A DNA stretch of 64,000 nt from Anaerolineae bacterium. GTDB taxonomy: Bacteria; Chloroflexota; Anaerolineae; Anaerolineales; Anaerolineaceae. The notes beneath the pieces were generated by a model, which was not told the origin of the DNA, made no database searches, and saw only the letters and a list, made by a program, of their open reading frames with translations. The position numbers and the translations under genes were made by a program. Positions within the stretch are counted from its first letter, which is position 1. Every line of letters starts with the position of its first letter. The stretch is from contig DUED01000011.1 of NCBI GenBank assembly GCA_011176685.1, positions 1 through 64,000 on the forward strand. The letters run 5' to 3'. Positions 1-64,000 of this stretch are shown one piece after another.

Positions 1-2
1 TG

Positions 3-1496
3 AAATGGTCAGATGGTGTACCCCTGACCGCTGCTGACTCGGTCTACTCCTTCCAACTGGCATCTGACCCTGCCACGCCGGTGGTCAAGCGAACCAGCGA
101 TCAGGTAGCCAGCTATCAAGCGCTGGATGCGCTCACGGTGCAGATGGTGAGCAAACCGGGGCTGGTGACGGATATGTTCGAGAAATATTTTTGGACTCCC
201 TTGCCGCAGCATGTATGGGGGGAATATACTGCTGAAGAGCTGCTGACGGCAGAGGTATCTACCAGGACACCGCTTGGTTGGGGGGCATACGTGATTGAGG
301 AGTGGATTCCGGGGGAAGCTATCCGTTTGAAGAAAAACCTTGAATATTTCCGTGCCGATGAGGGTTTGCCTAAATTTGATTTTCTTGAGTTCAAAGTTAT
401 TGGTAAAGACCAGAATATTCTAGATATGGTACAAACAGGAAATTGCGATATTGTGGATAATTCAGGAATACCCTATAAGGATTATGGAAAATTAGTTGAA
501 GAGAATCAAAATGGCGAGATTAAATTGTTTGCGATGGAAAGTAAAGAATGGGAAATCCTGGCTTTTGGAATAAAGCCGGCGTCATATGATGATGGTTATT
601 ATCCTTATGGATCAGATCGCCCTGATATCTTTGGAGATTTGAGAGTAAGACAAGCATTTGCCCAATGTATCAATAGAGAGAGAATATTAAAGGACTTTTT
701 ATATGACTTACCAGAGCTGCCAAGAGCGTATTTGCGGTCCTCGCATCCGCTTTATGGGTTGGTGCAGCCGCTGAGCTGTTATGATCCCCAACAGGGCATA
801 AGATTTCTAGAGGATGCGGGATGGTTGGATCAGGATTTGAACCCGGCTACCCCACGGATAGCATACGGTGTTGCGAATGTTCCTGATGGCACGAAATTGA
901 TTGTGAATTATTTTCTTAGTGACGCCTTATTAAGGAAGATGGTCGCTGAAGATATCGCCAATTCACTCGGCCAATGTGGGGTGCAAGTGAATCTGGAAAC
1001 AATTCCCATCAATGATCTGTATGTGTCAGGCCCAGACGGAATTATTTTCGGGCGCGGGTTTGATTTAGCACAGCTTTCTTGGGTGATTGGCAATCAACCT
1101 CCTTGTGAATTATTTGAGAGTGAAGAAATCCCATCAAAGGATAATTTCTGGTTGGGGAGGGATAATGGCGGTGGAAATATTACTGGCTACAGTAATCCTG
1201 TATATGATGAAAGTTGCAGACTGGCTCATCGTGCTGGTATGAACCTAGACTTGTATCTATCAAGTCAAACAGCAGAGGCCAATTTGCTCGTTGATCAGGT
1301 TCCCGTCATCCCACTGTATTTTCACCCGCAATTATTGGTTGCCAGAATGGATTTGTGCGACATTAACTTGGATGATAGTGCAATTTCAACTTTCAATTCC
1401 CTGGAGGAATGGGATTTAGGAAATGCGTGTTCAGCTTTTGGCTGGTGTTGGTTAACGAAGCTACACTGTCAAAGTGTGTTAAGTGATATCAAATAG
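3..1496 (+). CDS. ABC transporter substrate-binding protein, family 5 (partial, 5' end outside window)
   Basis: This is the C-terminal part of an extracytoplasmic peptide/oligosaccharide-type solute-binding protein (SBP_bac_5, DppA/OppA-like). The frame is open to the left window edge. The first visible residues contain WSDGVPLTA followed by ADSVYSF, the usual family signature in the N-terminal lobe. The GTG at 81 is therefore an internal codon, not the start. About 497 codons are visible, which is most of a mature protein. Later segments (RPDIFGDLRVRQAFAQCINRE, around residues 205-225) match the conserved region of the second lobe. Transporter permeases, if linked, lie upstream of the window. 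The ligand cannot be told from the sequence. Confidence 0.88.
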   Translation, partial: KWSDGVPLTAADSVYSFQLASDPATPVVKRTSDQVASYQALDALTVQMVSKPGLVTDMFEKYFWTPLPQHVWGEYTAEELLTAEVSTRTPLGWGAYVIEEWIPGEAIRLKKNLEYFRADEGLPKFDFLEFKVIGKDQNILDMVQTGNCDIVDNSGIPYKDYGKLVEENQNGEIKLFAMESKEWEILAFGIKPASYDDGYYPYGSDRPDIFGDLRVRQAFAQCINRERILKDFLYDLPELPRAYLRSSHPLYGLVQPLSCYDPQQGIRFLEDAGWLDQDLNPATPRIAYGVANVPDGTKLIVNYFLSDALLRKMVAEDIANSLGQCGVQVNLETIPINDLYVSGPDGIIFGRGFDLAQLSWVIGNQPPCELFESEEIPSKDNFWLGRDNGGGNITGYSNPVYDESCRLAHRAGMNLDLYLSSQTAEANLLVDQVPVIPLYFHPQLLVARMDLCDINLDDSAISTFNSLEEWDLGNACSAFGWCWLTKLHCQSVLSDIK

Positions 1497-1749
1497 AGGT
1501 AGTGCAAGACTCGTGTGTATATTGCAGACTTCTGAATATATCAATTAGATGCAAAGAGTATGCATATTGAGAGCAATGGGTTTTAGATACCTGTATGCAT
1601 AGCAAAGGTGGATTAAATAGGATCGATATCAGAATAGGGTTTTGTAGAAAAAACGTTAGATATTTATTCTAAAGATTACCTAATAAAAATTTATTGCGAT
1701 AGAAAAACATGTTAAAATTTAGCCCCGTTTGAAAATTACTTGTTTTCAC
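1497..1749. other. intergenic spacer
   Basis: AT-rich spacer of about 250 bases between the solute-binding gene and tRNA-Gln. No convincing gene, strong hairpin or terminator was seen. Confidence 0.5.
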
Positions 1750-1820
1750 TGGGGCGTGGTGCAACGGCAGCACACCAGACTTTGAATCTGTGGATCTTGG
1801 TTCGAATCCGAGCGCCCCAG
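1750..1820 (+). tRNA. tRNA-Gln (anticodon TTG)
   Basis: A cloverleaf can be drawn. The acceptor stem TGGGGCG pairs with CGCCCCA, the discriminator base is G at 1820, the anticodon loop is CTTTGAA with TTG at 1782-1784, and the T-loop is TTCGAAT. The 3' CCA is not encoded (CCT follows). Length and the U1-A72 weak first pair fit bacterial tRNA-Gln. Confidence 0.95.
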
Positions 1821-1948
1821 CCTTGATACCTAAAAAATATAATATATTTTTTAATGTATGTATTGAATGAGCTGGCCTGTTTGAGGGGTTGGCTTGTTTT
1901 GTGAACTGAATTGAAGAGAAATATTTTCATTATAGAGGGAGAGACCAT

Positions 1949-3346
1949 ATGAAGGTAACGGCTGTGATTATGGCGGCAGGAAAAAGCAAGCGCATGAAAT
2001 CCGCCCTGCCTAAAGTGCTGCACCCTATACTCGGTGTGCCTATGATCCAATATTCTATAGATGCTGTCAAAGCGGTGTCTGCTGGTTTGCCGGTGGTGAT
2101 TATCGGGCACAGCAGAGAAAAGGTGAAACAAGTAGTGGGGGTAAATGCGCGTTTTGTGGTTCAAAAAGAACAACTGGGCACAGCGCATGCTGTTCAACAA
2201 GCCAGGCATATTTTGGAGGGAAAAACTGACCTGGTAGTGGTTATCAGTGCAGATATGCCCCTTTTGCGTTCTCAAACTATCAAACAGTTGATTGATTTAC
2301 AAATACAAAACAAAGGCCCTTTATCCCTGATCAGTATAATTGGTGATAGCTCGCACGGTTTTGGCAGGGTAGTGCGCGATGATAACGGAAATATCTTGGG
2401 TGTTGTTGAGGAGAAAGTGGCTACAACCAAACAGCTGGAAATCCTGGAATACAATGCCAGTGTTTATTGTTTCAGAGCATCCTGGTTATGGAATGCGCTT
2501 GAGAAAGTGGATAGATCTCAGGTTGGGGAATATTATCTGACAGACCTGGTAAGTATTGCGGTTTCTGAGAAGAAACAAGTGCAAGCAATGGTTTTGGAAG
2601 ATGCCGATGAAGCAATAGGCATTAATAACCGTATTCATTTCGCAGAAGCGGAAAAAATTATGCGTTGCCGTGTGAACCAGGAGTTAATGTTGAATGGGGT
2701 CACCATGGTAGACCCTGACCGTGTTTACATTCATAAGAAAGTAAAAATCGGTCGCGATACGGTTTTATTTCCTGAGGTCTACCTGCGTGGCAATACAACG
2801 ATTGGAGAGGGATGTCGGATTGGGCCAGGAGTGGTCATTAGTGACAGCCAGGTTGGCAACTGTTGCAGGATTTTGAATTCTGTATTAGAAGGTGCAGTTT
2901 TAGAGGATGATGTGGACATGGGACCATATTGTCATTTGCGTAAGGGGGCACATCTGGCTAATAATGTTCACATGGGTAATTTCGGCGAAGTTAAGAATTC
3001 TTATCTTGCAGCGGGTGTCAAAATGGGGCACTTCTCATATATTGGTGATGCAACGATTGGCAAAAATGTGAATATCGGTGCTGGCACGATTACCTGCAAC
3101 TATGATGGGGAAAAGAAAAACCATACGGAGATTGGTGAGGGTGCATTTATTGGTAGTGACACGATGTTAGTAGCCCCTGTGAAAATCGGCAAAGGCGCTC
3201 GAACAGGAGCGGGTGCTGTGGTCACAAAGGATGTGCCGGATAATGTAACAGTTGTAGGCATGCCAGCCAAACCGATTAAAGTGAGGAAAAGAATGACAAA
3301 GGAAATAAATCTGGTGGAGAAAAGCAATGAAAAAAATATCACCTGA
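1949..3346 (+). CDS. glmU: Bifunctional UDP-N-acetylglucosamine pyrophosphorylase / glucosamine-1-phosphate N-acetyltransferase
   Basis: Cytoplasmic enzyme that acetylates glucosamine-1-phosphate and then uridylates it to give UDP-GlcNAc for peptidoglycan and surface polysaccharide. The N-terminal nucleotidyltransferase domain (about residues 1-230) opens with MAAGKSKRMKSALPKVLH, the family's nucleotide-binding loop. The C-terminal left-handed beta-helix (about 250-450) has the hexapeptide repeats and the block NIGAGTITCNYDG. The 465-residue length is normal. A GAGGGAG Shine-Dalgarno precedes the ATG. The last 20 bases overlap the next gene, cdd. UDP-GlcNAc is also the precursor used by the polysaccharide operon at 27.4 kb. 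Confidence 0.97.
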   Translation: MKVTAVIMAAGKSKRMKSALPKVLHPILGVPMIQYSIDAVKAVSAGLPVVIIGHSREKVKQVVGVNARFVVQKEQLGTAHAVQQARHILEGKTDLVVVISADMPLLRSQTIKQLIDLQIQNKGPLSLISIIGDSSHGFGRVVRDDNGNILGVVEEKVATTKQLEILEYNASVYCFRASWLWNALEKVDRSQVGEYYLTDLVSIAVSEKKQVQAMVLEDADEAIGINNRIHFAEAEKIMRCRVNQELMLNGVTMVDPDRVYIHKKVKIGRDTVLFPEVYLRGNTTIGEGCRIGPGVVISDSQVGNCCRILNSVLEGAVLEDDVDMGPYCHLRKGAHLANNVHMGNFGEVKNSYLAAGVKMGHFSYIGDATIGKNVNIGAGTITCNYDGEKKNHTEIGEGAFIGSDTMLVAPVKIGKGARTGAGAVVTKDVPDNVTVVGMPAKPIKVRKRMTKEINLVEKSNEKNIT

Positions 3347-3737
3347 CACGAAGTCACAGCTGGTTGAGATTGCTAAAAATGCTCAAAAATGGGCTTATAC
3401 ACCATACTCGCATTATCCGGTTGGCGCGGCGGTATTAACTGAGTCTGGGAAAATCTATGATGGTGTTAATGTAGAAAATGCTGCCTATCCTGTGACCATG
3501 TGTGCCGAAAGGGTAGCTATTTTCAAGGCAGTATCAGCAGGTGAAAGGATGCTGTCGGCTATTGCTGTTGTGACAAAAAATGGAGGGGCACCATGTGGTT
3601 CCTGCCGTCAAGTGATGGTTGAGTTCAACCCCGAAATGGTAGTCCTGGTGGCGGATGAGGAAGGGCATATCATAGAGGAGAAACCAGTGAAGGAACTTCT
3701 CCCCGGTTATTTTAGTCCTGAATATTTGAAGAAATAG
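3327..3737 (+). CDS. cdd: Cytidine deaminase
   Basis: Zinc-dependent hydrolytic deaminase of cytidine and deoxycytidine in pyrimidine salvage. The 136-residue size fits the homotetrameric class. Zinc ligands and the catalytic Glu lie in TMCAERVAIF (around residue 52) and in APCGSCRQV (around residue 90). The start lies inside the end of glmU, with GGTGGAG just upstream, which suggests translational coupling. Confidence 0.95.
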   Translation: MKKISPDTKSQLVEIAKNAQKWAYTPYSHYPVGAAVLTESGKIYDGVNVENAAYPVTMCAERVAIFKAVSAGERMLSAIAVVTKNGGAPCGSCRQVMVEFNPEMVVLVADEEGHIIEEKPVKELLPGYFSPEYLKK

Positions 3738-3781
3738 ATATTAAATAAAATATTTACTGGGGTTATATATTTAATTTGATC

Positions 3782-4549
3782 ATGGCTTTTTCAAAACGAC
3801 TGAGTAAGGTGGAAGCGTTTGTCATCACACACCGCGAGTTTGGTGAGGCAGATAGGTTGCTTGTGCTTTATTCGCGCGAAGAGGGCAAGTTGCGAGCAAT
3901 TGCGAAAGGATTGCGGCGGGCACGTTCTCGCAAAGCAGGGCACCTGGAGCCCTTTACACGCACTGTTCTAATGCTGGCACGCGGGAAATCATTCTGGATA
4001 GTGACTCAGGCAGAGACTGTTGAAGCTTATCAGCCGATTAAGGACAATCTACTTAAAACGGGCTATGCAGCTTATACACTTGAGTTGCTGGACAAATTTA
4101 CATCAGAAGAAGAACCTAATCCCGTTTTATATAGATTAGTCAAAGAAACACTTATGCGAGTTGCACGGCTTGAAGACCCTTTTATTGCTATTCGTAGGTT
4201 TGAATTACAGTTGCTGGATATTTCCGGGTACCGGCCCGAATTCTTCTATTGTGTCCAGTGTAAGTCGGAAATTAAGCCGGAGGACCAGTACTTCTCAGCC
4301 AGTCAGGGTGGAGCACTTTGTCCAAAATGTGGCGTGATGGCAGGTGAATCTCGTGCTGTTACGTTACACGTTCTCAAATACCTGCGATATATTCAACGCA
4401 GCAGTTATCAACAGGCGCTGCAAGCACACATTCCCAAACAAGTGTGTCTTGAAATGGAGTCTTTGATGCAATATTACTTAACCTATATCCTAGAGAAAAA
4501 ATTGAACAGCCCGGCTTTTATTCGCGATGTAGCAGATTATCAGAAGTAG
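3782..4549 (+). CDS. recO: DNA repair protein RecO
   Basis: Recombination mediator that, with RecR and RecF, loads RecA on SSB-coated single-stranded DNA. An N-terminal OB-fold (about residues 1-80) is followed by a helical domain with a four-Cys zinc site, CVQC near residue 155 and CPKC near 178. I chose ATG 3782 over an in-frame TTG six bases upstream, because the protein then begins MAFSKRLSKVEAFVI as RecO proteins usually do. About 255 residues, normal length. It sits among housekeeping genes just upstream of the damage-response operon. Confidence 0.93.
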   Translation: MAFSKRLSKVEAFVITHREFGEADRLLVLYSREEGKLRAIAKGLRRARSRKAGHLEPFTRTVLMLARGKSFWIVTQAETVEAYQPIKDNLLKTGYAAYTLELLDKFTSEEEPNPVLYRLVKETLMRVARLEDPFIAIRRFELQLLDISGYRPEFFYCVQCKSEIKPEDQYFSASQGGALCPKCGVMAGESRAVTLHVLKYLRYIQRSSYQQALQAHIPKQVCLEMESLMQYYLTYILEKKLNSPAFIRDVADYQK

Positions 4550-4575
4550 TATAAAATGATATTGATAATAGGAAA

Positions 4576-4830
4576 ATGAACAAACAAGCAAAAGAATCAT
4601 ATCCAGAGAAACAGCAAATTGAGGGATTGATGGAACAACTGGACGCATACATTAACCATTATCATGATGGCTCAGTGAAGTTCATCTCTTTCGATGGAAA
4701 AGTTGTAAAAGTGCGGCTGGGCGGGGTTTGTGAAGGATGCCCACTGCAGCCGGCTACTTTGCGGGGTTGGATCGAAGGAACATTGAAGCAGTTCTTCCCA
4801 GATATTGAGCGGGTGGAAAACGTAGAGTAG
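4576..4830 (+). CDS. NifU C-terminal-domain protein (Fe-S cluster scaffold/carrier)
   Basis: Small protein of 84 residues consisting of one NifU-like domain. It carries the CxxC pair in GGVCEGCPLQPATL (Cys near residues 54 and 57) that holds a labile Fe-S cluster. Family members pass clusters to apo-proteins. It lies 26 bases after recO in the same direction, so it is probably cotranscribed. No NifU N-terminal IscU-like part is present, as usual for the Nfu type. Confidence 0.88.
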   Translation: MNKQAKESYPEKQQIEGLMEQLDAYINHYHDGSVKFISFDGKVVKVRLGGVCEGCPLQPATLRGWIEGTLKQFFPDIERVENVE

Positions 4831-4904
4831 GAAATAGTTTAACAATAATTGTCTTTTTCACAAACTTGAATAGCAATGTTGGTTTTGTGAATGATGTTTT
4901 TAAC

Positions 4905-4933
4905 TTGACAATAGAACAGATGTTCTGTATAAT
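4905..4933 (+). promoter_or_regulatory. Consensus sigma70-type promoter of the PolB operon, apparently giving a leaderless mRNA
   Basis: TTGACA (4905-4910) and TATAAT (4928-4933) are both perfect consensus and are separated by exactly 17 bases. A start site about 7 bases after the -10 falls at 4940, which is the A of the first ATG. The first gene of the operon would thus be translated from a leaderless message, and no Shine-Dalgarno is visible before it. Confidence 0.85.
4914..4925 (+). promoter_or_regulatory. Putative LexA (SOS) operator GAAC-N4-GTTC
   Basis: The palindrome GAACAGATGTTC lies in the 17-base spacer between -35 and -10, where a bound repressor would block RNA polymerase. GAAC-N4-GTTC is the core of the Bacillus-type LexA box (CGAACATATGTTCG type). 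The lexA gene is not in the window, so assignment to LexA is inferred from the motif and from the DNA-polymerase content of the operon. Confidence 0.75.
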
Positions 4934-4939
4934 AAGTGT

Positions 4940-5353
4940 ATGACCATCTGGCAGCAGTTGCGCACAGTGTTTGGTTCAGAGGCTCGTTCACGAAACCCCC
5001 AGCTGGACGAGGAACTGGTTAAATCTGTACGTGAGCTGGCGGAGCGTGAACAGCGCTCGCAGGACGAGGTCATCGTCAGTTTGCTCAGTCAGGCTATCCG
5101 GGAGCGGCGCGCTGCAGGGCGCAACTGGCAGCGCTGGCGGTTGCTCACTCCACGCGAGCAGCAGGTAGCAGCGCTGGTATGTCTCAACCTGACCGGGCGT
5201 CAGGTCGCTGCTAAGCTGTTCATCTCTCCCGAGACGGTCAAGACCCATGTGCGCAGCATCCTGCGCAAGTTCGACCTGGGTAGCCGCCAGGAACTGCGCC
5301 AGGTGTTAGCCGGTTGGGATTTCAGTGCCTGGTTGGAACTGGGAAATGGATAG
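4940..5353 (+). CDS. Small DNA-binding regulator: ribbon-helix-helix-like N-terminus plus LuxR-type HTH
   Basis: 137 residues. The N-terminal part (about 15-55, LDEELVKSVRELAEREQRSQ) resembles the ribbon-helix-helix of CopG-like repressors. The C-terminal part (about 70-130) is a GerE/LuxR-type helix-turn-helix, with LTPREQQVAALV and ISPETVKTHVRSILRKF. No receiver or ligand-binding domain is present. It is the first gene behind the SOS-boxed promoter and starts at the predicted transcription start. It could be an autoregulator or coactivator of the following RecA-like, small-protein and PolB genes. GC content and codon use are higher than in the neighbouring recO, in line with the rest of this operon. 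Confidence 0.8.
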   Translation: MTIWQQLRTVFGSEARSRNPQLDEELVKSVRELAEREQRSQDEVIVSLLSQAIRERRAAGRNWQRWRLLTPREQQVAALVCLNLTGRQVAAKLFISPETVKTHVRSILRKFDLGSRQELRQVLAGWDFSAWLELGNG

Positions 5354-5436
5354 ATGATCTAATATACAGGTAATCAGGGGTCGAAGCCACCATCCCTGGC
5401 TCACCCACAGAGGTTAACCAAAATTTCCCCTCGAAT

Positions 5437-5451
5437 CTCCCCTATGGGGAG
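5437..5451 (+). promoter_or_regulatory. Inverted repeat overlapping a Shine-Dalgarno-like GGGGAGG
   Basis: CTCCCC-TAT-GGGGAG can form a 6-bp hairpin with a 3-base loop in the 135-base gap between the regulator and the RecA-like gene. The 3' arm includes the purine tract GGGGAGG. The tract is correctly spaced only for a five-codon reading frame at 5464-5481 (MAVVP), not for the RecA-like gene at 5489. The short T-rich run after it makes a weak terminator or attenuator an alternative. Confidence 0.45.
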
Positions 5452-5488
5452 GATTTATTTTTAATGGCTGTTGTGCCATGATGGGTGC

Positions 5489-6025
5489 ATGGATGCACTG
5501 ACTTTACCCCTTACTAACAGTTTGCTGGTGCTGGTAGCGCCCCACGCAGCTAGTGCTCTCATGCTTGAACTAGCAGCGCGCCTGGCTGTGGCGGGCAGGC
5601 TGCGCGTGCTGGATGGTGGCAACTGTTTTAATGTGTACCCAGTGGCACGCGCTGTTCGCAGACGCACTGCTGAACTGCAAGCTGCCCTGGCACGCATCCA
5701 ACTGGCGCGTGCTTTCACCTGCTACCAGATGGCTGTCATGCTGGCGGAGGTGCCCTGCGATGGCGTACCAACGCTAGTAATTGACCTTCTGGCTACCTTT
5801 TATGATGAGAATGTCTCGCTGGCGGAAACGCGGCGCCTGCTGGATACTAGTGTGCATCATTTGCGCCGCATGAGCAAGCGCGCGCCAGTGGTGGTTAGTG
5901 CTAAACCGCCAGCGCCCATCTGTCCTGAGCGCGGCGTGCTGCTGGAAGAACTGCAGGATGCAGCCAGTCAGTCCTGGCAGATGGAACCGTTACCAGCGCC
6001 TGCCCCACCTATGCTGTGGGACTAA
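5489..6025 (+). CDS. RecA-superfamily ATPase-like protein lacking a Walker A motif (ImuA/RadA-like position)
   Basis: 178 residues, no confident family name. The layout is that of a RecA/Rad51 core. An N-terminal strand LLVLVAPH stands where the P-loop should be but has no GxxGxGKT. Next come VLDGGNCFNVYPVARAVRR (around 42-60), the RecA-like block RIQLARAFTCYQM (around 72-84) and a Walker B-like strand LVIDLLATFYDE (around 97-108). The C-terminus is Pro-rich (PAPAPPMLWD). I chose ATG 5489 over TTG 5471. It lies between the regulator and PolB in the same direction. By analogy with ImuA it may be a structural partner of the polymerase. That is inference only. Confidence 0.6.
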   Translation: MDALTLPLTNSLLVLVAPHAASALMLELAARLAVAGRLRVLDGGNCFNVYPVARAVRRRTAELQAALARIQLARAFTCYQMAVMLAEVPCDGVPTLVIDLLATFYDENVSLAETRRLLDTSVHHLRRMSKRAPVVVSAKPPAPICPERGVLLEELQDAASQSWQMEPLPAPAPPMLWD

Positions 6026-6054
6026 AGACCAGAATGTAGAAAGCGAGCTATAGT

Positions 6055-6321
6055 ATGGGACGCACATTACCCTCCATCACACAGGCTTTTATCCAAGAGC
6101 AGGAGGCATTTTCACGTTTCCGGCGTGCCCTGCGGCGCAGTGACCAACTGGTGTTGGATGAGCTGTTCGCCTCCGCGCGCAAGCATCTGGCAGCTGCGGC
6201 TTACGCTGCCCATGCCCTGCCCATGGAAACTTTTTTACTGGCGATGTTGCTGGAAGAACACAAAGAAGTGCTGCGCCTACGCCATCAGCTTGAGGCGCTG
6301 CTGGCGGAGCGCGATGGCTGA
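6055..6321 (+). CDS. Small helical protein, 88 residues, coupled to PolB
   Basis: I do not recognise a family. The sequence is almost entirely predicted helix (QAFIQEQEAFSRFRRALRR, then a second half with LRLRHQLEALLAE), with alternating charged and hydrophobic residues that could form a helical hairpin or coiled coil. It is 29 bases after the RecA-like gene, and its last 8 bases overlap the PolB start codon, so translation is probably coupled. Size, context and composition suggest an adaptor between the RecA-like protein and the polymerase. Confidence 0.6.
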   Translation: MGRTLPSITQAFIQEQEAFSRFRRALRRSDQLVLDELFASARKHLAAAAYAAHALPMETFLLAMLLEEHKEVLRLRHQLEALLAERDG

Positions 6322-8614
6322 GGTCAGCGGCTGGTTGCTGGACCTGTACGAGGATACCCGGGATGGCATTGTCCTGTGGTTGATTACTGACTTGGGTGAG
6401 CGCCTGCGTCTGCGTCAGCATTTTCCCATTCGCTTCTATGTTGCAGGCGGCGAGGACCAGCTAGAACGGGTGGAATGCTATCTCAACAGGCAATCCATCT
6501 CGCTTGCACTGCAGCGTGCGGAGCGGCGCGATCTTTTTCAAGTACATCCCTTGCAGGTGCTATCTGTTGAGGTGGCGCAAGCTGCCAGACAAGCGCTGCT
6601 GTTCAGGAGCTTGACCAGACGCTTCCCTGGCTTGGACTATTATGATGTCGACGTGCAGCTTTCCCTGCGCCATGCTGCGCAGTATGGCACTTTCCCGCTG
6701 GCGCGTTGCCGTGTGTCTTATGATGAAAACCACTGGCTGCAAGATCTGAGGGTGCTGAATTCCCCTTGGGAACTGGATATTGAGATGCCACCCCTGCGGG
6801 TGTTGCATCTGCAGCCGAACTGTGATCCCCAGCACGCGCCGCCGCAGGCACTGATCGCGCATGTCAGCGGTAAGGAGTACTGTCTTTCGCTGAAGCCAGG
6901 CCGCTCGCTGCTAATTAACCTGCGCGCCCTGCTGCTACGGCATGACCCTGACCTGCTGCTGACAATGTCGGGGGATACCTGGCTGCTGCCGTACCTGCTC
7001 AAATTAGCCAGCCGCCATAACCTGCCACTGCCGCTTAACCGTGAACCCGGGCGCGGCGTGCTCTTTAAAAAGGAAGGCACTTATTTCTCTTATGGGCAGA
7101 TAATTTACCGTGGACAGCAGGTGCTGCTCTATGGACGCTGCCATATTGACTGCCGCAATGCCATGATGTGGCAGAGCTACGACCTGGAAGGCGCGCTGGA
7201 GACTGCCCGCATTACTGCTCTACCCCTGCAGGTGGCGGCACGCGTTTCGCCCGGCACGGGTATCTCATCTATGCAGATCACCACTGCCCTGCGCAACCAG
7301 ATTATGGTGCCCTGGCGCAAGCAGCAGGCGGAAAGCGGCAAAACTGCCCTTGACCTGCTGTGCTACGACCAGGGTGGGCTGGTCTATCAACCGCTGGTTG
7401 GCTTACACTATGATGTGGGCATGATTGATTTCATATCCATGTATCCCAGTATCATGGTGCATTGCAACATTTCACCTGAGATTCCCATGCCGACCCGCCT
7501 GGGTGCTTCTGATCATCCGCCTGGTATAGTGCCGCTTACCCTGGCACCCCTGCTGGAAAAGCGCATTGCCCTCAAGCAGCGTGCCCTTGCCCTGCCGCCC
7601 TGGGATCCGCGCCGCAAGCTGGACAAAGCCCGCTCTTCTGCCCATAAGTGGCTGCTGGTGACCTGTTTTGGCTATCTGGGCTACAAGAACGCCCGCTTTG
7701 GGCGCATTGAGGCGCATGAGGCAGTTACCACCTGGGGGCGCGAAGCCCTGCTGCGTGCCAAGGAAGCAGCGGAGGAATTGGGTTTCACTGTGCTGCACAT
7801 GTACGTTGACGGCTTATGGGTTAAAAAAGAGGGCTGCCGCCAGCCGCAGGCTTTCCAGCCCCTGCTGGAGGAAGTCTCACGCCGAACCTGCCTGCCGGTG
7901 GCACTGGACGGCGTTTACCGCTGGGTGGCTTTTCTCCCTTCGCGTGTGGACGCACGCTGGCCGGTTCCTAACCGTTATTTTGGTGTTTTTCAGGATGGCT
8001 CTGTCAAGGTGCGCGGAATTGACCTGCGCCGGCGCGATAGCGCGCCTTTCGTTGCTGAGATACAGGAGCAAATGCTGCGCTGCCTGGCGCAAGCAAGCGA
8101 TATGGGGCAGATTGAAGAGAAAGTGGAGAAAGCGCTGGCGCTGCTGAGTCACTGGCTGGCGGACCTGCGCGCGGGGCGTGTGCCGCTGGAAAAACTGCTG
8201 GTGGGCAAGAAGCTCAGCAGGGAGCTGGGGGGCTACCGTGTGCCTTCACCCGGCGCGCGCGCTGCAATGCAGTTACAGGCGGCGGGTAAAACGGTGCGCC
8301 CTGGCCAGCGTGTGCGCCTGCTCTTCACGCGTGGTGAGCCCGGTGTGCACGCCTGGGATTTGCCAGATGCGCCCGACCCGCGCACATTGGACCTAGCTTA
8401 TTACCGCGAGCTGCTGCTGCGCGCTGCCGCTAATATTTTGCAGCCCTTTGGCATCAGTGAGGAAGTGCTGAAGGCTTGTGTCAATACAGATATGGGGGAA
8501 CAGTTACCTTTGTTAAAGCAAAGCACCGCTGGTTTTTCGGTTCCGGCTAAGATGCGCGTGCATCAGTTGAGAGGATGCGACCGGCTCTTGGTGGGTACAG
8601 CGGTGCGCGCGTAG
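6314..8614 (+). CDS. Family B DNA polymerase with degenerate exonuclease (PolB2-like)
   Basis: 766 residues from ATG 6314, which overlaps the upstream gene by 8 bases. The longer open frame back to 6125 runs inside that gene. Motif A is intact (D372 in IDFISMYPSIM). Motif B, normally KxxxNSxYG, is KWLLVTCFGY from K445. Motif C, normally YGDTDS, is YVDGLW (497-502), keeping only the second, metal-binding Asp (D499). In the exonuclease domain the Exo I DxE position reads LRVLHLQPN (from residue 161), and the Exo II block reads DPDLLLTMSGD. The proofreading carboxylates are therefore gone while the minimal polymerase carboxylates remain. This pattern resembles archaeal PolB2/Dpo2 more than E. 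coli Pol II. Placed behind a SOS box, it is most likely a low-fidelity or translesion polymerase. Confidence 0.88.
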   Translation: MAEVSGWLLDLYEDTRDGIVLWLITDLGERLRLRQHFPIRFYVAGGEDQLERVECYLNRQSISLALQRAERRDLFQVHPLQVLSVEVAQAARQALLFRSLTRRFPGLDYYDVDVQLSLRHAAQYGTFPLARCRVSYDENHWLQDLRVLNSPWELDIEMPPLRVLHLQPNCDPQHAPPQALIAHVSGKEYCLSLKPGRSLLINLRALLLRHDPDLLLTMSGDTWLLPYLLKLASRHNLPLPLNREPGRGVLFKKEGTYFSYGQIIYRGQQVLLYGRCHIDCRNAMMWQSYDLEGALETARITALPLQVAARVSPGTGISSMQITTALRNQIMVPWRKQQAESGKTALDLLCYDQGGLVYQPLVGLHYDVGMIDFISMYPSIMVHCNISPEIPMPTRLGASDHPPGIVPLTLAPLLEKRIALKQRALALPPWDPRRKLDKARSSAHKWLLVTCFGYLGYKNARFGRIEAHEAVTTWGREALLRAKEAAEELGFTVLHMYVDGLWVKKEGCRQPQAFQPLLEEVSRRTCLPVALDGVYRWVAFLPSRVDARWPVPNRYFGVFQDGSVKVRGIDLRRRDSAPFVAEIQEQMLRCLAQASDMGQIEEKVEKALALLSHWLADLRAGRVPLEKLLVGKKLSRELGGYRVPSPGARAAMQLQAAGKTVRPGQRVRLLFTRGEPGVHAWDLPDAPDPRTLDLAYYRELLLRAAANILQPFGISEEVLKACVNTDMGEQLPLLKQSTAGFSVPAKMRVHQLRGCDRLLVGTAVRA

Positions 8615-8642
8615 GATAAATTAATATAATCAGTGATATTTT

Positions 8643-9686
8643 TTATTTGACTATTTTCCAGATTTTCACCGTTCCTTCAGTTCCGCAGGAAACAAGCTGT
8701 GTACCGTCCGGTGAAAAAGCCAACGAGTTTATGTATTCGTCATACGCTAACAGAGTTGTTAATTGATTATGATTTTTTGCATCCCAGATAATAACGGTTT
8801 TTTTAGTGCCTGCTGCCAGGATTGATCCATTAGGAGAGAGCGTTAGTGAAGTAAAGGGATCAGCATTTGTAAAATAGCCCAATTCCTCACCGCTTGCAGG
8901 ATCCCAGAGCTTTACCAGAGGGGTGAATTCGCCATTAACAGTGCCGGCGGCAGTGGTGGCAAGTATTTTGCCATCAGGTGATAGTGCTATACTGGTGACA
9001 AAATCTTCGTGGCTGAATTCCGGCCCCATGGTCTTGCTTTCAATATTCATGGGCTGTACCGTGCCGCGTGAGATCCACAGGAAGGTCTTGCCATCTTCAG
9101 CGATCCTTCCGCTGTATACGGGGGCGGCGGTCATAAATCCTTCTAGCGTGGTGACGTTCTTACCGGTACTAACGTCCCAGATATTCGCTTGTATTTCATC
9201 TAAAGACATGATAGCCAGGAATTTCCCGTCTGGAGAAAAGCTTGCATAGTGATAGTAAAAATCGGGTTGAATTATGCGAATCTCATCTTGTTTGAGCACA
9301 TCGTAAAGGATAATCTCAGCTCCATCTAAAGAATACGCAAGAGTGCTACCGTCAGAGGAGACGTCATATAGCGCGGCGTATTCGCTCACGTCATAGCCGG
9401 CGACCTCCCCGAATGTGGCGCTGTCATACAGTTTGGCTTCCTGTAAACCGACCAGCCAAAAGGTTTTCCCGTCAGAACTCCACTTGCAAGTGACTGATTC
9501 TTTTGTGTTGAGCGAACGAACTTCTTTCAGCTCGGAGATGTTTTCAGCTGAGATTATTAGCTTTTGCGGTTGTTGAATTTTCACCTCAGTAGCAGTAACG
9601 GTAGCAACTTCCTCAACCTCTTTATGGCAGGCAGTCAGGCTGGTTGCAATGCAGATAAGAACCAGCAATGACATGGTCTTTTTCAT
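8643..9686 (-). CDS. WD40-repeat lipoprotein
   Basis: 347 residues. A lipoprotein signal peptide ends in the lipobox LTAC (Cys20), so the protein is probably membrane-anchored outside the cytoplasm. The rest is a beta-propeller with repeated WD40-type blocks such as FSPDGKFLAIMS, LSPDGKILATTA, LSPNGSILAAG and FSPDGTQLVSCG, often followed by KLWD, IIWD or KIW. The usual role is protein-protein interaction. No enzymatic domain is visible. It ends 28 bases from the end of PolB (tail to tail) and follows the glycosidase-like gene by 55 bases, so these two minus-strand genes are probably an operon. Confidence 0.88.
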   Translation of the reverse strand: MKKTMSLLVLICIATSLTACHKEVEEVATVTATEVKIQQPQKLIISAENISELKEVRSLNTKESVTCKWSSDGKTFWLVGLQEAKLYDSATFGEVAGYDVSEYAALYDVSSDGSTLAYSLDGAEIILYDVLKQDEIRIIQPDFYYHYASFSPDGKFLAIMSLDEIQANIWDVSTGKNVTTLEGFMTAAPVYSGRIAEDGKTFLWISRGTVQPMNIESKTMGPEFSHEDFVTSIALSPDGKILATTAAGTVNGEFTPLVKLWDPASGEELGYFTNADPFTSLTLSPNGSILAAGTKKTVIIWDAKNHNQLTTLLAYDEYINSLAFSPDGTQLVSCGTEGTVKIWKIVK

Positions 9687-9741
9687 GGGTACTCTCCTAT
9701 CTTATTTATTTTACTGGAAAAACAGGTAGAATTAATCTGAC

Positions 9742-11370
9742 CTAATTCTTGGCAATCTTTAGAGATTCAAGCAGCCATTCTTTAAAGGATTCTTTAATCA
9801 TTTCTAGTAGACTCTGCTGCTGTTCCCCGACCCAATCGCTAATACCCTGCGCTGCCTTGATTTTTTGCACATGGATCCACTCATTTAGTTTCGCCTTTGC
9901 AAATTTCCCGATTGATGACCCAATATCCTTGATTGCTCCTAGCACTGCAGATTTCAGGTCTTCAGGTTTTCCCTGGATAAAAACCGGCCGCTCACTCAAG
10001 AGCAGTGTGGTTTGTCCTTGTGCATCAACCGGCAGCGTAATGCCGCTTTTCCAGGAGATAGATTCTGCATCCACAGAATAGGCTTTTAAGTCATATCCAT
10101 GCAGATCCGAAATAGTAGTAGCTTCAAGCGCATCTGCACCGATTGAGCGCCACAAAACAATACCCAGTTTGCCGTTGGATCGAAAGCGGTATTCATACTG
10201 ATTCAGAGCTTTATCAGAATAATCGCTGATGCTACCAGTTACGTTTAGAATATGGTTCAGGTTATTAAAGGCATTCTTTGTGAAAAGTTTTATTTTATAG
10301 CTATCTGTGTTGAAATTATCTATACAGAGATTCCAAAAGACTTTTTGTACCTCAGGCTCTGCCAGGAACATGATAGTAGCGCGAGAAAGGTAATCTGCGT
10401 GGATGACATCTGGGATGGCTCCGTGTTCATCAGTGAGTTCCACCAGATTGCTTTCAGCCCAGCCAAGCTCTGTGATCCAGATGGGCTTCTCCCCATATTG
10501 GGCGGAGGTCATCTCTACCAGCCGAACCTGATCCATAAGATTGAAGCCTCCTTCAGCACTGTACAGGCACATCTCGGTGAGTGGATCAAAAATTTGATAA
10601 TGAAGAAGAGTTTCAGGCGGGAATGCTTGGGTCTTGATATCCAAACCGATTAGGTCAAAAGAATCCCATTCACCGGTATTGTAAATGTGCTGTAAAAATG
10701 CTGTGGGTTGTGTGATGCAAGAATCTGTATCGCTGACTAATCCTCCCAGGATGATCATATCGCCCGCTTGTTTGGCCTTGATGATAGTATATGCGCTCTT
10801 TAGCATTTGGGCATAAAGTACCGCGTCGGGCTGGGCGAAAGCATCTTGATCGGCAGGAAACAATACCTTCCCCCATCCTTTAGGAGTATTGATCTTTTCG
10901 CCAATCTGCCAGTACTGAATTTGCTTGCCGAAAGCGTCCACTGTCGCCTGTACATACCTGCGCCAGCTCTCCAGCAACGACTCTGGATTGACTGGCTGGT
11001 CAGGGATCTGGTTGTCCAGATAAAACGGTCCACCACTCAGTATAGCTACGACTTTCATATTGCGCTTATCCGCTTCAAGCAAGAGATAGTTCAGGTCATG
11101 ATGTACACCATTTGTGGTATATGACCAGCTGAAAATGCCCGGGGATAATTCCACCTTATTCCAGGGGATATTAACCTTGATGAGCTTCACACCCATCTCA
11201 TCCAGTTCGTCAAGCTGCGCGTTCAGCGATTCTGTGCCCTGTAGATGCACATTTGGGTTAAACCCCAAGAATGGCTCATTATGGTTTGAAAAAAAACCGC
11301 CAGTTATCACTGTGTATCCTGCTAAAGCAGCAAAGATGACAAACAGCGATTTGGTTAAAAACCCTTTCAT
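9742..11370 (-). CDS. Secreted or membrane-anchored glycoside hydrolase-like (beta/alpha)8 protein
   Basis: 542 residues from ATG 11370, which has AGGAG eight bases upstream. An in-frame ATG/alternative start nine codons earlier has none. A hydrophobic N-terminal segment (residues about 5-30) is a signal or anchor. The body (about 35-360) resembles clan GH-A barrels (GH5/GH39 style). It has YWQIGEKIN where the acid/base block is normally W-x-I-G-N-E-P-N, and PIWITELGWAE as the nucleophile strand. The Asn-Glu pair of the acid/base is changed to Glu-Lys, so activity is uncertain. A C-terminal helical, Lys-rich tail follows. Substrate unknown. Confidence 0.75.
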   Translation of the reverse strand: MKGFLTKSLFVIFAALAGYTVITGGFFSNHNEPFLGFNPNVHLQGTESLNAQLDELDEMGVKLIKVNIPWNKVELSPGIFSWSYTTNGVHHDLNYLLLEADKRNMKVVAILSGGPFYLDNQIPDQPVNPESLLESWRRYVQATVDAFGKQIQYWQIGEKINTPKGWGKVLFPADQDAFAQPDAVLYAQMLKSAYTIIKAKQAGDMIILGGLVSDTDSCITQPTAFLQHIYNTGEWDSFDLIGLDIKTQAFPPETLLHYQIFDPLTEMCLYSAEGGFNLMDQVRLVEMTSAQYGEKPIWITELGWAESNLVELTDEHGAIPDVIHADYLSRATIMFLAEPEVQKVFWNLCIDNFNTDSYKIKLFTKNAFNNLNHILNVTGSISDYSDKALNQYEYRFRSNGKLGIVLWRSIGADALEATTISDLHGYDLKAYSVDAESISWKSGITLPVDAQGQTTLLLSERPVFIQGKPEDLKSAVLGAIKDIGSSIGKFAKAKLNEWIHVQKIKAAQGISDWVGEQQQSLLEMIKESFKEWLLESLKIAKN

Positions 11371-11518
11371 TATCGCTCCTGTTTGATCCCTCAGCAATTC
11401 TATTCTGAGAAGTAAGCTTTAAGTTGCAAGCCTTATGCCAAATAGTAGCAATAAAAAAACCGTCTATTTGGGCAGTTTGTTCTTCTTTCTTTGTGATATC
11501 AAATCATGAAAAAACAAG

Positions 11519-11635
11519 CTATTCATTCCCCAATTTTTCTGGTTCTTGCAGTTGAGAAACCAGTTCCTGCAGGAATTCTGTTGCTGTGGCGCTGTACCCC
11601 ATATGGTGATCGCTGAAAAGCGTCATGGCCATCAT
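11519..11635 (-). pseudogene. Short coding remnant, possibly the C-terminus of a lost gene
   Basis: Read on the minus strand, this stretch encodes MAMTLFSDHHMGYSAT followed by an amphipathic helix (EFLQELVSQLQEPE) and a stop. It looks protein-like and has balanced codon use. The frame is closed by a TGA about nine codons upstream, so only about 38 residues remain. I do not recognise the parent family. Confidence 0.3.
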
Positions 11636-11746
11636 CGGTTTTACACTATAAAGCCCCCTTCATTTAGGAAAATAAAATCCCCAGGATTTGTAAATTATTA
11701 ACCCTTTGCGCAGATGCAAAAGTTGACAAAAAAGCAGGTGTTGTTT

Positions 11747-11775
11747 TTGCCTGCCAGTGTTGGTAAAATGATAAT
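11747..11775 (+). promoter_or_regulatory. Putative promoter of the hydrogenase operon
   Basis: TTGCCT (11747-11752) and GATAAT (11770-11775) are spaced by 17 bases, about 60 bases upstream of the hydrogenase small-subunit start. Match to consensus is moderate. Confidence 0.45.
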
Positions 11776-11837
11776 AAGGTACTTGGGAATCACTCTGAGA
11801 GATTATGAGTGACTATATGTGAAGGAATTCATACTGG

Positions 11838-12716
11838 ATGAAGAAAGATACTAGAAAAACCCCCGAACTGCCGCGTTTCGCAGTCTTGCAGCTTTCTGGC
11901 TGTGCCGGCTGCGAGGTCTCTTTACTGAATGCTAGTGAGTGGGTTGAACGCTTTAACCTGGTCTATATGCCGTTGGTGGTCACCGCCTATAATGTACCTG
12001 AAGTAGATGTGTTGCTCATCAGCGGGGGGGTGCGCAACGATGAGGACCTCTACAACCTGCGGCGTGCGGTGAAAAGCGCCAAGAAAGTGATCGCAGTGGG
12101 TACCTGCGCTATTTCGGGCGGGGTGGCTAACCTCGGCAACCGCGATGAAGTGCGCAAACTGTTCATGGCTCAGTCCGAACGACGCCATCTGCCGCGGCTA
12201 CTGCCAAAATCCCAGCCGGTGGATGCCTTTGTGGAAGTAGATTGTTACCTGCCGGGCTGCCCGCCCACCCCAGAATTGTTCATGGCGGCGTTGCTCAATC
12301 CACCGGATTTCAAAACCAGCAAGGTTGTATGCCAGGAGTGTGGACGTAAAAAGCTCAAGGATATGCGCCCCAAGCACCTGCTGGGTTTCCAGCAGGGTAA
12401 AGTACTGCCGGATATATGCCTGATCAACCAGGGTTATTTATGTTTGGGCACTTCCACTCGCGGTGGATGCCGAGCCCTGTGCACCCGTCCGGGACATCCG
12501 TGTGTGGGCTGCCGGGGACCATCAGATATGCTTATTGAAAAAGACTCCCAGGCGTGGCTGCAGAGCATCCAGCGCGTGTTTGAAGCCATGACTGACATCC
12601 CGCCTGAAGAGCTGCGTGAGGCACTGCTCTCTCCCCAGCTAGCATTGTTCCTGTTCCAATTCTCTGATTATGCCGGCGGCGACCGACCGCCGCGCCCTAA
12701 AGAGAAGGTGCTCTGA
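11838..12716 (+). CDS. NiFe hydrogenase small subunit (group 3-like, F420/methyl-viologen-reducing type architecture)
   Basis: 292 residues. This electron-transfer subunit carries three Fe-S clusters. Proximal cluster ligands lie in SGCAGCE (near residue 22), VGTCAISGG (near 95) and LPGCPPTPE (near 138). The C-terminal half has further Cys sets (CQECGR, CLGTSTRGGC, HPCVGC) for the medial and distal clusters. There is no Tat signal or C-terminal membrane anchor, so the enzyme is cytoplasmic like the MvhG/FrhG/HoxY groups. Its stop overlaps the ATG of the large subunit by one base. No diaphorase, F420 or ferredoxin partner gene is adjacent, so the electron acceptor is unknown. Confidence 0.9.
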   Translation: MKKDTRKTPELPRFAVLQLSGCAGCEVSLLNASEWVERFNLVYMPLVVTAYNVPEVDVLLISGGVRNDEDLYNLRRAVKSAKKVIAVGTCAISGGVANLGNRDEVRKLFMAQSERRHLPRLLPKSQPVDAFVEVDCYLPGCPPTPELFMAALLNPPDFKTSKVVCQECGRKKLKDMRPKHLLGFQQGKVLPDICLINQGYLCLGTSTRGGCRALCTRPGHPCVGCRGPSDMLIEKDSQAWLQSIQRVFEAMTDIPPEELREALLSPQLALFLFQFSDYAGGDRPPRPKEKVL

Positions 12717-14029
12717 TGGCAACCTTGACTTTTCCGCTCAGCCGCATTGAGGGTCATGCCCGGGTCGAGATAGAAGTGCAGAACGGGCGCGTCATTTCCA
12801 CCCGCTTCCAGGCAATGGAGAAGCGTGGATTCAGCATTTTTGTACAGGGTGTGCCTGCCGAGCAGATGCCGGTTATTGCGCCGCGTATTTGTGGGGTATG
12901 CTCAACTGCCCATCATGTTGCTTCGGTCAAGGCATTGGAGCATGCTTATGGTGTTGAACCACCGCCTCTGGCAGATAAAATCCGTTCACTGCTGCTGCTG
13001 GGTCAGCTCATCCAGAATCAAGCCACCTCGCTGTTCATCTTCACCATGCCTGACCGTTTGGGCGTGGACAGCATTTTCCATGTTAGCGAGCAGGAAGCCA
13101 GCCAGGAAACCCAGTTTCACATTGCACGTCGTGCCCTGCGTATACGCAAGTTAGGCACTGACCTGATTACGCTGGCTGGCGGACAGTTCATTCATCCCGT
13201 CAAAGCTGTGGTGGGCGGCATGACCAGTGGCGTGGATGGGGAACGTGCAGATACCTTCCACCAGCGCCTGCTTGACGCGCTGCCGGCTGCCGTTGAGCTG
13301 GTTGACTTTTACTGGGAGATATCAATGCAGATGAAAGACCGCATTGGTACCTGGGGCGACGATGCGCCGGCTTACTACATTGCCTCTACCTGTGAAACAC
13401 GCCCGGATTTCAACAGCCAGGAGATCCGTGTTATGGCGCCACAAGGTCCCTGCTGCCAGCGCTTTTCAGCCAGTAAATTTCGCAAATATCTCACTTTTGA
13501 AGAAACCGATTACAGCTACGCCGGGCGCACCAGCTACAACGGTGAGATAATGCGTGCTAATTCGCTGGCGCGTGCCAACATGACTGAGCAGTTGGGCACG
13601 CCTAAAGCGGATGCCTATTTAAAGCGCTTATGGGCGGAATTTGGGCATCCTGCACATCCCATCCTGCTGTTTGACCTTTGCCGCGGGATTGAGCTGGTGT
13701 ATGCCATTGAGCGCGCTGCCGAGATGCTGGCTGAGCCGCTGGATAACGAGGACACCGATGTACCTTATACTCCGCGTGATGGCGAGGGCTATGGGCTGGT
13801 GGAAGCCCCGCGCGGACCGCTGATCCATCATTATGTAATTGAAAACGGCAAGATAACCACCGCGGAGTTCATTATCCCCACCATACATAATATGCTGGCG
13901 ATCGAGCGCGCCCTGCGTGTGGCGGCTGAACGTTACATTACCGCTGATAGTGTCAACCTGGAGCTGGAGCGCGCCGTAGGCCGGGTTGTCAGGGCTTTTG
14001 ACCCCTGCATTGCCTGCGCGACGCATTAG
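12716..14029 (+). CDS. NiFe hydrogenase large (catalytic) subunit without C-terminal extension
   Basis: 437 residues. The Ni-Fe site Cys pairs are RICGVC (C59, C62) and DPCIAC (C431, C434). The protein stops directly after the following His (DPCIACATH, stop), which is where the maturation endopeptidase would normally cut. Most catalytic subunits have about 10-30 more residues that are removed after nickel insertion. This one is made in its processed form, as in regulatory (HoxC/HupV) hydrogenases and a few others. It forms a two-gene unit with the small subunit, and no hyp genes are nearby. Confidence 0.92.
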   Translation: MATLTFPLSRIEGHARVEIEVQNGRVISTRFQAMEKRGFSIFVQGVPAEQMPVIAPRICGVCSTAHHVASVKALEHAYGVEPPPLADKIRSLLLLGQLIQNQATSLFIFTMPDRLGVDSIFHVSEQEASQETQFHIARRALRIRKLGTDLITLAGGQFIHPVKAVVGGMTSGVDGERADTFHQRLLDALPAAVELVDFYWEISMQMKDRIGTWGDDAPAYYIASTCETRPDFNSQEIRVMAPQGPCCQRFSASKFRKYLTFEETDYSYAGRTSYNGEIMRANSLARANMTEQLGTPKADAYLKRLWAEFGHPAHPILLFDLCRGIELVYAIERAAEMLAEPLDNEDTDVPYTPRDGEGYGLVEAPRGPLIHHYVIENGKITTAEFIIPTIHNMLAIERALRVAAERYITADSVNLELERAVGRVVRAFDPCIACATH

Positions 14030-14178
14030 AAAGGTCGTGTTGCGCAGCAACTGAAAATATTTGAAAATGATGCGAAATATAATTTATTTAGTGAATGGAA
14101 CTCCAATTCGCAGGGTGGTTTTTCGCGATTCCAAAGGGAATTCTTTACAATAGCAAATAATCGATCTACTCTGATAAA

Positions 14179-14598
14179 TCAATCCCCGATAATCTTCACC
14201 AGCACGCGTTTTCTTCTGCGCCCGTCAAACTCGCCGTAGAAAATCTGCTCCCAGGGGCCGAAATCCAGCCGTCCCTTTGTAACTGCCACCACTACCTCGC
14301 GTCCCATCACCTGGCGCTTGAGGTGTGCGTCGGCGTTTTCCTCGCCAGTGCGGTTGTGACGGTAGCGGCTGGTGGGCTCGTGCGGCGCCAGTCCCTCCAG
14401 CCAGTCCTCGTAATCCTGAAGCAAGCCGCCCTCATCGTCGTTGATGTACACACTGGCGGTGATATGCATGGCGTTCACCAGGCACAATCCCTCCTGGATG
14501 CTGCTCTCGCGCAGGCAGTCATTCACCTGCGGCGTGATGTTGGTGAAGCCCCTCCTTTGCGGGATGTTAAACCATAATTCCTTGCGGTAGTTTTTCAT
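14179..14598 (-). CDS. yjbQ: YjbQ/UPF0047 family protein
   Basis: 139 residues matching the whole family length. Characteristic blocks are [32 protein letters not shown] and [17 protein letters not shown]. Known members form compact trimers. Several have weak thiamine-phosphate synthase activity, but the physiological role is unsettled. AGGAG lies just upstream of the ATG. It is a single gene, convergent with the hydrogenase operon. Confidence 0.92.
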
Positions 14599-14892
14599 GT
14601 TGTTTCTCCTTGCTCCTTATTTTAATGGCATTATGAGGAGGGGGCGGAAACTCGGGCGAGAAGAATGCAATAGAGTTCAAAGAAGCCTTACTACAAGTAG
14701 GATTATATATGGAGAAATTTATTGAATTCTTGAAAGATTGCCACGCCATGCTTAGTGTGAATCACATGATGAATAAGGGAAAAACAAAAAATTGCGTATA
14801 AAAATCCACCGTGCTTCATCCATTATTATGCTAATATATAAGGTGAAAGAAACAAACAAGGAAAGAAAAACCACGAAATTAAGGAGTAACAA

Positions 14893-15270
14893 ATGGCTGA
14901 CAGCAAGAAACCCACTAAGAAAGGCGCAGGCTATGATCCAATTTCTGGGGCAGTTTCCAAGAAGGGCACTAAAAAGTCACTTAAAAGTGCTGAGGAAAAT
15001 TTAAAAGCCACTCAGAAAGCCCAGAAAGAAGCTCGCCGCAATAAGCAAGAGGACATAATGCGCAAGAAAACCCACCAGGATTTGATTAATGTTGCCTATA
15101 AAGCTGCTGATAAACTCGGCATCGCTCCCTGGGTACTGCTGCGCGCTGCAGAATGGGGTCACTTCACAGAAGACCGTGGTGCTCTCTATAAAGGTCCCAT
15201 GATTGACGATATCGAGACGCTTGATGATGAGCAGAAAAAAGCTCTTAAGGAAGTTTTAGAGCTAGATTAG
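14893..15270 (+). CDS. Hypothetical protein with Lys-rich N-terminus
   Basis: 125 residues, family not recognised. Residues 1-55 are very rich in Lys, Ser and Ala (SKKPTKKGAGYDP, EENLKATQKAQKEARRNK) and probably disordered, possibly binding nucleic acid. Residues 60-125 look folded, with alternating helices (HQDLINVAYKAADKLGI, PWVLLRAAEWG) and an acidic end. AAGGAG lies 7 bases before the ATG and a clear terminator follows the stop, so it is very likely a real monocistronic gene. Confidence 0.75.
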   Translation: MADSKKPTKKGAGYDPISGAVSKKGTKKSLKSAEENLKATQKAQKEARRNKQEDIMRKKTHQDLINVAYKAADKLGIAPWVLLRAAEWGHFTEDRGALYKGPMIDDIETLDDEQKKALKEVLELD

Positions 15271-15294
15271 CAGCATCATTTCATAAATAGATAC

Positions 15295-15330
15295 GCCCGG
15301 CATCTCTAATGTGCTGGGCATTATTATTTT
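15295..15330 (+). terminator. Intrinsic terminator
   Basis: GCCCGGCA (15295-15302) pairs with TGCTGGGC (15312-15319), with one G-U pair and a 9-base loop, followed by ATTATTATTTT. It ends the hypothetical gene at 14893-15270. Confidence 0.85.
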
Positions 15331-15413
15331 AATAATAAATTGTTAAAATAAAGGTAGGCACTTTACGAGATTGTCTATCTGCGTTAAACTGCCCCGCATG
15401 GTTAAGGTCTATC

Positions 15414-15956
15414 ATGAGTAACATTGAGCTATTTGATCCGCGTATGCCAGAAGTTGATGTCCGCCCGGACATTGAACAGGTTTTTGTTCGTGCCCGCCAG
15501 GAAGCTGAAAAAGAGACTGTGCTCCCTGATGGCACTCATCTGCGCAGGGTGATCATCGTTACTCCTGGACGTTTACTGGTAGCAAAAGATTCCTTTCCGC
15601 CAGGTAGCATGCCGCAGAAAAACCTGGAAGTGTTTGAATCGCTGGTGCCTTCCAGAGACAAGCGCCGCATTGCGGTCATTGCCTACACGTATCTGGAAGC
15701 ACTTAAAGCAGATATTCGCAAAGCCATCCCTTCCTTTGATTACCTGCTGGGATTTGCCTACCAGGGTCATACAGTATGGGTGTTTGAAGGACATGTTTCT
15801 GCGTTAGAAGCCGGCTGTAGAGATGCTGACCTGCTGCTGGTGGACTCTGCTATGCTGCCGTATCTTGTGCCAGACTGGCACAAAAGGGCGAAGAAGTCCA
15901 TGCGCAATGCGATTATTAGTACGCTTGCCCGCCCTGGCACGAGTACCAGCTATTGA
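15414..15956 (+). CDS. Hypothetical protein, 180 residues
   Basis: Family not recognised. No signal peptide or membrane segment. The sequence has alternating strands and helices with several protein-like blocks (RRVIIVTPGRLLVAK, RRIAVIAYTYLEAL, ADLLLVDSAMLPYL) and a basic C-terminus (HKRAKKSMRNA). AAGG stands 7 bases before the ATG. It is flanked by terminators on both sides, so it is probably transcribed alone. Confidence 0.7.
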   Translation: MSNIELFDPRMPEVDVRPDIEQVFVRARQEAEKETVLPDGTHLRRVIIVTPGRLLVAKDSFPPGSMPQKNLEVFESLVPSRDKRRIAVIAYTYLEALKADIRKAIPSFDYLLGFAYQGHTVWVFEGHVSALEAGCRDADLLLVDSAMLPYLVPDWHKRAKKSMRNAIISTLARPGTSTSY

Positions 15957-16007
15957 TGCTGCCAATACATAATTTCCCCAATTCTGCACATACAGTTGAC
16001 CTGGTCA

Positions 16008-16043
16008 AAAAAGAACCCCCGGGTTTATATGTCTGCCGGGGGT
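16008..16043 (-). terminator. Intrinsic terminator for the minus-strand serine-linker gene
   Basis: ACCCCCGG (16015-16022) pairs with CCGGGGGT (16036-16043). On the minus strand the hairpin is followed by TTCTTTTTT. It lies about 25 bases beyond the last stop of the interrupted gene at 16069-16770, which shows that the transcription unit once covered, or still covers, both domains. Confidence 0.85.
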
Positions 16044-16068
16044 CTAGATTAGCAAGCGAGTTTAGCAA

Positions 16069-16368
16069 TTATGGGGAATCCTTATTCGCGAAAAGGTTGT
16101 AGATGGTCCAATGATCTTTCATACTATAAAATTTGATCGCTATCTGGGATTTCCACTGCAGTTCAGTGGGGATGGCAAACGTAGCTGTGATCGAGCCACC
16201 CTCGCCGCTACCCATGCCACAAACAGGTATCCAATCTTTAACACATGAAGCGCCGTCTTTCATGAAGACTGCAAAGGTCTCGCCGGCAGGGAAATATAAT
16301 GTCTCAATATCCACCGAAGCACTCTTTCTGACACCAGTGATGCGGAAGGTGGGGAAATCCTCAGGTAG
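16069..16368 (-). pseudogene. Second repeat domain of the serine-linker protein, cut off by an in-frame UGA
   Basis: In the same frame as the upstream open frame, directly after the stop at 16369-16371, coding continues for 99 codons with LPEDFPTFRITG, VDIETLYFPAGETFAVFM and a TAA at 16069. It is a second copy of the domain encoded upstream (compare VTIQTSYFPADETLYVRM and FKAKFYIPEEL with ITATFAIPTEL). No Shine-Dalgarno or good start lies in it, so it is translated only by read-through, or not at all. Confidence 0.75.
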
Positions 16369-16770
16369 TCAGGAAGAGCTGGATGAGGATGAAGAGCTGC
16401 TTGAACTGCTGGATACAGCGGTTTTATTGTAGAACCAGAAAAACCTGAAAAATGCAGATGTGGTGCTTTCCATTCGGATGGCAATGATATTCTCTCCTTT
16501 AAGCTCCTCGGGGATATAAAATTTTGCCTTGAAGGTTCCGCCTGCGCCGGTGGTGATCTTGGTTACCAGTAAGCCATTGACACCTTGCGTGCCGTTATAA
16601 CCCATACGCACATAAAGGGTTTCATCAGCCGGGAAGTAGCTGGTTTGGATAGTGACGGATTCATCTTTCACCACGCTCAGGATGCTGGGGGTGGTAACAG
16701 CTGCCTGAGCCGGCAGAGTTAGCACCGCCAGCATTCCCAGGGTCAGAATCAAGGATAGTTTCGCTTTCAT
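16369..16770 (-). CDS. Secreted repeat-domain protein ending in a poly-serine linker
   Basis: 133 residues from ATG 16770, preceded by GGAGG. A longer open frame to 16812 lacks a ribosome site. The Sec signal peptide LSLILTLGMLAVLTLPAQA is followed by one beta-rich domain of about 90 residues (IQTSYFPADETLYVRMG, GTFKAKFYIPEEL). A tract of 14 serines then runs into a TGA. The next codons keep the frame into a second copy of the domain. A serine codon TCA changed to TGA would explain the stop. Cell-surface function unknown. Confidence 0.75.
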   Translation of the reverse strand: MKAKLSLILTLGMLAVLTLPAQAAVTTPSILSVVKDESVTIQTSYFPADETLYVRMGYNGTQGVNGLLVTKITTGAGGTFKAKFYIPEELKGENIIAIRMESTTSAFFRFFWFYNKTAVSSSSSSSSSSSSSS

Positions 16771-16950
16771 CTTTTCCTCCGTTGATTTTCTGAATTGCAC
16801 TAAGTGCAACATTCTTGAACGGGATTTGGTTCCCGGAATCCGGTTAATTCCGCCAAATCCGCTGATATTGTCATTATAGCCAATTTATTTAAAATAGCAA
16901 CGTGCCTATTATAATCTTTTTTCCTCATAAATAATGAGAACGTCAGGGCT

Positions 16951-18057
16951 TTAATCCTTCCAGCCCTCATTCACATAGGTGGTTAGTTCATCTACGCTCA
17001 GGTCTTTGATTCCTAACCGCTCCACTGTGCGCCCTTTTCGGTAGTAATCCGTGTGATTAATGATGCAAGCCAGGCGGATAATGCTTTCCATGCCACGCAC
17101 CATGATCCCGTACTGGCGACCTACTGAAGAGATTGGCACCAAACTCATAGGCACATCTTCAAAAATGTAGCGGTGCATCAACGTGGAAGGCGCTTTGATA
17201 CCGTAGTAACCGCTTTGGTTGTGGATAGCTTCATGCAAGTCCTTGCCTTTCACATTGTATGCCAGTTCCAACCATTCGACAGCAGTACGCGCGCGGATGC
17301 CCAATGATGATGCCACTGTTACACGCTCACGGTCGAGCGCTTCCAGCACATAAGCTACTGAGGGTGTGACGCCATCAATATAGAACTCAAAGTCTCCATG
17401 TGTAGATTCAATCCGCCCAGCGTTTAGTATTGCTAATGAAGGGTGGAAGATGGCGCCCATGTTGTTGAGTCCGGTGTTAAGCACGTTGATGCCGTCAATG
17501 AACTGCGGGTACACATCGTGGATGGCGTCCAGTACGGTTTGGGTTCGTGTTGCAGGCAGTGCGGCTAATGGCACTGCCTCTTTAATACGAAAGATGCGTG
17601 CCTGGGCAGGCCCGTCAGAGCGGCTGGCGTAAATAAACGTTTCCGCTTCGGCAACGATTACATCAGCCTTGCAACCTTCTTTGCGCAAAACCATGTCAAA
17701 CTCAATAGCCCCAAAGGTGCGTCCGGGGTTGAGCAGGATGATTTGCCCGTCTTTGAGGTGTGGAGCTACAGCTTTGGCAACATCAGCATGTCCGGAAGAA
17801 GGAATTACAACCATAACTACATCAGCTTTTTCCAATGCTGCCTTCAGATCCGAAGTGACCAGCGCAAACTTGCCAAAACCACGTGGACCTTCCAGGTAGC
17901 TTTCCAGATCGATGCCCTTACGTTTCGCAATTATTTCAATATGGCTGTAGGTGCGGTTATAAAGCGTAATGTTCTTGCCCATTAGCGCCAAATGGGCAGC
18001 CATGGCTTTACCACCATTACCAGCGCCGATTACTGCATAATTTTGGGGATAGGACAT
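16951..18057 (-). CDS. NAD(P)-dependent opine/octopine-dehydrogenase family oxidoreductase
   Basis: 368 residues. The N-terminal Rossmann domain opens with YAVIGAGNGGKAMAAHLA (GxGxxG). The C-terminal part (about 190-360) is the octopine/nopaline dehydrogenase helical domain, with the His-bearing block NMGAIFHPSLAILNAGRIE. Such enzymes reductively join an amino acid to a 2-oxo acid, or the reverse. Several family members have other substrates. It lies 19 bases after the B12-mutase-like gene in the same direction, so the two probably share a pathway on an amino or 2-oxo acid. Confidence 0.82.
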   Translation of the reverse strand: MSYPQNYAVIGAGNGGKAMAAHLALMGKNITLYNRTYSHIEIIAKRKGIDLESYLEGPRGFGKFALVTSDLKAALEKADVVMVVIPSSGHADVAKAVAPHLKDGQIILLNPGRTFGAIEFDMVLRKEGCKADVIVAEAETFIYASRSDGPAQARIFRIKEAVPLAALPATRTQTVLDAIHDVYPQFIDGINVLNTGLNNMGAIFHPSLAILNAGRIESTHGDFEFYIDGVTPSVAYVLEALDRERVTVASSLGIRARTAVEWLELAYNVKGKDLHEAIHNQSGYYGIKAPSTLMHRYIFEDVPMSLVPISSVGRQYGIMVRGMESIIRLACIINHTDYYRKGRTVERLGIKDLSVDELTTYVNEGWKD

Positions 18058-18076
18058 AAATCCTCCTTTTGGATAT

Positions 18077-19723
18077 CTATAGGAAATGAGCTAATCGCTT
18101 TTTCTCGCCTATCAGTTTACCATCTTCATTAATCGCTTCACAAGCCCCTTTTATAATTCGGGTTTGAATTTTACCTTTAGCGAAAGGGTTATTGATCAGA
18201 TGCGGCGCATCCAGAATACCTGCCTGCACGGCTTGGGTGAGTGTTTTTGCATCTGTAAGCGGATCGCTGGTATTTTCAGTGCCGATATTGCGGATTGCCT
18301 GCAGCGTGATTTGAGCTTGTGTGATTAATTCCTGCTTGCGCCGCTGGATGTTAAGATCTGCAGTCATGTCTGGCTGGTCAGTTAGGGCGTTCTCGATTGC
18401 ACGGCGTGCCATCAGGCATGCGTTGATGATATCCTCTTCGGTAGCGGCGTGGTGTGCTTCAGTGTGCCCCACGATATGCACGATGTGCGGCTTGAGTGCC
18501 ATCTGCAGGTAAATGCTTGTTGCAAGATGGGCGCGTGCCGCGTTGTCCTCCAATGGATAACTCAATAAGCCGGTGCGTGTCTGACGCCAAATGTGGAAGT
18601 TTTCTGATTCAAGCGGGGCGGTCAATTCCAGGCAAGCCAGCATCTTGGCTAAATCCATCGAATCCGATAGCCCTGGTGGGCTATTGAACATCATCTGGGC
18701 GATATAGTCTTTAACTCCAAAAGCGCGTGCGTTATAAGCTGAAAGCACTGCCGAGACCACAAAAATCACATCCGGCGCATTGCGCAAGCCCCAGTGGTGT
18801 GGCTCGTTCAACTCCACTGGGATGCCATGTTTGCCGTACCAGGCAATCAGCTTCTGGTGTTCGCGGATGGAACCCTCCAGGTCCCAGGGGCCGCGCCCAT
18901 CCATCTGATTGAACCAGAACAGCGGCACGGCTGCCCAGCAGATATTGATGGTTTCTTTGTACATCTCTGCCAGGCGGATAAAATCATCCGTACCAGAGTA
19001 GGTGCGCATCAATGGATAATTGCCATGGCGGCTGGCTTGGTAGAGGCGGCGGTAGTCTTCTGGGTTGCGTACTGGCACGCCACCGGCTCCTGTACGGCGC
19101 GGGTTTTGACGTTTGGGGTGGAAGAAATTCTCCTGTGCATCCTGATCAATGCCCAGAGAGACTACGTCCAGCACGCGCGCTTCTGCAATCTGTTGAATGC
19201 CATTTATGGTGTCTTGCATACTGGGCAGGCCAAAGTGATGTCGCAGCAGGGGGTAAGGTGCTTTCCATTGGATACGTTCCATGGTGGTTTGAGGATAATC
19301 AATCTCACTTCTGGCATCGATGTCCTCGCCTTTCAGGAAAGCAAGAATCTCTTCATAGGTTTGGTTGCCGTCAAAAACAGCATGAAAAAACCCCAGTTTT
19401 TTTGCTCGCTCCGCTACTGGCGGCGTACCGCCGAAGGCGAACAGCACACCCTTGGAGCGCAGATGGTCAGCACTCTCAGCGAATTCAGCCAGCAAGCGCT
19501 CACCGGTTTCCGGTGTCAGGCGGTATGAAACTGCCACCAGGTCAGCTTGTTCTTCCTGCGCTGTTTTTATTATTTTATCAATAGAAACCGCTGGACCTAA
19601 GAAGACTGGGTTCCAGCCAGCCAGCTCCGCCATCCGCAGGAAGTTATACACACCTGCCACATGCACGCATTCCCCCAGCGCACCGGCAACCACAGTCTTA
19701 TTATTTTTTTTATTACGGTTCAT
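18077..19723 (-). CDS. B12-binding domain fused to a glutamate-mutase-E-like barrel (adenosylcobalamin-dependent mutase-like)
   Basis: 548 residues. Residues 10-135 form a cobalamin-binding flavodoxin-like domain, with the cobalt-ligand region GECVHVAG (H21), then DLVAVSYRLTPETG and FAFGGTPP. Residues 150-548 resemble the barrel subunit (GlmE/MutE) of methylaspartate mutase, including KPHIVHIVGHTEAHHAATEE near 425 and a C-terminal block GILDAPHL. Glutamate mutase normally has these as two proteins, and here they are joined in reverse order. The Asp of the DxHxxG motif is Cys. The partner dehydrogenase follows at once. The substrate is not evident. Confidence 0.72.
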   Translation of the reverse strand: MNRNKKNNKTVVAGALGECVHVAGVYNFLRMAELAGWNPVFLGPAVSIDKIIKTAQEEQADLVAVSYRLTPETGERLLAEFAESADHLRSKGVLFAFGGTPPVAERAKKLGFFHAVFDGNQTYEEILAFLKGEDIDARSEIDYPQTTMERIQWKAPYPLLRHHFGLPSMQDTINGIQQIAEARVLDVVSLGIDQDAQENFFHPKRQNPRRTGAGGVPVRNPEDYRRLYQASRHGNYPLMRTYSGTDDFIRLAEMYKETINICWAAVPLFWFNQMDGRGPWDLEGSIREHQKLIAWYGKHGIPVELNEPHHWGLRNAPDVIFVVSAVLSAYNARAFGVKDYIAQMMFNSPPGLSDSMDLAKMLACLELTAPLESENFHIWRQTRTGLLSYPLEDNAARAHLATSIYLQMALKPHIVHIVGHTEAHHAATEEDIINACLMARRAIENALTDQPDMTADLNIQRRKQELITQAQITLQAIRNIGTENTSDPLTDAKTLTQAVQAGILDAPHLINNPFAKGKIQTRIIKGACEAINEDGKLIGEKKRLAHFL

Positions 19724-19848
19724 TGTGCTTGAAGGGTATTAGAGAACCGGGATATTTGACTCATAAGGTGATTTTATCTTAAAATAAGCTTATATGTTTT
19801 TTCCATTTGAACTGAGATACTGACATAAGCAGAATAGGAGAGAATAAT

Positions 19849-20766
19849 ATGGCTGATATTGTTGTGGTTGGCAGTCTGAATATGGACCTTGTGGTTAAAA
19901 CAGAGCGCATGCCTGCAGGCGGCGAGACGGTTCATGGTGAGGGATTAAAAACCATTCCGGGTGGGAAAGGCGCAAACCAGGCGGCAGCAGCCGCGAAGTT
20001 GGGAAGCACCGTTGCTATGGTCGGCAAAGTAGGGAGTGATGATTTTGGCTTGCCGCTCATCGAGAACTTGCAGCATCAGGGTGTGGATACCGCGTATGTT
20101 CAAGTCGATAGGGAGACATCTACTGGAACGGCTGTGATTATTGTTGACAGCAGTGGGCAGAACAGCATTGTAGTCTCACTTGGTGCGAATGGAAGAGTGA
20201 TAAAAGAAGATATCGATGCATGTGAGGATGTTATTAAAGAAGCCAAGATACTTTTGCTGCAGTTCGAAATCCCTCTTGACAGCGTTGCGTATGCCATGCA
20301 AATTGCCAGGAGGCACGGCGTTAAGGTTATCCTTAATCCGGCACCTGCCAAGCAGGCTTCATTGGAATTATTGAAAAGCGCCGATATACTTGTGCCTAAT
20401 GAAATGGAGCTTCAACTGTTAACCAATATACCCATAACGGATGAGATTACAGCTGAAGAGGGTGCCAAGAAACTGCTTGCAGAGGGAGTGAAAGTTGTTA
20501 TTGTCACATTGGGTGAGCGTGGCGCTTTGCTGCTGACTGGCGAGAAAATAAAATTTGTACCGGCGAAAAAAGTAAAGGCAGTGGACACTACTGCAGCCGG
20601 AGATGCTTTCATCGGTGGTTTAGCGACTGGTTTATTGAAAGGATTTGACCTTGAGAAAGCAGTTCGCTATGGCTGTGCAGCCGGCACACTGGCTGTCACC
20701 AAGTTCGGAGCACAAACTTCACTGCCCTCTGCCAGGGAAATGGAAAAATTCTTTTCAAAGAGATAA
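19849..20766 (+). CDS. rbsK: Ribokinase
   Basis: PfkB-family kinase that phosphorylates ribose at O5. 305 residues, normal length. Signature blocks are the N-terminal GSLNMDLVV, the substrate loop IPGGKGANQAAAAAKLG (around 38-55) and the C-terminal catalytic DTTAAGDAFIGGLA (Asp near 252). It is transcribed divergently from the B12-mutase gene and stands alone, with no rbs transporter next to it. Confidence 0.93.
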   Translation: MADIVVVGSLNMDLVVKTERMPAGGETVHGEGLKTIPGGKGANQAAAAAKLGSTVAMVGKVGSDDFGLPLIENLQHQGVDTAYVQVDRETSTGTAVIIVDSSGQNSIVVSLGANGRVIKEDIDACEDVIKEAKILLLQFEIPLDSVAYAMQIARRHGVKVILNPAPAKQASLELLKSADILVPNEMELQLLTNIPITDEITAEEGAKKLLAEGVKVVIVTLGERGALLLTGEKIKFVPAKKVKAVDTTAAGDAFIGGLATGLLKGFDLEKAVRYGCAAGTLAVTKFGAQTSLPSAREMEKFFSKR

Positions 20767-20830
20767 GGTATTTTTAATTGACAAATTCTCTAGTAAAAGA
20801 TGAGGTTCAATTACATTATGAGATTTGCAT

Positions 20831-21538
20831 TTATTGACCGCCGAGATATGATTTTATGATTTGAGGGTTATTGAGGAGTTCTCGCCCCGTGCCTCCTAAA
20901 GTAATGTTTCCGGTTTCTAACACGTAGGCACGATTAGCGATAGAAAGTGCCATTTGTGCATTCTGTTCAACCAAAAGGATACTGGTGCCTTGTTTATTAA
21001 TTTCCTGGATAGTATCAAAAACCTGTTCAACCAGTACCGGTGCTAATCCCATTGAAGGTTCATCTAGAAGCATCAGTTTTGGATCAGCCATTAAACCGCG
21101 GGCGATCGCTAGCATTTGCTGCTCACCGCCGGACAATGTACCGCCAAGTTGGTTTCCTCTGTCCTTAATTAATGGGAATTTTTCCAGCATGGCATCAATC
21201 TTGTTAAGAATCCCTTTGCGGTTTTCCAGACTGTAAGCGCCCATTTCCAGATTCTCAATAACACTCATTGATGGGAAGATCTTTCGGCCCTCGGGTACTT
21301 GGGTGACGCCTTTGTTGACAATATCCTGGGGAGCGGAATTAGAGATGACTTCATCCAAGTATTCAATTTTTCCCCCCGTTGCCTCTAGGATCCCCGATAT
21401 GGTATTTAACAAAGTGGATTTTCCTGCGCCGTTTGCACCAATAAGAGCGACGATCTCGCCCTCGTTCAGATAAAAGCTCACTCCCTTAAGAGCATGAATG
21501 ACGCCGTAATGGACATGAAGATCTGTTACCTCAAGCAT
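20831..21538 (-). CDS. livF: Branched-chain amino acid/amide ABC transporter ATP-binding protein LivF
   Basis: Cytoplasmic ATPase, 235 residues from ATG 21538, which overlaps the livG stop by 8 bases. Walker A is GANGAGKST, the signature is LSGGEQQMLAIARGL, and Walker B is LMLLDEPSMGLAP. The family-specific VTQVPEGRKIFPSMSV segment marks LivF. A longer frame to 21580 lies inside livG. Confidence 0.94.
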   Translation of the reverse strand: MLEVTDLHVHYGVIHALKGVSFYLNEGEIVALIGANGAGKSTLLNTISGILEATGGKIEYLDEVISNSAPQDIVNKGVTQVPEGRKIFPSMSVIENLEMGAYSLENRKGILNKIDAMLEKFPLIKDRGNQLGGTLSGGEQQMLAIARGLMADPKLMLLDEPSMGLAPVLVEQVFDTIQEINKQGTSILLVEQNAQMALSIANRAYVLETGNITLGGTGRELLNNPQIIKSYLGGQ

Positions 21539-22346
21539 CTTTTCGCCTTCGATTCTGATATTTCTTTGCCAATGCTGCACCGCCTGGTCCCAGGTATGCT
21601 TCGATCACTTTCGGGTTTGCCTGGATTTCTTTCGGTGAGCCCTCGGCGATCTTTATGCCATAATCCAGCACGCTGATCTGATCCGATATGCCCATCACCA
21701 CGCGCATATCATGTTCAATGAGAATGATCGTGATTTCAAGTTCATCCCTAAGGCGTTTGATAAAATCCGTAATTTCGTGCGTTTCCTGCAGGTTCATCCC
21801 GGCTGTGGGCTCGTCCAGCAGCAGCAGACGTGGATTATTGGCTAATGCTCGCGCAATTTCTAGCCGGCGCTGCAAGCCGTACGGGAGATTGCAGGCAAGG
21901 AAGTCCCCAAAACCAGACAGACCTACAAATTTAAGCAACCGGATTGCCTCATCTTGTGATTTCTTGTCCTCCAGAGAGAATCTGGCAGTATGAAGGATTG
22001 CGTCCAGCCAGCTTGATTTCAAACTGATATGCTGCCCGACCATGATGTTTTCAAGTGCGGTCAAGTTGCTGAAAAGGCGGATATTCTGATAGGTCCGTGA
22101 GATGCCCAAGCTGGCGATGAAATCTGTGGCAGACCCCTGAATCGGTTCATCGAAATATAAAATTTCACCGGTTTCAGGAGTATAAAACCCCGAAATGCAG
22201 TTGAACAGCGTTGTTTTTCCCGCGCCGTTGGGGCCAATGATGCTGTAAATTGAATATTTCGGAATCTCTAAATTTACCTTGTTCACAGCGGTAAGACCGC
22301 CGAACAATTTAGAGACTTCTTTCGTCTCGATGATAGTATCAGCCAT
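21531..22346 (-). CDS. livG: Branched-chain amino acid/amide ABC transporter ATP-binding protein LivG
   Basis: 271 residues from ATG 22346, with AAGGAG upstream and an 8-base overlap with the livM stop. Walker A GPNGAGKTTLFN, signature LPYGLQRRLEIARAL and Walker B LLLLDEPTAGMN are present. The N-terminal KLFGGLTAVNKV is typical for LivG. It works with LivF to energise LivHM. Confidence 0.94.
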   Translation of the reverse strand: MADTIIETKEVSKLFGGLTAVNKVNLEIPKYSIYSIIGPNGAGKTTLFNCISGFYTPETGEILYFDEPIQGSATDFIASLGISRTYQNIRLFSNLTALENIMVGQHISLKSSWLDAILHTARFSLEDKKSQDEAIRLLKFVGLSGFGDFLACNLPYGLQRRLEIARALANNPRLLLLDEPTAGMNLQETHEITDFIKRLRDELEITIILIEHDMRVVMGISDQISVLDYGIKIAEGSPKEIQANPKVIEAYLGPGGAALAKKYQNRRRKDA

Positions 22347-23904
22347 CCTTAACTCCTTCCCCAACATGGCTGTCCTCTTCAATTGGTGGACATTTCTTTT
22401 TTTCAATCAGCGGCCTGGAGGAAGGCCATAATCCGTTCGGGCGCACCAGCATCATAACGATCAGCAATCCACCGAAGGCAAGCAGGCGGTAATTTTCTAT
22501 TTCACGCAAAATCTCCGGCAGCCCCTTCAGTACAAATGAGCCGAGGATGATGCCTGGAATACTGTTTGTTCCACCCACGATGATGATGCTGAGCATATTC
22601 ATTGATACCATCAGGGTGTGGTCGTTGGGTCCGGTAAACTGGTTGCGCGCGGCGAATATGCCGCCTGCCAATCCTGCGAATGCTGCACCGATGCAGAGAG
22701 CCAGTAATTTATTTTTCTGCAGATTCACACCTGTTGCCTGGGCGGCAATTGCGTCTTCCTTGATTGCCAGCCATGCCCGGCCGGTGCGGGAATCCTGCAA
22801 ACGGTTGTATAGAAAGATGGTTAGCGCGACACACGCAAAGATGAGATATACGTAATCCGAGTCGGTTGTCAAAGGTCTGCCAAAGAGCGTCGGTCCATGA
22901 ATGTCATGAATGCCGTGTGGGCCTCCGGTAAAGTTTGTCAGCAAATCGCTTTTCAGCAGGATGCGGATAATCTCACCAAATCCCAGCGTGACTATGGCTA
23001 AGTAATCACCGCGCAGGCGCATGATTGGAAGGCCAAGAATAACCGCAGCAATGATCGCCATGATCACTCCAATAACTATTGCCAACCAGAATCCCCACAT
23101 TAAATGATGGGGATCAGGCGCGTTTACGAGTCCAACACTATAAGCTCCCATGGCAAAGAAAGCCGCGTAGCCGAGAACCAGCTGACCGGATAGTCCCACG
23201 ATGATGTTCAAGCCAATTCCCGCGATGATATACAAACCGACCAGCCCGAAGACATAATTCCAGTATGAACCCCACTGGGCTGGCAGGATCAACAATACCG
23301 CCAGCAGGATCAAATAAACAAGGTATTTTCCATATTTCAGTATAAATGGCGGTAGAGTTTCATTAATTCGTGTGATGAATGTGGAGATGTTGGATTTCAA
23401 ATTCTGCCACGCATGCTGCACCATATCAGAACGCAGGAACACTGCCAGGGCGCTGCCTGCCAATCCGGTGGATGTGTATAAGCACAGATGAAGGAGAGTA
23501 CCCATTTGTCCAAGATTTAGCAAAAAGTAATTCATGCTTTCAAACGACAGAGCAGATAGATACCGCCGGACATCCGTATCAGTTTGGATCAGATAGTTCA
23601 TGATCAGGTCGAACAGGGCGATGAATATGCCTGTTGTGAGTCCTGTCGCTAACCCATGCAGAATTCTTGTGGTTGTTTTTCCTGTTCTGCCGCTTGCTGA
23701 CCAGCCGGCCCAGATGCCAAACAGTATATGTACATACGTCATAAAATGGACTTCCGGGATGGCGCCTCTGAGCACATTTACGCTAAATACTTTACTGACC
23801 AGCGTGGCTGCGATTACATGGAAATCGATCAGCACCATGAATACCAAGATGATGGAAAACACCAGCCCCTTCTGGAAGCATTTGCGTATTGGGTGGGTTT
23901 TCAT
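22339..23904 (-). CDS. livM: Branched-chain amino acid/amide ABC permease LivM with an extra N-terminal membrane region
   Basis: 521 residues, about 150-200 longer than usual. The canonical LivM part starts near residue 195 (LVYLILLAVLLILPAQW) and includes GLNIIVGLSGQLVLGYAAFFAMGAY and the conserved MRLRGDYLAIVTLGFGEI. The N-terminal extension has about four predicted membrane spans of its own (for example GLVFSIILVFMVLIDFHVI). Its ATGA start overlaps the livH stop, with GGAGGAG before it. Confidence 0.9.
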   Translation of the reverse strand: MKTHPIRKCFQKGLVFSIILVFMVLIDFHVIAATLVSKVFSVNVLRGAIPEVHFMTYVHILFGIWAGWSASGRTGKTTTRILHGLATGLTTGIFIALFDLIMNYLIQTDTDVRRYLSALSFESMNYFLLNLGQMGTLLHLCLYTSTGLAGSALAVFLRSDMVQHAWQNLKSNISTFITRINETLPPFILKYGKYLVYLILLAVLLILPAQWGSYWNYVFGLVGLYIIAGIGLNIIVGLSGQLVLGYAAFFAMGAYSVGLVNAPDPHHLMWGFWLAIVIGVIMAIIAAVILGLPIMRLRGDYLAIVTLGFGEIIRILLKSDLLTNFTGGPHGIHDIHGPTLFGRPLTTDSDYVYLIFACVALTIFLYNRLQDSRTGRAWLAIKEDAIAAQATGVNLQKNKLLALCIGAAFAGLAGGIFAARNQFTGPNDHTLMVSMNMLSIIIVGGTNSIPGIILGSFVLKGLPEILREIENYRLLAFGGLLIVMMLVRPNGLWPSSRPLIEKKKCPPIEEDSHVGEGVKDG

Positions 23905-25010
23905 ATTTTCTCCTCCGCAAGCACTTCTCCAAGAATTCCGGAAGGCTTGAATATCAGGATGACGATCAGAATGACAAATGCGATCACATCTTTCAGCTGG
24001 TAGCTGATTCCGAGCGCGGTGGGACCGATGGATTCAACTAGACCCAGGAGCATGCCGCCCAGCATGGCGCCCGGAATATTACCGATTCCACCCAGGACCG
24101 CTGCTGTAAAAGCTTTTATGCCCGGGATGAATCCGACAAAATAATAAACCAGGCCGTTATGCAGCCCCCACATCACGCCGGCTGCTCCGGCAAGGGCGCC
24201 GCTGATGATGAATGTGTTGCTGATCGTCTGGTCGACATCGATCCCCATCAATGCGGCCGTTTTTTTATCCATTGCAACCGCCCGCATCGCTTTCCCAAGG
24301 CGGGTTTTGCGTACAAGGGTGAAAAGCCCAATCATGAGCAGAATAGAAAGGATGAAAGTAAACACACCAGTGTAGGTCAGTGTTATCTGTGACCCGTTGA
24401 TTAAAAATTTCCACCCATTTCCCCGGCTCATCACATCCGGGTTTACGTAATCGCGCGTCTTTGGGCTGAAAAGCAGTTGCGCCGCATTCTGAAGAAAAAT
24501 GGATGCACCGATTGCGCTGATCAATGGGATCAGGCGCGGAGCTTTGCGGAGGGGTCTGTATGCGATCTTTTCCAGGAAATAGCCGGATGCGGCTGCGACG
24601 GTCATGCCGACGATAAATGCAATCAAGATTGATAATGCCGGAAAGGCGTTTGCAAAAACCATTTCAGGATTTCCGGTTGATGGTACGTTGATGGACTTAG
24701 CCGCTTCGAACACAAAGTAGCCGGCAAATGTGCCAATCATCATGACTTCGCCGTGGGCAAAGTTAATCATCAGCAAGATGCCGTAAACCAGAGTATAGCC
24801 GATGGCAATCAAGGAATACACACCGCCGATAATCAAGCCGGAAATGAGGAGACGTATCCAGGTATCAGAACTGTACTCATTTTGTACGATAAAGACAAGG
24901 TAAAGCCGCCAGATTAAAAATAAGACCACAAGAATTCCAAATAAAGGACGAATGATCTTTGAAATATTGCGTTGTTTAAGAATGGGTTTGGATCTCTCAT
25001 TTGATTTCAT
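23901..25010 (-). CDS. livH: Branched-chain amino acid/amide ABC permease LivH
   Basis: 369 residues with about nine membrane spans. The core starts near residue 50 with LISGLIIGGVYSLIAIGYTL, followed by MINFAHGEVMMIG, the LivH hallmark. The C-terminal half has LGGIGNIPGAMLGG. The first 50 residues form a basic cytoplasmic tail and an added hydrophobic segment not seen in short LivH proteins. It overlaps livM by 4 bases. Confidence 0.93.
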   Translation of the reverse strand: MKSNERSKPILKQRNISKIIRPLFGILVVLFLIWRLYLVFIVQNEYSSDTWIRLLISGLIIGGVYSLIAIGYTLVYGILLMINFAHGEVMMIGTFAGYFVFEAAKSINVPSTGNPEMVFANAFPALSILIAFIVGMTVAAASGYFLEKIAYRPLRKAPRLIPLISAIGASIFLQNAAQLLFSPKTRDYVNPDVMSRGNGWKFLINGSQITLTYTGVFTFILSILLMIGLFTLVRKTRLGKAMRAVAMDKKTAALMGIDVDQTISNTFIISGALAGAAGVMWGLHNGLVYYFVGFIPGIKAFTAAVLGGIGNIPGAMLGGMLLGLVESIGPTALGISYQLKDVIAFVILIVILIFKPSGILGEVLAEEKI

Positions 25011-25050
25011 TTAATGACTCCGGGAGATTTGATAGCATCTTGCATTTGAA

Positions 25051-25082
25051 CACGCAGGGAAAGGTTATTCTTTCCCTGCGTG
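25051..25082 (-). promoter_or_regulatory. Perfect 13-bp stem-loop between livK-type and livH genes
   Basis: CACGCAGGGAAAG (25051-25063) and CTTTCCCTGCGTG (25070-25082) form a perfect hairpin with a 6-base loop in the 91-base gap after the binding-protein gene. No T-run follows in the direction of transcription. It is therefore more likely a 3'-end stabiliser or partial attenuator that keeps binding-protein mRNA more abundant than permease mRNA. Confidence 0.8.
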
Positions 25083-25101
25083 CTGAAACTGGACTTCTAA
25101 A

Positions 25102-26433
25102 TTAATCGACGGGGACGAATTCTCCGTCCACGACCTCCATTATCTGTAATCCTAGTGCATTGCATTCACCGATTTCATCGCAGGTTATTGTGTTGCCGAT
25201 GCCGACATAATCGGTCAGGTTGCGAATAGCATCAACCAGGGCTCCGCGCGGTACGTACAGCGTACCGTCATCGCCTAATACAGCTACTTCTTTGACCTTG
25301 GTGATCAAAGCGGTTGTAGCGTCATAGCTGTTCCATGAGTAAGGTGAAAGTTCACCTGCAGCAACGCCATAGACTTCCATGTAGCACGCATCGAAATGGT
25401 CTTTCGCCTCAGATGCGGCTGCTGAGCGCGGGATCGTGTGGTATGTGCCTTCCGCATTTTCGCCAGCACGGTCCAGGTAGTCGGTACCAAATGTGCCGTC
25501 GCAGCCGAAGAACACCGCCTCCTCGAGGCCGGTGGTCTTCATCTGGTTGGTGAGCACGGCGCCGTCCTGGGTGTAGCCGCCGAAGTACAGCAGTTCTGGT
25601 GATTTCGCGGCAATAGTTGTCAGGATCGCGCTGTAATCAGCTTCCTTGGAAGTAATGCCTTCGAAAACGACCACTTCACCGCCAAGGGCTTCGAATGAAC
25701 CCTGTAAGAGTTGTGCAAGGCCTTTACCATAGTCTTCACCATCGTGCAGCACAGCAATTGTTCGGATTCCGAGCGTGTTGTAAATGTAGTCTGCCACATC
25801 ATTGCTCTGGGCTTCATCGGTGAATGGAACCCGATTGAAGACCTTTGAACCTGATTTGGTCAGGTCCGGATTCGTGGCTGAGGGAGATAGCATCGGAATG
25901 CCGGCTTCTTCATAGATCGGGATTGCAGCTGCTGTGGCGCCTGAGAACAGGTGGCCGGCAACAGCAACAACGGTTGGGTCGGCAGCGTGTTTATTGGCAA
26001 CCGCGGCGCCGCCCTCAGATGCGCCTTGGTCATCTTCAGCGACCAGCTCAAAGCTGAAACCTGCATAATCACAGGCATCTGCTACTGCAAGCAGACCGCT
26101 GTTTTCGGCATCGATACCGAAACCTGAATCGCCGCCGGTCATGGGAGAACCCATACCGATTTTTACAGTTTGCCCGGCTTCAATTTTTGCGCAGCCGTAG
26201 GCATCTGCAGCACAAGTTGCATCCACATCTGCTACGGGAACTGCTGCTACTTCCTCTTCGGGGCATACTACTGGTACACACGCTACTTCAGCAGCTTCTT
26301 CTTCCACTGCTTCTTCTTCAACAACTTCTTCGACCACTGCTGCTTCTTCCACTACTGGAGCTGCCTCTTTGGGGGCACAAGCAGCGATTAGGCCTACTAT
26401 TAACATAAATACTACGAAAGTGCGAGTTTTCAT
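25102..26433 (-). CDS. Branched-chain amino acid/amide-type ABC transporter substrate-binding lipoprotein (LivK-like)
   Basis: 443 residues. A lipoprotein signal peptide ends in GLIAAC (Cys19). A low-complexity Glu/Val/Ala linker (about 22-50) then leads to a type I periplasmic-binding fold of the LivK family (VKIGMGSPMTGGDSGFG, AVAGHLFSGATAAAIPIYEEAGIPMLSPSATNP). The latter block contacts the amino-acid backbone in known homologues. The mature domain also has extra Cys residues (CVPVVCPEEE, CAADAYGCAK) near its start. AAGGAG precedes the ATG. First gene of the livKHMGF operon. Confidence 0.93.
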   Translation of the reverse strand: MKTRTFVVFMLIVGLIAACAPKEAAPVVEEAAVVEEVVEEEAVEEEAAEVACVPVVCPEEEVAAVPVADVDATCAADAYGCAKIEAGQTVKIGMGSPMTGGDSGFGIDAENSGLLAVADACDYAGFSFELVAEDDQGASEGGAAVANKHAADPTVVAVAGHLFSGATAAAIPIYEEAGIPMLSPSATNPDLTKSGSKVFNRVPFTDEAQSNDVADYIYNTLGIRTIAVLHDGEDYGKGLAQLLQGSFEALGGEVVVFEGITSKEADYSAILTTIAAKSPELLYFGGYTQDGAVLTNQMKTTGLEEAVFFGCDGTFGTDYLDRAGENAEGTYHTIPRSAAASEAKDHFDACYMEVYGVAAGELSPYSWNSYDATTALITKVKEVAVLGDDGTLYVPRGALVDAIRNLTDYVGIGNTITCDEIGECNALGLQIMEVVDGEFVPVD

Positions 26434-27377
26434 CTTTGATTCTCCTTTAGTTTAACTTGAAATACGGGGTTTTTGAATAGAAATTATTTTATTTATAAGA
26501 TGGCACCACCTCCTTTTCAAAGCGGATTTAAACATTATTTATATGTGTAGTCAACACTCAACTAGACTTATTGTTACCAATTTATAAAAAAACACGCCCG
26601 ATAATTTCAATTGTTGAATGGGACAGATTGCCCAAAATGTACTCGTCCCTGGCTATTGTGTTTTTCGGGGTCGTGATTTAGCCTAACGATATGAGTGCAA
26701 ACAATTAATTGGCGGGATTATGCCACAGAATGTGGTAAATGTCAATAACTCTGTATGATTAATATCATAAGGGCTTAATCAAGAAGGATAAAAGTGGGTT
26801 GATTTCTATGTAGAAAGGATACTATGGAAAGGCAATATTCGTAAATTTTTCTGCAGTTATAAATTCCACCAACCCTTCTTGCTGTTTCTATTTAATATAA
26901 TTAAGGGAGCAATCTAAGGCATCCAGGGCTGCTGGCTAGGGGTGTTTCTGCTTTTCCTCCCTGCGAGTATTAGATGACATGGTTTACGCACCCCTGCACA
27001 ATAATTTTTATGAAAATTTTAAAAGCACTATAGCTTGTTATTCTTTAGGCGATTATATTGGATGCTTGTCAGCCTGCCCAAGTTTATTTAGATTAATCAT
27101 CAAATAGAACCTTTTTACGGAATATTAGTGATGCTGCTGCTGGACATTAAGGAGATCATTGAGCATATCCAGCAGGCGTGGGCGAGTAAGCAGTTCTTTG
27201 CGTCACTGGGGAACGATAATCTTTGTGTGGATGATATGGTTTTGCTCTGCCATGCGTCAATATTTTTTTATTGTATCAACGGGTATATTTTTCGTGTTTA
27301 TTATTAAAAAGTGGATAATTTTGATATATATGTCATAGAAGTTAAAAGAACGGATGTGTTAAAATTTCAAGAGTTTT
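26434..27377. other. Long intergenic region between the liv operon and the polysaccharide operon
   Basis: About 940 AT-rich bases separating two divergent operons. It must contain promoters in both directions, but no convincing -35/-10 pair stands out. A short coding-like frame (27131-27307) near its right end is listed separately. No tRNA, repeat or strong hairpin was seen. Confidence 0.55.
27131..27307 (+). pseudogene. Short orphan reading frame, possible gene remnant
   Basis: 58 codons from ATG 27131. The first 43 codons look protein-like (LDIKEIIEHIQQAW, SLGNDNLCVDDMVLL) and are richer in GC than their surroundings. The end (FFYCINGYIFRVYY) looks like random AT-rich sequence. No Shine-Dalgarno. 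Family not recognised. Probably the stump of a lost gene. Confidence 0.25.
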
Positions 27378-28454
27378 ATGAAAATTGTACAGATCATTGG
27401 GGCGCGTCCTCAATTCATTAAAGCAGCGATGGTATCTTCCGCTTGGAAGTCCAAGTGCGATGAGATTATCATACATACTGGCCAACATTACGATTATAAC
27501 CTTTCCAAATCCTTTTTTAATGAGCTAGAAATCCCTGAACCAGATGTAAATTTGAATGTCGGCAGCGGCAGCCATGCAAAACAAACCGCTAATATGTTAG
27601 TAGGGTTAGAAAAACATTTGCAGAACATCTCACCTGATTGGGTTTTAGTTTATGGTGATACTAACTCAACTCTTGCAGGATCTTTAGTTGCTGCTAAACT
27701 GAGTTTGCCTTGTGCACACGTTGAAGCTGGTTTACGCTCGTATAATCGTAAAATGCCTGAGGAGATCAATCGTGTAGTCAGCGACCATTTGGCGAGCTTG
27801 TTGTTTTGTCCCACAAGCAATGCGGTTGAAAATCTTAAGAAAGAAGGAATAACTACGGGAGTGCATAATACTGGCGATGTGATGGCGGATTCCCTTTTCC
27901 ATTTTCTTGAGTTAGCACAACAGAAATCGAGAATTCTTAAAAAGTTGAATTTAAAATTAAGAGAATATTCCCTGCTCACTCTCCACCGTGCTGGTAATGT
28001 TGACGATCGCGAAAAATTGGAGTCCATCACTCTTGCATTACGGCAAATTAGAGATAAGATTATTTTCCCGATTCATCCCCGCACGCAAAAAATGTTACAG
28101 CAATTCCAACTGGGTTTACCTCGCAATGTTGTAGCAATATCTCCAGTTGGCTATCTTGATATGCTGATGTTGGAGGAGAACGCTGATTGTGTTTTGACGG
28201 ATTCAGGCGGTATTCAAAAGGAAGCATATTTGTTGGGAGTACGCTGCATAACTCTTCGTGAGGAAACGGAATGGGTGGAAACGATAGATGCAGGTTGGAA
28301 TGTGGTGGTTGGTGCTTCTCCGAAAGCGATTGTTTCGGCATATAATGATTTTCGCCCTACAAATGACCGCCCACAGGTTTTTGGCGACGGGCGAGCGGCA
28401 GGGCGGATTGCGCGGGTGGTTCTTGAGCAAATAGACTGTAGGAGAAAATTGTGA
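27378..28454 (+). CDS. wecB: UDP-N-acetylglucosamine 2-epimerase family (WecB/WbpI-type)
   Basis: 358 residues, GT-B fold. It inverts C2 of a UDP-HexNAc to the manno form. Conserved blocks are IIGARPQFIKAAMV, HTGQHYDYNLS, LPCAHVEAGLRS, PEEINRVVSDHLA and TDSGGIQKEAYLLG. First gene of an operon with overlapping or nearly touching genes. With the next four genes it may act late in the pathway, converting UDP-GlcNAc3NAcA to the mannuronate form (WbpI role). Acting on UDP-GlcNAc itself (WecB role) is the alternative. The next gene starts inside its stop. Confidence 0.9.
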   Translation: MKIVQIIGARPQFIKAAMVSSAWKSKCDEIIIHTGQHYDYNLSKSFFNELEIPEPDVNLNVGSGSHAKQTANMLVGLEKHLQNISPDWVLVYGDTNSTLAGSLVAAKLSLPCAHVEAGLRSYNRKMPEEINRVVSDHLASLLFCPTSNAVENLKKEGITTGVHNTGDVMADSLFHFLELAQQKSRILKKLNLKLREYSLLTLHRAGNVDDREKLESITLALRQIRDKIIFPIHPRTQKMLQQFQLGLPRNVVAISPVGYLDMLMLEENADCVLTDSGGIQKEAYLLGVRCITLREETEWVETIDAGWNVVVGASPKAIVSAYNDFRPTNDRPQVFGDGRAAGRIARVVLEQIDCRRKL

Positions 28455-29056
28455 GTATTTTAATTCATCCAACGGCAGATGTCTCAGGAAAAGTAAAAAT
28501 TGGGGATGGCACGAAGATCTGGCACCATTGCCAGGTGCGGACGGGCTCAATAATTGGCAGCAACTGTATCCTGGCTAAAGGTGTTTATGTGGATGCGGAT
28601 GTCGTGATTGGCGACAACGTCAAGATACAGAATTATGTCTCGATATATCATGGTGTGATTGTTGAAGATGGTGTGTTTATCGGTCCGCATGTCTGTTTTA
28701 CAAATGATCTACGCCCGCGAGCAGTCAAGCCAGACGGCACGCCGAAATCTACAGATGATTGGGTACTGAGTAAGACTCTTATCAAGCGAGGCGCGTCCAT
28801 TGGCGCCAATGCCACAATTCGCTGCGGGGTGGTCATTGGTGAATGGGCTATGGTGGGCTCGGGCAGTGTTGTAACCAACGATGTACCAGCTTATGGACTG
28901 GTTTATGGCAATCCGGCCAGGTTGAGTGGTTTTGTATGCCCGTGTGGATCAAAGCTTGAAAAAACCGCTGAAAAAAAGGGTATGATTGTGACGGTTTGCC
29001 CAGACTGTAAGCGCGAGATAAATATTCCAAAAACATCATGGGAAAATGCAAAATGA
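28451..29056 (+). CDS. Hexapeptide-repeat N-acetyltransferase (WbpD/WlbB-type) with C-terminal zinc-ribbon-like tail
   Basis: 201 residues. A left-handed beta-helix of hexapeptide repeats (VSGKVKIGDGTKIWHHCQV, IGDNVKIQNYVSIYHG) with the family block VFIGPHVCFTNDLRPRA near residue 75. This type acetylates the 3-amino group of UDP-GlcNAc3NA. The last 40 residues contain CPCGSK and CPDCKREI, a possible small zinc-binding element not needed for catalysis. GTG start overlapping wecB by 4 bases. Confidence 0.88.
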   Translation: MSILIHPTADVSGKVKIGDGTKIWHHCQVRTGSIIGSNCILAKGVYVDADVVIGDNVKIQNYVSIYHGVIVEDGVFIGPHVCFTNDLRPRAVKPDGTPKSTDDWVLSKTLIKRGASIGANATIRCGVVIGEWAMVGSGSVVTNDVPAYGLVYGNPARLSGFVCPCGSKLEKTAEKKGMIVTVCPDCKREINIPKTSWENAK

Positions 29057-30141
29057 TTCCGATTGCCAAACCTGTTATTCAACAAGAAGAAAAACAAGCT
29101 GTTTCAGAAGTGCTGGACTCAGGTATTCTAGCGCAGGGACCTCGTACCAGGGCTTTTGAAGAAGCATTTGCCAGCATGTGCGATGTACGCCATGCCATCG
29201 CGACCTCTTCAGGCACTACAGCATTGCACATTGCACTCCTTGTTCATGGCATCGGACCTGGCGACGAGGTGATTACTACACCTTTTACTTTTATTGCATC
29301 GGCAAACAGCATCCTCTTTGTGGGCGCAAAACCCGTCTTCGTTGATATCAATGCGCGCACTTATAATATTGACCCTGGTCTGATCGAAGATGCTATTACT
29401 TCTAGGACAAAAGCCATCCTACCGGTACACCTCTATGGTTTGTGTTGTGATATGAATCCTATTTTAGATATTGCCAAAAGGCATGATTTAATTGTTATAG
29501 AAGATGCTTGCCAGAGTCACGGCGCTGAATATCAGGGTAAAAAGGCAGGCTCTTTCGGCATAGGTGCCTTTTCCTTTTATCCAACCAAGAATATCACTTG
29601 TGGGGAGGGGGGCATGATTACCACCAGTGATGGGCAAATTGCGGAGCGTTGCCGCATAATCCGTAACCATGGCATGCATAAACGCTACTTCCATGAAGAG
29701 CTGGGTTACAATTTTCGTATGACAGATATACATGCTGCCATTGGGCTGGAACAATTAAAAAAATTGGACAAGTTCAATCGCATTCGACGAGAAAATGCCG
29801 CATATTACTCAGCGAATATAAAAGGAGTATTATTGCCATTTGAGCCGAAAGGGTATAAGCATGTATATCACCAATACACGATTCGCGTACCAGATGGCAG
29901 GCGGGATGTTCTGAGGGATTATTTAAAGGAAAGATCTATTGGCTCTGAGATATATTATCCAGTTCCTATTCATCAGCAAAGTTTTTATAAGCAAAAGCTG
30001 GAAGACGACTTGCATTTTCCGCAAACAGAAAAAGCAGCTAAAGAGGTCTTATCGATCCCTGTGCATCCATCCCTGAGTCAGGCGGATAAAGAATTGGTTT
30101 TTAAGACTATCAACGATTTTATGGAGCAGGGTAGTGATTAA
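29053..30141 (+). CDS. DegT/DnrJ/EryC1 (PLP) sugar aminotransferase (WbpE/WlbC-type)
   Basis: 362 residues. It transfers an amino group from glutamate to a 3-keto nucleotide sugar. The PLP-lysine lies in SFYPTKNITCGEGGMI (Lys near 180), with the upstream EDACQSHGAEYQGKKAG block. ATG 29053 forms an ATGA overlap with the previous stop and gives the usual N-terminus MIPIAKPVI. The ATG at 29038 lies five codons further into the previous gene. Confidence 0.9.
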   Translation: MIPIAKPVIQQEEKQAVSEVLDSGILAQGPRTRAFEEAFASMCDVRHAIATSSGTTALHIALLVHGIGPGDEVITTPFTFIASANSILFVGAKPVFVDINARTYNIDPGLIEDAITSRTKAILPVHLYGLCCDMNPILDIAKRHDLIVIEDACQSHGAEYQGKKAGSFGIGAFSFYPTKNITCGEGGMITTSDGQIAERCRIIRNHGMHKRYFHEELGYNFRMTDIHAAIGLEQLKKLDKFNRIRRENAAYYSANIKGVLLPFEPKGYKHVYHQYTIRVPDGRRDVLRDYLKERSIGSEIYYPVPIHQQSFYKQKLEDDLHFPQTEKAAKEVLSIPVHPSLSQADKELVFKTINDFMEQGSD

Positions 30142-31129
30142 GGTAGCAGTCATTGGTGTTGGCACTATGGGTTTCAACCACCTGCGAGTGTATAGCGAAA
30201 TGCCGGATGTGCAGGTAGTAGGAATTGCAGATCCTAACAAAGAGCGCTTGGAAAAAGCTGCAAACCGCTTTCATGTAAAATCTTATCAAGACTATAAAGA
30301 GCTCATTAAAAAGGAAGAACCCGAGGCAGTTTCTGTAGTGGTACCGACAGCGCAGCATGAAGAAGTTACCATCCAATTACTTCAAGCGGGCGCACACGTA
30401 CTGGTGGAAAAGCCCATTACGGATAGTTTGGATGCGGGCAAGCGCTTGATTGATCAGGCGCTATCAGTGGGAAGGAAGCTGATGGTAGGTCACATTATCC
30501 GTTTCAATCCAGCAATGCAAGTGCTTAAAGCCAAGATGCAGGCTGGGGAACTGGGACGTGTTTTCCAGATATTTTGTCGCCGTACTGGTCCTTTCCCAAA
30601 CCGCATACGAGATGTGGGTGTAGTGGTTGACCTGGCCCCACATGACATTGATATTATGCGTTTTCTAACCGGTTTGGAACCGCTGCGTGTTTATGCTGAA
30701 ACGGAGCGGCAGATACACACCGAACATGAAGACCTGCTTTTGGGAATGCTGCGCTTTCCGAATGGGGTAACTGGGGCACTGGAGATCAACTGGCTTACTC
30801 CTACCAAGGTACGTGAGGTTTATGTGCTGGGCGAACGGGGACTTTTCCGTGTGGATGATCTTACCCAGGATTTATATTTTTTCGAGAATTCTCAGGCGAA
30901 CAATGATCTCTGGTCGCCACTGCGCAACCTGAAGGGTGTCAGCGAGGGCAGTATGACACGCTATGCTATTCAGCGCCAGGAGCCGCTTAAAGCGGAGCTA
31001 GCTGCTTTTATTGAGTCTATAAAGAGTGATAAGTCTGTTCCGGTGAGTGGGGAGGACGGTTTAATTGCCTTGCGGCTAGCATTAGCCCTGGTCGAATCTG
31101 GTTTAACTCATCAGGTAATTGAGGTGTAG
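30134..31129 (+). CDS. Gfo/Idh/MocA-family oxidoreductase (WbpB/WlbA-like)
   Basis: 331 residues. The N-terminal NAD-binding domain (VAVIGVGTMGFNHLRVYSEM) carries the EKPI motif (HVLVEKPITDS, near 92). The C-terminal alpha/beta domain has DLAPHDIDIMRFLTG. In this operon it would oxidise C3 of a UDP-sugar uronate to give the 3-keto substrate of the aminotransferase. GTG start, 8-base overlap with the previous gene. Confidence 0.85.
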   Translation: MIKVAVIGVGTMGFNHLRVYSEMPDVQVVGIADPNKERLEKAANRFHVKSYQDYKELIKKEEPEAVSVVVPTAQHEEVTIQLLQAGAHVLVEKPITDSLDAGKRLIDQALSVGRKLMVGHIIRFNPAMQVLKAKMQAGELGRVFQIFCRRTGPFPNRIRDVGVVVDLAPHDIDIMRFLTGLEPLRVYAETERQIHTEHEDLLLGMLRFPNGVTGALEINWLTPTKVREVYVLGERGLFRVDDLTQDLYFFENSQANNDLWSPLRNLKGVSEGSMTRYAIQRQEPLKAELAAFIESIKSDKSVPVSGEDGLIALRLALALVESGLTHQVIEV

Positions 31130-31131
31130 GG

Positions 31132-32457
31132 GTGGCTTTAGCGGAGCTGAAAAAGAGCATCGAGGACAAAAGTGCCAAGCTGGCTGTTATTGGGCTTGGC
31201 TATGTTGGTTTGCCGCTAGCGGCGATGTGCGCTGATGTGGGTTTTAATGTGCTCGGCGTGGAAGTCAAAGAGGAGCGTGTGGAGCGAATCAACGCCGGCA
31301 AGTCTCCCATTGAAGGGCAAGAGCCGGGCTTGGCGGAACTGCTGGCACGTGTTATTAACACCGGTAAATTACACGCAACCAGTGATTATACTAAGCTGAA
31401 AGATTGTGATGTGGTTCTTATAGATGTAGAAACACCGGTCAATGCACAACATGAACCCGAGTATGTTGCCTTGCGTAACGCACTCTGTTCACTGGGACCG
31501 GCACTGAAGCAAAGCGCGCTAATCATTGTCGAATCTACCATTGCACCCGGTACCATGAAGCGTGTTGTGCAACCAGAATTGGAAAAAGCTAGCGGGAAAA
31601 AGCTCAATCGGGGCTTTTACCTGGGCAACTGTCCGGAGCGGGTGATGCCCGGCAAACTGTTGGCTAATTTGCGAAGGATGAATCGCGTAGTAGGCGGCGC
31701 AACCCCCGAGACTGCTGAGGTGATGGCAGCACTCTATAGGCATATTGTCCAGGCGGAGCTGGATCTTACTAATTGCGTCACTGCTGAACTGGTTAAAACT
31801 GTAGAGAATGCATACCGCGATGTGCAGATTGCTTTTGCCAATGAGGTTGCGCTGATTTGTGAGCAGGTTGGTGGGGACGTTTGGAAAGTGCGTGAGCTGG
31901 TTAATAAGACCCCTGACCGCCAGATGCATCTGCCAGGTGCGGGAGTGGGCGGCCACTGTATTCCCAAGGATCCCTGGCTGCTTGCTAGCAGTTTGCAAAA
32001 GGGTGATATGTCACTGCGGTTGATTCCTGCTGCCCGTACAATTAACGACAGCATGCCCTTGCACATGTTGGAGCTATTGAAGAAGGGGCTCCAACAGGCG
32101 GAGTTGAAGCTGGAGCAAGCGAAGGTGCTGGTGTTAGGATATGCCTATTTGCAAAATAGTGATGACACTCGAAACTCCCCTTCTGCTGCACTTGTGAGGG
32201 AGTTGCGCAGTGCTGGTACAAAAGTTTGTATTCATGACCCCCACGTTACTGCATACCAGGGCGATTTGTATGAACTAGCGCATGGATCTGATGCGGTAGT
32301 ACTGATGACAGCGCATGATACCTATGGAGATATCGACCTGATTCGGTTACGGAAAGTCATGAAAGCGCCGATAATCATTGATGGTCGTAGAGTCCTAGAT
32401 GCCGGCAAAGTAAAGAAAGCGGGATTCATTCTTTATCAAATAGGTATATCTGATTAG
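31132..32457 (+). CDS. UDP-sugar 6-dehydrogenase (WecC/WbpA-type)
   Basis: 441 residues. An NAD-dependent four-electron dehydrogenase that makes a uronic acid. N-terminal LAVIGLGYVGLPLAAMCAD and the catalytic-Cys block GVGGHCIPKDPWLL (near 276-289) are intact. The segment NCPERVMPGKLL looks closer to ManNAc dehydrogenases (WecC) than to P. aeruginosa WbpA, so the order of epimerisation and oxidation is open. GTG start two bases after the previous stop. Confidence 0.88.
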   Translation: MALAELKKSIEDKSAKLAVIGLGYVGLPLAAMCADVGFNVLGVEVKEERVERINAGKSPIEGQEPGLAELLARVINTGKLHATSDYTKLKDCDVVLIDVETPVNAQHEPEYVALRNALCSLGPALKQSALIIVESTIAPGTMKRVVQPELEKASGKKLNRGFYLGNCPERVMPGKLLANLRRMNRVVGGATPETAEVMAALYRHIVQAELDLTNCVTAELVKTVENAYRDVQIAFANEVALICEQVGGDVWKVRELVNKTPDRQMHLPGAGVGGHCIPKDPWLLASSLQKGDMSLRLIPAARTINDSMPLHMLELLKKGLQQAELKLEQAKVLVLGYAYLQNSDDTRNSPSAALVRELRSAGTKVCIHDPHVTAYQGDLYELAHGSDAVVLMTAHDTYGDIDLIRLRKVMKAPIIIDGRRVLDAGKVKKAGFILYQIGISD

Positions 32458-32466
32458 TAGAGATTA

Positions 32467-33327
32467 ATGATGATTTGGATATTCTTACCTGTTTACGATG
32501 AAGAAAAAGCGCTCCCGAAGTTACTGAAGAAGATCAAAAAGAGCTTTGAAGGCCATAGTTACTGTGTGGTTGTAGTGAATGACGGCAGTAAAGATAAGAC
32601 TTCAAAAATATTGACGAAATATCGAGCTGAAATGCCGCTGGATGTAATCACACATCCTATGAATCGCGGTTTGGGGGAGACGGAACGCGATGGGTTTGAA
32701 TATATTGCTGCCCATAGTTCACCTGGGGATGTTATTGTAAGGATAGAAGGAGACGACACCCATGACCCGAAATATATCTTTGATCTCATCCATAAACTGG
32801 AAGAGGGATACGACGTAGTAAATACTTCCCGTTTTCAACCAGGGGGTGATCAGTTGGGTGTGGATTCATATCGCGCGTTCATCAGTTATATGGCAAATAT
32901 ATTTATGCGAATTGTATTTGGTATTAAAGGTGTGAGTGATTTTTCTTGTGGTTTTCGCGCGTATCGGGCAAAAGTGATTCAAGATGCCTTGAAGATTTAT
33001 GGTGACAGTCTGATTCAATTACGAGGATTGGGTTTTACCTCAACACTGGAAATCATAGTTAAATTGCACTTGATTGGGTGCCGCTTCGCAGAAGTGCCTT
33101 TTATTTTGCGTTACGATAAGAAGGAAGGCGCAAGTAAGATGGTTGGAAGCGTAACAATGCTTGGATATATCATAATGGCAGTGCTTTATCATTGGCCATT
33201 TGGTGGCTGGCGCTGGACTTATCGTGGTTTGCGTAAGTTATATCCTCAGGATGCACAGGCAGCTATTGATCAATATAGTCTGGATGCATTAAAGAAAAGA
33301 CATTTTGCCTCCCGAATCAATTTGTAA
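32467..33327 (+). CDS. Family 2 glycosyltransferase, dolichyl-phosphate-mannose-synthase-like
   Basis: 286 residues, GT-A fold. N-terminal WIFLPVYDEEKALPKLL, VVNDGSKDKTS and the acidic metal motif in RIEGDDTHDP (near 95) define the family. The C-terminus has a short amphipathic or membrane-associated segment (MLGYIIMAVLYHWPF) but no multi-span domain. It probably transfers a sugar to a lipid carrier for the polysaccharide whose precursor the upstream genes make. It is in the operon, 9 bases after the dehydrogenase. Confidence 0.87.
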   Translation: MMIWIFLPVYDEEKALPKLLKKIKKSFEGHSYCVVVVNDGSKDKTSKILTKYRAEMPLDVITHPMNRGLGETERDGFEYIAAHSSPGDVIVRIEGDDTHDPKYIFDLIHKLEEGYDVVNTSRFQPGGDQLGVDSYRAFISYMANIFMRIVFGIKGVSDFSCGFRAYRAKVIQDALKIYGDSLIQLRGLGFTSTLEIIVKLHLIGCRFAEVPFILRYDKKEGASKMVGSVTMLGYIIMAVLYHWPFGGWRWTYRGLRKLYPQDAQAAIDQYSLDALKKRHFASRINL

Positions 33328-33335
33328 GTAATAAA

Positions 33336-35225
33336 ATGTGTGGTATTTGTGGAATCTTGCATCTGGATAGGGCAAAGCTGGTAGAGGAGCGATCTCTACA
33401 GGCTATGTCCGAGGTTCTTAAACACCGTGGACCGGATGATGAGGGTTTATATCTTGATGGTAATCTGGGTTTTGCGCACCGTCGGTTAAGTATTATTGAC
33501 CTATCACCTGCTGCTCACCAACCCATGTGTATACAGGATGGGCGTTACTGGATTGTCTACAATGGGGAGATTTATAACTATATTGAACTGCGGCAGCAAT
33601 TGGTTGCAGAAGGTCACACTTTCCGCTCAAATTCAGATACCGAAGTGATTTTGTGTCTGTACCAAGAAAAAGGTGCGGATAGTGTGCGTTACCTGAATGG
33701 CATGTTTGCTTTTGTTATTTGGGATGCGAAAAAGCGCGAACTCTTTGCTGCCCGCGATCACTTTGGCATTAAACCGTTCTATTATTCCTTTAATGACGGC
33801 ACATTCACTTTCGCTTCTGAAATAAAAGCCCTGTTCAAATCTGGTGAGATCAAGCCTGTAGTTAGCCCAGAAGGAATCGCTGATTATTTGACTTTTCAAT
33901 TCTGCCTCGGTGATAAAACCCTCTTTCAAAATGTGAAAAAATTGTTGCCGGGTCATTATCTCGTGCTCTCTGCGGAAGGGGTTTTATCGCTCCGCAAGTA
34001 TTGGAACCTGGATTTCTCAGTGGATATGAACCACACTGTGGACTATTTTGAGCATCAGCTACTGTGGCTGCTGGAAGATTCCGTACGCTTGCAGCTGCGT
34101 GCAGATGTGCCAGTTGGTGCGCATCTCAGTGGCGGCTTGGATTCTTCTACTGTAACGTGTCTGGCTTCTACTTTGCTTGGTGAGCCTATTCATACTTTCA
34201 GCGGTGGATTCTCGGAAGGACAGCAGTACGATGAGACCAGCTATGCGGCTATTGTGGCTGAGAAAGTGCAATCCCATCATCATGAAGTTTTCCCCACAGC
34301 CCGTGAATTTGTGGATGCTATGCCCAAGCTGATATATGCCATGGATGAACCCGCTGCTGGACCGGGTATTTTTCCACAATTAAGTGTATCCAAGCTGGCG
34401 AAGGAGCACGTGAAGGTTGTTCTAGGCGGGCAGGGCGGTGATGAGGTCTTTGCTGGTTATATCCGCTATTTGATCGCTTATCTGGAGGAATGCATTCGTG
34501 GTGGGATTGAGGGTACCCAGGAGGATCAGAAATATGTGGTCAGCTTCAAGACTATCCTGCCAAACCTGATCCAGCTGCAGGGCTATCAGCCGCTTTTACG
34601 TAATTTCTGGAGTGAGGGCTTATTTACTCAGCAGGATGCGCGCTATTTTCGGTTGGTGGATCGCGGTACGCAGCTTCGCTGCATTGTGAACCCTGAACTG
34701 GTTCAAGCAAAAAGCTATAAACCTTATGATGCCTATTGTCAAATATTCAACGATGGTAACTTGGGGTCCTATATCAACAAAATGACCCGCTTTGATATCC
34801 AAAATCTTTTGCCTGCTCTGCTACAGGTGGAAGACCGCACCAGCATGATGGTCTCATTGGAGTCGCGTGTGCCGCTGTTGGACCACCGTATCGTAGAGCT
34901 GGCAGCCAGCATGCCGCCCAAGATCAAATATGAGGGTGGACGCTCCAAGCACATTTTCCGCAAAGTGGTTGCTCACCTGCTTCCGACTGAAATTATTAGC
35001 CGAGAGGATAAAATGGGCTTCCCGGTTCCACTTTCCCTGTGGTATAAGCAGGAACCGGTGCGCAGCTTTGTGCAAGATACCCTGCTCGGAACAAGGGCGC
35101 GCGAGCGGGGCTGGTATGATCTTCGGGGCGTAAAACAATTACTGGAAACAGAACGCACATTTGGGCGCAACGTGTGGGGTCTTTTATGCCTGGAACTTTG
35201 GGCGCAGGCTTTTCTGGACGGGTAA
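33336..35225 (+). CDS. asnB: Asparagine synthase (glutamine-hydrolysing), possibly acting on a uronic acid
   Basis: 629 residues. The glutaminase domain starts at Cys2 (MCGICGILHLD), and the synthetase domain has the ATP-PPase motif HLSGGLDSSTVTCLA near residue 265. Length and order are those of AsnB. Eight bases after the glycosyltransferase it closes the polysaccharide operon. In O-antigen loci such AsnB homologues often convert uronic acids to uronamides. Free asparagine synthesis is the other possibility. Confidence 0.92.
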   Translation: MCGICGILHLDRAKLVEERSLQAMSEVLKHRGPDDEGLYLDGNLGFAHRRLSIIDLSPAAHQPMCIQDGRYWIVYNGEIYNYIELRQQLVAEGHTFRSNSDTEVILCLYQEKGADSVRYLNGMFAFVIWDAKKRELFAARDHFGIKPFYYSFNDGTFTFASEIKALFKSGEIKPVVSPEGIADYLTFQFCLGDKTLFQNVKKLLPGHYLVLSAEGVLSLRKYWNLDFSVDMNHTVDYFEHQLLWLLEDSVRLQLRADVPVGAHLSGGLDSSTVTCLASTLLGEPIHTFSGGFSEGQQYDETSYAAIVAEKVQSHHHEVFPTAREFVDAMPKLIYAMDEPAAGPGIFPQLSVSKLAKEHVKVVLGGQGGDEVFAGYIRYLIAYLEECIRGGIEGTQEDQKYVVSFKTILPNLIQLQGYQPLLRNFWSEGLFTQQDARYFRLVDRGTQLRCIVNPELVQAKSYKPYDAYCQIFNDGNLGSYINKMTRFDIQNLLPALLQVEDRTSMMVSLESRVPLLDHRIVELAASMPPKIKYEGGRSKHIFRKVVAHLLPTEIISREDKMGFPVPLSLWYKQEPVRSFVQDTLLGTRARERGWYDLRGVKQLLETERTFGRNVWGLLCLELWAQAFLDG

Positions 35226-35312
35226 TAATAGAAGAAAGTTGAGCATTTTTTCAAGGGTTATGCCCTCTGCTTGACGAAAACTGCCGGCTCGTGGTAAACT
35301 TGCTTTCCACGT

Positions 35313-35384
<72 letters not shown>

Positions 35385-35412
35385 CCTAATAAGCGCCTGA
35401 TAAGGCGTCCTT

Positions 35413-35536
35413 GCCTCATCTTGCAGCGGCTTGAGGCCGCAGTTGATGAGGCATCTCCGCTTTCTGCTCTTGCAGAGAGCTACGACAAAAGCCGACAGAA
35501 CCCGACAGTTTGAAAAATTCCAAATTGATTCGTTCC
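35413..35536 (-). repeat. Hairpin-rich intergenic repeat, copy A
   Basis: On the minus strand, about 100 bases match copy B at 48911-48998 nearly base for base over the core AGCTCTCTGCAAGAGCAG and the following GCGGAGATGCCTCATCAAC. A weaker match reaches GGAACGAAT upstream. In this copy GCCTCATC pairs with GATGAGGC around an inner GCGGC/GCCGC stem. It starts 28 bases after tRNA-fMet. The rest of the gap to 35706 has no gene. It has a degenerate duplicate (35625-35670) of the 3' end of the following minus-strand gene. Confidence 0.8.
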
Positions 35537-35706
35537 TTAGGATTGAATCCATATAAATAAAGAAACTGGCATCAAACAAGTTGCATATTCGAATCAACGG
35601 TGCATCCCAATTCTTTTAGTATGCAATCAGCAGGTATCCTCTGCGGGGACTCCCGATGGTCGCAGTTTTGATACCCTGGTTTGTCATTTTTCATTTTGAG
35701 TCTCAA

Positions 35707-37077
35707 TCAGCGGGTTTTCTCTGCGGTAGTTCCTCCACTCCCACACGCAAAGCTGTAATCCTGTAATACCTGCGAAATTGAATCATGGATTACCGCAAAC
35801 GGTTTATTGTCCAAATCACCCGAGCGAATACGCTTAAATTGGACTGGTAGGTACTGTGATAACAGTGATAAGGGAATCTCAACGCTTTGCAGATTGTTAA
35901 ATAAGCGATTTAGAGACTTCTGGACTCTTTCTTCTGGCCAGTAATAGCGGATGCGGTCACTGAAGGAGTAATGTCGAGAAATTGCTTTTTCCTCCTCGCT
36001 ACCCAGGTAGTAATCCTGCCAGTATTTCTGATTTTCAAGCATTACTTTTTCAAGGGTTTCAATGATATTGGATGATTGCCAATCACTTCGAGTGGCAAAT
36101 AACTCTTTATCGATCATGGCAAATGCATAAACTGCTTCACGATAGGCAAATGTGAGGGCAGGACCTACCTTCAGGATCGCGAAGTGGTCTTCAACCATTT
36201 GGCGTAGTGCGGAACGGGATTGATAATCTGTTGAGTGCGCCTCATAAATTAATCCATTAGTACTTTCGATGAAACGTTTTAAACATTCTGCTTGTGACCT
36301 GTCGTAGTCATAAATGATATCATTACCAAATTCCACGCCTGGTTGCACAACCACCGCAATTACGCGCTCCCACGCGGATTCAAGTCTTCGTTTATAAAAA
36401 GCCTTTTTGGTAAGTTCAATGGTCTCTTCAACTTGCCCAGGGCAGGTGGGTTGCGGGGTATCTTCTTCGCCTTGGATACCCCCAGGTGGGGGCACTTCTG
36501 TACCGATGACATAGCGTATATTATGTTTGTCCAAATTAAGCCTTTTGGAGGTGGATTAGGACACGGCTGCAAGGTCAGCCGTTCGTTCCGCAATCTCCTT
36601 GGGCGCCAAAGGAGCATGCTGAGGGTCATCTGCGCATCGCATACTTGAATCAATGTGAATTTTTTGATAACCCGCCCGTATATAGTCTCTAACTAAGATG
36701 CGGGATTTACCCATAGCGGTGACAGTCGGTTCTTTCTTCCATACATTCGGGCCCAGATGGTCGCCCCCAATCAGTAATTTTCCATAAGACAATCCAATGC
36801 GCTCAGACATTGCCCTTAAATATTTCACAAATTGCAAAGGGGTCATACCCGTGTAACCGCCATACTGATTAACCTGATTACAGGTCGACTCAATTAGAGC
36901 TACACCTTTAATTTTTTGAGCATGTATTAAAGCTGCCTTGAGCACCTCTGAGTTGGCGGAACAAATGCTAGTCACCCCGGCTATTTCCCCCCGATTTTGT
37001 TTTTCAATAACTCGGTCTAAAAAATGATGTTGTTGGTTTTTTTCATAAGAACACCTCCAATATTCAGTGTGATTCAT
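35707..37077 (-). pseudogene. gatZ: Tagatose-1,6-bisphosphate aldolase non-catalytic subunit (GatZ/KbaZ) with in-frame stop and start-site frameshift
   Basis: The whole frame aligns in order with E. coli GatZ/KbaZ (about 425 residues). It includes ANSEVLKAALI, NQVNQYGGYTGMTP, GGDHLGPNVW, IHIDSSMRC, YVIGTEVPPPGG, VQPGVEF, YEAHSTDYQ and DHFAILKVGPALTFA. Two lesions are visible. A TAA at 36556-36558 replaces a codon in the segment after ERTADLAA, where homologues have Glu (GAA to TAA). Near the start, a GGAGGTG Shine-Dalgarno and ATG at 37046 run into seven A residues and are out of frame. With eight A residues the ATG would read straight into the gene. GatZ stabilises the class II aldolase GatY/KbaY, which is not present here. 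Confidence 0.85.
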
Positions 37078-37310
37078 AGAATGTAGCAATCGCTTTATAT
37101 GTAAGAAAAATTGTAATGGTAGGTTGAAGTATTTAGATTATTCACACCAATGATGATATTCATACCTTAAGTGAGTGCTCCAATTAATAATCTGCTGTGG
37201 TCGTCCAGTTTTGCAGAGTATCATAAAAAATTTTTATTCAAAACCAGCCAGTAATATAATTAAATTTATTGTCCAAATAAGAATCGGGTTATTACAATGG
37301 GATTAATTAT

Positions 37311-38411
37311 TTACACAAATGCATTTAGGGTGTTGTATGGTGTGTCTCGGATAGTATTAACCATAGCCCAAAAATTCTCAAGCGGAGTGTCCAGTTGTAC
37401 ATGATGGGTAGGTCCGAGAATTAAACCACCATTCTTGCCTATGGTCCTAAGTCGCTTAATTACTTCATTCTTCACATCTTCAGGAGTTCCAAAAGGTAGA
37501 GTGTGTTGCTCGTCAATTGTTCCCCAGAAAGCAAGTTGATTACCAAACATTTTTTTTAATTCAGCTGGGTCCATACTTGCAGGTTGAACTGGGTTTAATA
37601 CATCTATGCCAATTTCAATGAATTCCGGAATGAGTGGTAGAAGATACCCGTCTGAATGGTACGCGATTTTCAGGTTAGGATTAAGCGCCTTCAATTCCGA
37701 GATATAAGTTGCCATTCGGGGTTTGAGGTAACGTCGCCACATATTTAGAGACATGAATAATTGGTTTTGAGCGCCCATATCATCTCCAATCCAGATCATA
37801 TCCACACCCAGTTGCACCAGCTTTTTAGCGGCAACAAGGTGATATTTATAAGAAATATCTAAAAGCCTATCTGCAATTTCCGGATTGGTTACCATATCCA
37901 CCAATAATCTTTCCAATCCCCGTAATGCCCAAGCGGTTTCAAAAACAGTACATACCGTGACGCCAACCACCCAATACTCATCAATGAAATGGTCAATAAT
38001 CATTTTTGAATCGGTATATAGTTCAGGCCTGTTAGGATCGGGAGCTTGATAAGTTGCGATCGCCTGGTCGTCTTCTAATGGATGTTTCGCGATCTCGGTA
38101 TAATGACCAACCCCAAATGGGGTTGTATAGGATTGAATTTTCCAACCAACCCCCCATTCGTCTGTGTAGTCTTTATCATCCATATAATAGCAATTTGCCC
38201 ATCCAACTGAGGTAAGCAACAGATCCTCCTCAAGTTTACGTTCCAATTCTTGAGTATTCCCACCTCCATGAGGATTGTGAGCATCCATTTCAATCAACCC
38301 TAAGTTTTCTTGAATCCGCTTGGCAAATTCAGGAGTAAAACTAATTTGCATTGGACATCTATCTGGTTCTTCGTGATTAAGAGCCATCCATACACGATCT
38401 CGGTGCTTCAC
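37311..38411 (-). CDS. Uroporphyrinogen decarboxylase (URO-D) family protein of unknown substrate
   Basis: 366 residues from GTG 38411, with GGAGGT seven bases upstream. The frame extends 13 codons further without a ribosome site. The fold family is shown by VKHRDRVWMALNHEEPDRCPM at the start, the LGVDMIWIGDDMG strand and FWGTIDEQHTLPFGTPEDV near the end. True HemE residues are not obvious. Relatives include corrinoid methyltransferases (MtaA/CmuA type) and many uncharacterised proteins. It lies inside a sugar catabolic operon, so a methyl-transfer or decarboxylation step on a sugar derivative is conceivable. Confidence 0.8.
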   Translation of the reverse strand: MKHRDRVWMALNHEEPDRCPMQISFTPEFAKRIQENLGLIEMDAHNPHGGGNTQELERKLEEDLLLTSVGWANCYYMDDKDYTDEWGVGWKIQSYTTPFGVGHYTEIAKHPLEDDQAIATYQAPDPNRPELYTDSKMIIDHFIDEYWVVGVTVCTVFETAWALRGLERLLVDMVTNPEIADRLLDISYKYHLVAAKKLVQLGVDMIWIGDDMGAQNQLFMSLNMWRRYLKPRMATYISELKALNPNLKIAYHSDGYLLPLIPEFIEIGIDVLNPVQPASMDPAELKKMFGNQLAFWGTIDEQHTLPFGTPEDVKNEVIKRLRTIGKNGGLILGPTHHVQLDTPLENFWAMVNTIRDTPYNTLNAFV

Positions 38412-38588
38412 ATTGACCTCCAATTCTTCTAAAAAAATTATAGATAACAAGTAATCTTTCGGATTCTTTCAATGAGAGTTTATTGATAAATATTCGGCTA
38501 CTATTCGATAATAACTTTTCATGCTTATTATAGAAATAAATACCTTGACTAATATGTCTTCCAAAAATATTCAGCAAATCAATTTCTT

Positions 38589-39515
38589 CTACTCGGTAAT
38601 AACTCCATGTCTTTCAAGATCATTCAAACTGGCTTGTCCTGAAGTGCCGCCGGAGCTTTGTGTGGAAAGTGATCCGCAGATGCATGCGATTTCTAGTGTT
38701 TTCTGTAACGAATAACTATTCAGCCAACCAAAGATAAATCCTGCGTCAAAAGAATCACCTGCGCCCACTGTATCAATAACATTAACCTTGAGGGCTGGCG
38801 AAACAGCAAGCTCACCCTCGCGGCGTGCAATCGCGCCTTTTTCACCAAGCTTTACTGCCAATGTTGAAACTTGTTTGGACATTTTTTCCAGTCCTGCGTC
38901 AACATTCTTTTCTCCTGAAATATTCAGCAGCTCATTTTCGTTTGGTAAAAACACGTCACAATATGGAAGGACTTCGGCTATGCCCCATTTTTCTTGCGGA
39001 TCCCAGTTAGTATCCAAAGAAGTGGTGAGTCCTTGTTCGCGAGCAAACCTGAAAAGTTCAGGCACTTGAGGTCTTAATTCTTTCAACAAGAAATATCCTC
39101 CCATGTGTAAATGTCTGGCATATTGAAAGATATCCAGATTTATATGTGATTTATTTAATTTCGGAATGGAACCAGGATATGTAAGGATTGCGCGATCATA
39201 CTGATTGGATAATATGATACTGATCCCCGTTGATAAATTTACGTCCACCACACATGCTGATGTATCTATATTACATGATTGCATTTCCTGTAGCATAAAT
39301 TGGCCAAAAAAATCATTGCCAACCAAACCGATAAAAGCCACGCGCAAACCTAATTTAGCTGCACCGCAAGCCATAATTACGGAGGAAGCGCCAATGGTTA
39401 ATGTAGCTTCTTCAACCAGTTTTTCTATTTGGTTAAATTCAGGTGCTATGTCACTCCCCCGAACAATTAAGTCGGGATTTATTTCCCCAATGACCAATAA
39501 ATCATAGGATTTCAT
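38589..39515 (-). CDS. PfkB-family carbohydrate kinase
   Basis: 308 residues. N-terminal LLVIGEINPDLIV, substrate-side GASSVIMACGAAKLGLRVAFIG and the catalytic signature VIDTVGAGDSFDAGFIFG (Asp near 250) are intact. The sugar is unknown. The GatZ-like, SIS and GH4 neighbours would fit a tagatose-6-phosphate or related ketohexose kinase, needed here because the uptake system is an ABC transporter and does not phosphorylate. Confidence 0.87.
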   Translation of the reverse strand: MKSYDLLVIGEINPDLIVRGSDIAPEFNQIEKLVEEATLTIGASSVIMACGAAKLGLRVAFIGLVGNDFFGQFMLQEMQSCNIDTSACVVDVNLSTGISIILSNQYDRAILTYPGSIPKLNKSHINLDIFQYARHLHMGGYFLLKELRPQVPELFRFAREQGLTTSLDTNWDPQEKWGIAEVLPYCDVFLPNENELLNISGEKNVDAGLEKMSKQVSTLAVKLGEKGAIARREGELAVSPALKVNVIDTVGAGDSFDAGFIFGWLNSYSLQKTLEIACICGSLSTQSSGGTSGQASLNDLERHGVITE

Positions 39516-39578
39516 GGAATGATCCTGTGTCTTGCAATTTGGATTTTTTAATATTTTCGATATTTTGACTATTTGAGA

Positions 39579-40625
39579 TTAATCGCTTAATTCAACGAAT
39601 GCCGATAAATTCTTGGGATTATCTGGATTAAGACCTTTCTCAATCGCGCGATAGAATGCGAATAATTGTAAAGATGGTAAATATAATGGGCCACGTAGGA
39701 TTGGATCAATGCCGGAATTTAATTCAAAAATATAATCAGCATTAATATCTTTTGCTGACTCGGCGATTACTAATGTGGTTGCGCCAAACGCTTTCATTTC
39801 ATTCAGCACTTTTAATTCATCTTTTTGTGTAACATCATTCAGCAATCCGATGATCAGTGTATCATCCGCCACCATCGACATAGGACCATGGCGGAATTCC
39901 ATAAAATGAAACGCCTCGGATATTGACAATGACATCTCTTTCATTTTTAGCATAGCTTCACACGCGAGCCCGTAATTGATGCCTGACCCGAGAAAAACAA
40001 ATTTCTGGAATTTTTGCTCTTTGGATAAATGCTTGATAATGTTCTCATATTTTTTCACCAAAATATTGAACGCATTCGGAAGCTGTAATAATTGGTTTAC
40101 GAATTTTATTTCATCCGATGCTGTTTTCACCATTAGATATTGAGTCATTAGCAACATGCTGGAAAACGATCTCGTTTGCGCTACACTCTTTTCTGTTGCT
40201 CCCGTGGCTAGAAATGGATAGTTTGTGGTTAACATCATCTCACTATCAGGATAGCAAGAAATGACGATGGGGTCTAAGTTGAACCGTTCTTTGTAAACAT
40301 GAATCGCTTTGATCGTTTCTGTGGTGGAACCTGAGCGCGATACGGCAACAAGCAAAGGATCTTTTGATGGAAGAATTGTATCGGGATATAACCAAATCTC
40401 GGATCCGGGAATTCCTCGAGCGCGCATTTGTGTAAACGATTGCCAACGAGCTGCAGCGGTAAGGGACAAATAATGAGTTGAACCGCATCCTGTAAAAATT
40501 ACTTCAGACCAAGGTTTTTTAAGGTGCGCAATTATTTTTTTAAATTGATTTTCAGCTTCAGCAAGGCTTTTGGACCATGATTCTCCTTGCCCCATGATTT
40601 CTTGATAGGTGAATTCGCCATTCAT
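39579..40625 (-). CDS. SIS-domain sugar-phosphate isomerase/deaminase (AgaS/GlmS-like)
   Basis: 348 residues with two SIS folds and no glutaminase domain. The phosphosugar-binding loops are VIFTGCGSTHYLSLTAAA, LVAVSRSGSTTETIKAI and FVFLGSGINYG. The block FMEFRHGPMSMV holds the catalytic Glu/His seen in GlmS-type isomerases and AgaS. In amino-sugar operons AgaS deaminates galactosamine-6-phosphate to tagatose-6-phosphate, which fits the kinase and GatZ-like genes here. Confidence 0.85.
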   Translation of the reverse strand: MNGEFTYQEIMGQGESWSKSLAEAENQFKKIIAHLKKPWSEVIFTGCGSTHYLSLTAAARWQSFTQMRARGIPGSEIWLYPDTILPSKDPLLVAVSRSGSTTETIKAIHVYKERFNLDPIVISCYPDSEMMLTTNYPFLATGATEKSVAQTRSFSSMLLMTQYLMVKTASDEIKFVNQLLQLPNAFNILVKKYENIIKHLSKEQKFQKFVFLGSGINYGLACEAMLKMKEMSLSISEAFHFMEFRHGPMSMVADDTLIIGLLNDVTQKDELKVLNEMKAFGATTLVIAESAKDINADYIFELNSGIDPILRGPLYLPSLQLFAFYRAIEKGLNPDNPKNLSAFVELSD

Positions 40626-40731
40626 AATTAGCCTAATTTCTCCTGTTCTAATTAGTGATCCAACAAATTGCTATTGCTTATTGAGTAAAAATAATTTGGA
40701 TAAAATCCAGATAATTATATCTGTAACTTAA

Positions 40732-42228
40732 TTAATCTTCGTCAGATAGATTTCCTGATTTGGAACCCCAATAATCGCCAAGTATAACATCAAGCACTTG
40801 TGGATTTTCCGGTTTTGGTGAATCTGGTTTCATAGGGTTATCTGGATGAGGTTCGACAGGTGCTATCCTTCTTATATGCTTTTTGTTTTTTAATTTCGCA
40901 ACAAATTCAGGATCGAGATATTGGCTGTTTACATCTAATAAGGCATCCAACAACTTATCAATAACCGACAAGTCTCGGATAGTTGGCTCAAGCGCCAATG
41001 ACTGGAGGGCTGCTTCACGGTTGCGTGATACACAAGCTTCAACAGCCAATTCGTGTGTTATCACCATTCGATGGCACAAGCTGGCTATGGCTGGTGGTAG
41101 TTCTCCAATCGCAAACCCGTGCGCACCGCTTGCATTGATATCACCCGGCACTTCAACAATCGATCCTTGAGGAAGGTTAGTAATATGACCATTATTCGCA
41201 ATATCTATGGCTTCGACATGATAATTAGGGATTCGCCCATGTAATGCCTCCATCCATGTTCCGGTTTCTTCATATCGCGGTGGGTTTAAGAATGCTTCAA
41301 GAACTTGAGCGTCTTTAATCCGCTCGCCAGCCTGAACCGCTGTGTGAATATTAGAGGCACTCCCGTTGAGGATATCATCGGTAGACGCATAAACAGAATT
41401 CAGGTTGGGTATTGGAATCGATTGCTGCATTTCCATGCTGACAAATGGAAGCTGATCGGCGATATGGTTATCCCCTGGCGAAGGGTAGTGCCCTAATAGG
41501 TTGTAAACCATGTTTGAAAACCGAAAACCGTAAGGGCCTTGCTGACGTATATGGGGCATAGCATTATCAATTAAAGGTAAGAGATCTTCCCCTGTATTCT
41601 TATCCCACATTTTTAAAATAAAAGTCAAGTGGTTTACGCCTGCCGCAATGACCTCAACATCCTTAGGTTTTCTTCCCATAGCGGTTGACAAGTCTACCCG
41701 TGTATGAACAATCCCGTCACAATGGCCAATAAAACGAATTTTAGAATGGCGGTTGATGGCGTCGCATAAACGGGCTAATGGGTTAACAACCAGAATAACA
41801 ACAGCATTGGGTGATACTTCTTCTAGTTCATTGGCAACCCCCAACAAAATTGGTACATGCCGGAATGTATTCATTAAACCACCGGGCGACATGGTTTCCC
41901 CTTCAAGAGGATAGACACCGAATTTTTCACAAACCTGGGTATCCTGAATGCGTGTTCGCGGGTAGTCAACGCAGGAAGCGAAAAGCACGTAATCTGTTTC
42001 GCGCAGTGCTTCTTTTCTATCTTCAAAAAAATTAAAATCTACCCGGATCCCCGTTTTTTTTCGGATGTAATCAAGCATCTCGCATATAGAGTCGCCAGTT
42101 CTTGGGTTGCGTTTCCATATGCGTAATTCAACGGGACGCATTTTCTCATCGCCAAAAACTCTGCGATACAAATCAAAACCGTAAAATCCCCCAGAGCCAA
42201 TTACTGTTACTTTCATCGGATTAGACAT
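40732..42228 (-). CDS. Glycoside hydrolase family 4 enzyme
   Basis: 498 residues. GH4 uses NAD+ and a divalent metal with a redox-elimination mechanism. The NAD loop is VTVIGSGGFYGFDLYRRVF. The metal-binding Cys is in IRFIGHCDGIV (near 172) and the metal-binding His in AGVNHLTFIL (near 203). A Pro-rich C-terminal tail (EPHPDNPMKPDSP) is unusual. Paired with a second GH4 at the other end of the divergent locus, it probably removes an alpha-galactosyl or related sugar. GGAGTG before the ATG. Confidence 0.88.
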   Translation of the reverse strand: MSNPMKVTVIGSGGFYGFDLYRRVFGDEKMRPVELRIWKRNPRTGDSICEMLDYIRKKTGIRVDFNFFEDRKEALRETDYVLFASCVDYPRTRIQDTQVCEKFGVYPLEGETMSPGGLMNTFRHVPILLGVANELEEVSPNAVVILVVNPLARLCDAINRHSKIRFIGHCDGIVHTRVDLSTAMGRKPKDVEVIAAGVNHLTFILKMWDKNTGEDLLPLIDNAMPHIRQQGPYGFRFSNMVYNLLGHYPSPGDNHIADQLPFVSMEMQQSIPIPNLNSVYASTDDILNGSASNIHTAVQAGERIKDAQVLEAFLNPPRYEETGTWMEALHGRIPNYHVEAIDIANNGHITNLPQGSIVEVPGDINASGAHGFAIGELPPAIASLCHRMVITHELAVEACVSRNREAALQSLALEPTIRDLSVIDKLLDALLDVNSQYLDPEFVAKLKNKKHIRRIAPVEPHPDNPMKPDSPKPENPQVLDVILGDYWGSKSGNLSDED

Positions 42229-42312
42229 TTTTCACTCCAAGAATATTATTAAAATCCACTAAATTAATTACATTGTATTTATCTTTATACAAATATATCA
42301 TATTATTATTTA

Positions 42313-42433
42313 TTTTGCAATAAAATTGCAAAATAATGATAGAATTATGCAATAATATCTTGACAGATGCAATATAATAATATAATATATTCATATTCTG
42401 ATTTAAATATGATATAATTTTGCAATAATATAC
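42313..42433 (+). promoter_or_regulatory. Operator array of TGCAATA boxes and promoter between divergent catabolic operons
   Basis: A 21-base palindrome TTTTGCAAT-AAA-ATTGCAAAA lies at 42313-42333. Further boxes are ATGCAATAATATC (42347-42359), ATGCAATATAAT (42367-42378) and TTGCAATAATATAC (42419-42432). TTGACA at 42360-42365 with TATAAT at 42381-42386 (15-base spacer) sits between boxes. The DeoR-type gene starts 38 bases downstream and is the obvious candidate to bind these sites and control both directions. Confidence 0.7.
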
Positions 42434-42470
42434 CTAATAACATTAATAATTTGTGAAGTATTGATTATAG

Positions 42471-43235
42471 ATGCCTATAAATAAGCGTTTAAAAAATATT
42501 CTTGAAATATTGGAAAATGAGGAAGGCTCCCGAGTAGCTGATCTTAGTAGACAGCTTAATGTTAGTGAAGCAACCATACGTCGAGATCTGCATGCCCTTG
42601 AAGTTGAAAATAAGATTAAACGGGTTCATGGGGGCGCCATTCTGACCGAGCGGTCGCCATTTGAACCTCCTATTCACAAGAGAATACGACAATATGAACG
42701 TGAAAAACAAGCCATCGGAAGAGAAACAGCAACCTTGATTGCAAATGGGGAAACAGTATTTTTGGGATCTGGAACAACAACCTTAGAGGTAGCCAAGCAT
42801 CTTAATAATAGAGAGAATCTGTCATTAATAACCAATTCTTTGCTGGTAGCCCAACTATTGGCAACCTCTGGTTTCATTAATTTAATTTTTCTGGGTGGAT
42901 TTTTACGTTCTAGTGAGCTTTCCTTTATTGGGCATATCACTGAACAAGCAATCAGTGAAGTAAGAGTGGATAAGATTGTCATTGGAATTCCGGCAATTGA
43001 CGTAAAAGTCGGTCTGACAAATGACTATTTGCCAGAAGTCAGAACAGACCGAGCAATTTTGAGTATGAGCGATAAATTAATCGTAGTGGCTGATCACACC
43101 AAGTTTGGAAAAATTGCGTCTGCTTATCTTGCACCAATAACCCGCATCACTACTTTGGTGACTGATAAACAAACTGATTCAGATACATTGGATCGAATAC
43201 GGGCTGAGGGTATTGAAGTTATTATCGCAACATAA
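42471..43235 (+). CDS. DeoR-family transcriptional regulator of the sugar locus
   Basis: 254 residues. N-terminal winged HTH with the family signature RVADLSRQLNVSEATIRRDLHALE and the following RVHGGAI. The C-terminal sugar-phosphate-sensing domain has the isomerase-like GSGTTTLEVAKHL and FLGGFLRSSELSFIG. Such repressors are released by a phosphorylated intermediate of the pathway they control. It is divergent from the GH4-SIS-PfkB-URO-D-GatZ operon and is followed by the transporter genes. Confidence 0.92.
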   Translation: MPINKRLKNILEILENEEGSRVADLSRQLNVSEATIRRDLHALEVENKIKRVHGGAILTERSPFEPPIHKRIRQYEREKQAIGRETATLIANGETVFLGSGTTTLEVAKHLNNRENLSLITNSLLVAQLLATSGFINLIFLGGFLRSSELSFIGHITEQAISEVRVDKIVIGIPAIDVKVGLTNDYLPEVRTDRAILSMSDKLIVVADHTKFGKIASAYLAPITRITTLVTDKQTDSDTLDRIRAEGIEVIIAT

Positions 43236-43340
43236 AAGGGTAATTCTTAATTGAATTAATTTGGAATAAACAATGGAGGTGCTTATCGAATAAAATTTGA
43301 TTAGACCTAAGGATGATAAATAAAAAAAATAAAAAGGAGT

Positions 43341-44432
43341 ATGAAGATGTTCAAAATTAAAAACCTGCTTTACATTTTATTAATTGTGGCGCTACTATCG
43401 GCATGTGCGCCAGAAGCTGCACCGGTTGCAGAAGCACCGGCTGAGGCACAAGCAGAAGAGCCAGCTGAAGAACCAGAAGCGGAAGAAAAGCAACTTACCT
43501 ATTGTCACATCACACCCGGACCGGATACTTGGTACAAACGAGTCGCTGAAGGATTTGAATTTGGGGGTTCCTTGGATGGAGTTGATATAATTGTTGTAAA
43601 CTCCGATTATGATGTTGAAAAAGAGCTTCAGAACATTGAGTATTGTGTTAACCAGGGCGTGGACGGTATATTGGTATTCTCATTCAATGAGAATGGCGCT
43701 CGCCTGGCTGCCAAAGCCGGTCAGGATGCGGGCATCCCAGTTGTGGCTGCGGATAGCGTTGGCTCCGTGCAGGAAGCTGGTCAGGAAATTGTGGCTGAAG
43801 TTGACTTTGACTGGACCGAAATGGGTGAAGTTACCGCGACCTGGATGGCTGAGAATCACCCTGGCAAGGATTTTGTGCATATCACAGGCAACTTTACATC
43901 AGTCCCAATGATAAAAATCAACGAGGCCATTCTGAACAAATCTGAAGAGCTTGGAAAGAACAAGAGATTAGACATCCGCGAAGGAAAATTTAATCCAGAG
44001 GTAGCTCTTGCGGCTGCCGAAGACTTATTGCAGTCCGGGCTCGATTTTGAGATTTTCTATGTTGCTGATGAAGATACGGGGGCTTCAGTTATGAGAATGC
44101 TTAAAGATAAGGACCTTTTAAACAACCCATATATCGTCGTTTCTGAAAATGGTTCGCCTGTAGGTATAGAGTTGATAAAAAGTGGTGATCTTGCCTTTAC
44201 CATCAGCAGCTCCCCTGGCTGGGAAGGTTATATTGCTTATCTTGCGCTGCACAATTATGTAGTTGGTGCTTCAGATGAAATAAACCAGCATATTTTCCTG
44301 CCGACCATTGCGATTTCAGAGGAAAACATTGATGATCCCATGGTTGTTGTGCCGTGGGAAGTCACACCAGATGTCTTCGAATTGCTAACGGAAAATTATT
44401 TCACCGAATTACTCGCATATCGAAATCAGTAA
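43341..44432 (+). CDS. Ribose-type sugar ABC transporter substrate-binding lipoprotein
   Basis: 363 residues. Lipobox LLSAC (Cys22), then an Ala/Glu/Pro linker (about 23-50) and a type I periplasmic-binding fold of the RbsB/galactose family (VDGILVFSFNENGARLAAKAGQDAGIPVVAADS). It captures a mono- or small oligosaccharide, probably the galactoside or amino sugar processed by the neighbouring enzymes. AAGGAG lies 6 bases before the ATG. Confidence 0.9.
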   Translation: MKMFKIKNLLYILLIVALLSACAPEAAPVAEAPAEAQAEEPAEEPEAEEKQLTYCHITPGPDTWYKRVAEGFEFGGSLDGVDIIVVNSDYDVEKELQNIEYCVNQGVDGILVFSFNENGARLAAKAGQDAGIPVVAADSVGSVQEAGQEIVAEVDFDWTEMGEVTATWMAENHPGKDFVHITGNFTSVPMIKINEAILNKSEELGKNKRLDIREGKFNPEVALAAAEDLLQSGLDFEIFYVADEDTGASVMRMLKDKDLLNNPYIVVSENGSPVGIELIKSGDLAFTISSSPGWEGYIAYLALHNYVVGASDEINQHIFLPTIAISEENIDDPMVVVPWEVTPDVFELLTENYFTELLAYRNQ

Positions 44433-44448
44433 TAACAATAATATATTA

Positions 44449-44476
44449 ATCCTGAGGGGGGTCTCCCCCTCAGGAT
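44449..44476 (+). promoter_or_regulatory. Perfect 12-bp stem-loop between binding-protein and ATPase genes
   Basis: ATCCTGAGGGGG (44449-44460) and CCCCCTCAGGAT (44465-44476) pair completely around the tetraloop GTCT. No T-run follows. It lies in the 77-base gap after the binding-protein gene, the same place as the liv hairpin, and probably limits read-through into, or decay back from, the ATPase and permease part of the mRNA. Confidence 0.82.
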
Positions 44477-44509
44477 ATGGTCATTATGAGGATATCTTGA
44501 GGTGATGCA

Positions 44510-45997
44510 TTGGCCAGCAAAAAACTTTTGCTTACTTTAGATAGAATTACTAAGGATTTCCCTGGTACTCGCGCATTGGATGATGTTACCTTTGACCTAT
44601 ATGCTGGTGAGGTCCATTGCCTGGTTGGTGAAAATGGCGCAGGGAAGTCTACCCTTATTAAGATTCTTTCCGGAGCAGAAAAACCAGATAAGGGAGAATT
44701 AATACTTTTTGGAAAAAGTTATTCTCAATTTACAACATCTCAAGCAATTAATTTTAAGATCGCTACAATCTATCAAGAGGTTGATTTAGTAGATTCACTA
44801 ACTGTTGCTGATAATGTCTTTTTAGGGGGTGAATTGCGCAATATGTTTGGAATAATCGATCAAAAAAGGCAGGAAATAAGCGCAGCGGAAATTATGGAAC
44901 GTCTAAAAATTAAAATATCCCCCGCTGTTTTGGTAGCAGATTTATCACCCGCGGATAGACAAATTTTACAAATTGTAAAAGCAATTCACAGAGATGCCAA
45001 AATTATGGTGATGGATGAACCAACCTCTTCTTTGGGATTTGAAGAAACCAGGGCGCTCATGGATTTAATTCGCGAGCTGACATCTGAGGGAATAGGTATT
45101 ATATATATATCTCATTATCTACAGGAAGTTACAGAAATAGGGGATCGCATAACTGTCTTAAAAGATGGAAAATTGGTTAACACATATAAAAAATCAACCT
45201 TCTCTACCAAGACCTTAATTCGAGATATGGTTGGGCGCAATGCAGATGAATTCTTCTACAAAGAAGAAATACCCATTAAGGAAGAAGCCCTTAACGTTAA
45301 TCATTACTCCAAAGGTGATCGTGTTCAAGATGTATCATTCACTGTTCGAGAAGGAGAAATCTTTGGGATTGGTGGAATTGTTGGATCTGGGCGTTCTGAA
45401 CTGGCCGCATTGATTTTCGGTGCCGATAAAAAAGAAGACGGTGAATTGATCCTTAAAGGCAGGAAAATTACTCCAAGTAATCCAAAGCAAGCTATTCGTC
45501 ATGGTATTTGCATGATTACTGAAGATCGAAAAGAGACTGGTTTATTTTTGGATAGACCAGTTGTGGAGAACATTGAAATTGTAAATAACGAACTCAACAC
45601 ATTCTTAATCAATCTATCAACTGAAAAAAACCATGTTTCAGGGATAGTAGAAAGTTTAAATATATACCTTTCTAGTATTAAACAGGATATTGATAGTGTA
45701 AGTGGGGGCAATCAGCAAAAATGCATTCTGGGACGATGGTTGACAACCAATGCTGATTTATTCATCTTTGATGAACCCACCAAAGGGGTTGACGTTGGGG
45801 CAAAACAGGAGGTCTATAAAATTATTAGCAACCTTTCAAAACAAGGAAAGATGATTATTCTTATTTCTTCAGATATGCCTGAGTTGATCTCAATGAGTGA
45901 TCGTATTGGAGTCATACGGGAAGGTGCTATGGTTTCTATAATGTCAAAATCAGAAGTAACAGAACAAAAATTAATTAAAGAGTATCTTGGTTATTAA
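44510..45997 (+). CDS. Ribose-type sugar ABC transporter ATP-binding protein (two fused nucleotide-binding domains)
   Basis: 495 residues, RbsA/MglA architecture. The first half has Walker A GENGAGKSTLIKIL and the degenerate signature LSPADRQILQIVKAI. The second half has the P-loop variant GIVGSGRSELAALIFG without Lys, and an intact signature SGGNQQKCILGRWL. TTG start with GAGGTGAT six bases upstream. It powers the permease encoded next. Confidence 0.93.
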   Translation: MASKKLLLTLDRITKDFPGTRALDDVTFDLYAGEVHCLVGENGAGKSTLIKILSGAEKPDKGELILFGKSYSQFTTSQAINFKIATIYQEVDLVDSLTVADNVFLGGELRNMFGIIDQKRQEISAAEIMERLKIKISPAVLVADLSPADRQILQIVKAIHRDAKIMVMDEPTSSLGFEETRALMDLIRELTSEGIGIIYISHYLQEVTEIGDRITVLKDGKLVNTYKKSTFSTKTLIRDMVGRNADEFFYKEEIPIKEEALNVNHYSKGDRVQDVSFTVREGEIFGIGGIVGSGRSELAALIFGADKKEDGELILKGRKITPSNPKQAIRHGICMITEDRKETGLFLDRPVVENIEIVNNELNTFLINLSTEKNHVSGIVESLNIYLSSIKQDIDSVSGGNQQKCILGRWLTTNADLFIFDEPTKGVDVGAKQEVYKIISNLSKQGKMIILISSDMPELISMSDRIGVIREGAMVSIMSKSEVTEQKLIKEYLGY

Positions 45998-46022
45998 TTA
46001 GTTAGAATGAGAGGTCTTATCG

Positions 46023-47024
46023 GTGAATGATTTAGAAAAACCACAAGATAAAATAAAAAAACCAAGTGTTAACAAGAAAGTACTTGGAAACTTAATAAAG
46101 AATCAATGGTTCTTACTGTTATTCGTTGTCATCATGATCGTAGTTTTTACCGGAGTTAAAAATCCGCGCTTTTATAATAAGGATAATCTGTTAAATATCC
46201 TCGATCAAATATCAGTGCTGGGTTTGGTATCAGCAGGCGCAACTATCTTGATTATTTCGGGAAATTTTGATATTTCTGTTGGATCCATTATCGGTTTATC
46301 AACATGCATTATGTCCATCTTGATTAATAAGAATGTGAGCGAATTTAATGCATCTATCATCGGTATAATAGTGTGTATTCTTTGTTCCAGTCTAAATGGG
46401 TTTTTCACAGTTCTATTTAGAACACCATCTTTTATAATCTCTCTGGCAATGATGGGTGTATACCATGGCATTGCGCTATCAATAACCGGTGGCATTATAC
46501 AAACTATTTATGGAAAAATGGAAGGTATTGCAGGCACGAGATTATTTGATATTTTACCGCTTTTATTTTTTATCAGTATTGCAGGGTATCTGCTTGTGCA
46601 CATAATATTAAAATATACTCAACTAGGTCGACGAATTTTCGCAGTTGGTAATAACCCAAGAGCAGCGTTTCTGGTTGGTATAAATGTCGATCTGAATAGA
46701 ATAATTTTCTTTGCCATTAATGGCTTCCTGGTTGGTATTGCCGCGGTTCTAATCTTATCCCGGCTGGGGGCTGCTCTTCCTTCCACGGGATCCGGACTTG
46801 AATTACGCGCTATTGGCTCTGTTGTAATTGGCGGTGTGCCGATTACAGGCGGGCTTGGCAATGTATTAGGGACATTTTTTGGTGTTCTATTAATGGGCGT
46901 GATTTCAAATAGCCTTAATATGTTGCGTGTAAACCCTTATCTGCAAGAAGTATTTTATGGCTTATTGATCATCCTGGCGGTTGCAGTCAGTTCAATACGA
47001 TACCGATGGTTTGGTGCAAAGTAA
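46023..47024 (+). CDS. Ribose-type sugar ABC transporter permease
   Basis: 333 residues with about eight to ten membrane spans, RbsC family. Hallmarks are ATILIISGNFDISVGSIIGLS and the cytoplasmic-loop block AVGNNPRAAFLVGIN, followed by IGGVPITGGLGNVLG. GTG start after GAGAGG. It ends 16 bases before the second GH4 gene. Confidence 0.93.
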   Translation: MNDLEKPQDKIKKPSVNKKVLGNLIKNQWFLLLFVVIMIVVFTGVKNPRFYNKDNLLNILDQISVLGLVSAGATILIISGNFDISVGSIIGLSTCIMSILINKNVSEFNASIIGIIVCILCSSLNGFFTVLFRTPSFIISLAMMGVYHGIALSITGGIIQTIYGKMEGIAGTRLFDILPLLFFISIAGYLLVHIILKYTQLGRRIFAVGNNPRAAFLVGINVDLNRIIFFAINGFLVGIAAVLILSRLGAALPSTGSGLELRAIGSVVIGGVPITGGLGNVLGTFFGVLLMGVISNSLNMLRVNPYLQEVFYGLLIILAVAVSSIRYRWFGAK

Positions 47025-47040
47025 AAATTGGAGGTTTATT

Positions 47041-48447
47041 ATGAAAATATCGATTATTGGAGCAGGCAGTATTGTCTTTTCTAAAACGATCATGCTTGAT
47101 ATTCTGGCGAGTGGACTGGAAAGCATTAATTTTTGTTTGATGGATTTGTCTGAGGAAAGATTAACTTATGTTAAACGTTTCGCTGACAGAGTTATCAAAG
47201 GTAACGGATTATCCGCTGAAGTTGTTACTACGACAGACCGTCGGGAGGCGGTCCGCGATGCTGATTATGTCATTTCCACCTTTCAGATTGGTGGACTAAA
47301 GACAATTATCCAGGATTATGAAATTCCAATGAAATATGGCGTGGATCAATGTATCGGCGATACGCTCAGCCCGGGTGGGATTTTTAGAGCTTTGCGCAGT
47401 ATACCTGTGACCTTGGATCTTGCTAGTGATATTGACGAATTAAGCCCAAAAGCTTTATTACTCAATTATGTCAATCCAATGTCAATGGTTTGTTACGCGT
47501 TGGGTAAAACAGCAGTTAATTTTGTCGGGCTTTGTCATGGTGTGCAAGTTTCGTTGGATCTTATTGCTAGTTACTGTGATGTCCCAAAGCACGAGATTAA
47601 TTTCCTTAATGCCGGGATCAATCACATGGGCTGGTTTTTAAAACTGGAACATAACGGTAAGAATCTCTACCCACTATTACGGGAAAGATTTGAAAAGCCC
47701 GAATATTACGCCAATGAAAAGGTACGTGGTGAAGTGTTCCGACAATTTGGCTACTTCATGACTGAATCAACCGGACATCTCTCAGAATACCTGCCATATT
47801 TTCGGAAGAATAAAAAAGCATTGGATTTGTATTGTAACGAACCCGCCTTTGGGGGTGAAAGTGGGGCACATGTTAAATGGTCAAAAACAGTCGCAAAAAA
47901 TATTGCTAAGGGTGACATATTAAAAGATGAACCTTCAACGCTTCCCGAACGTAGTGTTGAATATGGATCGTATGTCATTGAAGCCATAGAAACGAATCAT
48001 CCCTTCCATTTTCAAGGGAATGTCATCAACAACGGGATGATCACAAATTTACCTTATGATAGTTGTGTTGAAATTCCAGTCTTTGCTGATGCGAATGGTC
48101 TTCAAAAAGTGTTTGTTGGCAATCTGCCAACTCAATGTGCGGCATTAAATATGACCAATATTAATGTGCACCGTTTGACAGTTGAAGCTTCATTGTCTGG
48201 AGATACAGAAGGAATTGTCCATGCTTGCGCGCTTGATCCTCTCACCAGCGCGGTATTAACATTGAAAGAAATTCGCGAAATGGCAAGCGAAATGCTTGAA
48301 TCACAAAAACAATGGCTGCCGCAATTTACAGGGAAAACAATCACTCCAAAGCCAACCATTTCTATTCCAGAAAATCTGACTAGGGCAGAAGTTCCTGTGG
48401 ACCCTGCGCTTGCGATTGCCCATCAGTTTAGTAAATTAGTTAAGTAG
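47041..48447 (+). CDS. Glycoside hydrolase family 4, alpha-galactosidase (MelA)-like
   Basis: 468 residues from ATG 47041, preceded by GGAGG. A frame open 20 codons further up overlaps the permease. NAD loop ISIIGAGSIVFSKTIMLDIL, Mn-binding Cys in FVGLCHGVQ (near 172) and His in AGINHMGWFL (near 203). DTLSPGGIFRALRS is also typical of MelA. It is a cytoplasmic enzyme that would hydrolyse the imported galactoside. Last gene of the transporter operon. Confidence 0.88.
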   Translation: MKISIIGAGSIVFSKTIMLDILASGLESINFCLMDLSEERLTYVKRFADRVIKGNGLSAEVVTTTDRREAVRDADYVISTFQIGGLKTIIQDYEIPMKYGVDQCIGDTLSPGGIFRALRSIPVTLDLASDIDELSPKALLLNYVNPMSMVCYALGKTAVNFVGLCHGVQVSLDLIASYCDVPKHEINFLNAGINHMGWFLKLEHNGKNLYPLLRERFEKPEYYANEKVRGEVFRQFGYFMTESTGHLSEYLPYFRKNKKALDLYCNEPAFGGESGAHVKWSKTVAKNIAKGDILKDEPSTLPERSVEYGSYVIEAIETNHPFHFQGNVINNGMITNLPYDSCVEIPVFADANGLQKVFVGNLPTQCAALNMTNINVHRLTVEASLSGDTEGIVHACALDPLTSAVLTLKEIREMASEMLESQKQWLPQFTGKTITPKPTISIPENLTRAEVPVDPALAIAHQFSKLVK

Positions 48448-48889
48448 CGCTGCGCGTCTGATGGACGCTATCAGATCAGGAGAATTTTTACAGGCAAGAA
48501 ATTAATACATTTTTAGAATCAGCATCTTCATTATAGATTTACCATAAATAAAATGTCATATGTTTAATATGATGGTTGAATCTGATAATTTTTTATGACT
48601 TAATCATTAATAGAACTTTAATTTTGGGTATAAAACCAAAATCGTTATCAGAAATAATTGACAATTTTAATTATAAAAAATATTATTATTCAAGGATAGG
48701 CTCCTTTTATGGCGCAATATAGGTGCAAATAAAAGTGAGACTAGGTGCAACTGACTCATAATCAGTACGCTGATCTTAAAGTTCGATAAACCTGTTTAAC
48801 TTTACTTCACCAGGCTTTGGGTAAGAAATTCAAGCGTACCATATGCACCAACTAACATTTTTCTATGCAATCGATTCGTTTCAAAGGAA

Positions 48890-48998
48890 CGAATATCCTT
48901 TCAACTGTTCAACTGTCGGGTTTTGTCGGAGCTCTCTGCAAGAGCAGAGAGCGGAGATGCCTCATCAACTGCGGCGTCAAGCCGCGGTAAGATTAGGC
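48890..48998 (+). repeat. Hairpin-rich intergenic repeat, copy B
   Basis: Inverted relative to copy A at 35413-35536. The matching core begins AACTGTCGGG (48911) and ends at GATTAGGC (48998). CTCTCTGC-AAGA-GCAGAG and GCGGC-GTCAA-GCCGC are strong hairpins. Copy B lacks about nine bases present in copy A inside the GTCGG motif. The two copies bracket the galactoside/amino-sugar locus. Confidence 0.8.
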
Positions 48999-49107
48999 GC
49001 GGAAGTCGTTTGCAAAGAGCAAAGGGTGGAGACGTGTACAGAGCGTAGCGTGGTATACCATGCCTGCGGCGATATCTCGGAGATCTCTGCAAGAGCAGAG
49101 GGTAGGG
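48931..49107 (+). repeat. Three hairpin units spaced about 75 bases
   Basis: The palindromic motif CTCTGCAAGAGCAGAG and its variant TTTGCAAAGAGCAAAG recur with TGCA at 48937, 49011 and 49088, steps of 74 and 77 bases. Each is followed by a purine-rich GxGxxGxxGAGA-like stretch in two of three units. The units differ between hairpins, so it is not a CRISPR array. More likely it is a cluster of REP/MITE-like palindromes. Confidence 0.55.
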
Positions 49108-49206
49108 TATAAAACCTTTAGCAATTGACCTCTCTCCTTGAATACCTTTGCGATTATTCTTGCATTAAATGAAATATTGACGCACCAGACCTTACCTGCA
49201 AGAAAC

Positions 49207-49236
49207 TTGCTTGAACATCTGCGCTTATGATAGAAT
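49207..49236 (+). promoter_or_regulatory. Putative promoter of the rhamnose-isomerase-type gene
   Basis: TTGCTT (49207-49212) and TAGAAT (49231-49236) with an 18-base spacer, about 70 bases upstream of the ATG. Moderate match. Confidence 0.4.
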
Positions 49237-49305
49237 GATTTTCAACCAGTCAGTTACCAGATTGACAACGATTTCTATGTTAAATATCAACTTTGAGAGG
49301 GAGCA

Positions 49306-50550
49306 ATGAGCAGTCACACTAAGTCTTACCAATTCTTATCTGAAAATTTAGTTAAGCAAGGTTTTGACCTGCAAAAGGTCAAAGCGGTATTGAAAACGCA
49401 AGCCATCGAAACGCCCAGTTGGGCTTTTGCTAACAGCGGCACACGCTTTGGCACCTTCCCCTGGCCAGGCGCAGCGGTAACCACCCGCCATAAACTGGAT
49501 GACGCCGCCATGGTGCACAAGATGACCGGCATTGCCCCTTCGGTGGCAGTGCATATTCCCTGGGACGTGCCCGAAGATGGCGACTATAATGGCATGCGCC
49601 AGTATGCCGGGAGCCAGGGCATCCGCATCGGTGCAGTGAACTCCAACGTATTTCAGGATTATGGATACAAACTAGGTTCCATTGCTCACCCGGATGCCAA
49701 GGTCCAGAAAAAAGCCGTTGATCACATGCTTGAGTGCTGCGAAATCATGACCAAGGTCAACAGCACCATTCTCTCATTATGGTTCGCTGATGGCACTAAC
49801 TATGCCGGCCAGGATAACCTGCGTACACGCAAGCAGCGCATTGAGCTCAATCTGCAAGAAGTCTATAAACACCTGCCCAAGGGCAGCCGCGCCCTGATAG
49901 AGTATAAATTTTTCGAGCCGGCTTTTTACAGCACCGATATCCCCGATTGGGGCACCGCCTACATGCTAGCGAAAAAGCTGGGCGACCAGGCGCAGGTACT
50001 GATTGACCTGGGACACCACCCGCTGGGAACTAATATCGAGCAGATAGTCGCTTTTCTACTGGATGAGGGCAAGATGGGCGGTTTCCACTTCAACGACCAC
50101 CGCTATGCTGATGACGACCTGATGGTGGGCAGCGTTAATCCATTTGGGCTTTTCCTGATTTACGATGCAATTGTGTCAGCGCAGCAAAGCGGCGAGCATC
50201 CCGCCAGCGAAACCGCTAACAACATTGCCTATATGATTGACCAGTCTCACAACATTGAGGGTAAAGTTGGGCCCATGATCCATTCAGTGCTTAACTGCCA
50301 GGAAGCATTCGCCAAAGCCCTGCTGGTGCCTCGCGATAAACTGCACGATGCACAGATGGCTGGCGATGTGCTGGGTGCTCACCGCATTTTAGTGAATGCC
50401 TCCAAGCGTGACGTTGAACCCCTGCTGGCGCAAGTACGTGAGGAAATGGGTGTGCCGCTAGATCCCATTGCAGCTTACTTCCAATCTGGCTATGAGGAAA
50501 AAGTAAGCAAAGAGCGCGTATATAAAAAATCAGGCAGCGGTTATCAGTAA
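49306..50550 (+). CDS. L-rhamnose isomerase-like sugar isomerase (RhaI type)
   Basis: 414 residues, a metal-dependent TIM-barrel ketol isomerase of the Pseudomonas stutzeri RhaI/Bacillus type rather than E. coli RhaA. Characteristic blocks are [29 protein letters not shown], the metal ligands in [13 protein letters not shown] (Glu), [13 protein letters not shown] (Asp/His) and [19 protein letters not shown] (His/Asp). GAGAGGGAG precedes the ATG. It probably interconverts L-rhamnose and L-rhamnulose, but these enzymes are promiscuous. It is followed by an aldolase and a kinase gene. Confidence 0.88.
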
Positions 50551-50577
50551 ACGTTAAAATAAGAAAGACCTCAAGTG

Positions 50578-50620
50578 GGGGCGCATCGCGGAGCACTCAG
50601 AAAGAGCGGCCATGCGCCTC
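50578..50620 (+). terminator. Probable terminator after the isomerase gene
   Basis: GGGGCGCAT (50578-50586) pairs with ATGCGCCTC (50612-50620, one G-U), with a long 25-base loop, followed by TTTATG. Strong stem but short T-run. Confidence 0.5.
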
Positions 50621-50773
50621 TTTATGTTAATTTCACCATGTTAGCATCCATACTTTCTCACTGGTGAATTCCTCTTGAAAGAATTATTGGCAGCTTGATT
50701 ATCGCTAAAATAGCAAATGATATAATCGCTCGTAATTAGAATCTATGAAAAATCAGAGTATTAGGATTAAATC

Positions 50774-51451
50774 ATGACAGACGAAGTTCAAGAAATGCGT
50801 AAAAAAATTTGTGAATTTGGCAAGTTAATGTTTGACCGCCATCTCACAGATACTGCTGGTGGAAATATCAGTGCTCGCGTTGGAAACCAAGTATGCATCA
50901 CGCCGCGTTACAGCGGGGCAAAATTCCAATGGCATCTACGCCCTGAACAAGTACTGGTAACTGATTTTCAAGGTAAGAAGCTGGAGGGCGAGGGGGAAAT
51001 TTCGCGCGAGTCAAAAGTGCATTACAAGCTCTATAATGAATTCCCTGAGGGAAACGGTATAGTACATGCCCATGCTAGCAACGTGATGGTCTTTTGTGCG
51101 GCTGGCATTCCTATTCCCCCAGTCATCGAAGCTACCTTGAAATTCGGCGAGATAGGTTTCAGCGATTTCTTTCCAGCACATTCCGCTGAGCTAGCGCGAT
51201 CAATTGCAGAAAAAATGCACCTCAAAGAAGATGCTCTCAAGAAACAGGCAGCCGCTGTCATGGCACCCTGGCATGGTTTGTTTGTGTTGGGGAAAGACAT
51301 CAGCGCCGCTTTTGACGCTATGGCACGCATTGATGGCAATGCTCGCATACTGCTGATGAGCTCTCTTTTGGAAAGCATCTATCAGGATGCCCCTGGCTTG
51401 CACAAGCGTATGCTGCAGCTTAAGACTCAAGCGGCAAAATATGGGAAATAA
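50774..51451 (+). CDS. Class II aldolase/adducin family protein (fuculose/rhamnulose-phosphate aldolase-like)
   Basis: 225 residues. Zinc-dependent aldolase fold with DTAGGNISARVG near the start, catalytic Glu in the ESKVHYKLYNEFPEGNGIVHAH region, the zinc His pair HAHASN (near 96-98), and a third His in APWHGLFVLGKDI. It would split a 6-deoxy-ketose-1-phosphate into DHAP and lactaldehyde. It has its own -10-like TATAAT at 50721-50726. The next gene starts 9 bases later. Confidence 0.85.
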   Translation: MTDEVQEMRKKICEFGKLMFDRHLTDTAGGNISARVGNQVCITPRYSGAKFQWHLRPEQVLVTDFQGKKLEGEGEISRESKVHYKLYNEFPEGNGIVHAHASNVMVFCAAGIPIPPVIEATLKFGEIGFSDFFPAHSAELARSIAEKMHLKEDALKKQAAAVMAPWHGLFVLGKDISAAFDAMARIDGNARILLMSSLLESIYQDAPGLHKRMLQLKTQAAKYGK

Positions 51452-51460
51452 AGGTGCTTG

Positions 51461-52396
51461 ATGATCCTCTCTGTCACTCCCAATTCCACCATTGATTGGA
51501 CCTTATTCCTGCCAAATTTCAGATGGAATGAGACCATCCGCTCCACGAAAACCGTCTGGGGAATTGGTGGCAAACCCGCAGGTGCCGCCTGGATTCTGGG
51601 CGAGTTGGGCATAAAAACCCTGGCTATTGGATTTATGGCGGGAGTCACAGGTGAAAAGATGCTGGAACTCATGCATTGCAAGGGGGTTGAGACTGATTTT
51701 ATTCCTGTGCAGGGTGAAACACGCCTGAATGTGCACCTTGTCAACCAGGAAAATGGGGGACAATCCACGTTGGCTGTTGATACATTAATCATCAATCAAG
51801 ATCACGTTAGACTGTTTTTGGAGAAGTACGAAGCTGCACTGCACAACGCTTCAGCGGTCATTACAGGCAGCAGTTTACCTAAATGCCTTGACCTGAAATT
51901 ATTCCAGCAAATTATTTCTATGGCACATAAGCTTTCGGTGCCTATAGTGTTCGATTCCTCTGGTCCTTATCTTGCCGCCGGGTTGAAAGCGAATCCTACA
52001 ATTATCAAGCCTAACCGCGCGGAACTTGCCAGCATTGCAGGCAGGACTGTTGAGACAATTGAAGATGCATACATAGCCGCAAAAGAGGTACTGCAAGATT
52101 ATGGCACGCAAGTCGTAGCTACATTAGGGGAAAAAGGCGCGTTGGCAGTATTGAAAGACTGCACTCTTCACATTCCATCGCCTAAAGTGCAAGAATTAGA
52201 GAGCATTGCTGGCGCTGGGGACGCAGTTCTAGCTGGAATCGCCTATGCGCTGGCGTTTGATAAGCCCATGGAGGAGGGATTAAGAATGGGTTTCGCTGCT
52301 GCCGTAGCAGTGATCCAAACTCCCGCGACAGCGGATTGCCACAAAGAAGATGTGGAAAAGCTGCTGGCAACTATTGAAGTAATTCCTTATCAATAG
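51461..52396 (+). CDS. PfkB-family sugar kinase (1-phosphofructokinase-like)
   Basis: 311 residues from ATG 51461, with AAAGGTG just before it. An in-frame TTG three bases earlier is less likely. Family marks are the N-terminal LSVTPNSTIDWTLF, WGIGGKPAGAAWILGELG and the catalytic ESIAGAGDAVLAGIAYA (Asp near 246). The FruK/LacC subgroup phosphorylates ketohexose phosphates at C1 or C6. Here, with no RhaB-type kinase nearby, it could phosphorylate the ketose made by the isomerase. Confidence 0.85.
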   Translation: MILSVTPNSTIDWTLFLPNFRWNETIRSTKTVWGIGGKPAGAAWILGELGIKTLAIGFMAGVTGEKMLELMHCKGVETDFIPVQGETRLNVHLVNQENGGQSTLAVDTLIINQDHVRLFLEKYEAALHNASAVITGSSLPKCLDLKLFQQIISMAHKLSVPIVFDSSGPYLAAGLKANPTIIKPNRAELASIAGRTVETIEDAYIAAKEVLQDYGTQVVATLGEKGALAVLKDCTLHIPSPKVQELESIAGAGDAVLAGIAYALAFDKPMEEGLRMGFAAAVAVIQTPATADCHKEDVEKLLATIEVIPYQ

Positions 52397-52453
52397 AGCA
52401 CATAAAATTAATAGCTGCTCACGCGGCTTGCTTTTATTAAATAAAGAGAAAAC

Positions 52454-53704
52454 TCATTTAGTGCGCATCACTTCATTCGGAGTCTCGATAAGTTCCTTGA
52501 TATACTGTAAGAACTGTGCTGCTGGGGCACCATCTACCAGGCGATGATCAAAGACCAGAGAAAGCGTCACTATCTTTCGTATAATCACCTGACCCTCGCG
52601 CACAACGGGTTTTGAGTCAATCTTCCCTACGCCAAGAATCGCCAGTTCGGGCAGGTTGATTACTGGCGTGAACCCCTGCACATCATAGCTGCCTAAATTT
52701 GTAACTGTAAAAGTTCCCCCGCGAAGGTCATCTGGCTTGATTGTCCCATTGCGAATTTCTTCTATTCGCTGACGGAATTCTTTTCCGACGGTGTGCAAAT
52801 CCTTCTGATCCACATCTTTAATCACAGGAACATACAAACTCGCTTCTGCATCCACTGCAATGCCAATGTGAATGCGAGCCAACCTCTCAATCATGCCTTG
52901 CGACAGTCTCGCATTCATATAAGGGAAACGCCGCAGTGCGCGGGCAACAATTTTAACTAGAAAGTCATTGTAACCAGGTGTAAAGCCCCATTTCTTTTCC
53001 ACCTCTGTTTTTAACTTCTCCCGCAAAGCGACCAGTTTGGTGGCGTCTGCCTCCATGAGCAGGGTAACTTTAGCTGTAGTGTGTGCACTTGCAAGCATGC
53101 GCTCGGCAATCAATCCACGTATGCCCTTCAAGGGAATTCTTTCCAATACTTCAGATTCGGGCAGAGGTGGTACTGCCGGTATGCTCTTTTCGACTGGGCT
53201 AACTTCCGCACGTCTATCCAAATAGGCCAGGACATCCTTTTCTACTATGCGTAATCCGCTATCCCCCGTTGGGGTCACTTTTTCAATATCTACCTGTTTC
53301 TGTTTGGCTAATTTTTTTGCTCGTGGGGAAATTAAAATTTTCGCCTGCGTACCTGGTACTATTGCTTGAGGTTTAATTTCTACTGCAGCGCTATCTTCGG
53401 CAATCGTCAACGTTTCCTTCTCTTCCATGCCTGGTTCTATGCTCTTGGGGACCTGGAAGGCTTCATCCTGCTCACCTATTACCGCCACCACAGTCAGAAT
53501 TGGAACTACATTGCCCACTTTATAAGGACCAATATGAATGTAGCCACTGGCAGTCCCCTCGACAGAAAAAACTGCTTTGTCCGTCTCTACTTCCAGCAAT
53601 TCCTGACCCTGTTCAACCTTATCTCCATCCTTAACGAACCAGTTGATAATTGTTACTTCTTCAACTGTCTGGCCCATCTTTGGGATAAACAGCTCCTCTG
53701 CCAT
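52454..53704 (-). CDS. 2-oxoacid/acetoin dehydrogenase complex E2 (dihydrolipoamide acyltransferase), set 1
   Basis: 416 residues. Lipoyl domain (about 1-78) with the lipoylated Lys in EVETDKAVFSV. Peripheral-subunit-binding domain (about 125-165, ISPRAKKLAKQKQVD). Catalytic domain with the C-terminal active site FDHRLVDGAPAAQFL. It transfers the acyl group from the lipoyl arm to CoA. The ATG overlaps the E1 stop by one base (TAATG). No E3 gene follows in the window. Confidence 0.94.
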   Translation of the reverse strand: MAEELFIPKMGQTVEEVTIINWFVKDGDKVEQGQELLEVETDKAVFSVEGTASGYIHIGPYKVGNVVPILTVVAVIGEQDEAFQVPKSIEPGMEEKETLTIAEDSAAVEIKPQAIVPGTQAKILISPRAKKLAKQKQVDIEKVTPTGDSGLRIVEKDVLAYLDRRAEVSPVEKSIPAVPPLPESEVLERIPLKGIRGLIAERMLASAHTTAKVTLLMEADATKLVALREKLKTEVEKKWGFTPGYNDFLVKIVARALRRFPYMNARLSQGMIERLARIHIGIAVDAEASLYVPVIKDVDQKDLHTVGKEFRQRIEEIRNGTIKPDDLRGGTFTVTNLGSYDVQGFTPVINLPELAILGVGKIDSKPVVREGQVIIRKIVTLSLVFDHRLVDGAPAAQFLQYIKELIETPNEVMRTK

Positions 53705-55797
53705 TAGCTAACCACCTTTCTGCAAGCATCAATGATATTCTGTGCATTCGGTATAGCTAGGTCTTCCAGCACTTCTGCACGCGGTATAGGAACATTAGCA
53801 GCTGCCACACGAACCATAGGCGCATCTAGCCAGTCAAACGCCAGATCATTAACTTGTGCCATCACTTCATTAATAAAACTGGTATTCTCATACGCCTCAG
53901 TTACACCCACGAAATGCCCGGTCTTTTTTATCGAATTGATAATAGTCTCTGTATCTAATGGCTTCAGCGAGCGCAGGTCAACCACTTCCACATCGATGCC
54001 TTCTTTAGCCAGTATCTCTGCAGCTTCTAAAGCATGCAGTACCATACGTGAATATGTTACAAGAGTCACGTCTTTTCCTCTCCGTTTTATATCTGCAATG
54101 CCCAAGGGAATAATGTAATCCTCCTCCGGAACTGGCCCTTTGGTTTTATAAAGCATTTTATGTTCAATGAACATCACTGGGTTATCATCACGGATAGAAG
54201 TTTTTAACAAACCTTTGACATCATAGGGCGTAGATGGCATAACCACATAAATGCCGGGGAAATGAGTCCAAAGGGCTTCCAGGCTTTGTGAGTGGTGGGC
54301 CGCAATAGCCCGTCCAGCGCCACCTTCTGTGCGGATGACCATCGGGACTTTGGTTTTTCCTCCAAACATATAGCGGTTCTTAGCTCCCTGGTTTGCAACT
54401 TGGTCCATGGCTAAAGGAGTGAAATCCACATACATAATCTCCGCGACCGGTCGCATACCCACCATGGCTGCTCCTACCGCCGCTCCTCCAATGACTGCTT
54501 CAGAGATGGGTGTATCAATCACACGCCATTTGCCAAATTCTTTGATAAGCCCACGAGTAGCGCCATATGCTCCTCCATACAAGCCTACATCCTCACCTAT
54601 CACAAATACATGCTTATCTCTATTCAGCTCCTCACGGAGGGCCTCTTGTATAGCTTCAGCATAAGAGATTTGGCGCATGTTGGTATCTTTACGCACTTTT
54701 TCGCGCAAGGACTTTTCTGCTTCAATTTCCTTTTTACTTATCTTTGAAGGAGCAAAGACATCCGTTTCCAGTTCCTTGGGGTCCGGCGGTGGGGATTTTT
54801 CAGCATATTGCATTGCTTTATGCAACTTACTCTGCACTGCCTTATCCATTCTCTCATACTCTTTTTCTGCAAGAATACCGACCGCGATCAGGTTGTTCTT
54901 CAACCTTGTAATAGGATCCTTATCCTTCCATTTGGCCTCCTCTTTTTTTGTGCGGTAAGCACGAGGATCGGAATGGGAATGGCCATAGTAACGGTATGTC
55001 TTGGCTTCTATAAGCGAAGGACCTTTACCCTTACGTGCTCTTTTAACAGCTTTAGCTACTTCTCCTCGCACAGCCAGCACGTCCATACCATCCACGACTT
55101 CTCCGGGGATGCCATAAGCACAAACCCTCGCGGCTGCATTTGGAAGTTTGCTGGCTTTTGCCCAAGGCACTGACATGGCATACATATTATTTTCAACCAC
55201 AAACACAACTGGTAGATTCCAGACACTTGCTAAATTCAGGGATTCGTGAAAATTTCCTGTATTACAAGCTCCATCCCCAAAGAAACAAAGCACAACCTTT
55301 TTGGTACCCTGAAGTTTTTGCGCTAATGCTGCCCCAACTGCTACGGGAATATTCCCTCCTACAATACCTGTGGCGCCCAGATTGCCATGATCAACATCAG
55401 CAATATGCATGGAGCCGCCTTTTCCTTTGCAATATCCACCGGATTTCCCCAACACTTCTGCCATCATTTTATTAAAGTGTATTTGTTTAGCTTCAGGTTT
55501 TTTTACAGCATTATCGCCATGTGCATGAGCATGACCATGTCCACGATGCGTGCTAGTAACCAAGTCACCATTTTGCAATGCACCAATTGCACCCACCGCC
55601 ACAGCTTCTTCACCAGCGTACAAGTGGGATGCTCCTTTAAGCACTGCTTTCCCAAGCAATTTGGAAATATTGTTTTCAAAAGCACGGATTTCCATCGTTT
55701 GACGTAAATAACCTAAGAGCTGCTCTTTGGTTAGCGCTTGTTCCTCAATCATTGCAGACACGCTTTCAATGGTATGGGCAATTTTTTTACCCGTCAT
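53704..55797 (-). CDS. Fused E1 alpha-beta subunit of a 2-oxoacid/acetoin dehydrogenase, set 1
   Basis: 697 residues from ATG 55797, with GGAGG eight bases upstream. The alpha half (to about 360) has the thiamine-diphosphate motif GDGACNTGNFHESLNLA and YRYYGHSHSDPRAYR. The beta half begins near 375 with ISYAEAIQEALREEL and contains GEDVGLYGGAYGATRGL and MFIEHKMLY. Alpha and beta are usually separate proteins. The alpha half looks most like the acetoin (AcoA) and branched PDH groups. It is cotranscribed with its E2 and with polyol dehydrogenase genes. Confidence 0.92.
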   Translation of the reverse strand: MTGKKIAHTIESVSAMIEEQALTKEQLLGYLRQTMEIRAFENNISKLLGKAVLKGASHLYAGEEAVAVGAIGALQNGDLVTSTHRGHGHAHAHGDNAVKKPEAKQIHFNKMMAEVLGKSGGYCKGKGGSMHIADVDHGNLGATGIVGGNIPVAVGAALAQKLQGTKKVVLCFFGDGACNTGNFHESLNLASVWNLPVVFVVENNMYAMSVPWAKASKLPNAAARVCAYGIPGEVVDGMDVLAVRGEVAKAVKRARKGKGPSLIEAKTYRYYGHSHSDPRAYRTKKEEAKWKDKDPITRLKNNLIAVGILAEKEYERMDKAVQSKLHKAMQYAEKSPPPDPKELETDVFAPSKISKKEIEAEKSLREKVRKDTNMRQISYAEAIQEALREELNRDKHVFVIGEDVGLYGGAYGATRGLIKEFGKWRVIDTPISEAVIGGAAVGAAMVGMRPVAEIMYVDFTPLAMDQVANQGAKNRYMFGGKTKVPMVIRTEGGAGRAIAAHHSQSLEALWTHFPGIYVVMPSTPYDVKGLLKTSIRDDNPVMFIEHKMLYKTKGPVPEEDYIIPLGIADIKRRGKDVTLVTYSRMVLHALEAAEILAKEGIDVEVVDLRSLKPLDTETIINSIKKTGHFVGVTEAYENTSFINEVMAQVNDLAFDWLDAPMVRVAAANVPIPRAEVLEDLAIPNAQNIIDACRKVVS

Positions 55798-55849
55798 AAC
55801 AAATAACCTCCACACTAATCAGTATTTAATTTTTGTAAAATATTATTCT

Positions 55850-56578
55850 CTAAAAGGGTTTGCTCGTACGCCTGCGTATATAGATTTCATCAATAGCACA
55901 GCGATCAGACAAACTCAACAAAAACGAAACTGCGTGGGCAATGTCATTGGGCTTCATTAAAATTGAGCGGTCCAAATCTGGTCTTGCTGATTGCGCTAAT
56001 TTTGTGTCCACACCTCCAGGATGGATAACACTCACGCGAATGTTAAATTCCTGAACTTCAGCAGCCAGGGACTTTGTCAATCCCACTACAGCATGTTTAC
56101 TGGCAGTATAGGCAGATTGATTTACATAGCCCTTGAATCCGACTACACTTGAAATGTTAATAATGGTGCCTTTTCGGTGTGGAATCATCCGGCGTATGGC
56201 TTCACGGCAACATAGGTATGTACCACGCGCATTCACGCTCAAGACCGCATCCAGATCATCTGCAGAAAAGTCTTGAATTCTTCCATATTTTCCCAAACCA
56301 GCGTTATTTATGAGGATGTCCAATTTACTAAAAGATTTATCCACGAAATTAAATAGATTCAGAATGGCATCCTCTTTAGAAATATCCGTCTCAACAAAGA
56401 CAGCTTCGCCACCGCGATGCTTTATTTCATCAACAACTTTACAAAGGTCATCGCGTGTCCTGGATGCTGCTATCACCTTTGCACCCTGTTCAGCTAGCGA
56501 TAACGTGATTGCTTTGCCAATGCCTCGACTGGCTCCAGTAACAACAGCAACTTGGTTAGAAAGATTTACACTTATCAT
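55850..56578 (-). CDS. Short-chain dehydrogenase/reductase
   Basis: 242 residues from ATG 56578, with AAGGAAAT before it. NAD(P) loop VVTGASRGIGKAI, NNAG motif LINNAGLG, catalytic YTASK (Tyr near 150) with Ser in INISSVVGF. The Lys/Arg after the loop (SRTRDD) suggests NADP(H). The C-terminus is more basic than usual (YIRRRTSKPF). Substrate unknown. By context it acts on a polyol, ketose or diketone. Confidence 0.88.
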   Translation of the reverse strand: MISVNLSNQVAVVTGASRGIGKAITLSLAEQGAKVIAASRTRDDLCKVVDEIKHRGGEAVFVETDISKEDAILNLFNFVDKSFSKLDILINNAGLGKYGRIQDFSADDLDAVLSVNARGTYLCCREAIRRMIPHRKGTIINISSVVGFKGYVNQSAYTASKHAVVGLTKSLAAEVQEFNIRVSVIHPGGVDTKLAQSARPDLDRSILMKPNDIAHAVSFLLSLSDRCAIDEIYIRRRTSKPF

Positions 56579-56591
56579 ATTTCCTTTTATA

Positions 56592-57377
56592 TCAACGCAT
56601 CTCCTGCCCGCCAGTGACATTAATGGCTTGACCTGTCATGTAACTGGATAGATCAGAGGCAAGGAAAACCAACAAATTGCAAACATCATCGTAAGTGCAT
56701 CCGCGTTTCATCGGCACTTTGTCTATATAGCGCTGTCTAACTTTATCTTCTGTGATACCAAGGTTGCGCGCATACTGTTTGGTAAGAGAATTCACCCATA
56801 AGGGAGAATCAAGCAGATTACCCGGACAAATGGCATTCACACGAATCCCAAACTCAGTAAGTTCCAGCGCAATGCTCTGGGTTAAACCTATGCCACCAAA
56901 TTTTGACGCCGCATAGGCAGAATTCTTGTAACTGCCCTTCTTCCCTGATTTGGAATTAATCTGGATGATCACGCCACTCCGTTGGGCTTTCATAATTCGG
57001 GCGGCATGCTTGGCGCATAGAAAATAGCCGTATAAATTAACATCCATCACAGCTTTCCAGTTGTTGGCAGAGAATTCATCAATAGCGCCTGCTTTTAAAA
57101 TACCAGCGTTTGATACCAAGATATCCAATTTATTGAATTTCTTTACCGTTTCATCCACCATGCGGGATACTTGATCCTCTTTAGTAACGTCCACCTTAAA
57201 GCTAAGGGCTTGTCTATCTGTTGTTTGCGTGATTTCCGTTGCCGTTTCTGCTGCCCCTTGTTTATTTATGTCAACTACTACAACATGAGCACCTTCCGTA
57301 GCCAAGCGGTGGCAGATAGCCCTCCCCAAGCCTTGCGCACCTCCAGTGACCATAGCAATATGATCTGTCAGATACAT
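56592..57377 (-). CDS. Sorbitol-6-phosphate 2-dehydrogenase (SrlD)-like SDR
   Basis: 261 residues from ATG 57377. The frame also has an ATG six codons up, inside the previous gene. Beyond the general SDR motifs (VTGGAQGLGRA, YAASK) it shares long blocks with E. coli SrlD: IIQINSKSGKKGSYKNSAYA, KFGGIGLTQSIALEL, YIDKVPMKRGC and the C-terminal TGQAINVTGGQ. A hexitol-phosphate or free polyol dehydrogenase is therefore likely. It is 14 bases before the next SDR. Confidence 0.85.
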   Translation of the reverse strand: MYLTDHIAMVTGGAQGLGRAICHRLATEGAHVVVVDINKQGAAETATEITQTTDRQALSFKVDVTKEDQVSRMVDETVKKFNKLDILVSNAGILKAGAIDEFSANNWKAVMDVNLYGYFLCAKHAARIMKAQRSGVIIQINSKSGKKGSYKNSAYAASKFGGIGLTQSIALELTEFGIRVNAICPGNLLDSPLWVNSLTKQYARNLGITEDKVRQRYIDKVPMKRGCTYDDVCNLLVFLASDLSSYMTGQAINVTGGQEMR

Positions 57378-57384
57378 AGTTAAC

Positions 57385-59118
57385 TCAATCCTCATCTTCT
57401 AACATTAAATCAAGAAGCGCTTCTTCTGCTTCATTAGTCCATTGCCTGCCATTCTTCAGTTTTGAAAACACTTCTGGTAATACTTCTTTCAAATCTGGAA
57501 GAGCTGTGAGTGGCAAATTCTTAATATGTGGGAAGATGACAACTTTTCCAGGAAAAGTTGCATCAATCAAAGCTCTCATCCCATCTTTCACAGCTCCAAG
57601 GGATCCAATCGCAGCCACTGAGTGGTTTGTGTTAAGTTGTCCAGTCTCAACTTTATTTAGCATTAACCGCATATCGTCAATAGCCGAACCAGAGTGACCA
57701 ATAAAGCGCACGTCTTTGAATATAGTATCGTTCAAATCAAGTTCTGCAAAAGTGCCCCGTGCAACACCTGCAAAAATATTCATTACACCTTCCCGCGCCA
57801 AATACGTTGCTGAATCCGATATTACTGATGTAATAGGTGCGAACACGATAACATCATCAAAACCCTGTTCTTTAAAAATCTCCATTCTATTCATGTAATC
57901 CTCATGCTTGGGATTTAAGCATATTAATTCAATGCCTTTCTTTTTTACTTCTTCAGCATGGGACAGATAGAGGTCATTAAGACGCAATTTACTTACATCT
58001 GTGCATATAATAGTGGAAGGACCATCTTTTGCTTCAATGGCATGTTGGACATGCATGCGACCCATTGGCCCCCCAGCCCCTACAAAAAGTACCCTTCCCC
58101 CAGGTTTTAATGAAGATCTCACTGGCATATGTGAGTACAAACGCGCAATATCCGTTTCTGAGCCGCCAATATAAACCCAGCGATTGTAGTGAATTCTACC
58201 AACATCAATTTTTACCTTTCTTTCCAGCGATTTATTGCTTACTAATGCCATGATGCCATGAAAGGCAAGATGAGGGCTAACTTGTTCAATTAGTTCCGCT
58301 GTGGGTCTAAGCAAGATAATATCGTCCACTTTCGCTTTGGGATCTAACTTATCTTTGATATCAGCCAGATTTACCACTTCCACAATTTCAATGCCAAGTT
58401 TTTCTGCCTTCCCCCTAACCCAACTTCCAAAAGCCCCTTGAAGATTGGTCAATAGAATTTTGGAGGGATGCTCTTGTTCATCCAAACCATGACTAATCTG
58501 ATAGCTTGCCTGGTTATCCGGTCCAATTATCCAGGTAGCACCATCTGGTTTCAGTTTGGTGCGGTATTCAAGATTATAAGCAGCAATCACGCAGGCCCAT
58601 GGTTCAACAGTAGCACTCTCCGCGTAACCAGTAAGGGTATTTACCGGAATTAGATAGTTGCCATGATCGCCGTTTAGAACACGCTGATCGATGACATTGT
58701 ATTGAGAGAGACCACCTTGAATCTCATATCCATATGCATAACTTATCCCATTTATGAAGATGGCCGCCTGGATTATGAATCGGTCTCCTAGTTTATACTG
58801 GTCTGTTAGGTTCTCTCCAATGCCAACCACAGTCATGACAACTTCATGCCCCAATACAACCGGTTCTTTTTTTATATCCCTGTAAATTCTGGGGTGGTCC
58901 ATCCCCAAGCGGATGACTTTAACATCAGAAAAACATAAGCCGCAGGCGTCATGCCGCACTAACAGTTCATCAGAACCATAAACAGGTATTGGGACTTCTA
59001 TCGGTTTATTGTCTATACCTAAATTCTCGATGCCTGCCCCATACAGGGGCCAGAGACGGTTTGTCTTTCTCTTTGGTGGAATACCCATTTTATAATGATC
59101 TATTTTTACTGACATCAT
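57385..59118 (-). CDS. Zinc-type alcohol dehydrogenase, sorbose-1-phosphate reductase (SorE)-like, with duplicated Rossmann segment
   Basis: 577 residues, against about 410 for SorE. The N-terminal catalytic domain has RHDACGLCFSDVKVI and VLGHEVVMTV with the zinc-site Cys/His. The C-terminal half is close to SorE (FDDVIVFAPITSVI, GVMNIFAGVARGTF, HLKN-type IKNLPLTALPDL). Between them, about 160 residues (roughly 195-350) look like an additional partial Rossmann unit (ILLTNLQGAFGSW, LAFHGIMALVSNKS) ahead of the regular GGRVLFVGAGGPMGRMH. AGGAG precedes two adjacent ATGs at 59118 and 59115. Confidence 0.85.
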   Translation of the reverse strand: MMSVKIDHYKMGIPPKRKTNRLWPLYGAGIENLGIDNKPIEVPIPVYGSDELLVRHDACGLCFSDVKVIRLGMDHPRIYRDIKKEPVVLGHEVVMTVVGIGENLTDQYKLGDRFIIQAAIFINGISYAYGYEIQGGLSQYNVIDQRVLNGDHGNYLIPVNTLTGYAESATVEPWACVIAAYNLEYRTKLKPDGATWIIGPDNQASYQISHGLDEQEHPSKILLTNLQGAFGSWVRGKAEKLGIEIVEVVNLADIKDKLDPKAKVDDIILLRPTAELIEQVSPHLAFHGIMALVSNKSLERKVKIDVGRIHYNRWVYIGGSETDIARLYSHMPVRSSLKPGGRVLFVGAGGPMGRMHVQHAIEAKDGPSTIICTDVSKLRLNDLYLSHAEEVKKKGIELICLNPKHEDYMNRMEIFKEQGFDDVIVFAPITSVISDSATYLAREGVMNIFAGVARGTFAELDLNDTIFKDVRFIGHSGSAIDDMRLMLNKVETGQLNTNHSVAAIGSLGAVKDGMRALIDATFPGKVVIFPHIKNLPLTALPDLKEVLPEVFSKLKNGRQWTNEAEEALLDLMLEDED

Positions 59119-59137
59119 GTACTCCTAATCACTTCAT

Positions 59138-60499
59138 TCATAAATTGGATTTCAATTTCTCTAATATTGCGGCGGGGGATTGAGAAGCATTAATTTGCAC
59201 AAGCATAGCTCTTCCCCTTTTGTCAGGTGGGATCGCTTTTCCTACTTCTTCAAAAAACACATTGCGTTCTCTCCTAGATGGCAGATTTCTTTTCGCCCAA
59301 GTACTTTGATAACCCATTTTTAGGCTACGCTCCATCTGCATATGCCCGTAAATAAAATCTGCCCCTCGAAGGAACGCATCTCGAACTGGTGTAAATTCTT
59401 TAGCATTAAAGTCATCCACGAGTTTCTGCCCGAAGCTGTTCATTTCTGTACCAATATTGATTGGTAGATTGAGGTTATATGCAAGCTCTACTACCTGATA
59501 AAGATTTTTCAGTTTGACTTTCTTTACCTCAGGATCATCGATATTCCAATTTCTATCAGGTATGATGTTTATTGCAACCAATCCTTTTTCAATTAATAAA
59601 CCAAGCAAATCCTCAATGGCTTGCTCCCCTTGCGAAGTGCCATCCAGCCAGGCTGCACATGGTAGCGCACCACATTCTTCAATAACGTGATGGAATTCCT
59701 CGATTGTAGGGAATGATTCTGGTGTTGGCTGGACATAGCCAATACCTCCCCGCTTCATTAACTTAGCGCGTGCATAGTTTTGAAAAACTTGTGGTTTTTC
59801 AATCTTTTGCATGATTATATTACGGTCTGTTTTTAATTTTTCTATCCAAAAATCGATTGGACTTTGGAGTGTCTCCTGCGCTTTTTGCACAATCTTCGCT
59901 ATCATATGCCTCTCTGTAGCTGTGCCTGCAGGAGTTAAGGGAAGAATCTCGCTATCATAGTCAATGTGTAAAGGATGAAGGAAATCATTCAACCGCTCCA
60001 TCATTGAACGATTGCGCAAATCCGCCCTTTGGCTGAATTCATCAAGCATGCCCGCAACAGACTCTGGCGCATGGAATGAGGTAAAACCTATTCCCATATG
60101 GTAGCTTATGCCGGGTTCGCCGGGTGAGCTAATAACAAATTTCGAGAATTCTGGAATATACACACGAGTTTCTATGCCAGCTGAACCGCGTATACAGATA
60201 ATTTCACATGCCTGCAGAAACTCATCAACCCCGTCAAGCACATCGAAATCAACTATACCAATATATTTTATGCCAATACGTTTTGCAATCCAGGCAAGTC
60301 GGGTAGGGGAATATCCATATGCGTTATAGGAAAAGAACGTATGGCAGTGCAGATTAGCAATTGGTCGCACTTTCTGTGGGATTATTTCTCCCTCATCCAT
60401 CAACGCTTTCAATTCCAGCAGACTATTAAAGCGTACTTGAGGATCAAAATTATCTAATCTTTTCTCTAATTCATGAATATGGTCTTTTTTTGCAACCAA
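59138..60499 (-). CDS. PHP-domain metal-dependent hydrolase-like protein
   Basis: 453 residues. A helical N-terminus of about 45 residues precedes a PHP domain opening with ANLHCHTFFSYNAYGYSP (HxH motif), followed by GIKYIGIVDFDVLDGV and GSAGIETRVYIPE. The rest includes CAAWLDGTSQGE and INIGTEMNSFGQ, which could supply the remaining metal ligands. PHP proteins are phosphoesterases such as histidinol phosphatase. In this operon a sugar-phosphate phosphatase or a lactonase-type hydrolase is conceivable. Exact family not recognised. Confidence 0.72.
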   Translation of the reverse strand: MVAKKDHIHELEKRLDNFDPQVRFNSLLELKALMDEGEIIPQKVRPIANLHCHTFFSYNAYGYSPTRLAWIAKRIGIKYIGIVDFDVLDGVDEFLQACEIICIRGSAGIETRVYIPEFSKFVISSPGEPGISYHMGIGFTSFHAPESVAGMLDEFSQRADLRNRSMMERLNDFLHPLHIDYDSEILPLTPAGTATERHMIAKIVQKAQETLQSPIDFWIEKLKTDRNIIMQKIEKPQVFQNYARAKLMKRGGIGYVQPTPESFPTIEEFHHVIEECGALPCAAWLDGTSQGEQAIEDLLGLLIEKGLVAINIIPDRNWNIDDPEVKKVKLKNLYQVVELAYNLNLPINIGTEMNSFGQKLVDDFNAKEFTPVRDAFLRGADFIYGHMQMERSLKMGYQSTWAKRNLPSRRERNVFFEEVGKAIPPDKRGRAMLVQINASQSPAAILEKLKSNL

Positions 60500-60510
60500 A
60501 ATGTCTCTAC

Positions 60511-61263
60511 TTATTTAGCTAACTTTTGTCTTCGAAAGTGTTCATCTGGCCGATTTTCAATACGATTGGCATACTTTTTGCTAAGATAATTGGGACCACC
60601 CATAATATAATTCCCAATCATCACACGTGCCCATTTATCCGCCATAATGGAAATATTGAATACATCCCTAGGTGTTTGCCCTAATGCCAATAGTCCATGA
60701 TTCTCCATTAATACCATTTTGGGCGAATAACCCATTTTATCTTGATAACTCCGCAAAGTATCAAGCATTTTCTTTGCAAGTGGAAAACCGGGGTCCACAT
60801 AAGGGACAACCATCGGTAACTCTCCACAAACCACTATCTCATCTGGAAATATATGATTAAGAAAAGGCTCCGCCCCGACTTTGCTGCAAAGAAATGATAG
60901 GATGGAAACAGGATGGGTATGCCCCACCCACTTTGCGCTGCCTTCGCTGAGAAAGATCGCATGCAGGAAAGTCTCTACAGAAGGTTTATGGTGGCTTTTA
61001 TCGGCAAGAGAATCTTTTAATCCGGCAGCTACCTCTTGGTCAGTCATCTGACCCCTCTTGATTAAACCAAGCACAAATTCCTTATTAACCCTGCTGAATC
61101 CTTCCTCATCGATGGTTGCCAGTTGGCTTCCCGAGGCTTTCACCCAGAAAGTTCCATCGCCACAATCAGCGCTGGTATTTCCTTCACCAAGGATGACCAG
61201 CTGATATTGGTTCTCTGCCAATTGGTGTGAAAGCTGAATAAGTTTGTTTAAAGTTTTGTCCAT
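60511..61263 (-). CDS. Class II aldolase/adducin family protein (RhaD-like)
   Basis: 250 residues. The N-terminal LVILGEGNTSADCGDGTFWVK block is typical of the aldolase part of bifunctional rhamnulose-phosphate aldolase/dehydrogenase proteins. The zinc His pair is in VGHTHPVSIL (near 115-118). A third His is in LMENHGLLALG. The dehydrogenase half is absent. It would cleave or epimerise a ketose phosphate. It lies between the PHP gene (11 bases) and the second E2 gene (116 bases). Confidence 0.85.
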   Translation of the reverse strand: MDKTLNKLIQLSHQLAENQYQLVILGEGNTSADCGDGTFWVKASGSQLATIDEEGFSRVNKEFVLGLIKRGQMTDQEVAAGLKDSLADKSHHKPSVETFLHAIFLSEGSAKWVGHTHPVSILSFLCSKVGAEPFLNHIFPDEIVVCGELPMVVPYVDPGFPLAKKMLDTLRSYQDKMGYSPKMVLMENHGLLALGQTPRDVFNISIMADKWARVMIGNYIMGGPNYLSKKYANRIENRPDEHFRRQKLAK

Positions 61264-61379
61264 TGATTAATAACCTTTCTATTGTAATAAATGATTTGCG
61301 TTTATTAATTGAATTATATTTAGATTTGTAGAAAAAAAGTTAAATCTTAAAATAGAAGAACAATTTTTTTATCCGATAT

Positions 61380-62573
61380 TCAAACCCATTCCCTTTTTGG
61401 GTTATCCACAAGATCACAAATATTTTTTAAAAAACGTGCTGCCGGTGCACCATCAATAATACGATGATCGCAAGTAACAGATAGGCCGACTTTAGATCGT
61501 AAACATATTTTGCCCTGATACTCGGCAGGCACCTCTTTGATGCGACCTATTGCCAGAATGGCTACTTGTGGTGGATTGATGATTGGCGTGAAGTGGTCAA
61601 TGCCCATTGTACCTAAGTTAGTAACTGTAAAGGTGCCGCCGCGCAATTCGCTCAGATTGATCTCACCATGAATAGCTCGTTCTACTATTGTATTACGCTG
61701 CCTGGATAATTCACGAACACTCATGCAGTCAGCGTCTTTAATTACTGGCGCTAGCAATCCCCGTTCTGTATCTACTGCAAGTGCTATATGCACATGATCA
61801 TAACGTGTAAGGACTTTTCCATCAAAGGTTGCGTTTAAATCCGGATAGCTTCCTAGTGCCAGGCAGACAATTTTAATGAAAAAGTCAGTATAAGTTAATC
61901 GTACATCTTTTCTTTCAATTTCTTTCAGGATGTTTTTTCGCAATTTAACTAATTCAGTAGCATCAGCTTCACTCATATAAGTTACCGGGGCTGTAGTCTG
62001 ATGGCTTTCGATCATGCGGCGTGCTATAGTCTTGCGAGCTGGTGTGAGCCCTGTTGTTGAAACCTCCTGGTGTTTCTCAAAAAACGCCCTGACATCATTT
62101 TCAATGACCATATTTCGAGGTCCACTGGGTTTGATTTTCGAGAGATCAATGGAGTGTTTAAAGGCCATTCTGCGGGCACGTGGGCTGGAGAATATGCGTA
62201 TTGGTATATTTTTATTAAGGATTTTATTTTTATCAGCCCTTAGAGTTTCCTCCGATGTTGATATTGGCATTTTTTCAGCTTTTAGAATCTCAGGTATCCC
62301 CCCCGTTTTCATACCCTTCTGTGGTGTTTCCTCTCCGGGCTCAAGGATTTTTCCAATAACGGAGCGAACTTGTACTTCTGTGTTAGGTGCTGCATATACC
62401 TCATAGATAATACCTGTTGCTGGTGATTCGACTTCAAGCGTTGCTTTATCAGTTTCCACCGTGAAGAGAGTTTCTCCTTTTGTAACCGGTTCACCAACCT
62501 TCTTTTGCCATTCCAGCAGAATTAAAGAATCCATGGTCTGGCTAAGGGGAGGAACAATAATATCAATTGTCAT
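61380..62573 (-). CDS. 2-oxoacid/acetoin dehydrogenase complex E2, set 2
   Basis: 397 residues. Lipoyl domain with TVETDKATLEVES, binding domain FSSPRARRMAFKHSID, catalytic CDHRIIDGAPAARFL near the C-terminus. It is similar in plan to the set 1 E2, but the sequence differs throughout, so these are paralogues and not a recent duplication. GAGGT precedes the ATG. It is 9 bases after the E1 beta gene. Confidence 0.94.
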   Translation of the reverse strand: MTIDIIVPPLSQTMDSLILLEWQKKVGEPVTKGETLFTVETDKATLEVESPATGIIYEVYAAPNTEVQVRSVIGKILEPGEETPQKGMKTGGIPEILKAEKMPISTSEETLRADKNKILNKNIPIRIFSSPRARRMAFKHSIDLSKIKPSGPRNMVIENDVRAFFEKHQEVSTTGLTPARKTIARRMIESHQTTAPVTYMSEADATELVKLRKNILKEIERKDVRLTYTDFFIKIVCLALGSYPDLNATFDGKVLTRYDHVHIALAVDTERGLLAPVIKDADCMSVRELSRQRNTIVERAIHGEINLSELRGGTFTVTNLGTMGIDHFTPIINPPQVAILAIGRIKEVPAEYQGKICLRSKVGLSVTCDHRIIDGAPAARFLKNICDLVDNPKREWV

Positions 62574-62582
62574 TGCAATACC

Positions 62583-63596
62583 TCAAGTAATCGAGAGCAC
62601 TGCGTTTATAATTTTTTCTTCGCTCGGTAAGTACTCTTTTTCTAATACAGGTGCAAAAGGAGGCGGCACATCAGGCGCTGCTACACGCTTGATTGGGGCA
62701 TCCAGCCACTCAAAGATTTCATCTGCAGCCAATGCTGCGATTTCAGCACCCCAACCATTCGTGAGATTATCTTCCTCAACAATCACTAGGCGCCCAGTTT
62801 TGCGCACCGATTTATAGATAAGTTCTTTATCAAGCGGAACAAGTGTGCGTGGATCAATAATTTCTACATCCAAACCACGCTTTGCTAATTTATCAGCTGC
62901 AGAGAGTGAATAGTATAGCTCGCGGTGAATTGCAACGATAGTCACATCCTTACCTTCACGGCGAACAATACCCTTTCCAATAGGCACCAAATACTCTCCC
63001 TCGGGCACATCTCCAATCGGAGTGAGTGCACCTTCTACTGCTCGGGCACCTTTTGACCCATAAAGCATTTTATGTTCAAAGAACAGAACTGGATTATCAT
63101 CCCGAACAGCGCTTTTTAAGAGTCCTTTTGCATCATATGCAGTGGAAGGAACGACAACTTTTAACCCAGGGACATGTGTGAAGAATCCCTCAAGACATTG
63201 AGCATGCTGCGCGCCGCGTCGTGTAGAACCAACTGGTGCACGCATTACCAATGGGACCGAAACCTGCCCTCCAGACATATATCTAAGCTTAGGCGCCTGA
63301 TTTGCAATTTGATCCATCATGCAAAAAAGGAAATCACCATACTGAACATCAGCGATAGGCCGCATGCCTGCGACTGCCGAACCGATTGCTAATCCACAAA
63401 TAGCAATTTCTGAAATCGGGGTATCAATAATACGGTCATGTCCAAACTCCTCAGTAAGCCCTAGAGTTACAGTGAACGCTCCGCCAAAACCCCCCTTAAT
63501 ACCGATATCCTCCCCGATGCAAAAAACCCGCTCATCGCGTTGCATTTCTTCTCGTATTGCCTCCCGGATTGCTTCAACAATGGTTATCTCTGCCAT
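62583..63596 (-). CDS. 2-oxoacid/acetoin dehydrogenase E1 beta subunit, set 2
   Basis: 337 residues. Transketolase-like beta subunit with ITIVEAIREAIREEM, GEDIGIKGGFGGAF and FFEHKMLYGSKGARA, the last interrupted by a short insertion (about 15 residues) compared with the fused set 1 protein. AGGAGTGAG overlaps the end of the alpha gene. It pairs with E1 alpha to decarboxylate a 2-oxo acid or cleave acetoin. Confidence 0.94.
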   Translation of the reverse strand: MAEITIVEAIREAIREEMQRDERVFCIGEDIGIKGGFGGAFTVTLGLTEEFGHDRIIDTPISEIAICGLAIGSAVAGMRPIADVQYGDFLFCMMDQIANQAPKLRYMSGGQVSVPLVMRAPVGSTRRGAQHAQCLEGFFTHVPGLKVVVPSTAYDAKGLLKSAVRDDNPVLFFEHKMLYGSKGARAVEGALTPIGDVPEGEYLVPIGKGIVRREGKDVTIVAIHRELYYSLSAADKLAKRGLDVEIIDPRTLVPLDKELIYKSVRKTGRLVIVEEDNLTNGWGAEIAALAADEIFEWLDAPIKRVAAPDVPPPFAPVLEKEYLPSEEKIINAVLSIT

Positions 63597-63599
63597 AGC

Positions 63600-64000
63600 T
63601 CACTCCTTGAAGACATCGCTGTAAACCTCCTTGGGATCAGGCTCAGGACTTTTTTCAGCAAATGCGATAGCTTCATTAATAGCTTTTTCAACATCGGCTT
63701 CAATGCTTTTTAATTTCTTTTCTTCTGTTTTTTGGTTTTGCAGCAGGAATTGACGAAAACGGGGAATGGGGTCTTTTTTCTTCCACTGCTCTTCTTCTTC
63801 TTTGCTACGATAACCACGTGGGTCAGAACGGGAATGCCCGCATTGCCGGTATGTTTTATATTCAATAAGTGTTGGTCCCTTTCCGACGCGGGCGCGCTCA
63901 AGGGCTTGGCGAGCAGTCTTATATACCTCAAGAACATCATTCCCATCCACAATCACACCTGGCATGCCATATGCACATGCGCGGTCGGCAACATTCTCAA
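63600..64000 (-). CDS. 2-oxoacid/acetoin dehydrogenase E1 alpha subunit, set 2 (partial, N-terminus outside window)
   Basis: C-terminal 132 residues of an AcoA/PdhA-type subunit. The frame is open through the right edge, starting ENVADRACAYGMPGVIVDGND. Later RQCGHSRSDPRGYRSKEEEE is the family's conserved phosphorylation-loop region. The stop is 3 bases before the E1 beta ATG. Confidence 0.92.
   Translation of the reverse strand, partial: ENVADRACAYGMPGVIVDGNDVLEVYKTARQALERARVGKGPTLIEYKTYRQCGHSRSDPRGYRSKEEEEQWKKKDPIPRFRQFLLQNQKTEEKKLKSIEADVEKAINEAIAFAEKSPEPDPKEVYSDVFKE

Follow-up and report, generated by a model that had tools for sequence, protein, structure and literature searches.

A PolB2 polymerase operon from an Anaerolineae bacterium with a predicted SOS promoter and a candidate LuxR-type activator

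Results

The window, by which we mean the whole 64,000-nucleotide stretch of DNA analysed here, covers positions 1-64,000 of the forward strand of contig DUED01000011.1 from an Anaerolineae bacterium (GCA_011176685.1). On its + strand it carries four consecutive genes, encoding a small LuxR-type protein (4940-5353), iRadA (5489-6025), PPB2 (6055-6321) and a family B DNA polymerase with a dead exonuclease domain (6314-8614). The polymerase gene is an open frame of 766 codons whose first 8 nt are shared with the end of the PPB2 gene. A predicted sigma-70 promoter, TTGACA-17-TATAAT (12/12; 4905-4933, + strand), lies in front of the first gene as the putative operon promoter, and a LexA (SOS) box predicted by motif match, AGAACAGATGTTCT (4913-4926, + strand), sits wholly between its -35 and -10 elements. 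A first-pass annotation of this DNA had dealt with the polymerase; the operon, the LexA box and the regulator go beyond what it reported in that finding.

iRadA and PPB2 are known partners of PolB2 in the PolB2 mutasome (PMC11791011), and the order iRadA-PPB2-PolB2 seen in the window is the sole bacterial order reported there. iRadA, with its start chosen at ATG 5489, has a RadA/Rad51 fold without a Walker A motif and is a predicted mutasome subunit: it matches the RadA profile at 7e-7, its AlphaFold model (pLDDT 95.4) has RadA, Rad51 and Dmc1 as top Foldseek matches, and GK[ST] occurs in only 1 of 69 homologues. PPB2 (88 amino acids), likewise a predicted subunit, has the N-terminal MGRT arm found in 68 of 73 homologues, and its profile also matches a gene beside haloarchaeal PolB2 (1e-18 to 1e-20); the iRadA and PPB2 pair precedes PolB2 on haloarchaeal plasmids as well. 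A clamp motif has been described mostly on iRadA and sometimes on PolB2 (Timinskas et al. 2025, PMC11791011). None was found on the window iRadA, and a possible beta-clamp-binding motif, EQLPLLKQ (residues 729-736; 8498-8521, + strand), lies instead in the disordered C-terminus of the polymerase, where pLDDT is below 50. Over 73 loci such motifs occur at the iRadA end in 42, at the PolB2 end in 9 and at both in 5, a distribution much like the published one, short motifs of this kind being individually weak evidence.

The polymerase matches the Pfam DNA_pol_B profile at 88 bits; its top NCBIfam model, PRK05761.1-2, gives 387 bits, under the equivalog cut-off of 516, and the best Pol II model gives 47 bits. 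In a palm-domain tree (LG+C20), in which archaeal PolB2 is represented by haloarchaeal plasmid copies and Sulfolobus PolB2 and PolB1 are left out, the window protein falls inside a bacterial clade (100/99) that is joined to haloarchaeal PolB2 (100/99). This grouping is starred; PolB3, E. coli Pol II and another bacterial PolB group fall outside it, and the last two carry flags for long branches. A family B tree had been proposed in the first-pass annotation; ours places the protein with archaeal PolB2 and not among proofreading Pol II enzymes. Judged from its sequence it is an ordinary PolB2 enzyme, and PolB2 is a kind of translesion polymerase that had been described before. PolB2 is present in 37 of 61 related genomes; further copies are mostly from Anaerolineae, with one in a deltaproteobacterial MAG (L048). 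Five loci from other Chloroflexota (L095, L096, L097, L099, L100) carry a separate family B group in which the proofreading and DTD motifs are canonical, and which may be the Pol epsilon-like bacterial group known from the literature.

The PolB2 family was described in 2008 (PMC2527604) and is defined by a change of YxDTD to HxxxD together with lost exonuclease motifs (PMC8764526). We aligned the window protein with 75 other bacterial PolB2, 5 haloarchaeal PolB2, E. coli Pol II and 3 archaeal PolB3; the PolB3 sequences are fragments that come from printed PDB alignments. The first-pass annotation had read Exo I as LRVLHLQPN and Exo II as TMSGD, both without catalytic carboxylates, and the alignment bears this out: in Exo I the Asp is replaced by Q167 and the Glu by N169, in Exo II the catalytic Asp is L224, the Asp of TMSGD being a separate conserved residue, D221, and in Exo III the Asp is also gone (G293). 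The catalytic Asp residues of Exo II and Exo III are missing from all 76 bacterial proteins, while at the Exo I positions Glu is kept in 48/76 and Asp in 56/76, so that the window protein, with Q..N, is more divergent than most. Motif A (DFISMYPS) includes D372, and D372 and the distal Asp of motif C, D499, are both retained in 76/76, exactly as numbered in the earlier annotation, which had noted their survival. The Asp of the D(K/R) motif, published as preceding the palm, is D352 here and is likewise found in 76/76, its neighbour being Gln in the window and Lys or Arg in only part of the bacterial set.

The readings of motif B as KWLLVTCFGY and of motif C as YVD also hold in this alignment. 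They had been called unusual, however, and here we differ, since they are the consensus of the family: the motif B changes Asn to Val and Tyr to Phe occur in 76/76 bacterial PolB2, and motif C (H495-M-Y-V-D499 in the window, with Tyr497 in place of the first Asp) starts with His in 73/76 and lacks the first Asp in 76/76 (Tyr 73, Phe 2, Ile 1). Such uniformity argues that the altered motifs arose neither by chance nor by local decay. Relative to the nearest relative, L047, dN/dS is 0.22 (dS ∼1.2) for the gene and 0.20 for the exonuclease-like domain, and values of 0.07-0.12 are obtained for closer PolB2 pairs, establishing that the gene is under purifying selection, the loss of which, together with a lack of polymerase activity, had been named beforehand as a finding that would count against the first-pass reading. 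GDTW and the palm residues are conserved. In the Exo II region (window 6959-6985) G220 and D221 of GDTW are each invariant (76/76), which argues that the dead exonuclease domain keeps a conserved non-catalytic role. A structure model, also suggested earlier, has a PolB fold (pLDDT 90) with archaeal PolB as the closest structures.

The exact pattern GAACN4GTTC occurs once in the 64-kb window, at 4914-4925, and AGAACN4GTTCT at two places in the 2.08-Mb genome, whose own lexA start has a GAACN4GTTC motif. Among homologous loci the exact box lies within 250 nt of the first gene in 47 of 70, where 0.0045 would be expected per locus from a background of 11 sites in 706 kb; because these loci are related the count is a measure of conservation and not of 47 independent events. 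Retention of a LexA-type box in so many loci places bacterial PolB2, as far as sequence can tell, in the SOS response.

The gene behind this box encodes a protein of 137 amino acids in which an RHH-like segment (RHH_1, weak) is combined with a LuxR-type helix-turn-helix (GerE, 9e-14), and which we propose to be an SOS-induced activator of the mutasome. A C-terminal WDFSxW is conserved in the family alignment. The gene stands upstream of iRadA as a separate ORF in 46 non-redundant loci, and one further locus (L018) has a read-through frame; at L017, from the cultured relative Ornatilinea apprima, it is missing upstream. Strong homologues, taken as those over about 130 bits, occur in 22 of 61 genomes searched, all of them PolB2-positive, and in 0 of the 24 PolB2-negative ones (Fisher about 1e-6, computed with 21 and counting related genomes as independent).

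Between this gene and iRadA lies a conserved promoter element, GGTTAACC (5412-5484, + strand), with C-tracts phased at 11-12 bp, a GGGGATT-like block near the -35 position and a TATGAT-like -10. Its consensus over linked loci is GGnnTAnCCC-TTCnCCC-TCACCC-GGGGATTG-17-TATGnT, and in the gaps of these loci a 10-12-bp spacing between C-tracts occurs 51 times, as against 6.6 expected. With a profile built from the linked loci, 4 of 5 genomes in which the LuxR-type gene is unlinked give 19-53 bits; the maximum is 8.8 bits over 10 genomes lacking the gene and 6.1 over 1234 random stretches. The element is found in 13 of 61 whole genomes, all of which have the LuxR-type gene (several of these genomes had also supplied training loci for the profile). 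The sole match in the window's own genome is the one before iRadA, so no second site that would point to a wider LuxR-type regulon was found there. Elsewhere, a strong second site in G049 lies next to a recombinase, in front of an iRadA-like start that is truncated, while those in G027 and G001 are weaker and look doubtful; we have set all three aside as signs of a wider regulon.

Inside the element is a terminator-like hairpin with a T-rich tail (5436-5452, + strand). Terminator-like hairpins with T-runs occur in 11 of 46 LuxR-type-iRadA gaps (0.9 expected), the others being L010, L019, L020, L023, L027, L031, L041, L042, L073 and L103; because they overlap the C-tract/GGGG element they may be either a by-product of it or an attenuator. 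At both predicted promoters the -10 ends 6-7 nt before the ATG (window 4928-4940 and 5477-5489), so that the mRNAs of the LuxR-type gene and of iRadA may have little or no leader.

The position of the box follows the position of the LuxR-type gene, in groupings that were set after the data had been seen. Where the gene is linked, the box lies before it in 38/47 loci and before iRadA in 1/46. Where it is absent from the genome the box before iRadA is exact in 7/10 (counting L061, at -180) and has one mismatch in 3/10, and where it lies elsewhere in the genome there is an exact box at iRadA in 0/5. An exact box adjoins the unlinked gene in L119, L120, L122 and L123, and likewise the copies in L125-L130; none was found beside the gene at L118 and L121. 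The scoring of the element and a set of predictions for six further genomes serve as held-out tests. Those predictions, written down before the test, held in five, namely L044, with the gene elsewhere, and L021, L051, L028 and L048, without it; the sixth, L013, failed or is unsettled, the element being present and the LuxR-type gene not found in the 1.9-Mb MAG. There are two further exceptions: L064, with the gene elsewhere, nonetheless has a near-SOS box at iRadA and lacks the element there, and in L050 the gene is linked and the element escapes detection in leave-one-out scoring. The predicted iRadA core promoter matches at 7.9/12 positions in genomes with the gene as opposed to 9.9/12 in those without it, and these weaker -35 and -10 elements are the sole basis on which we propose activation and not repression.

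Discussion

We interpret the locus as encoding an SOS-controlled translesion mutasome built on a bacterial PolB2, a reading to which we assign a probability of roughly 0.88. PolB2 membership, the lost proofreading residues, the two metal-binding Asp residues, the iRadA and PPB2 partners and the LexA-type box constitute its sequence-based part, and the following steps are drawn from characterised archaeal PolB2 and from published models. DNA damage would inactivate LexA; PolB2, iRadA and a PPB2 trimer would then come together as a heteropentamer where a primer end is stalled or mispaired, possibly on the beta clamp, and the assembled mutasome would extend that end without proofreading.

In this lineage LexA would act on the LuxR-type/RHH gene and not directly on iRadA-PPB2-PolB2, and the encoded protein would in turn activate the second, weak promoter before iRadA. 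A comparison across dozens of genomes points to a small DNA-binding protein that passes the LexA signal to the polymerase genes, and we regard it as fairly probable that Anaerolineae have such a two-step SOS relay, from LexA through an RHH/LuxR-type activator to a separate iRadA-PPB2-PolB2 promoter; the evidence is one of correlation among related genomes. A possible but doubtful alternative is that the LuxR-type protein binds DNA as a structural subunit of the mutasome, or comes merely from an SOS gene that happens to stand in front, with the LexA promoter the only one in use. The conserved WDFSxW tail suggests protein contact, and linked loci have all their genes closely spaced and in one direction. 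The read-through frame of L018 also speaks for a subunit; the LuxR C-terminus is disrupted there, however, so that the fusion may be a lesion, and its value as proof of a physical subunit is weakened. A subunit or a single promoter would, moreover, leave unexplained the LexA box at iRadA in genomes without the gene, the restriction of the phased element to genomes that have it and the terminator-like hairpins in the gap.

Less likely by far is that PolB2 is catalytically inactive and has a structural role only, as was proposed in 2008 on the ground that the first motif C Asp is replaced (PMC2527604), which it is throughout the bacterial set. Against this stand the universal retention of D372 and D499 and the fact that PolB2 of S. 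islandicus and S. solfataricus, which lack the same Asp, are robust polymerases (PMC8764526). The S. islandicus enzyme is active and exonuclease-free, extends mismatched or lesion-blocked primers, and combines high insertion fidelity with poor insertion opposite lesions (PMC8764526); it is responsible for damage-induced mutagenesis (PMC7390963). We found no functional study of any bacterial PolB2 in the literature. The window polymerase is probably an active, selected enzyme that lacks proofreading. Changed fidelity or lesion tolerance had been predicted from motif B; lesion tolerance would fit the PolB2 family, but by analogy with the published homologue a general change of fidelity is not expected, the likely phenotype being extension from mismatches and lesions.

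Among bacteria the family B polymerase is usually Pol II, which in E. coli is under SOS control, but that the protein is an ordinary Pol II which lost proofreading recently is scarcely credible, as the palm-domain tree rules out this identity and the profile scores and operon partners speak against it as well. Nor can we give any real weight to a decaying gene, for which the lost motifs and the divergent Exo I might be cited, given the open frame, the dN/dS values, which rule out a random pseudogene, the conserved GDTW and palm residues and the intact promoter with its LexA box. The description of a selectively degenerated polymerase therefore stands in so far as the gene is selected, but the degeneration is not singular to it, being common to PolB2.

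Like archaeal PolB2 (Sulfolobus Dpo2), the window enzyme has lost its Exo motifs, has a motif C of the form HxxxD, is accompanied by iRadA and PPB2 and belongs to a damage-responsive operon, the last predicted here from the LexA box. It differs in belonging to a bacterial clade, in an exonuclease-like domain larger than that of the very short enzymes of Sulfolobus and in having Tyr for the first motif C Asp, where the haloarchaea tested and, as published, S. islandicus have Ile; its predicted control is of LexA type, whereas archaeal PolB2 has orc1/cdc6 neighbours. E. coli Pol II has the family B fold and SOS-type control in common with it, but proofreads, retains canonical exo and DTD motifs and is separate in the tree. 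The ImuA-ImuB-DnaE2 and UmuD'2C-RecA mutasomes resemble the operon in that an error-prone polymerase under SOS control is paired with a RecA/Rad51-like protein (PMC11791011, with general background). Their polymerase families and partners are different ones. To our knowledge neither of those operons includes a dedicated activator gene.

If the relay is real, error-prone synthesis would, compared with genes directly under SOS control, set in later or only above a threshold; in lineages without the activator the LexA box stands at the mutasome promoter itself. A dedicated activator of this kind, placed between the SOS switch and the mutasome genes, would make a simple and testable circuit that holds mutagenesis back until damage persists. 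In E. coli mutagenesis is delayed by post-translational steps acting on UmuD. PolB2 is itself a recently recognised mutagenic polymerase system, and the bacterial PolB2/G2 mutasome of PMC11791011 has the same gene order and MGRT arm as the window, which differs in the LuxR-type/RHH gene placed in front as a fourth gene, in the element before iRadA and in the location of the clamp-like motif on PolB2. The four-gene, two-promoter arrangement is apparently new and the LuxR-type protein apparently undescribed: neither LuxR nor GerE appears in the main text of that paper, whose supplements may hold an earlier notice, and a literature search with supplements outside its scope found no paper combining PolB2 with LuxR. 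Two further loci carry the regulator without the complete triplet behind it. L123 (G041:C663:1-5000) has a LexA box and the element at a second LuxR-type-iRadA pair, which is followed by a uvrC-like gene, with no PPB2 or PolB2 directly after. At L121 (G016:C20:158000-164500) the LuxR-type gene lies in window-like surroundings (GlmU, Cdd, RecO and a WD40-like lipoprotein) with iRadA-PPB2-PolB2 on another contig, the triplet having moved away or been lost from this place and the regulator having stayed.
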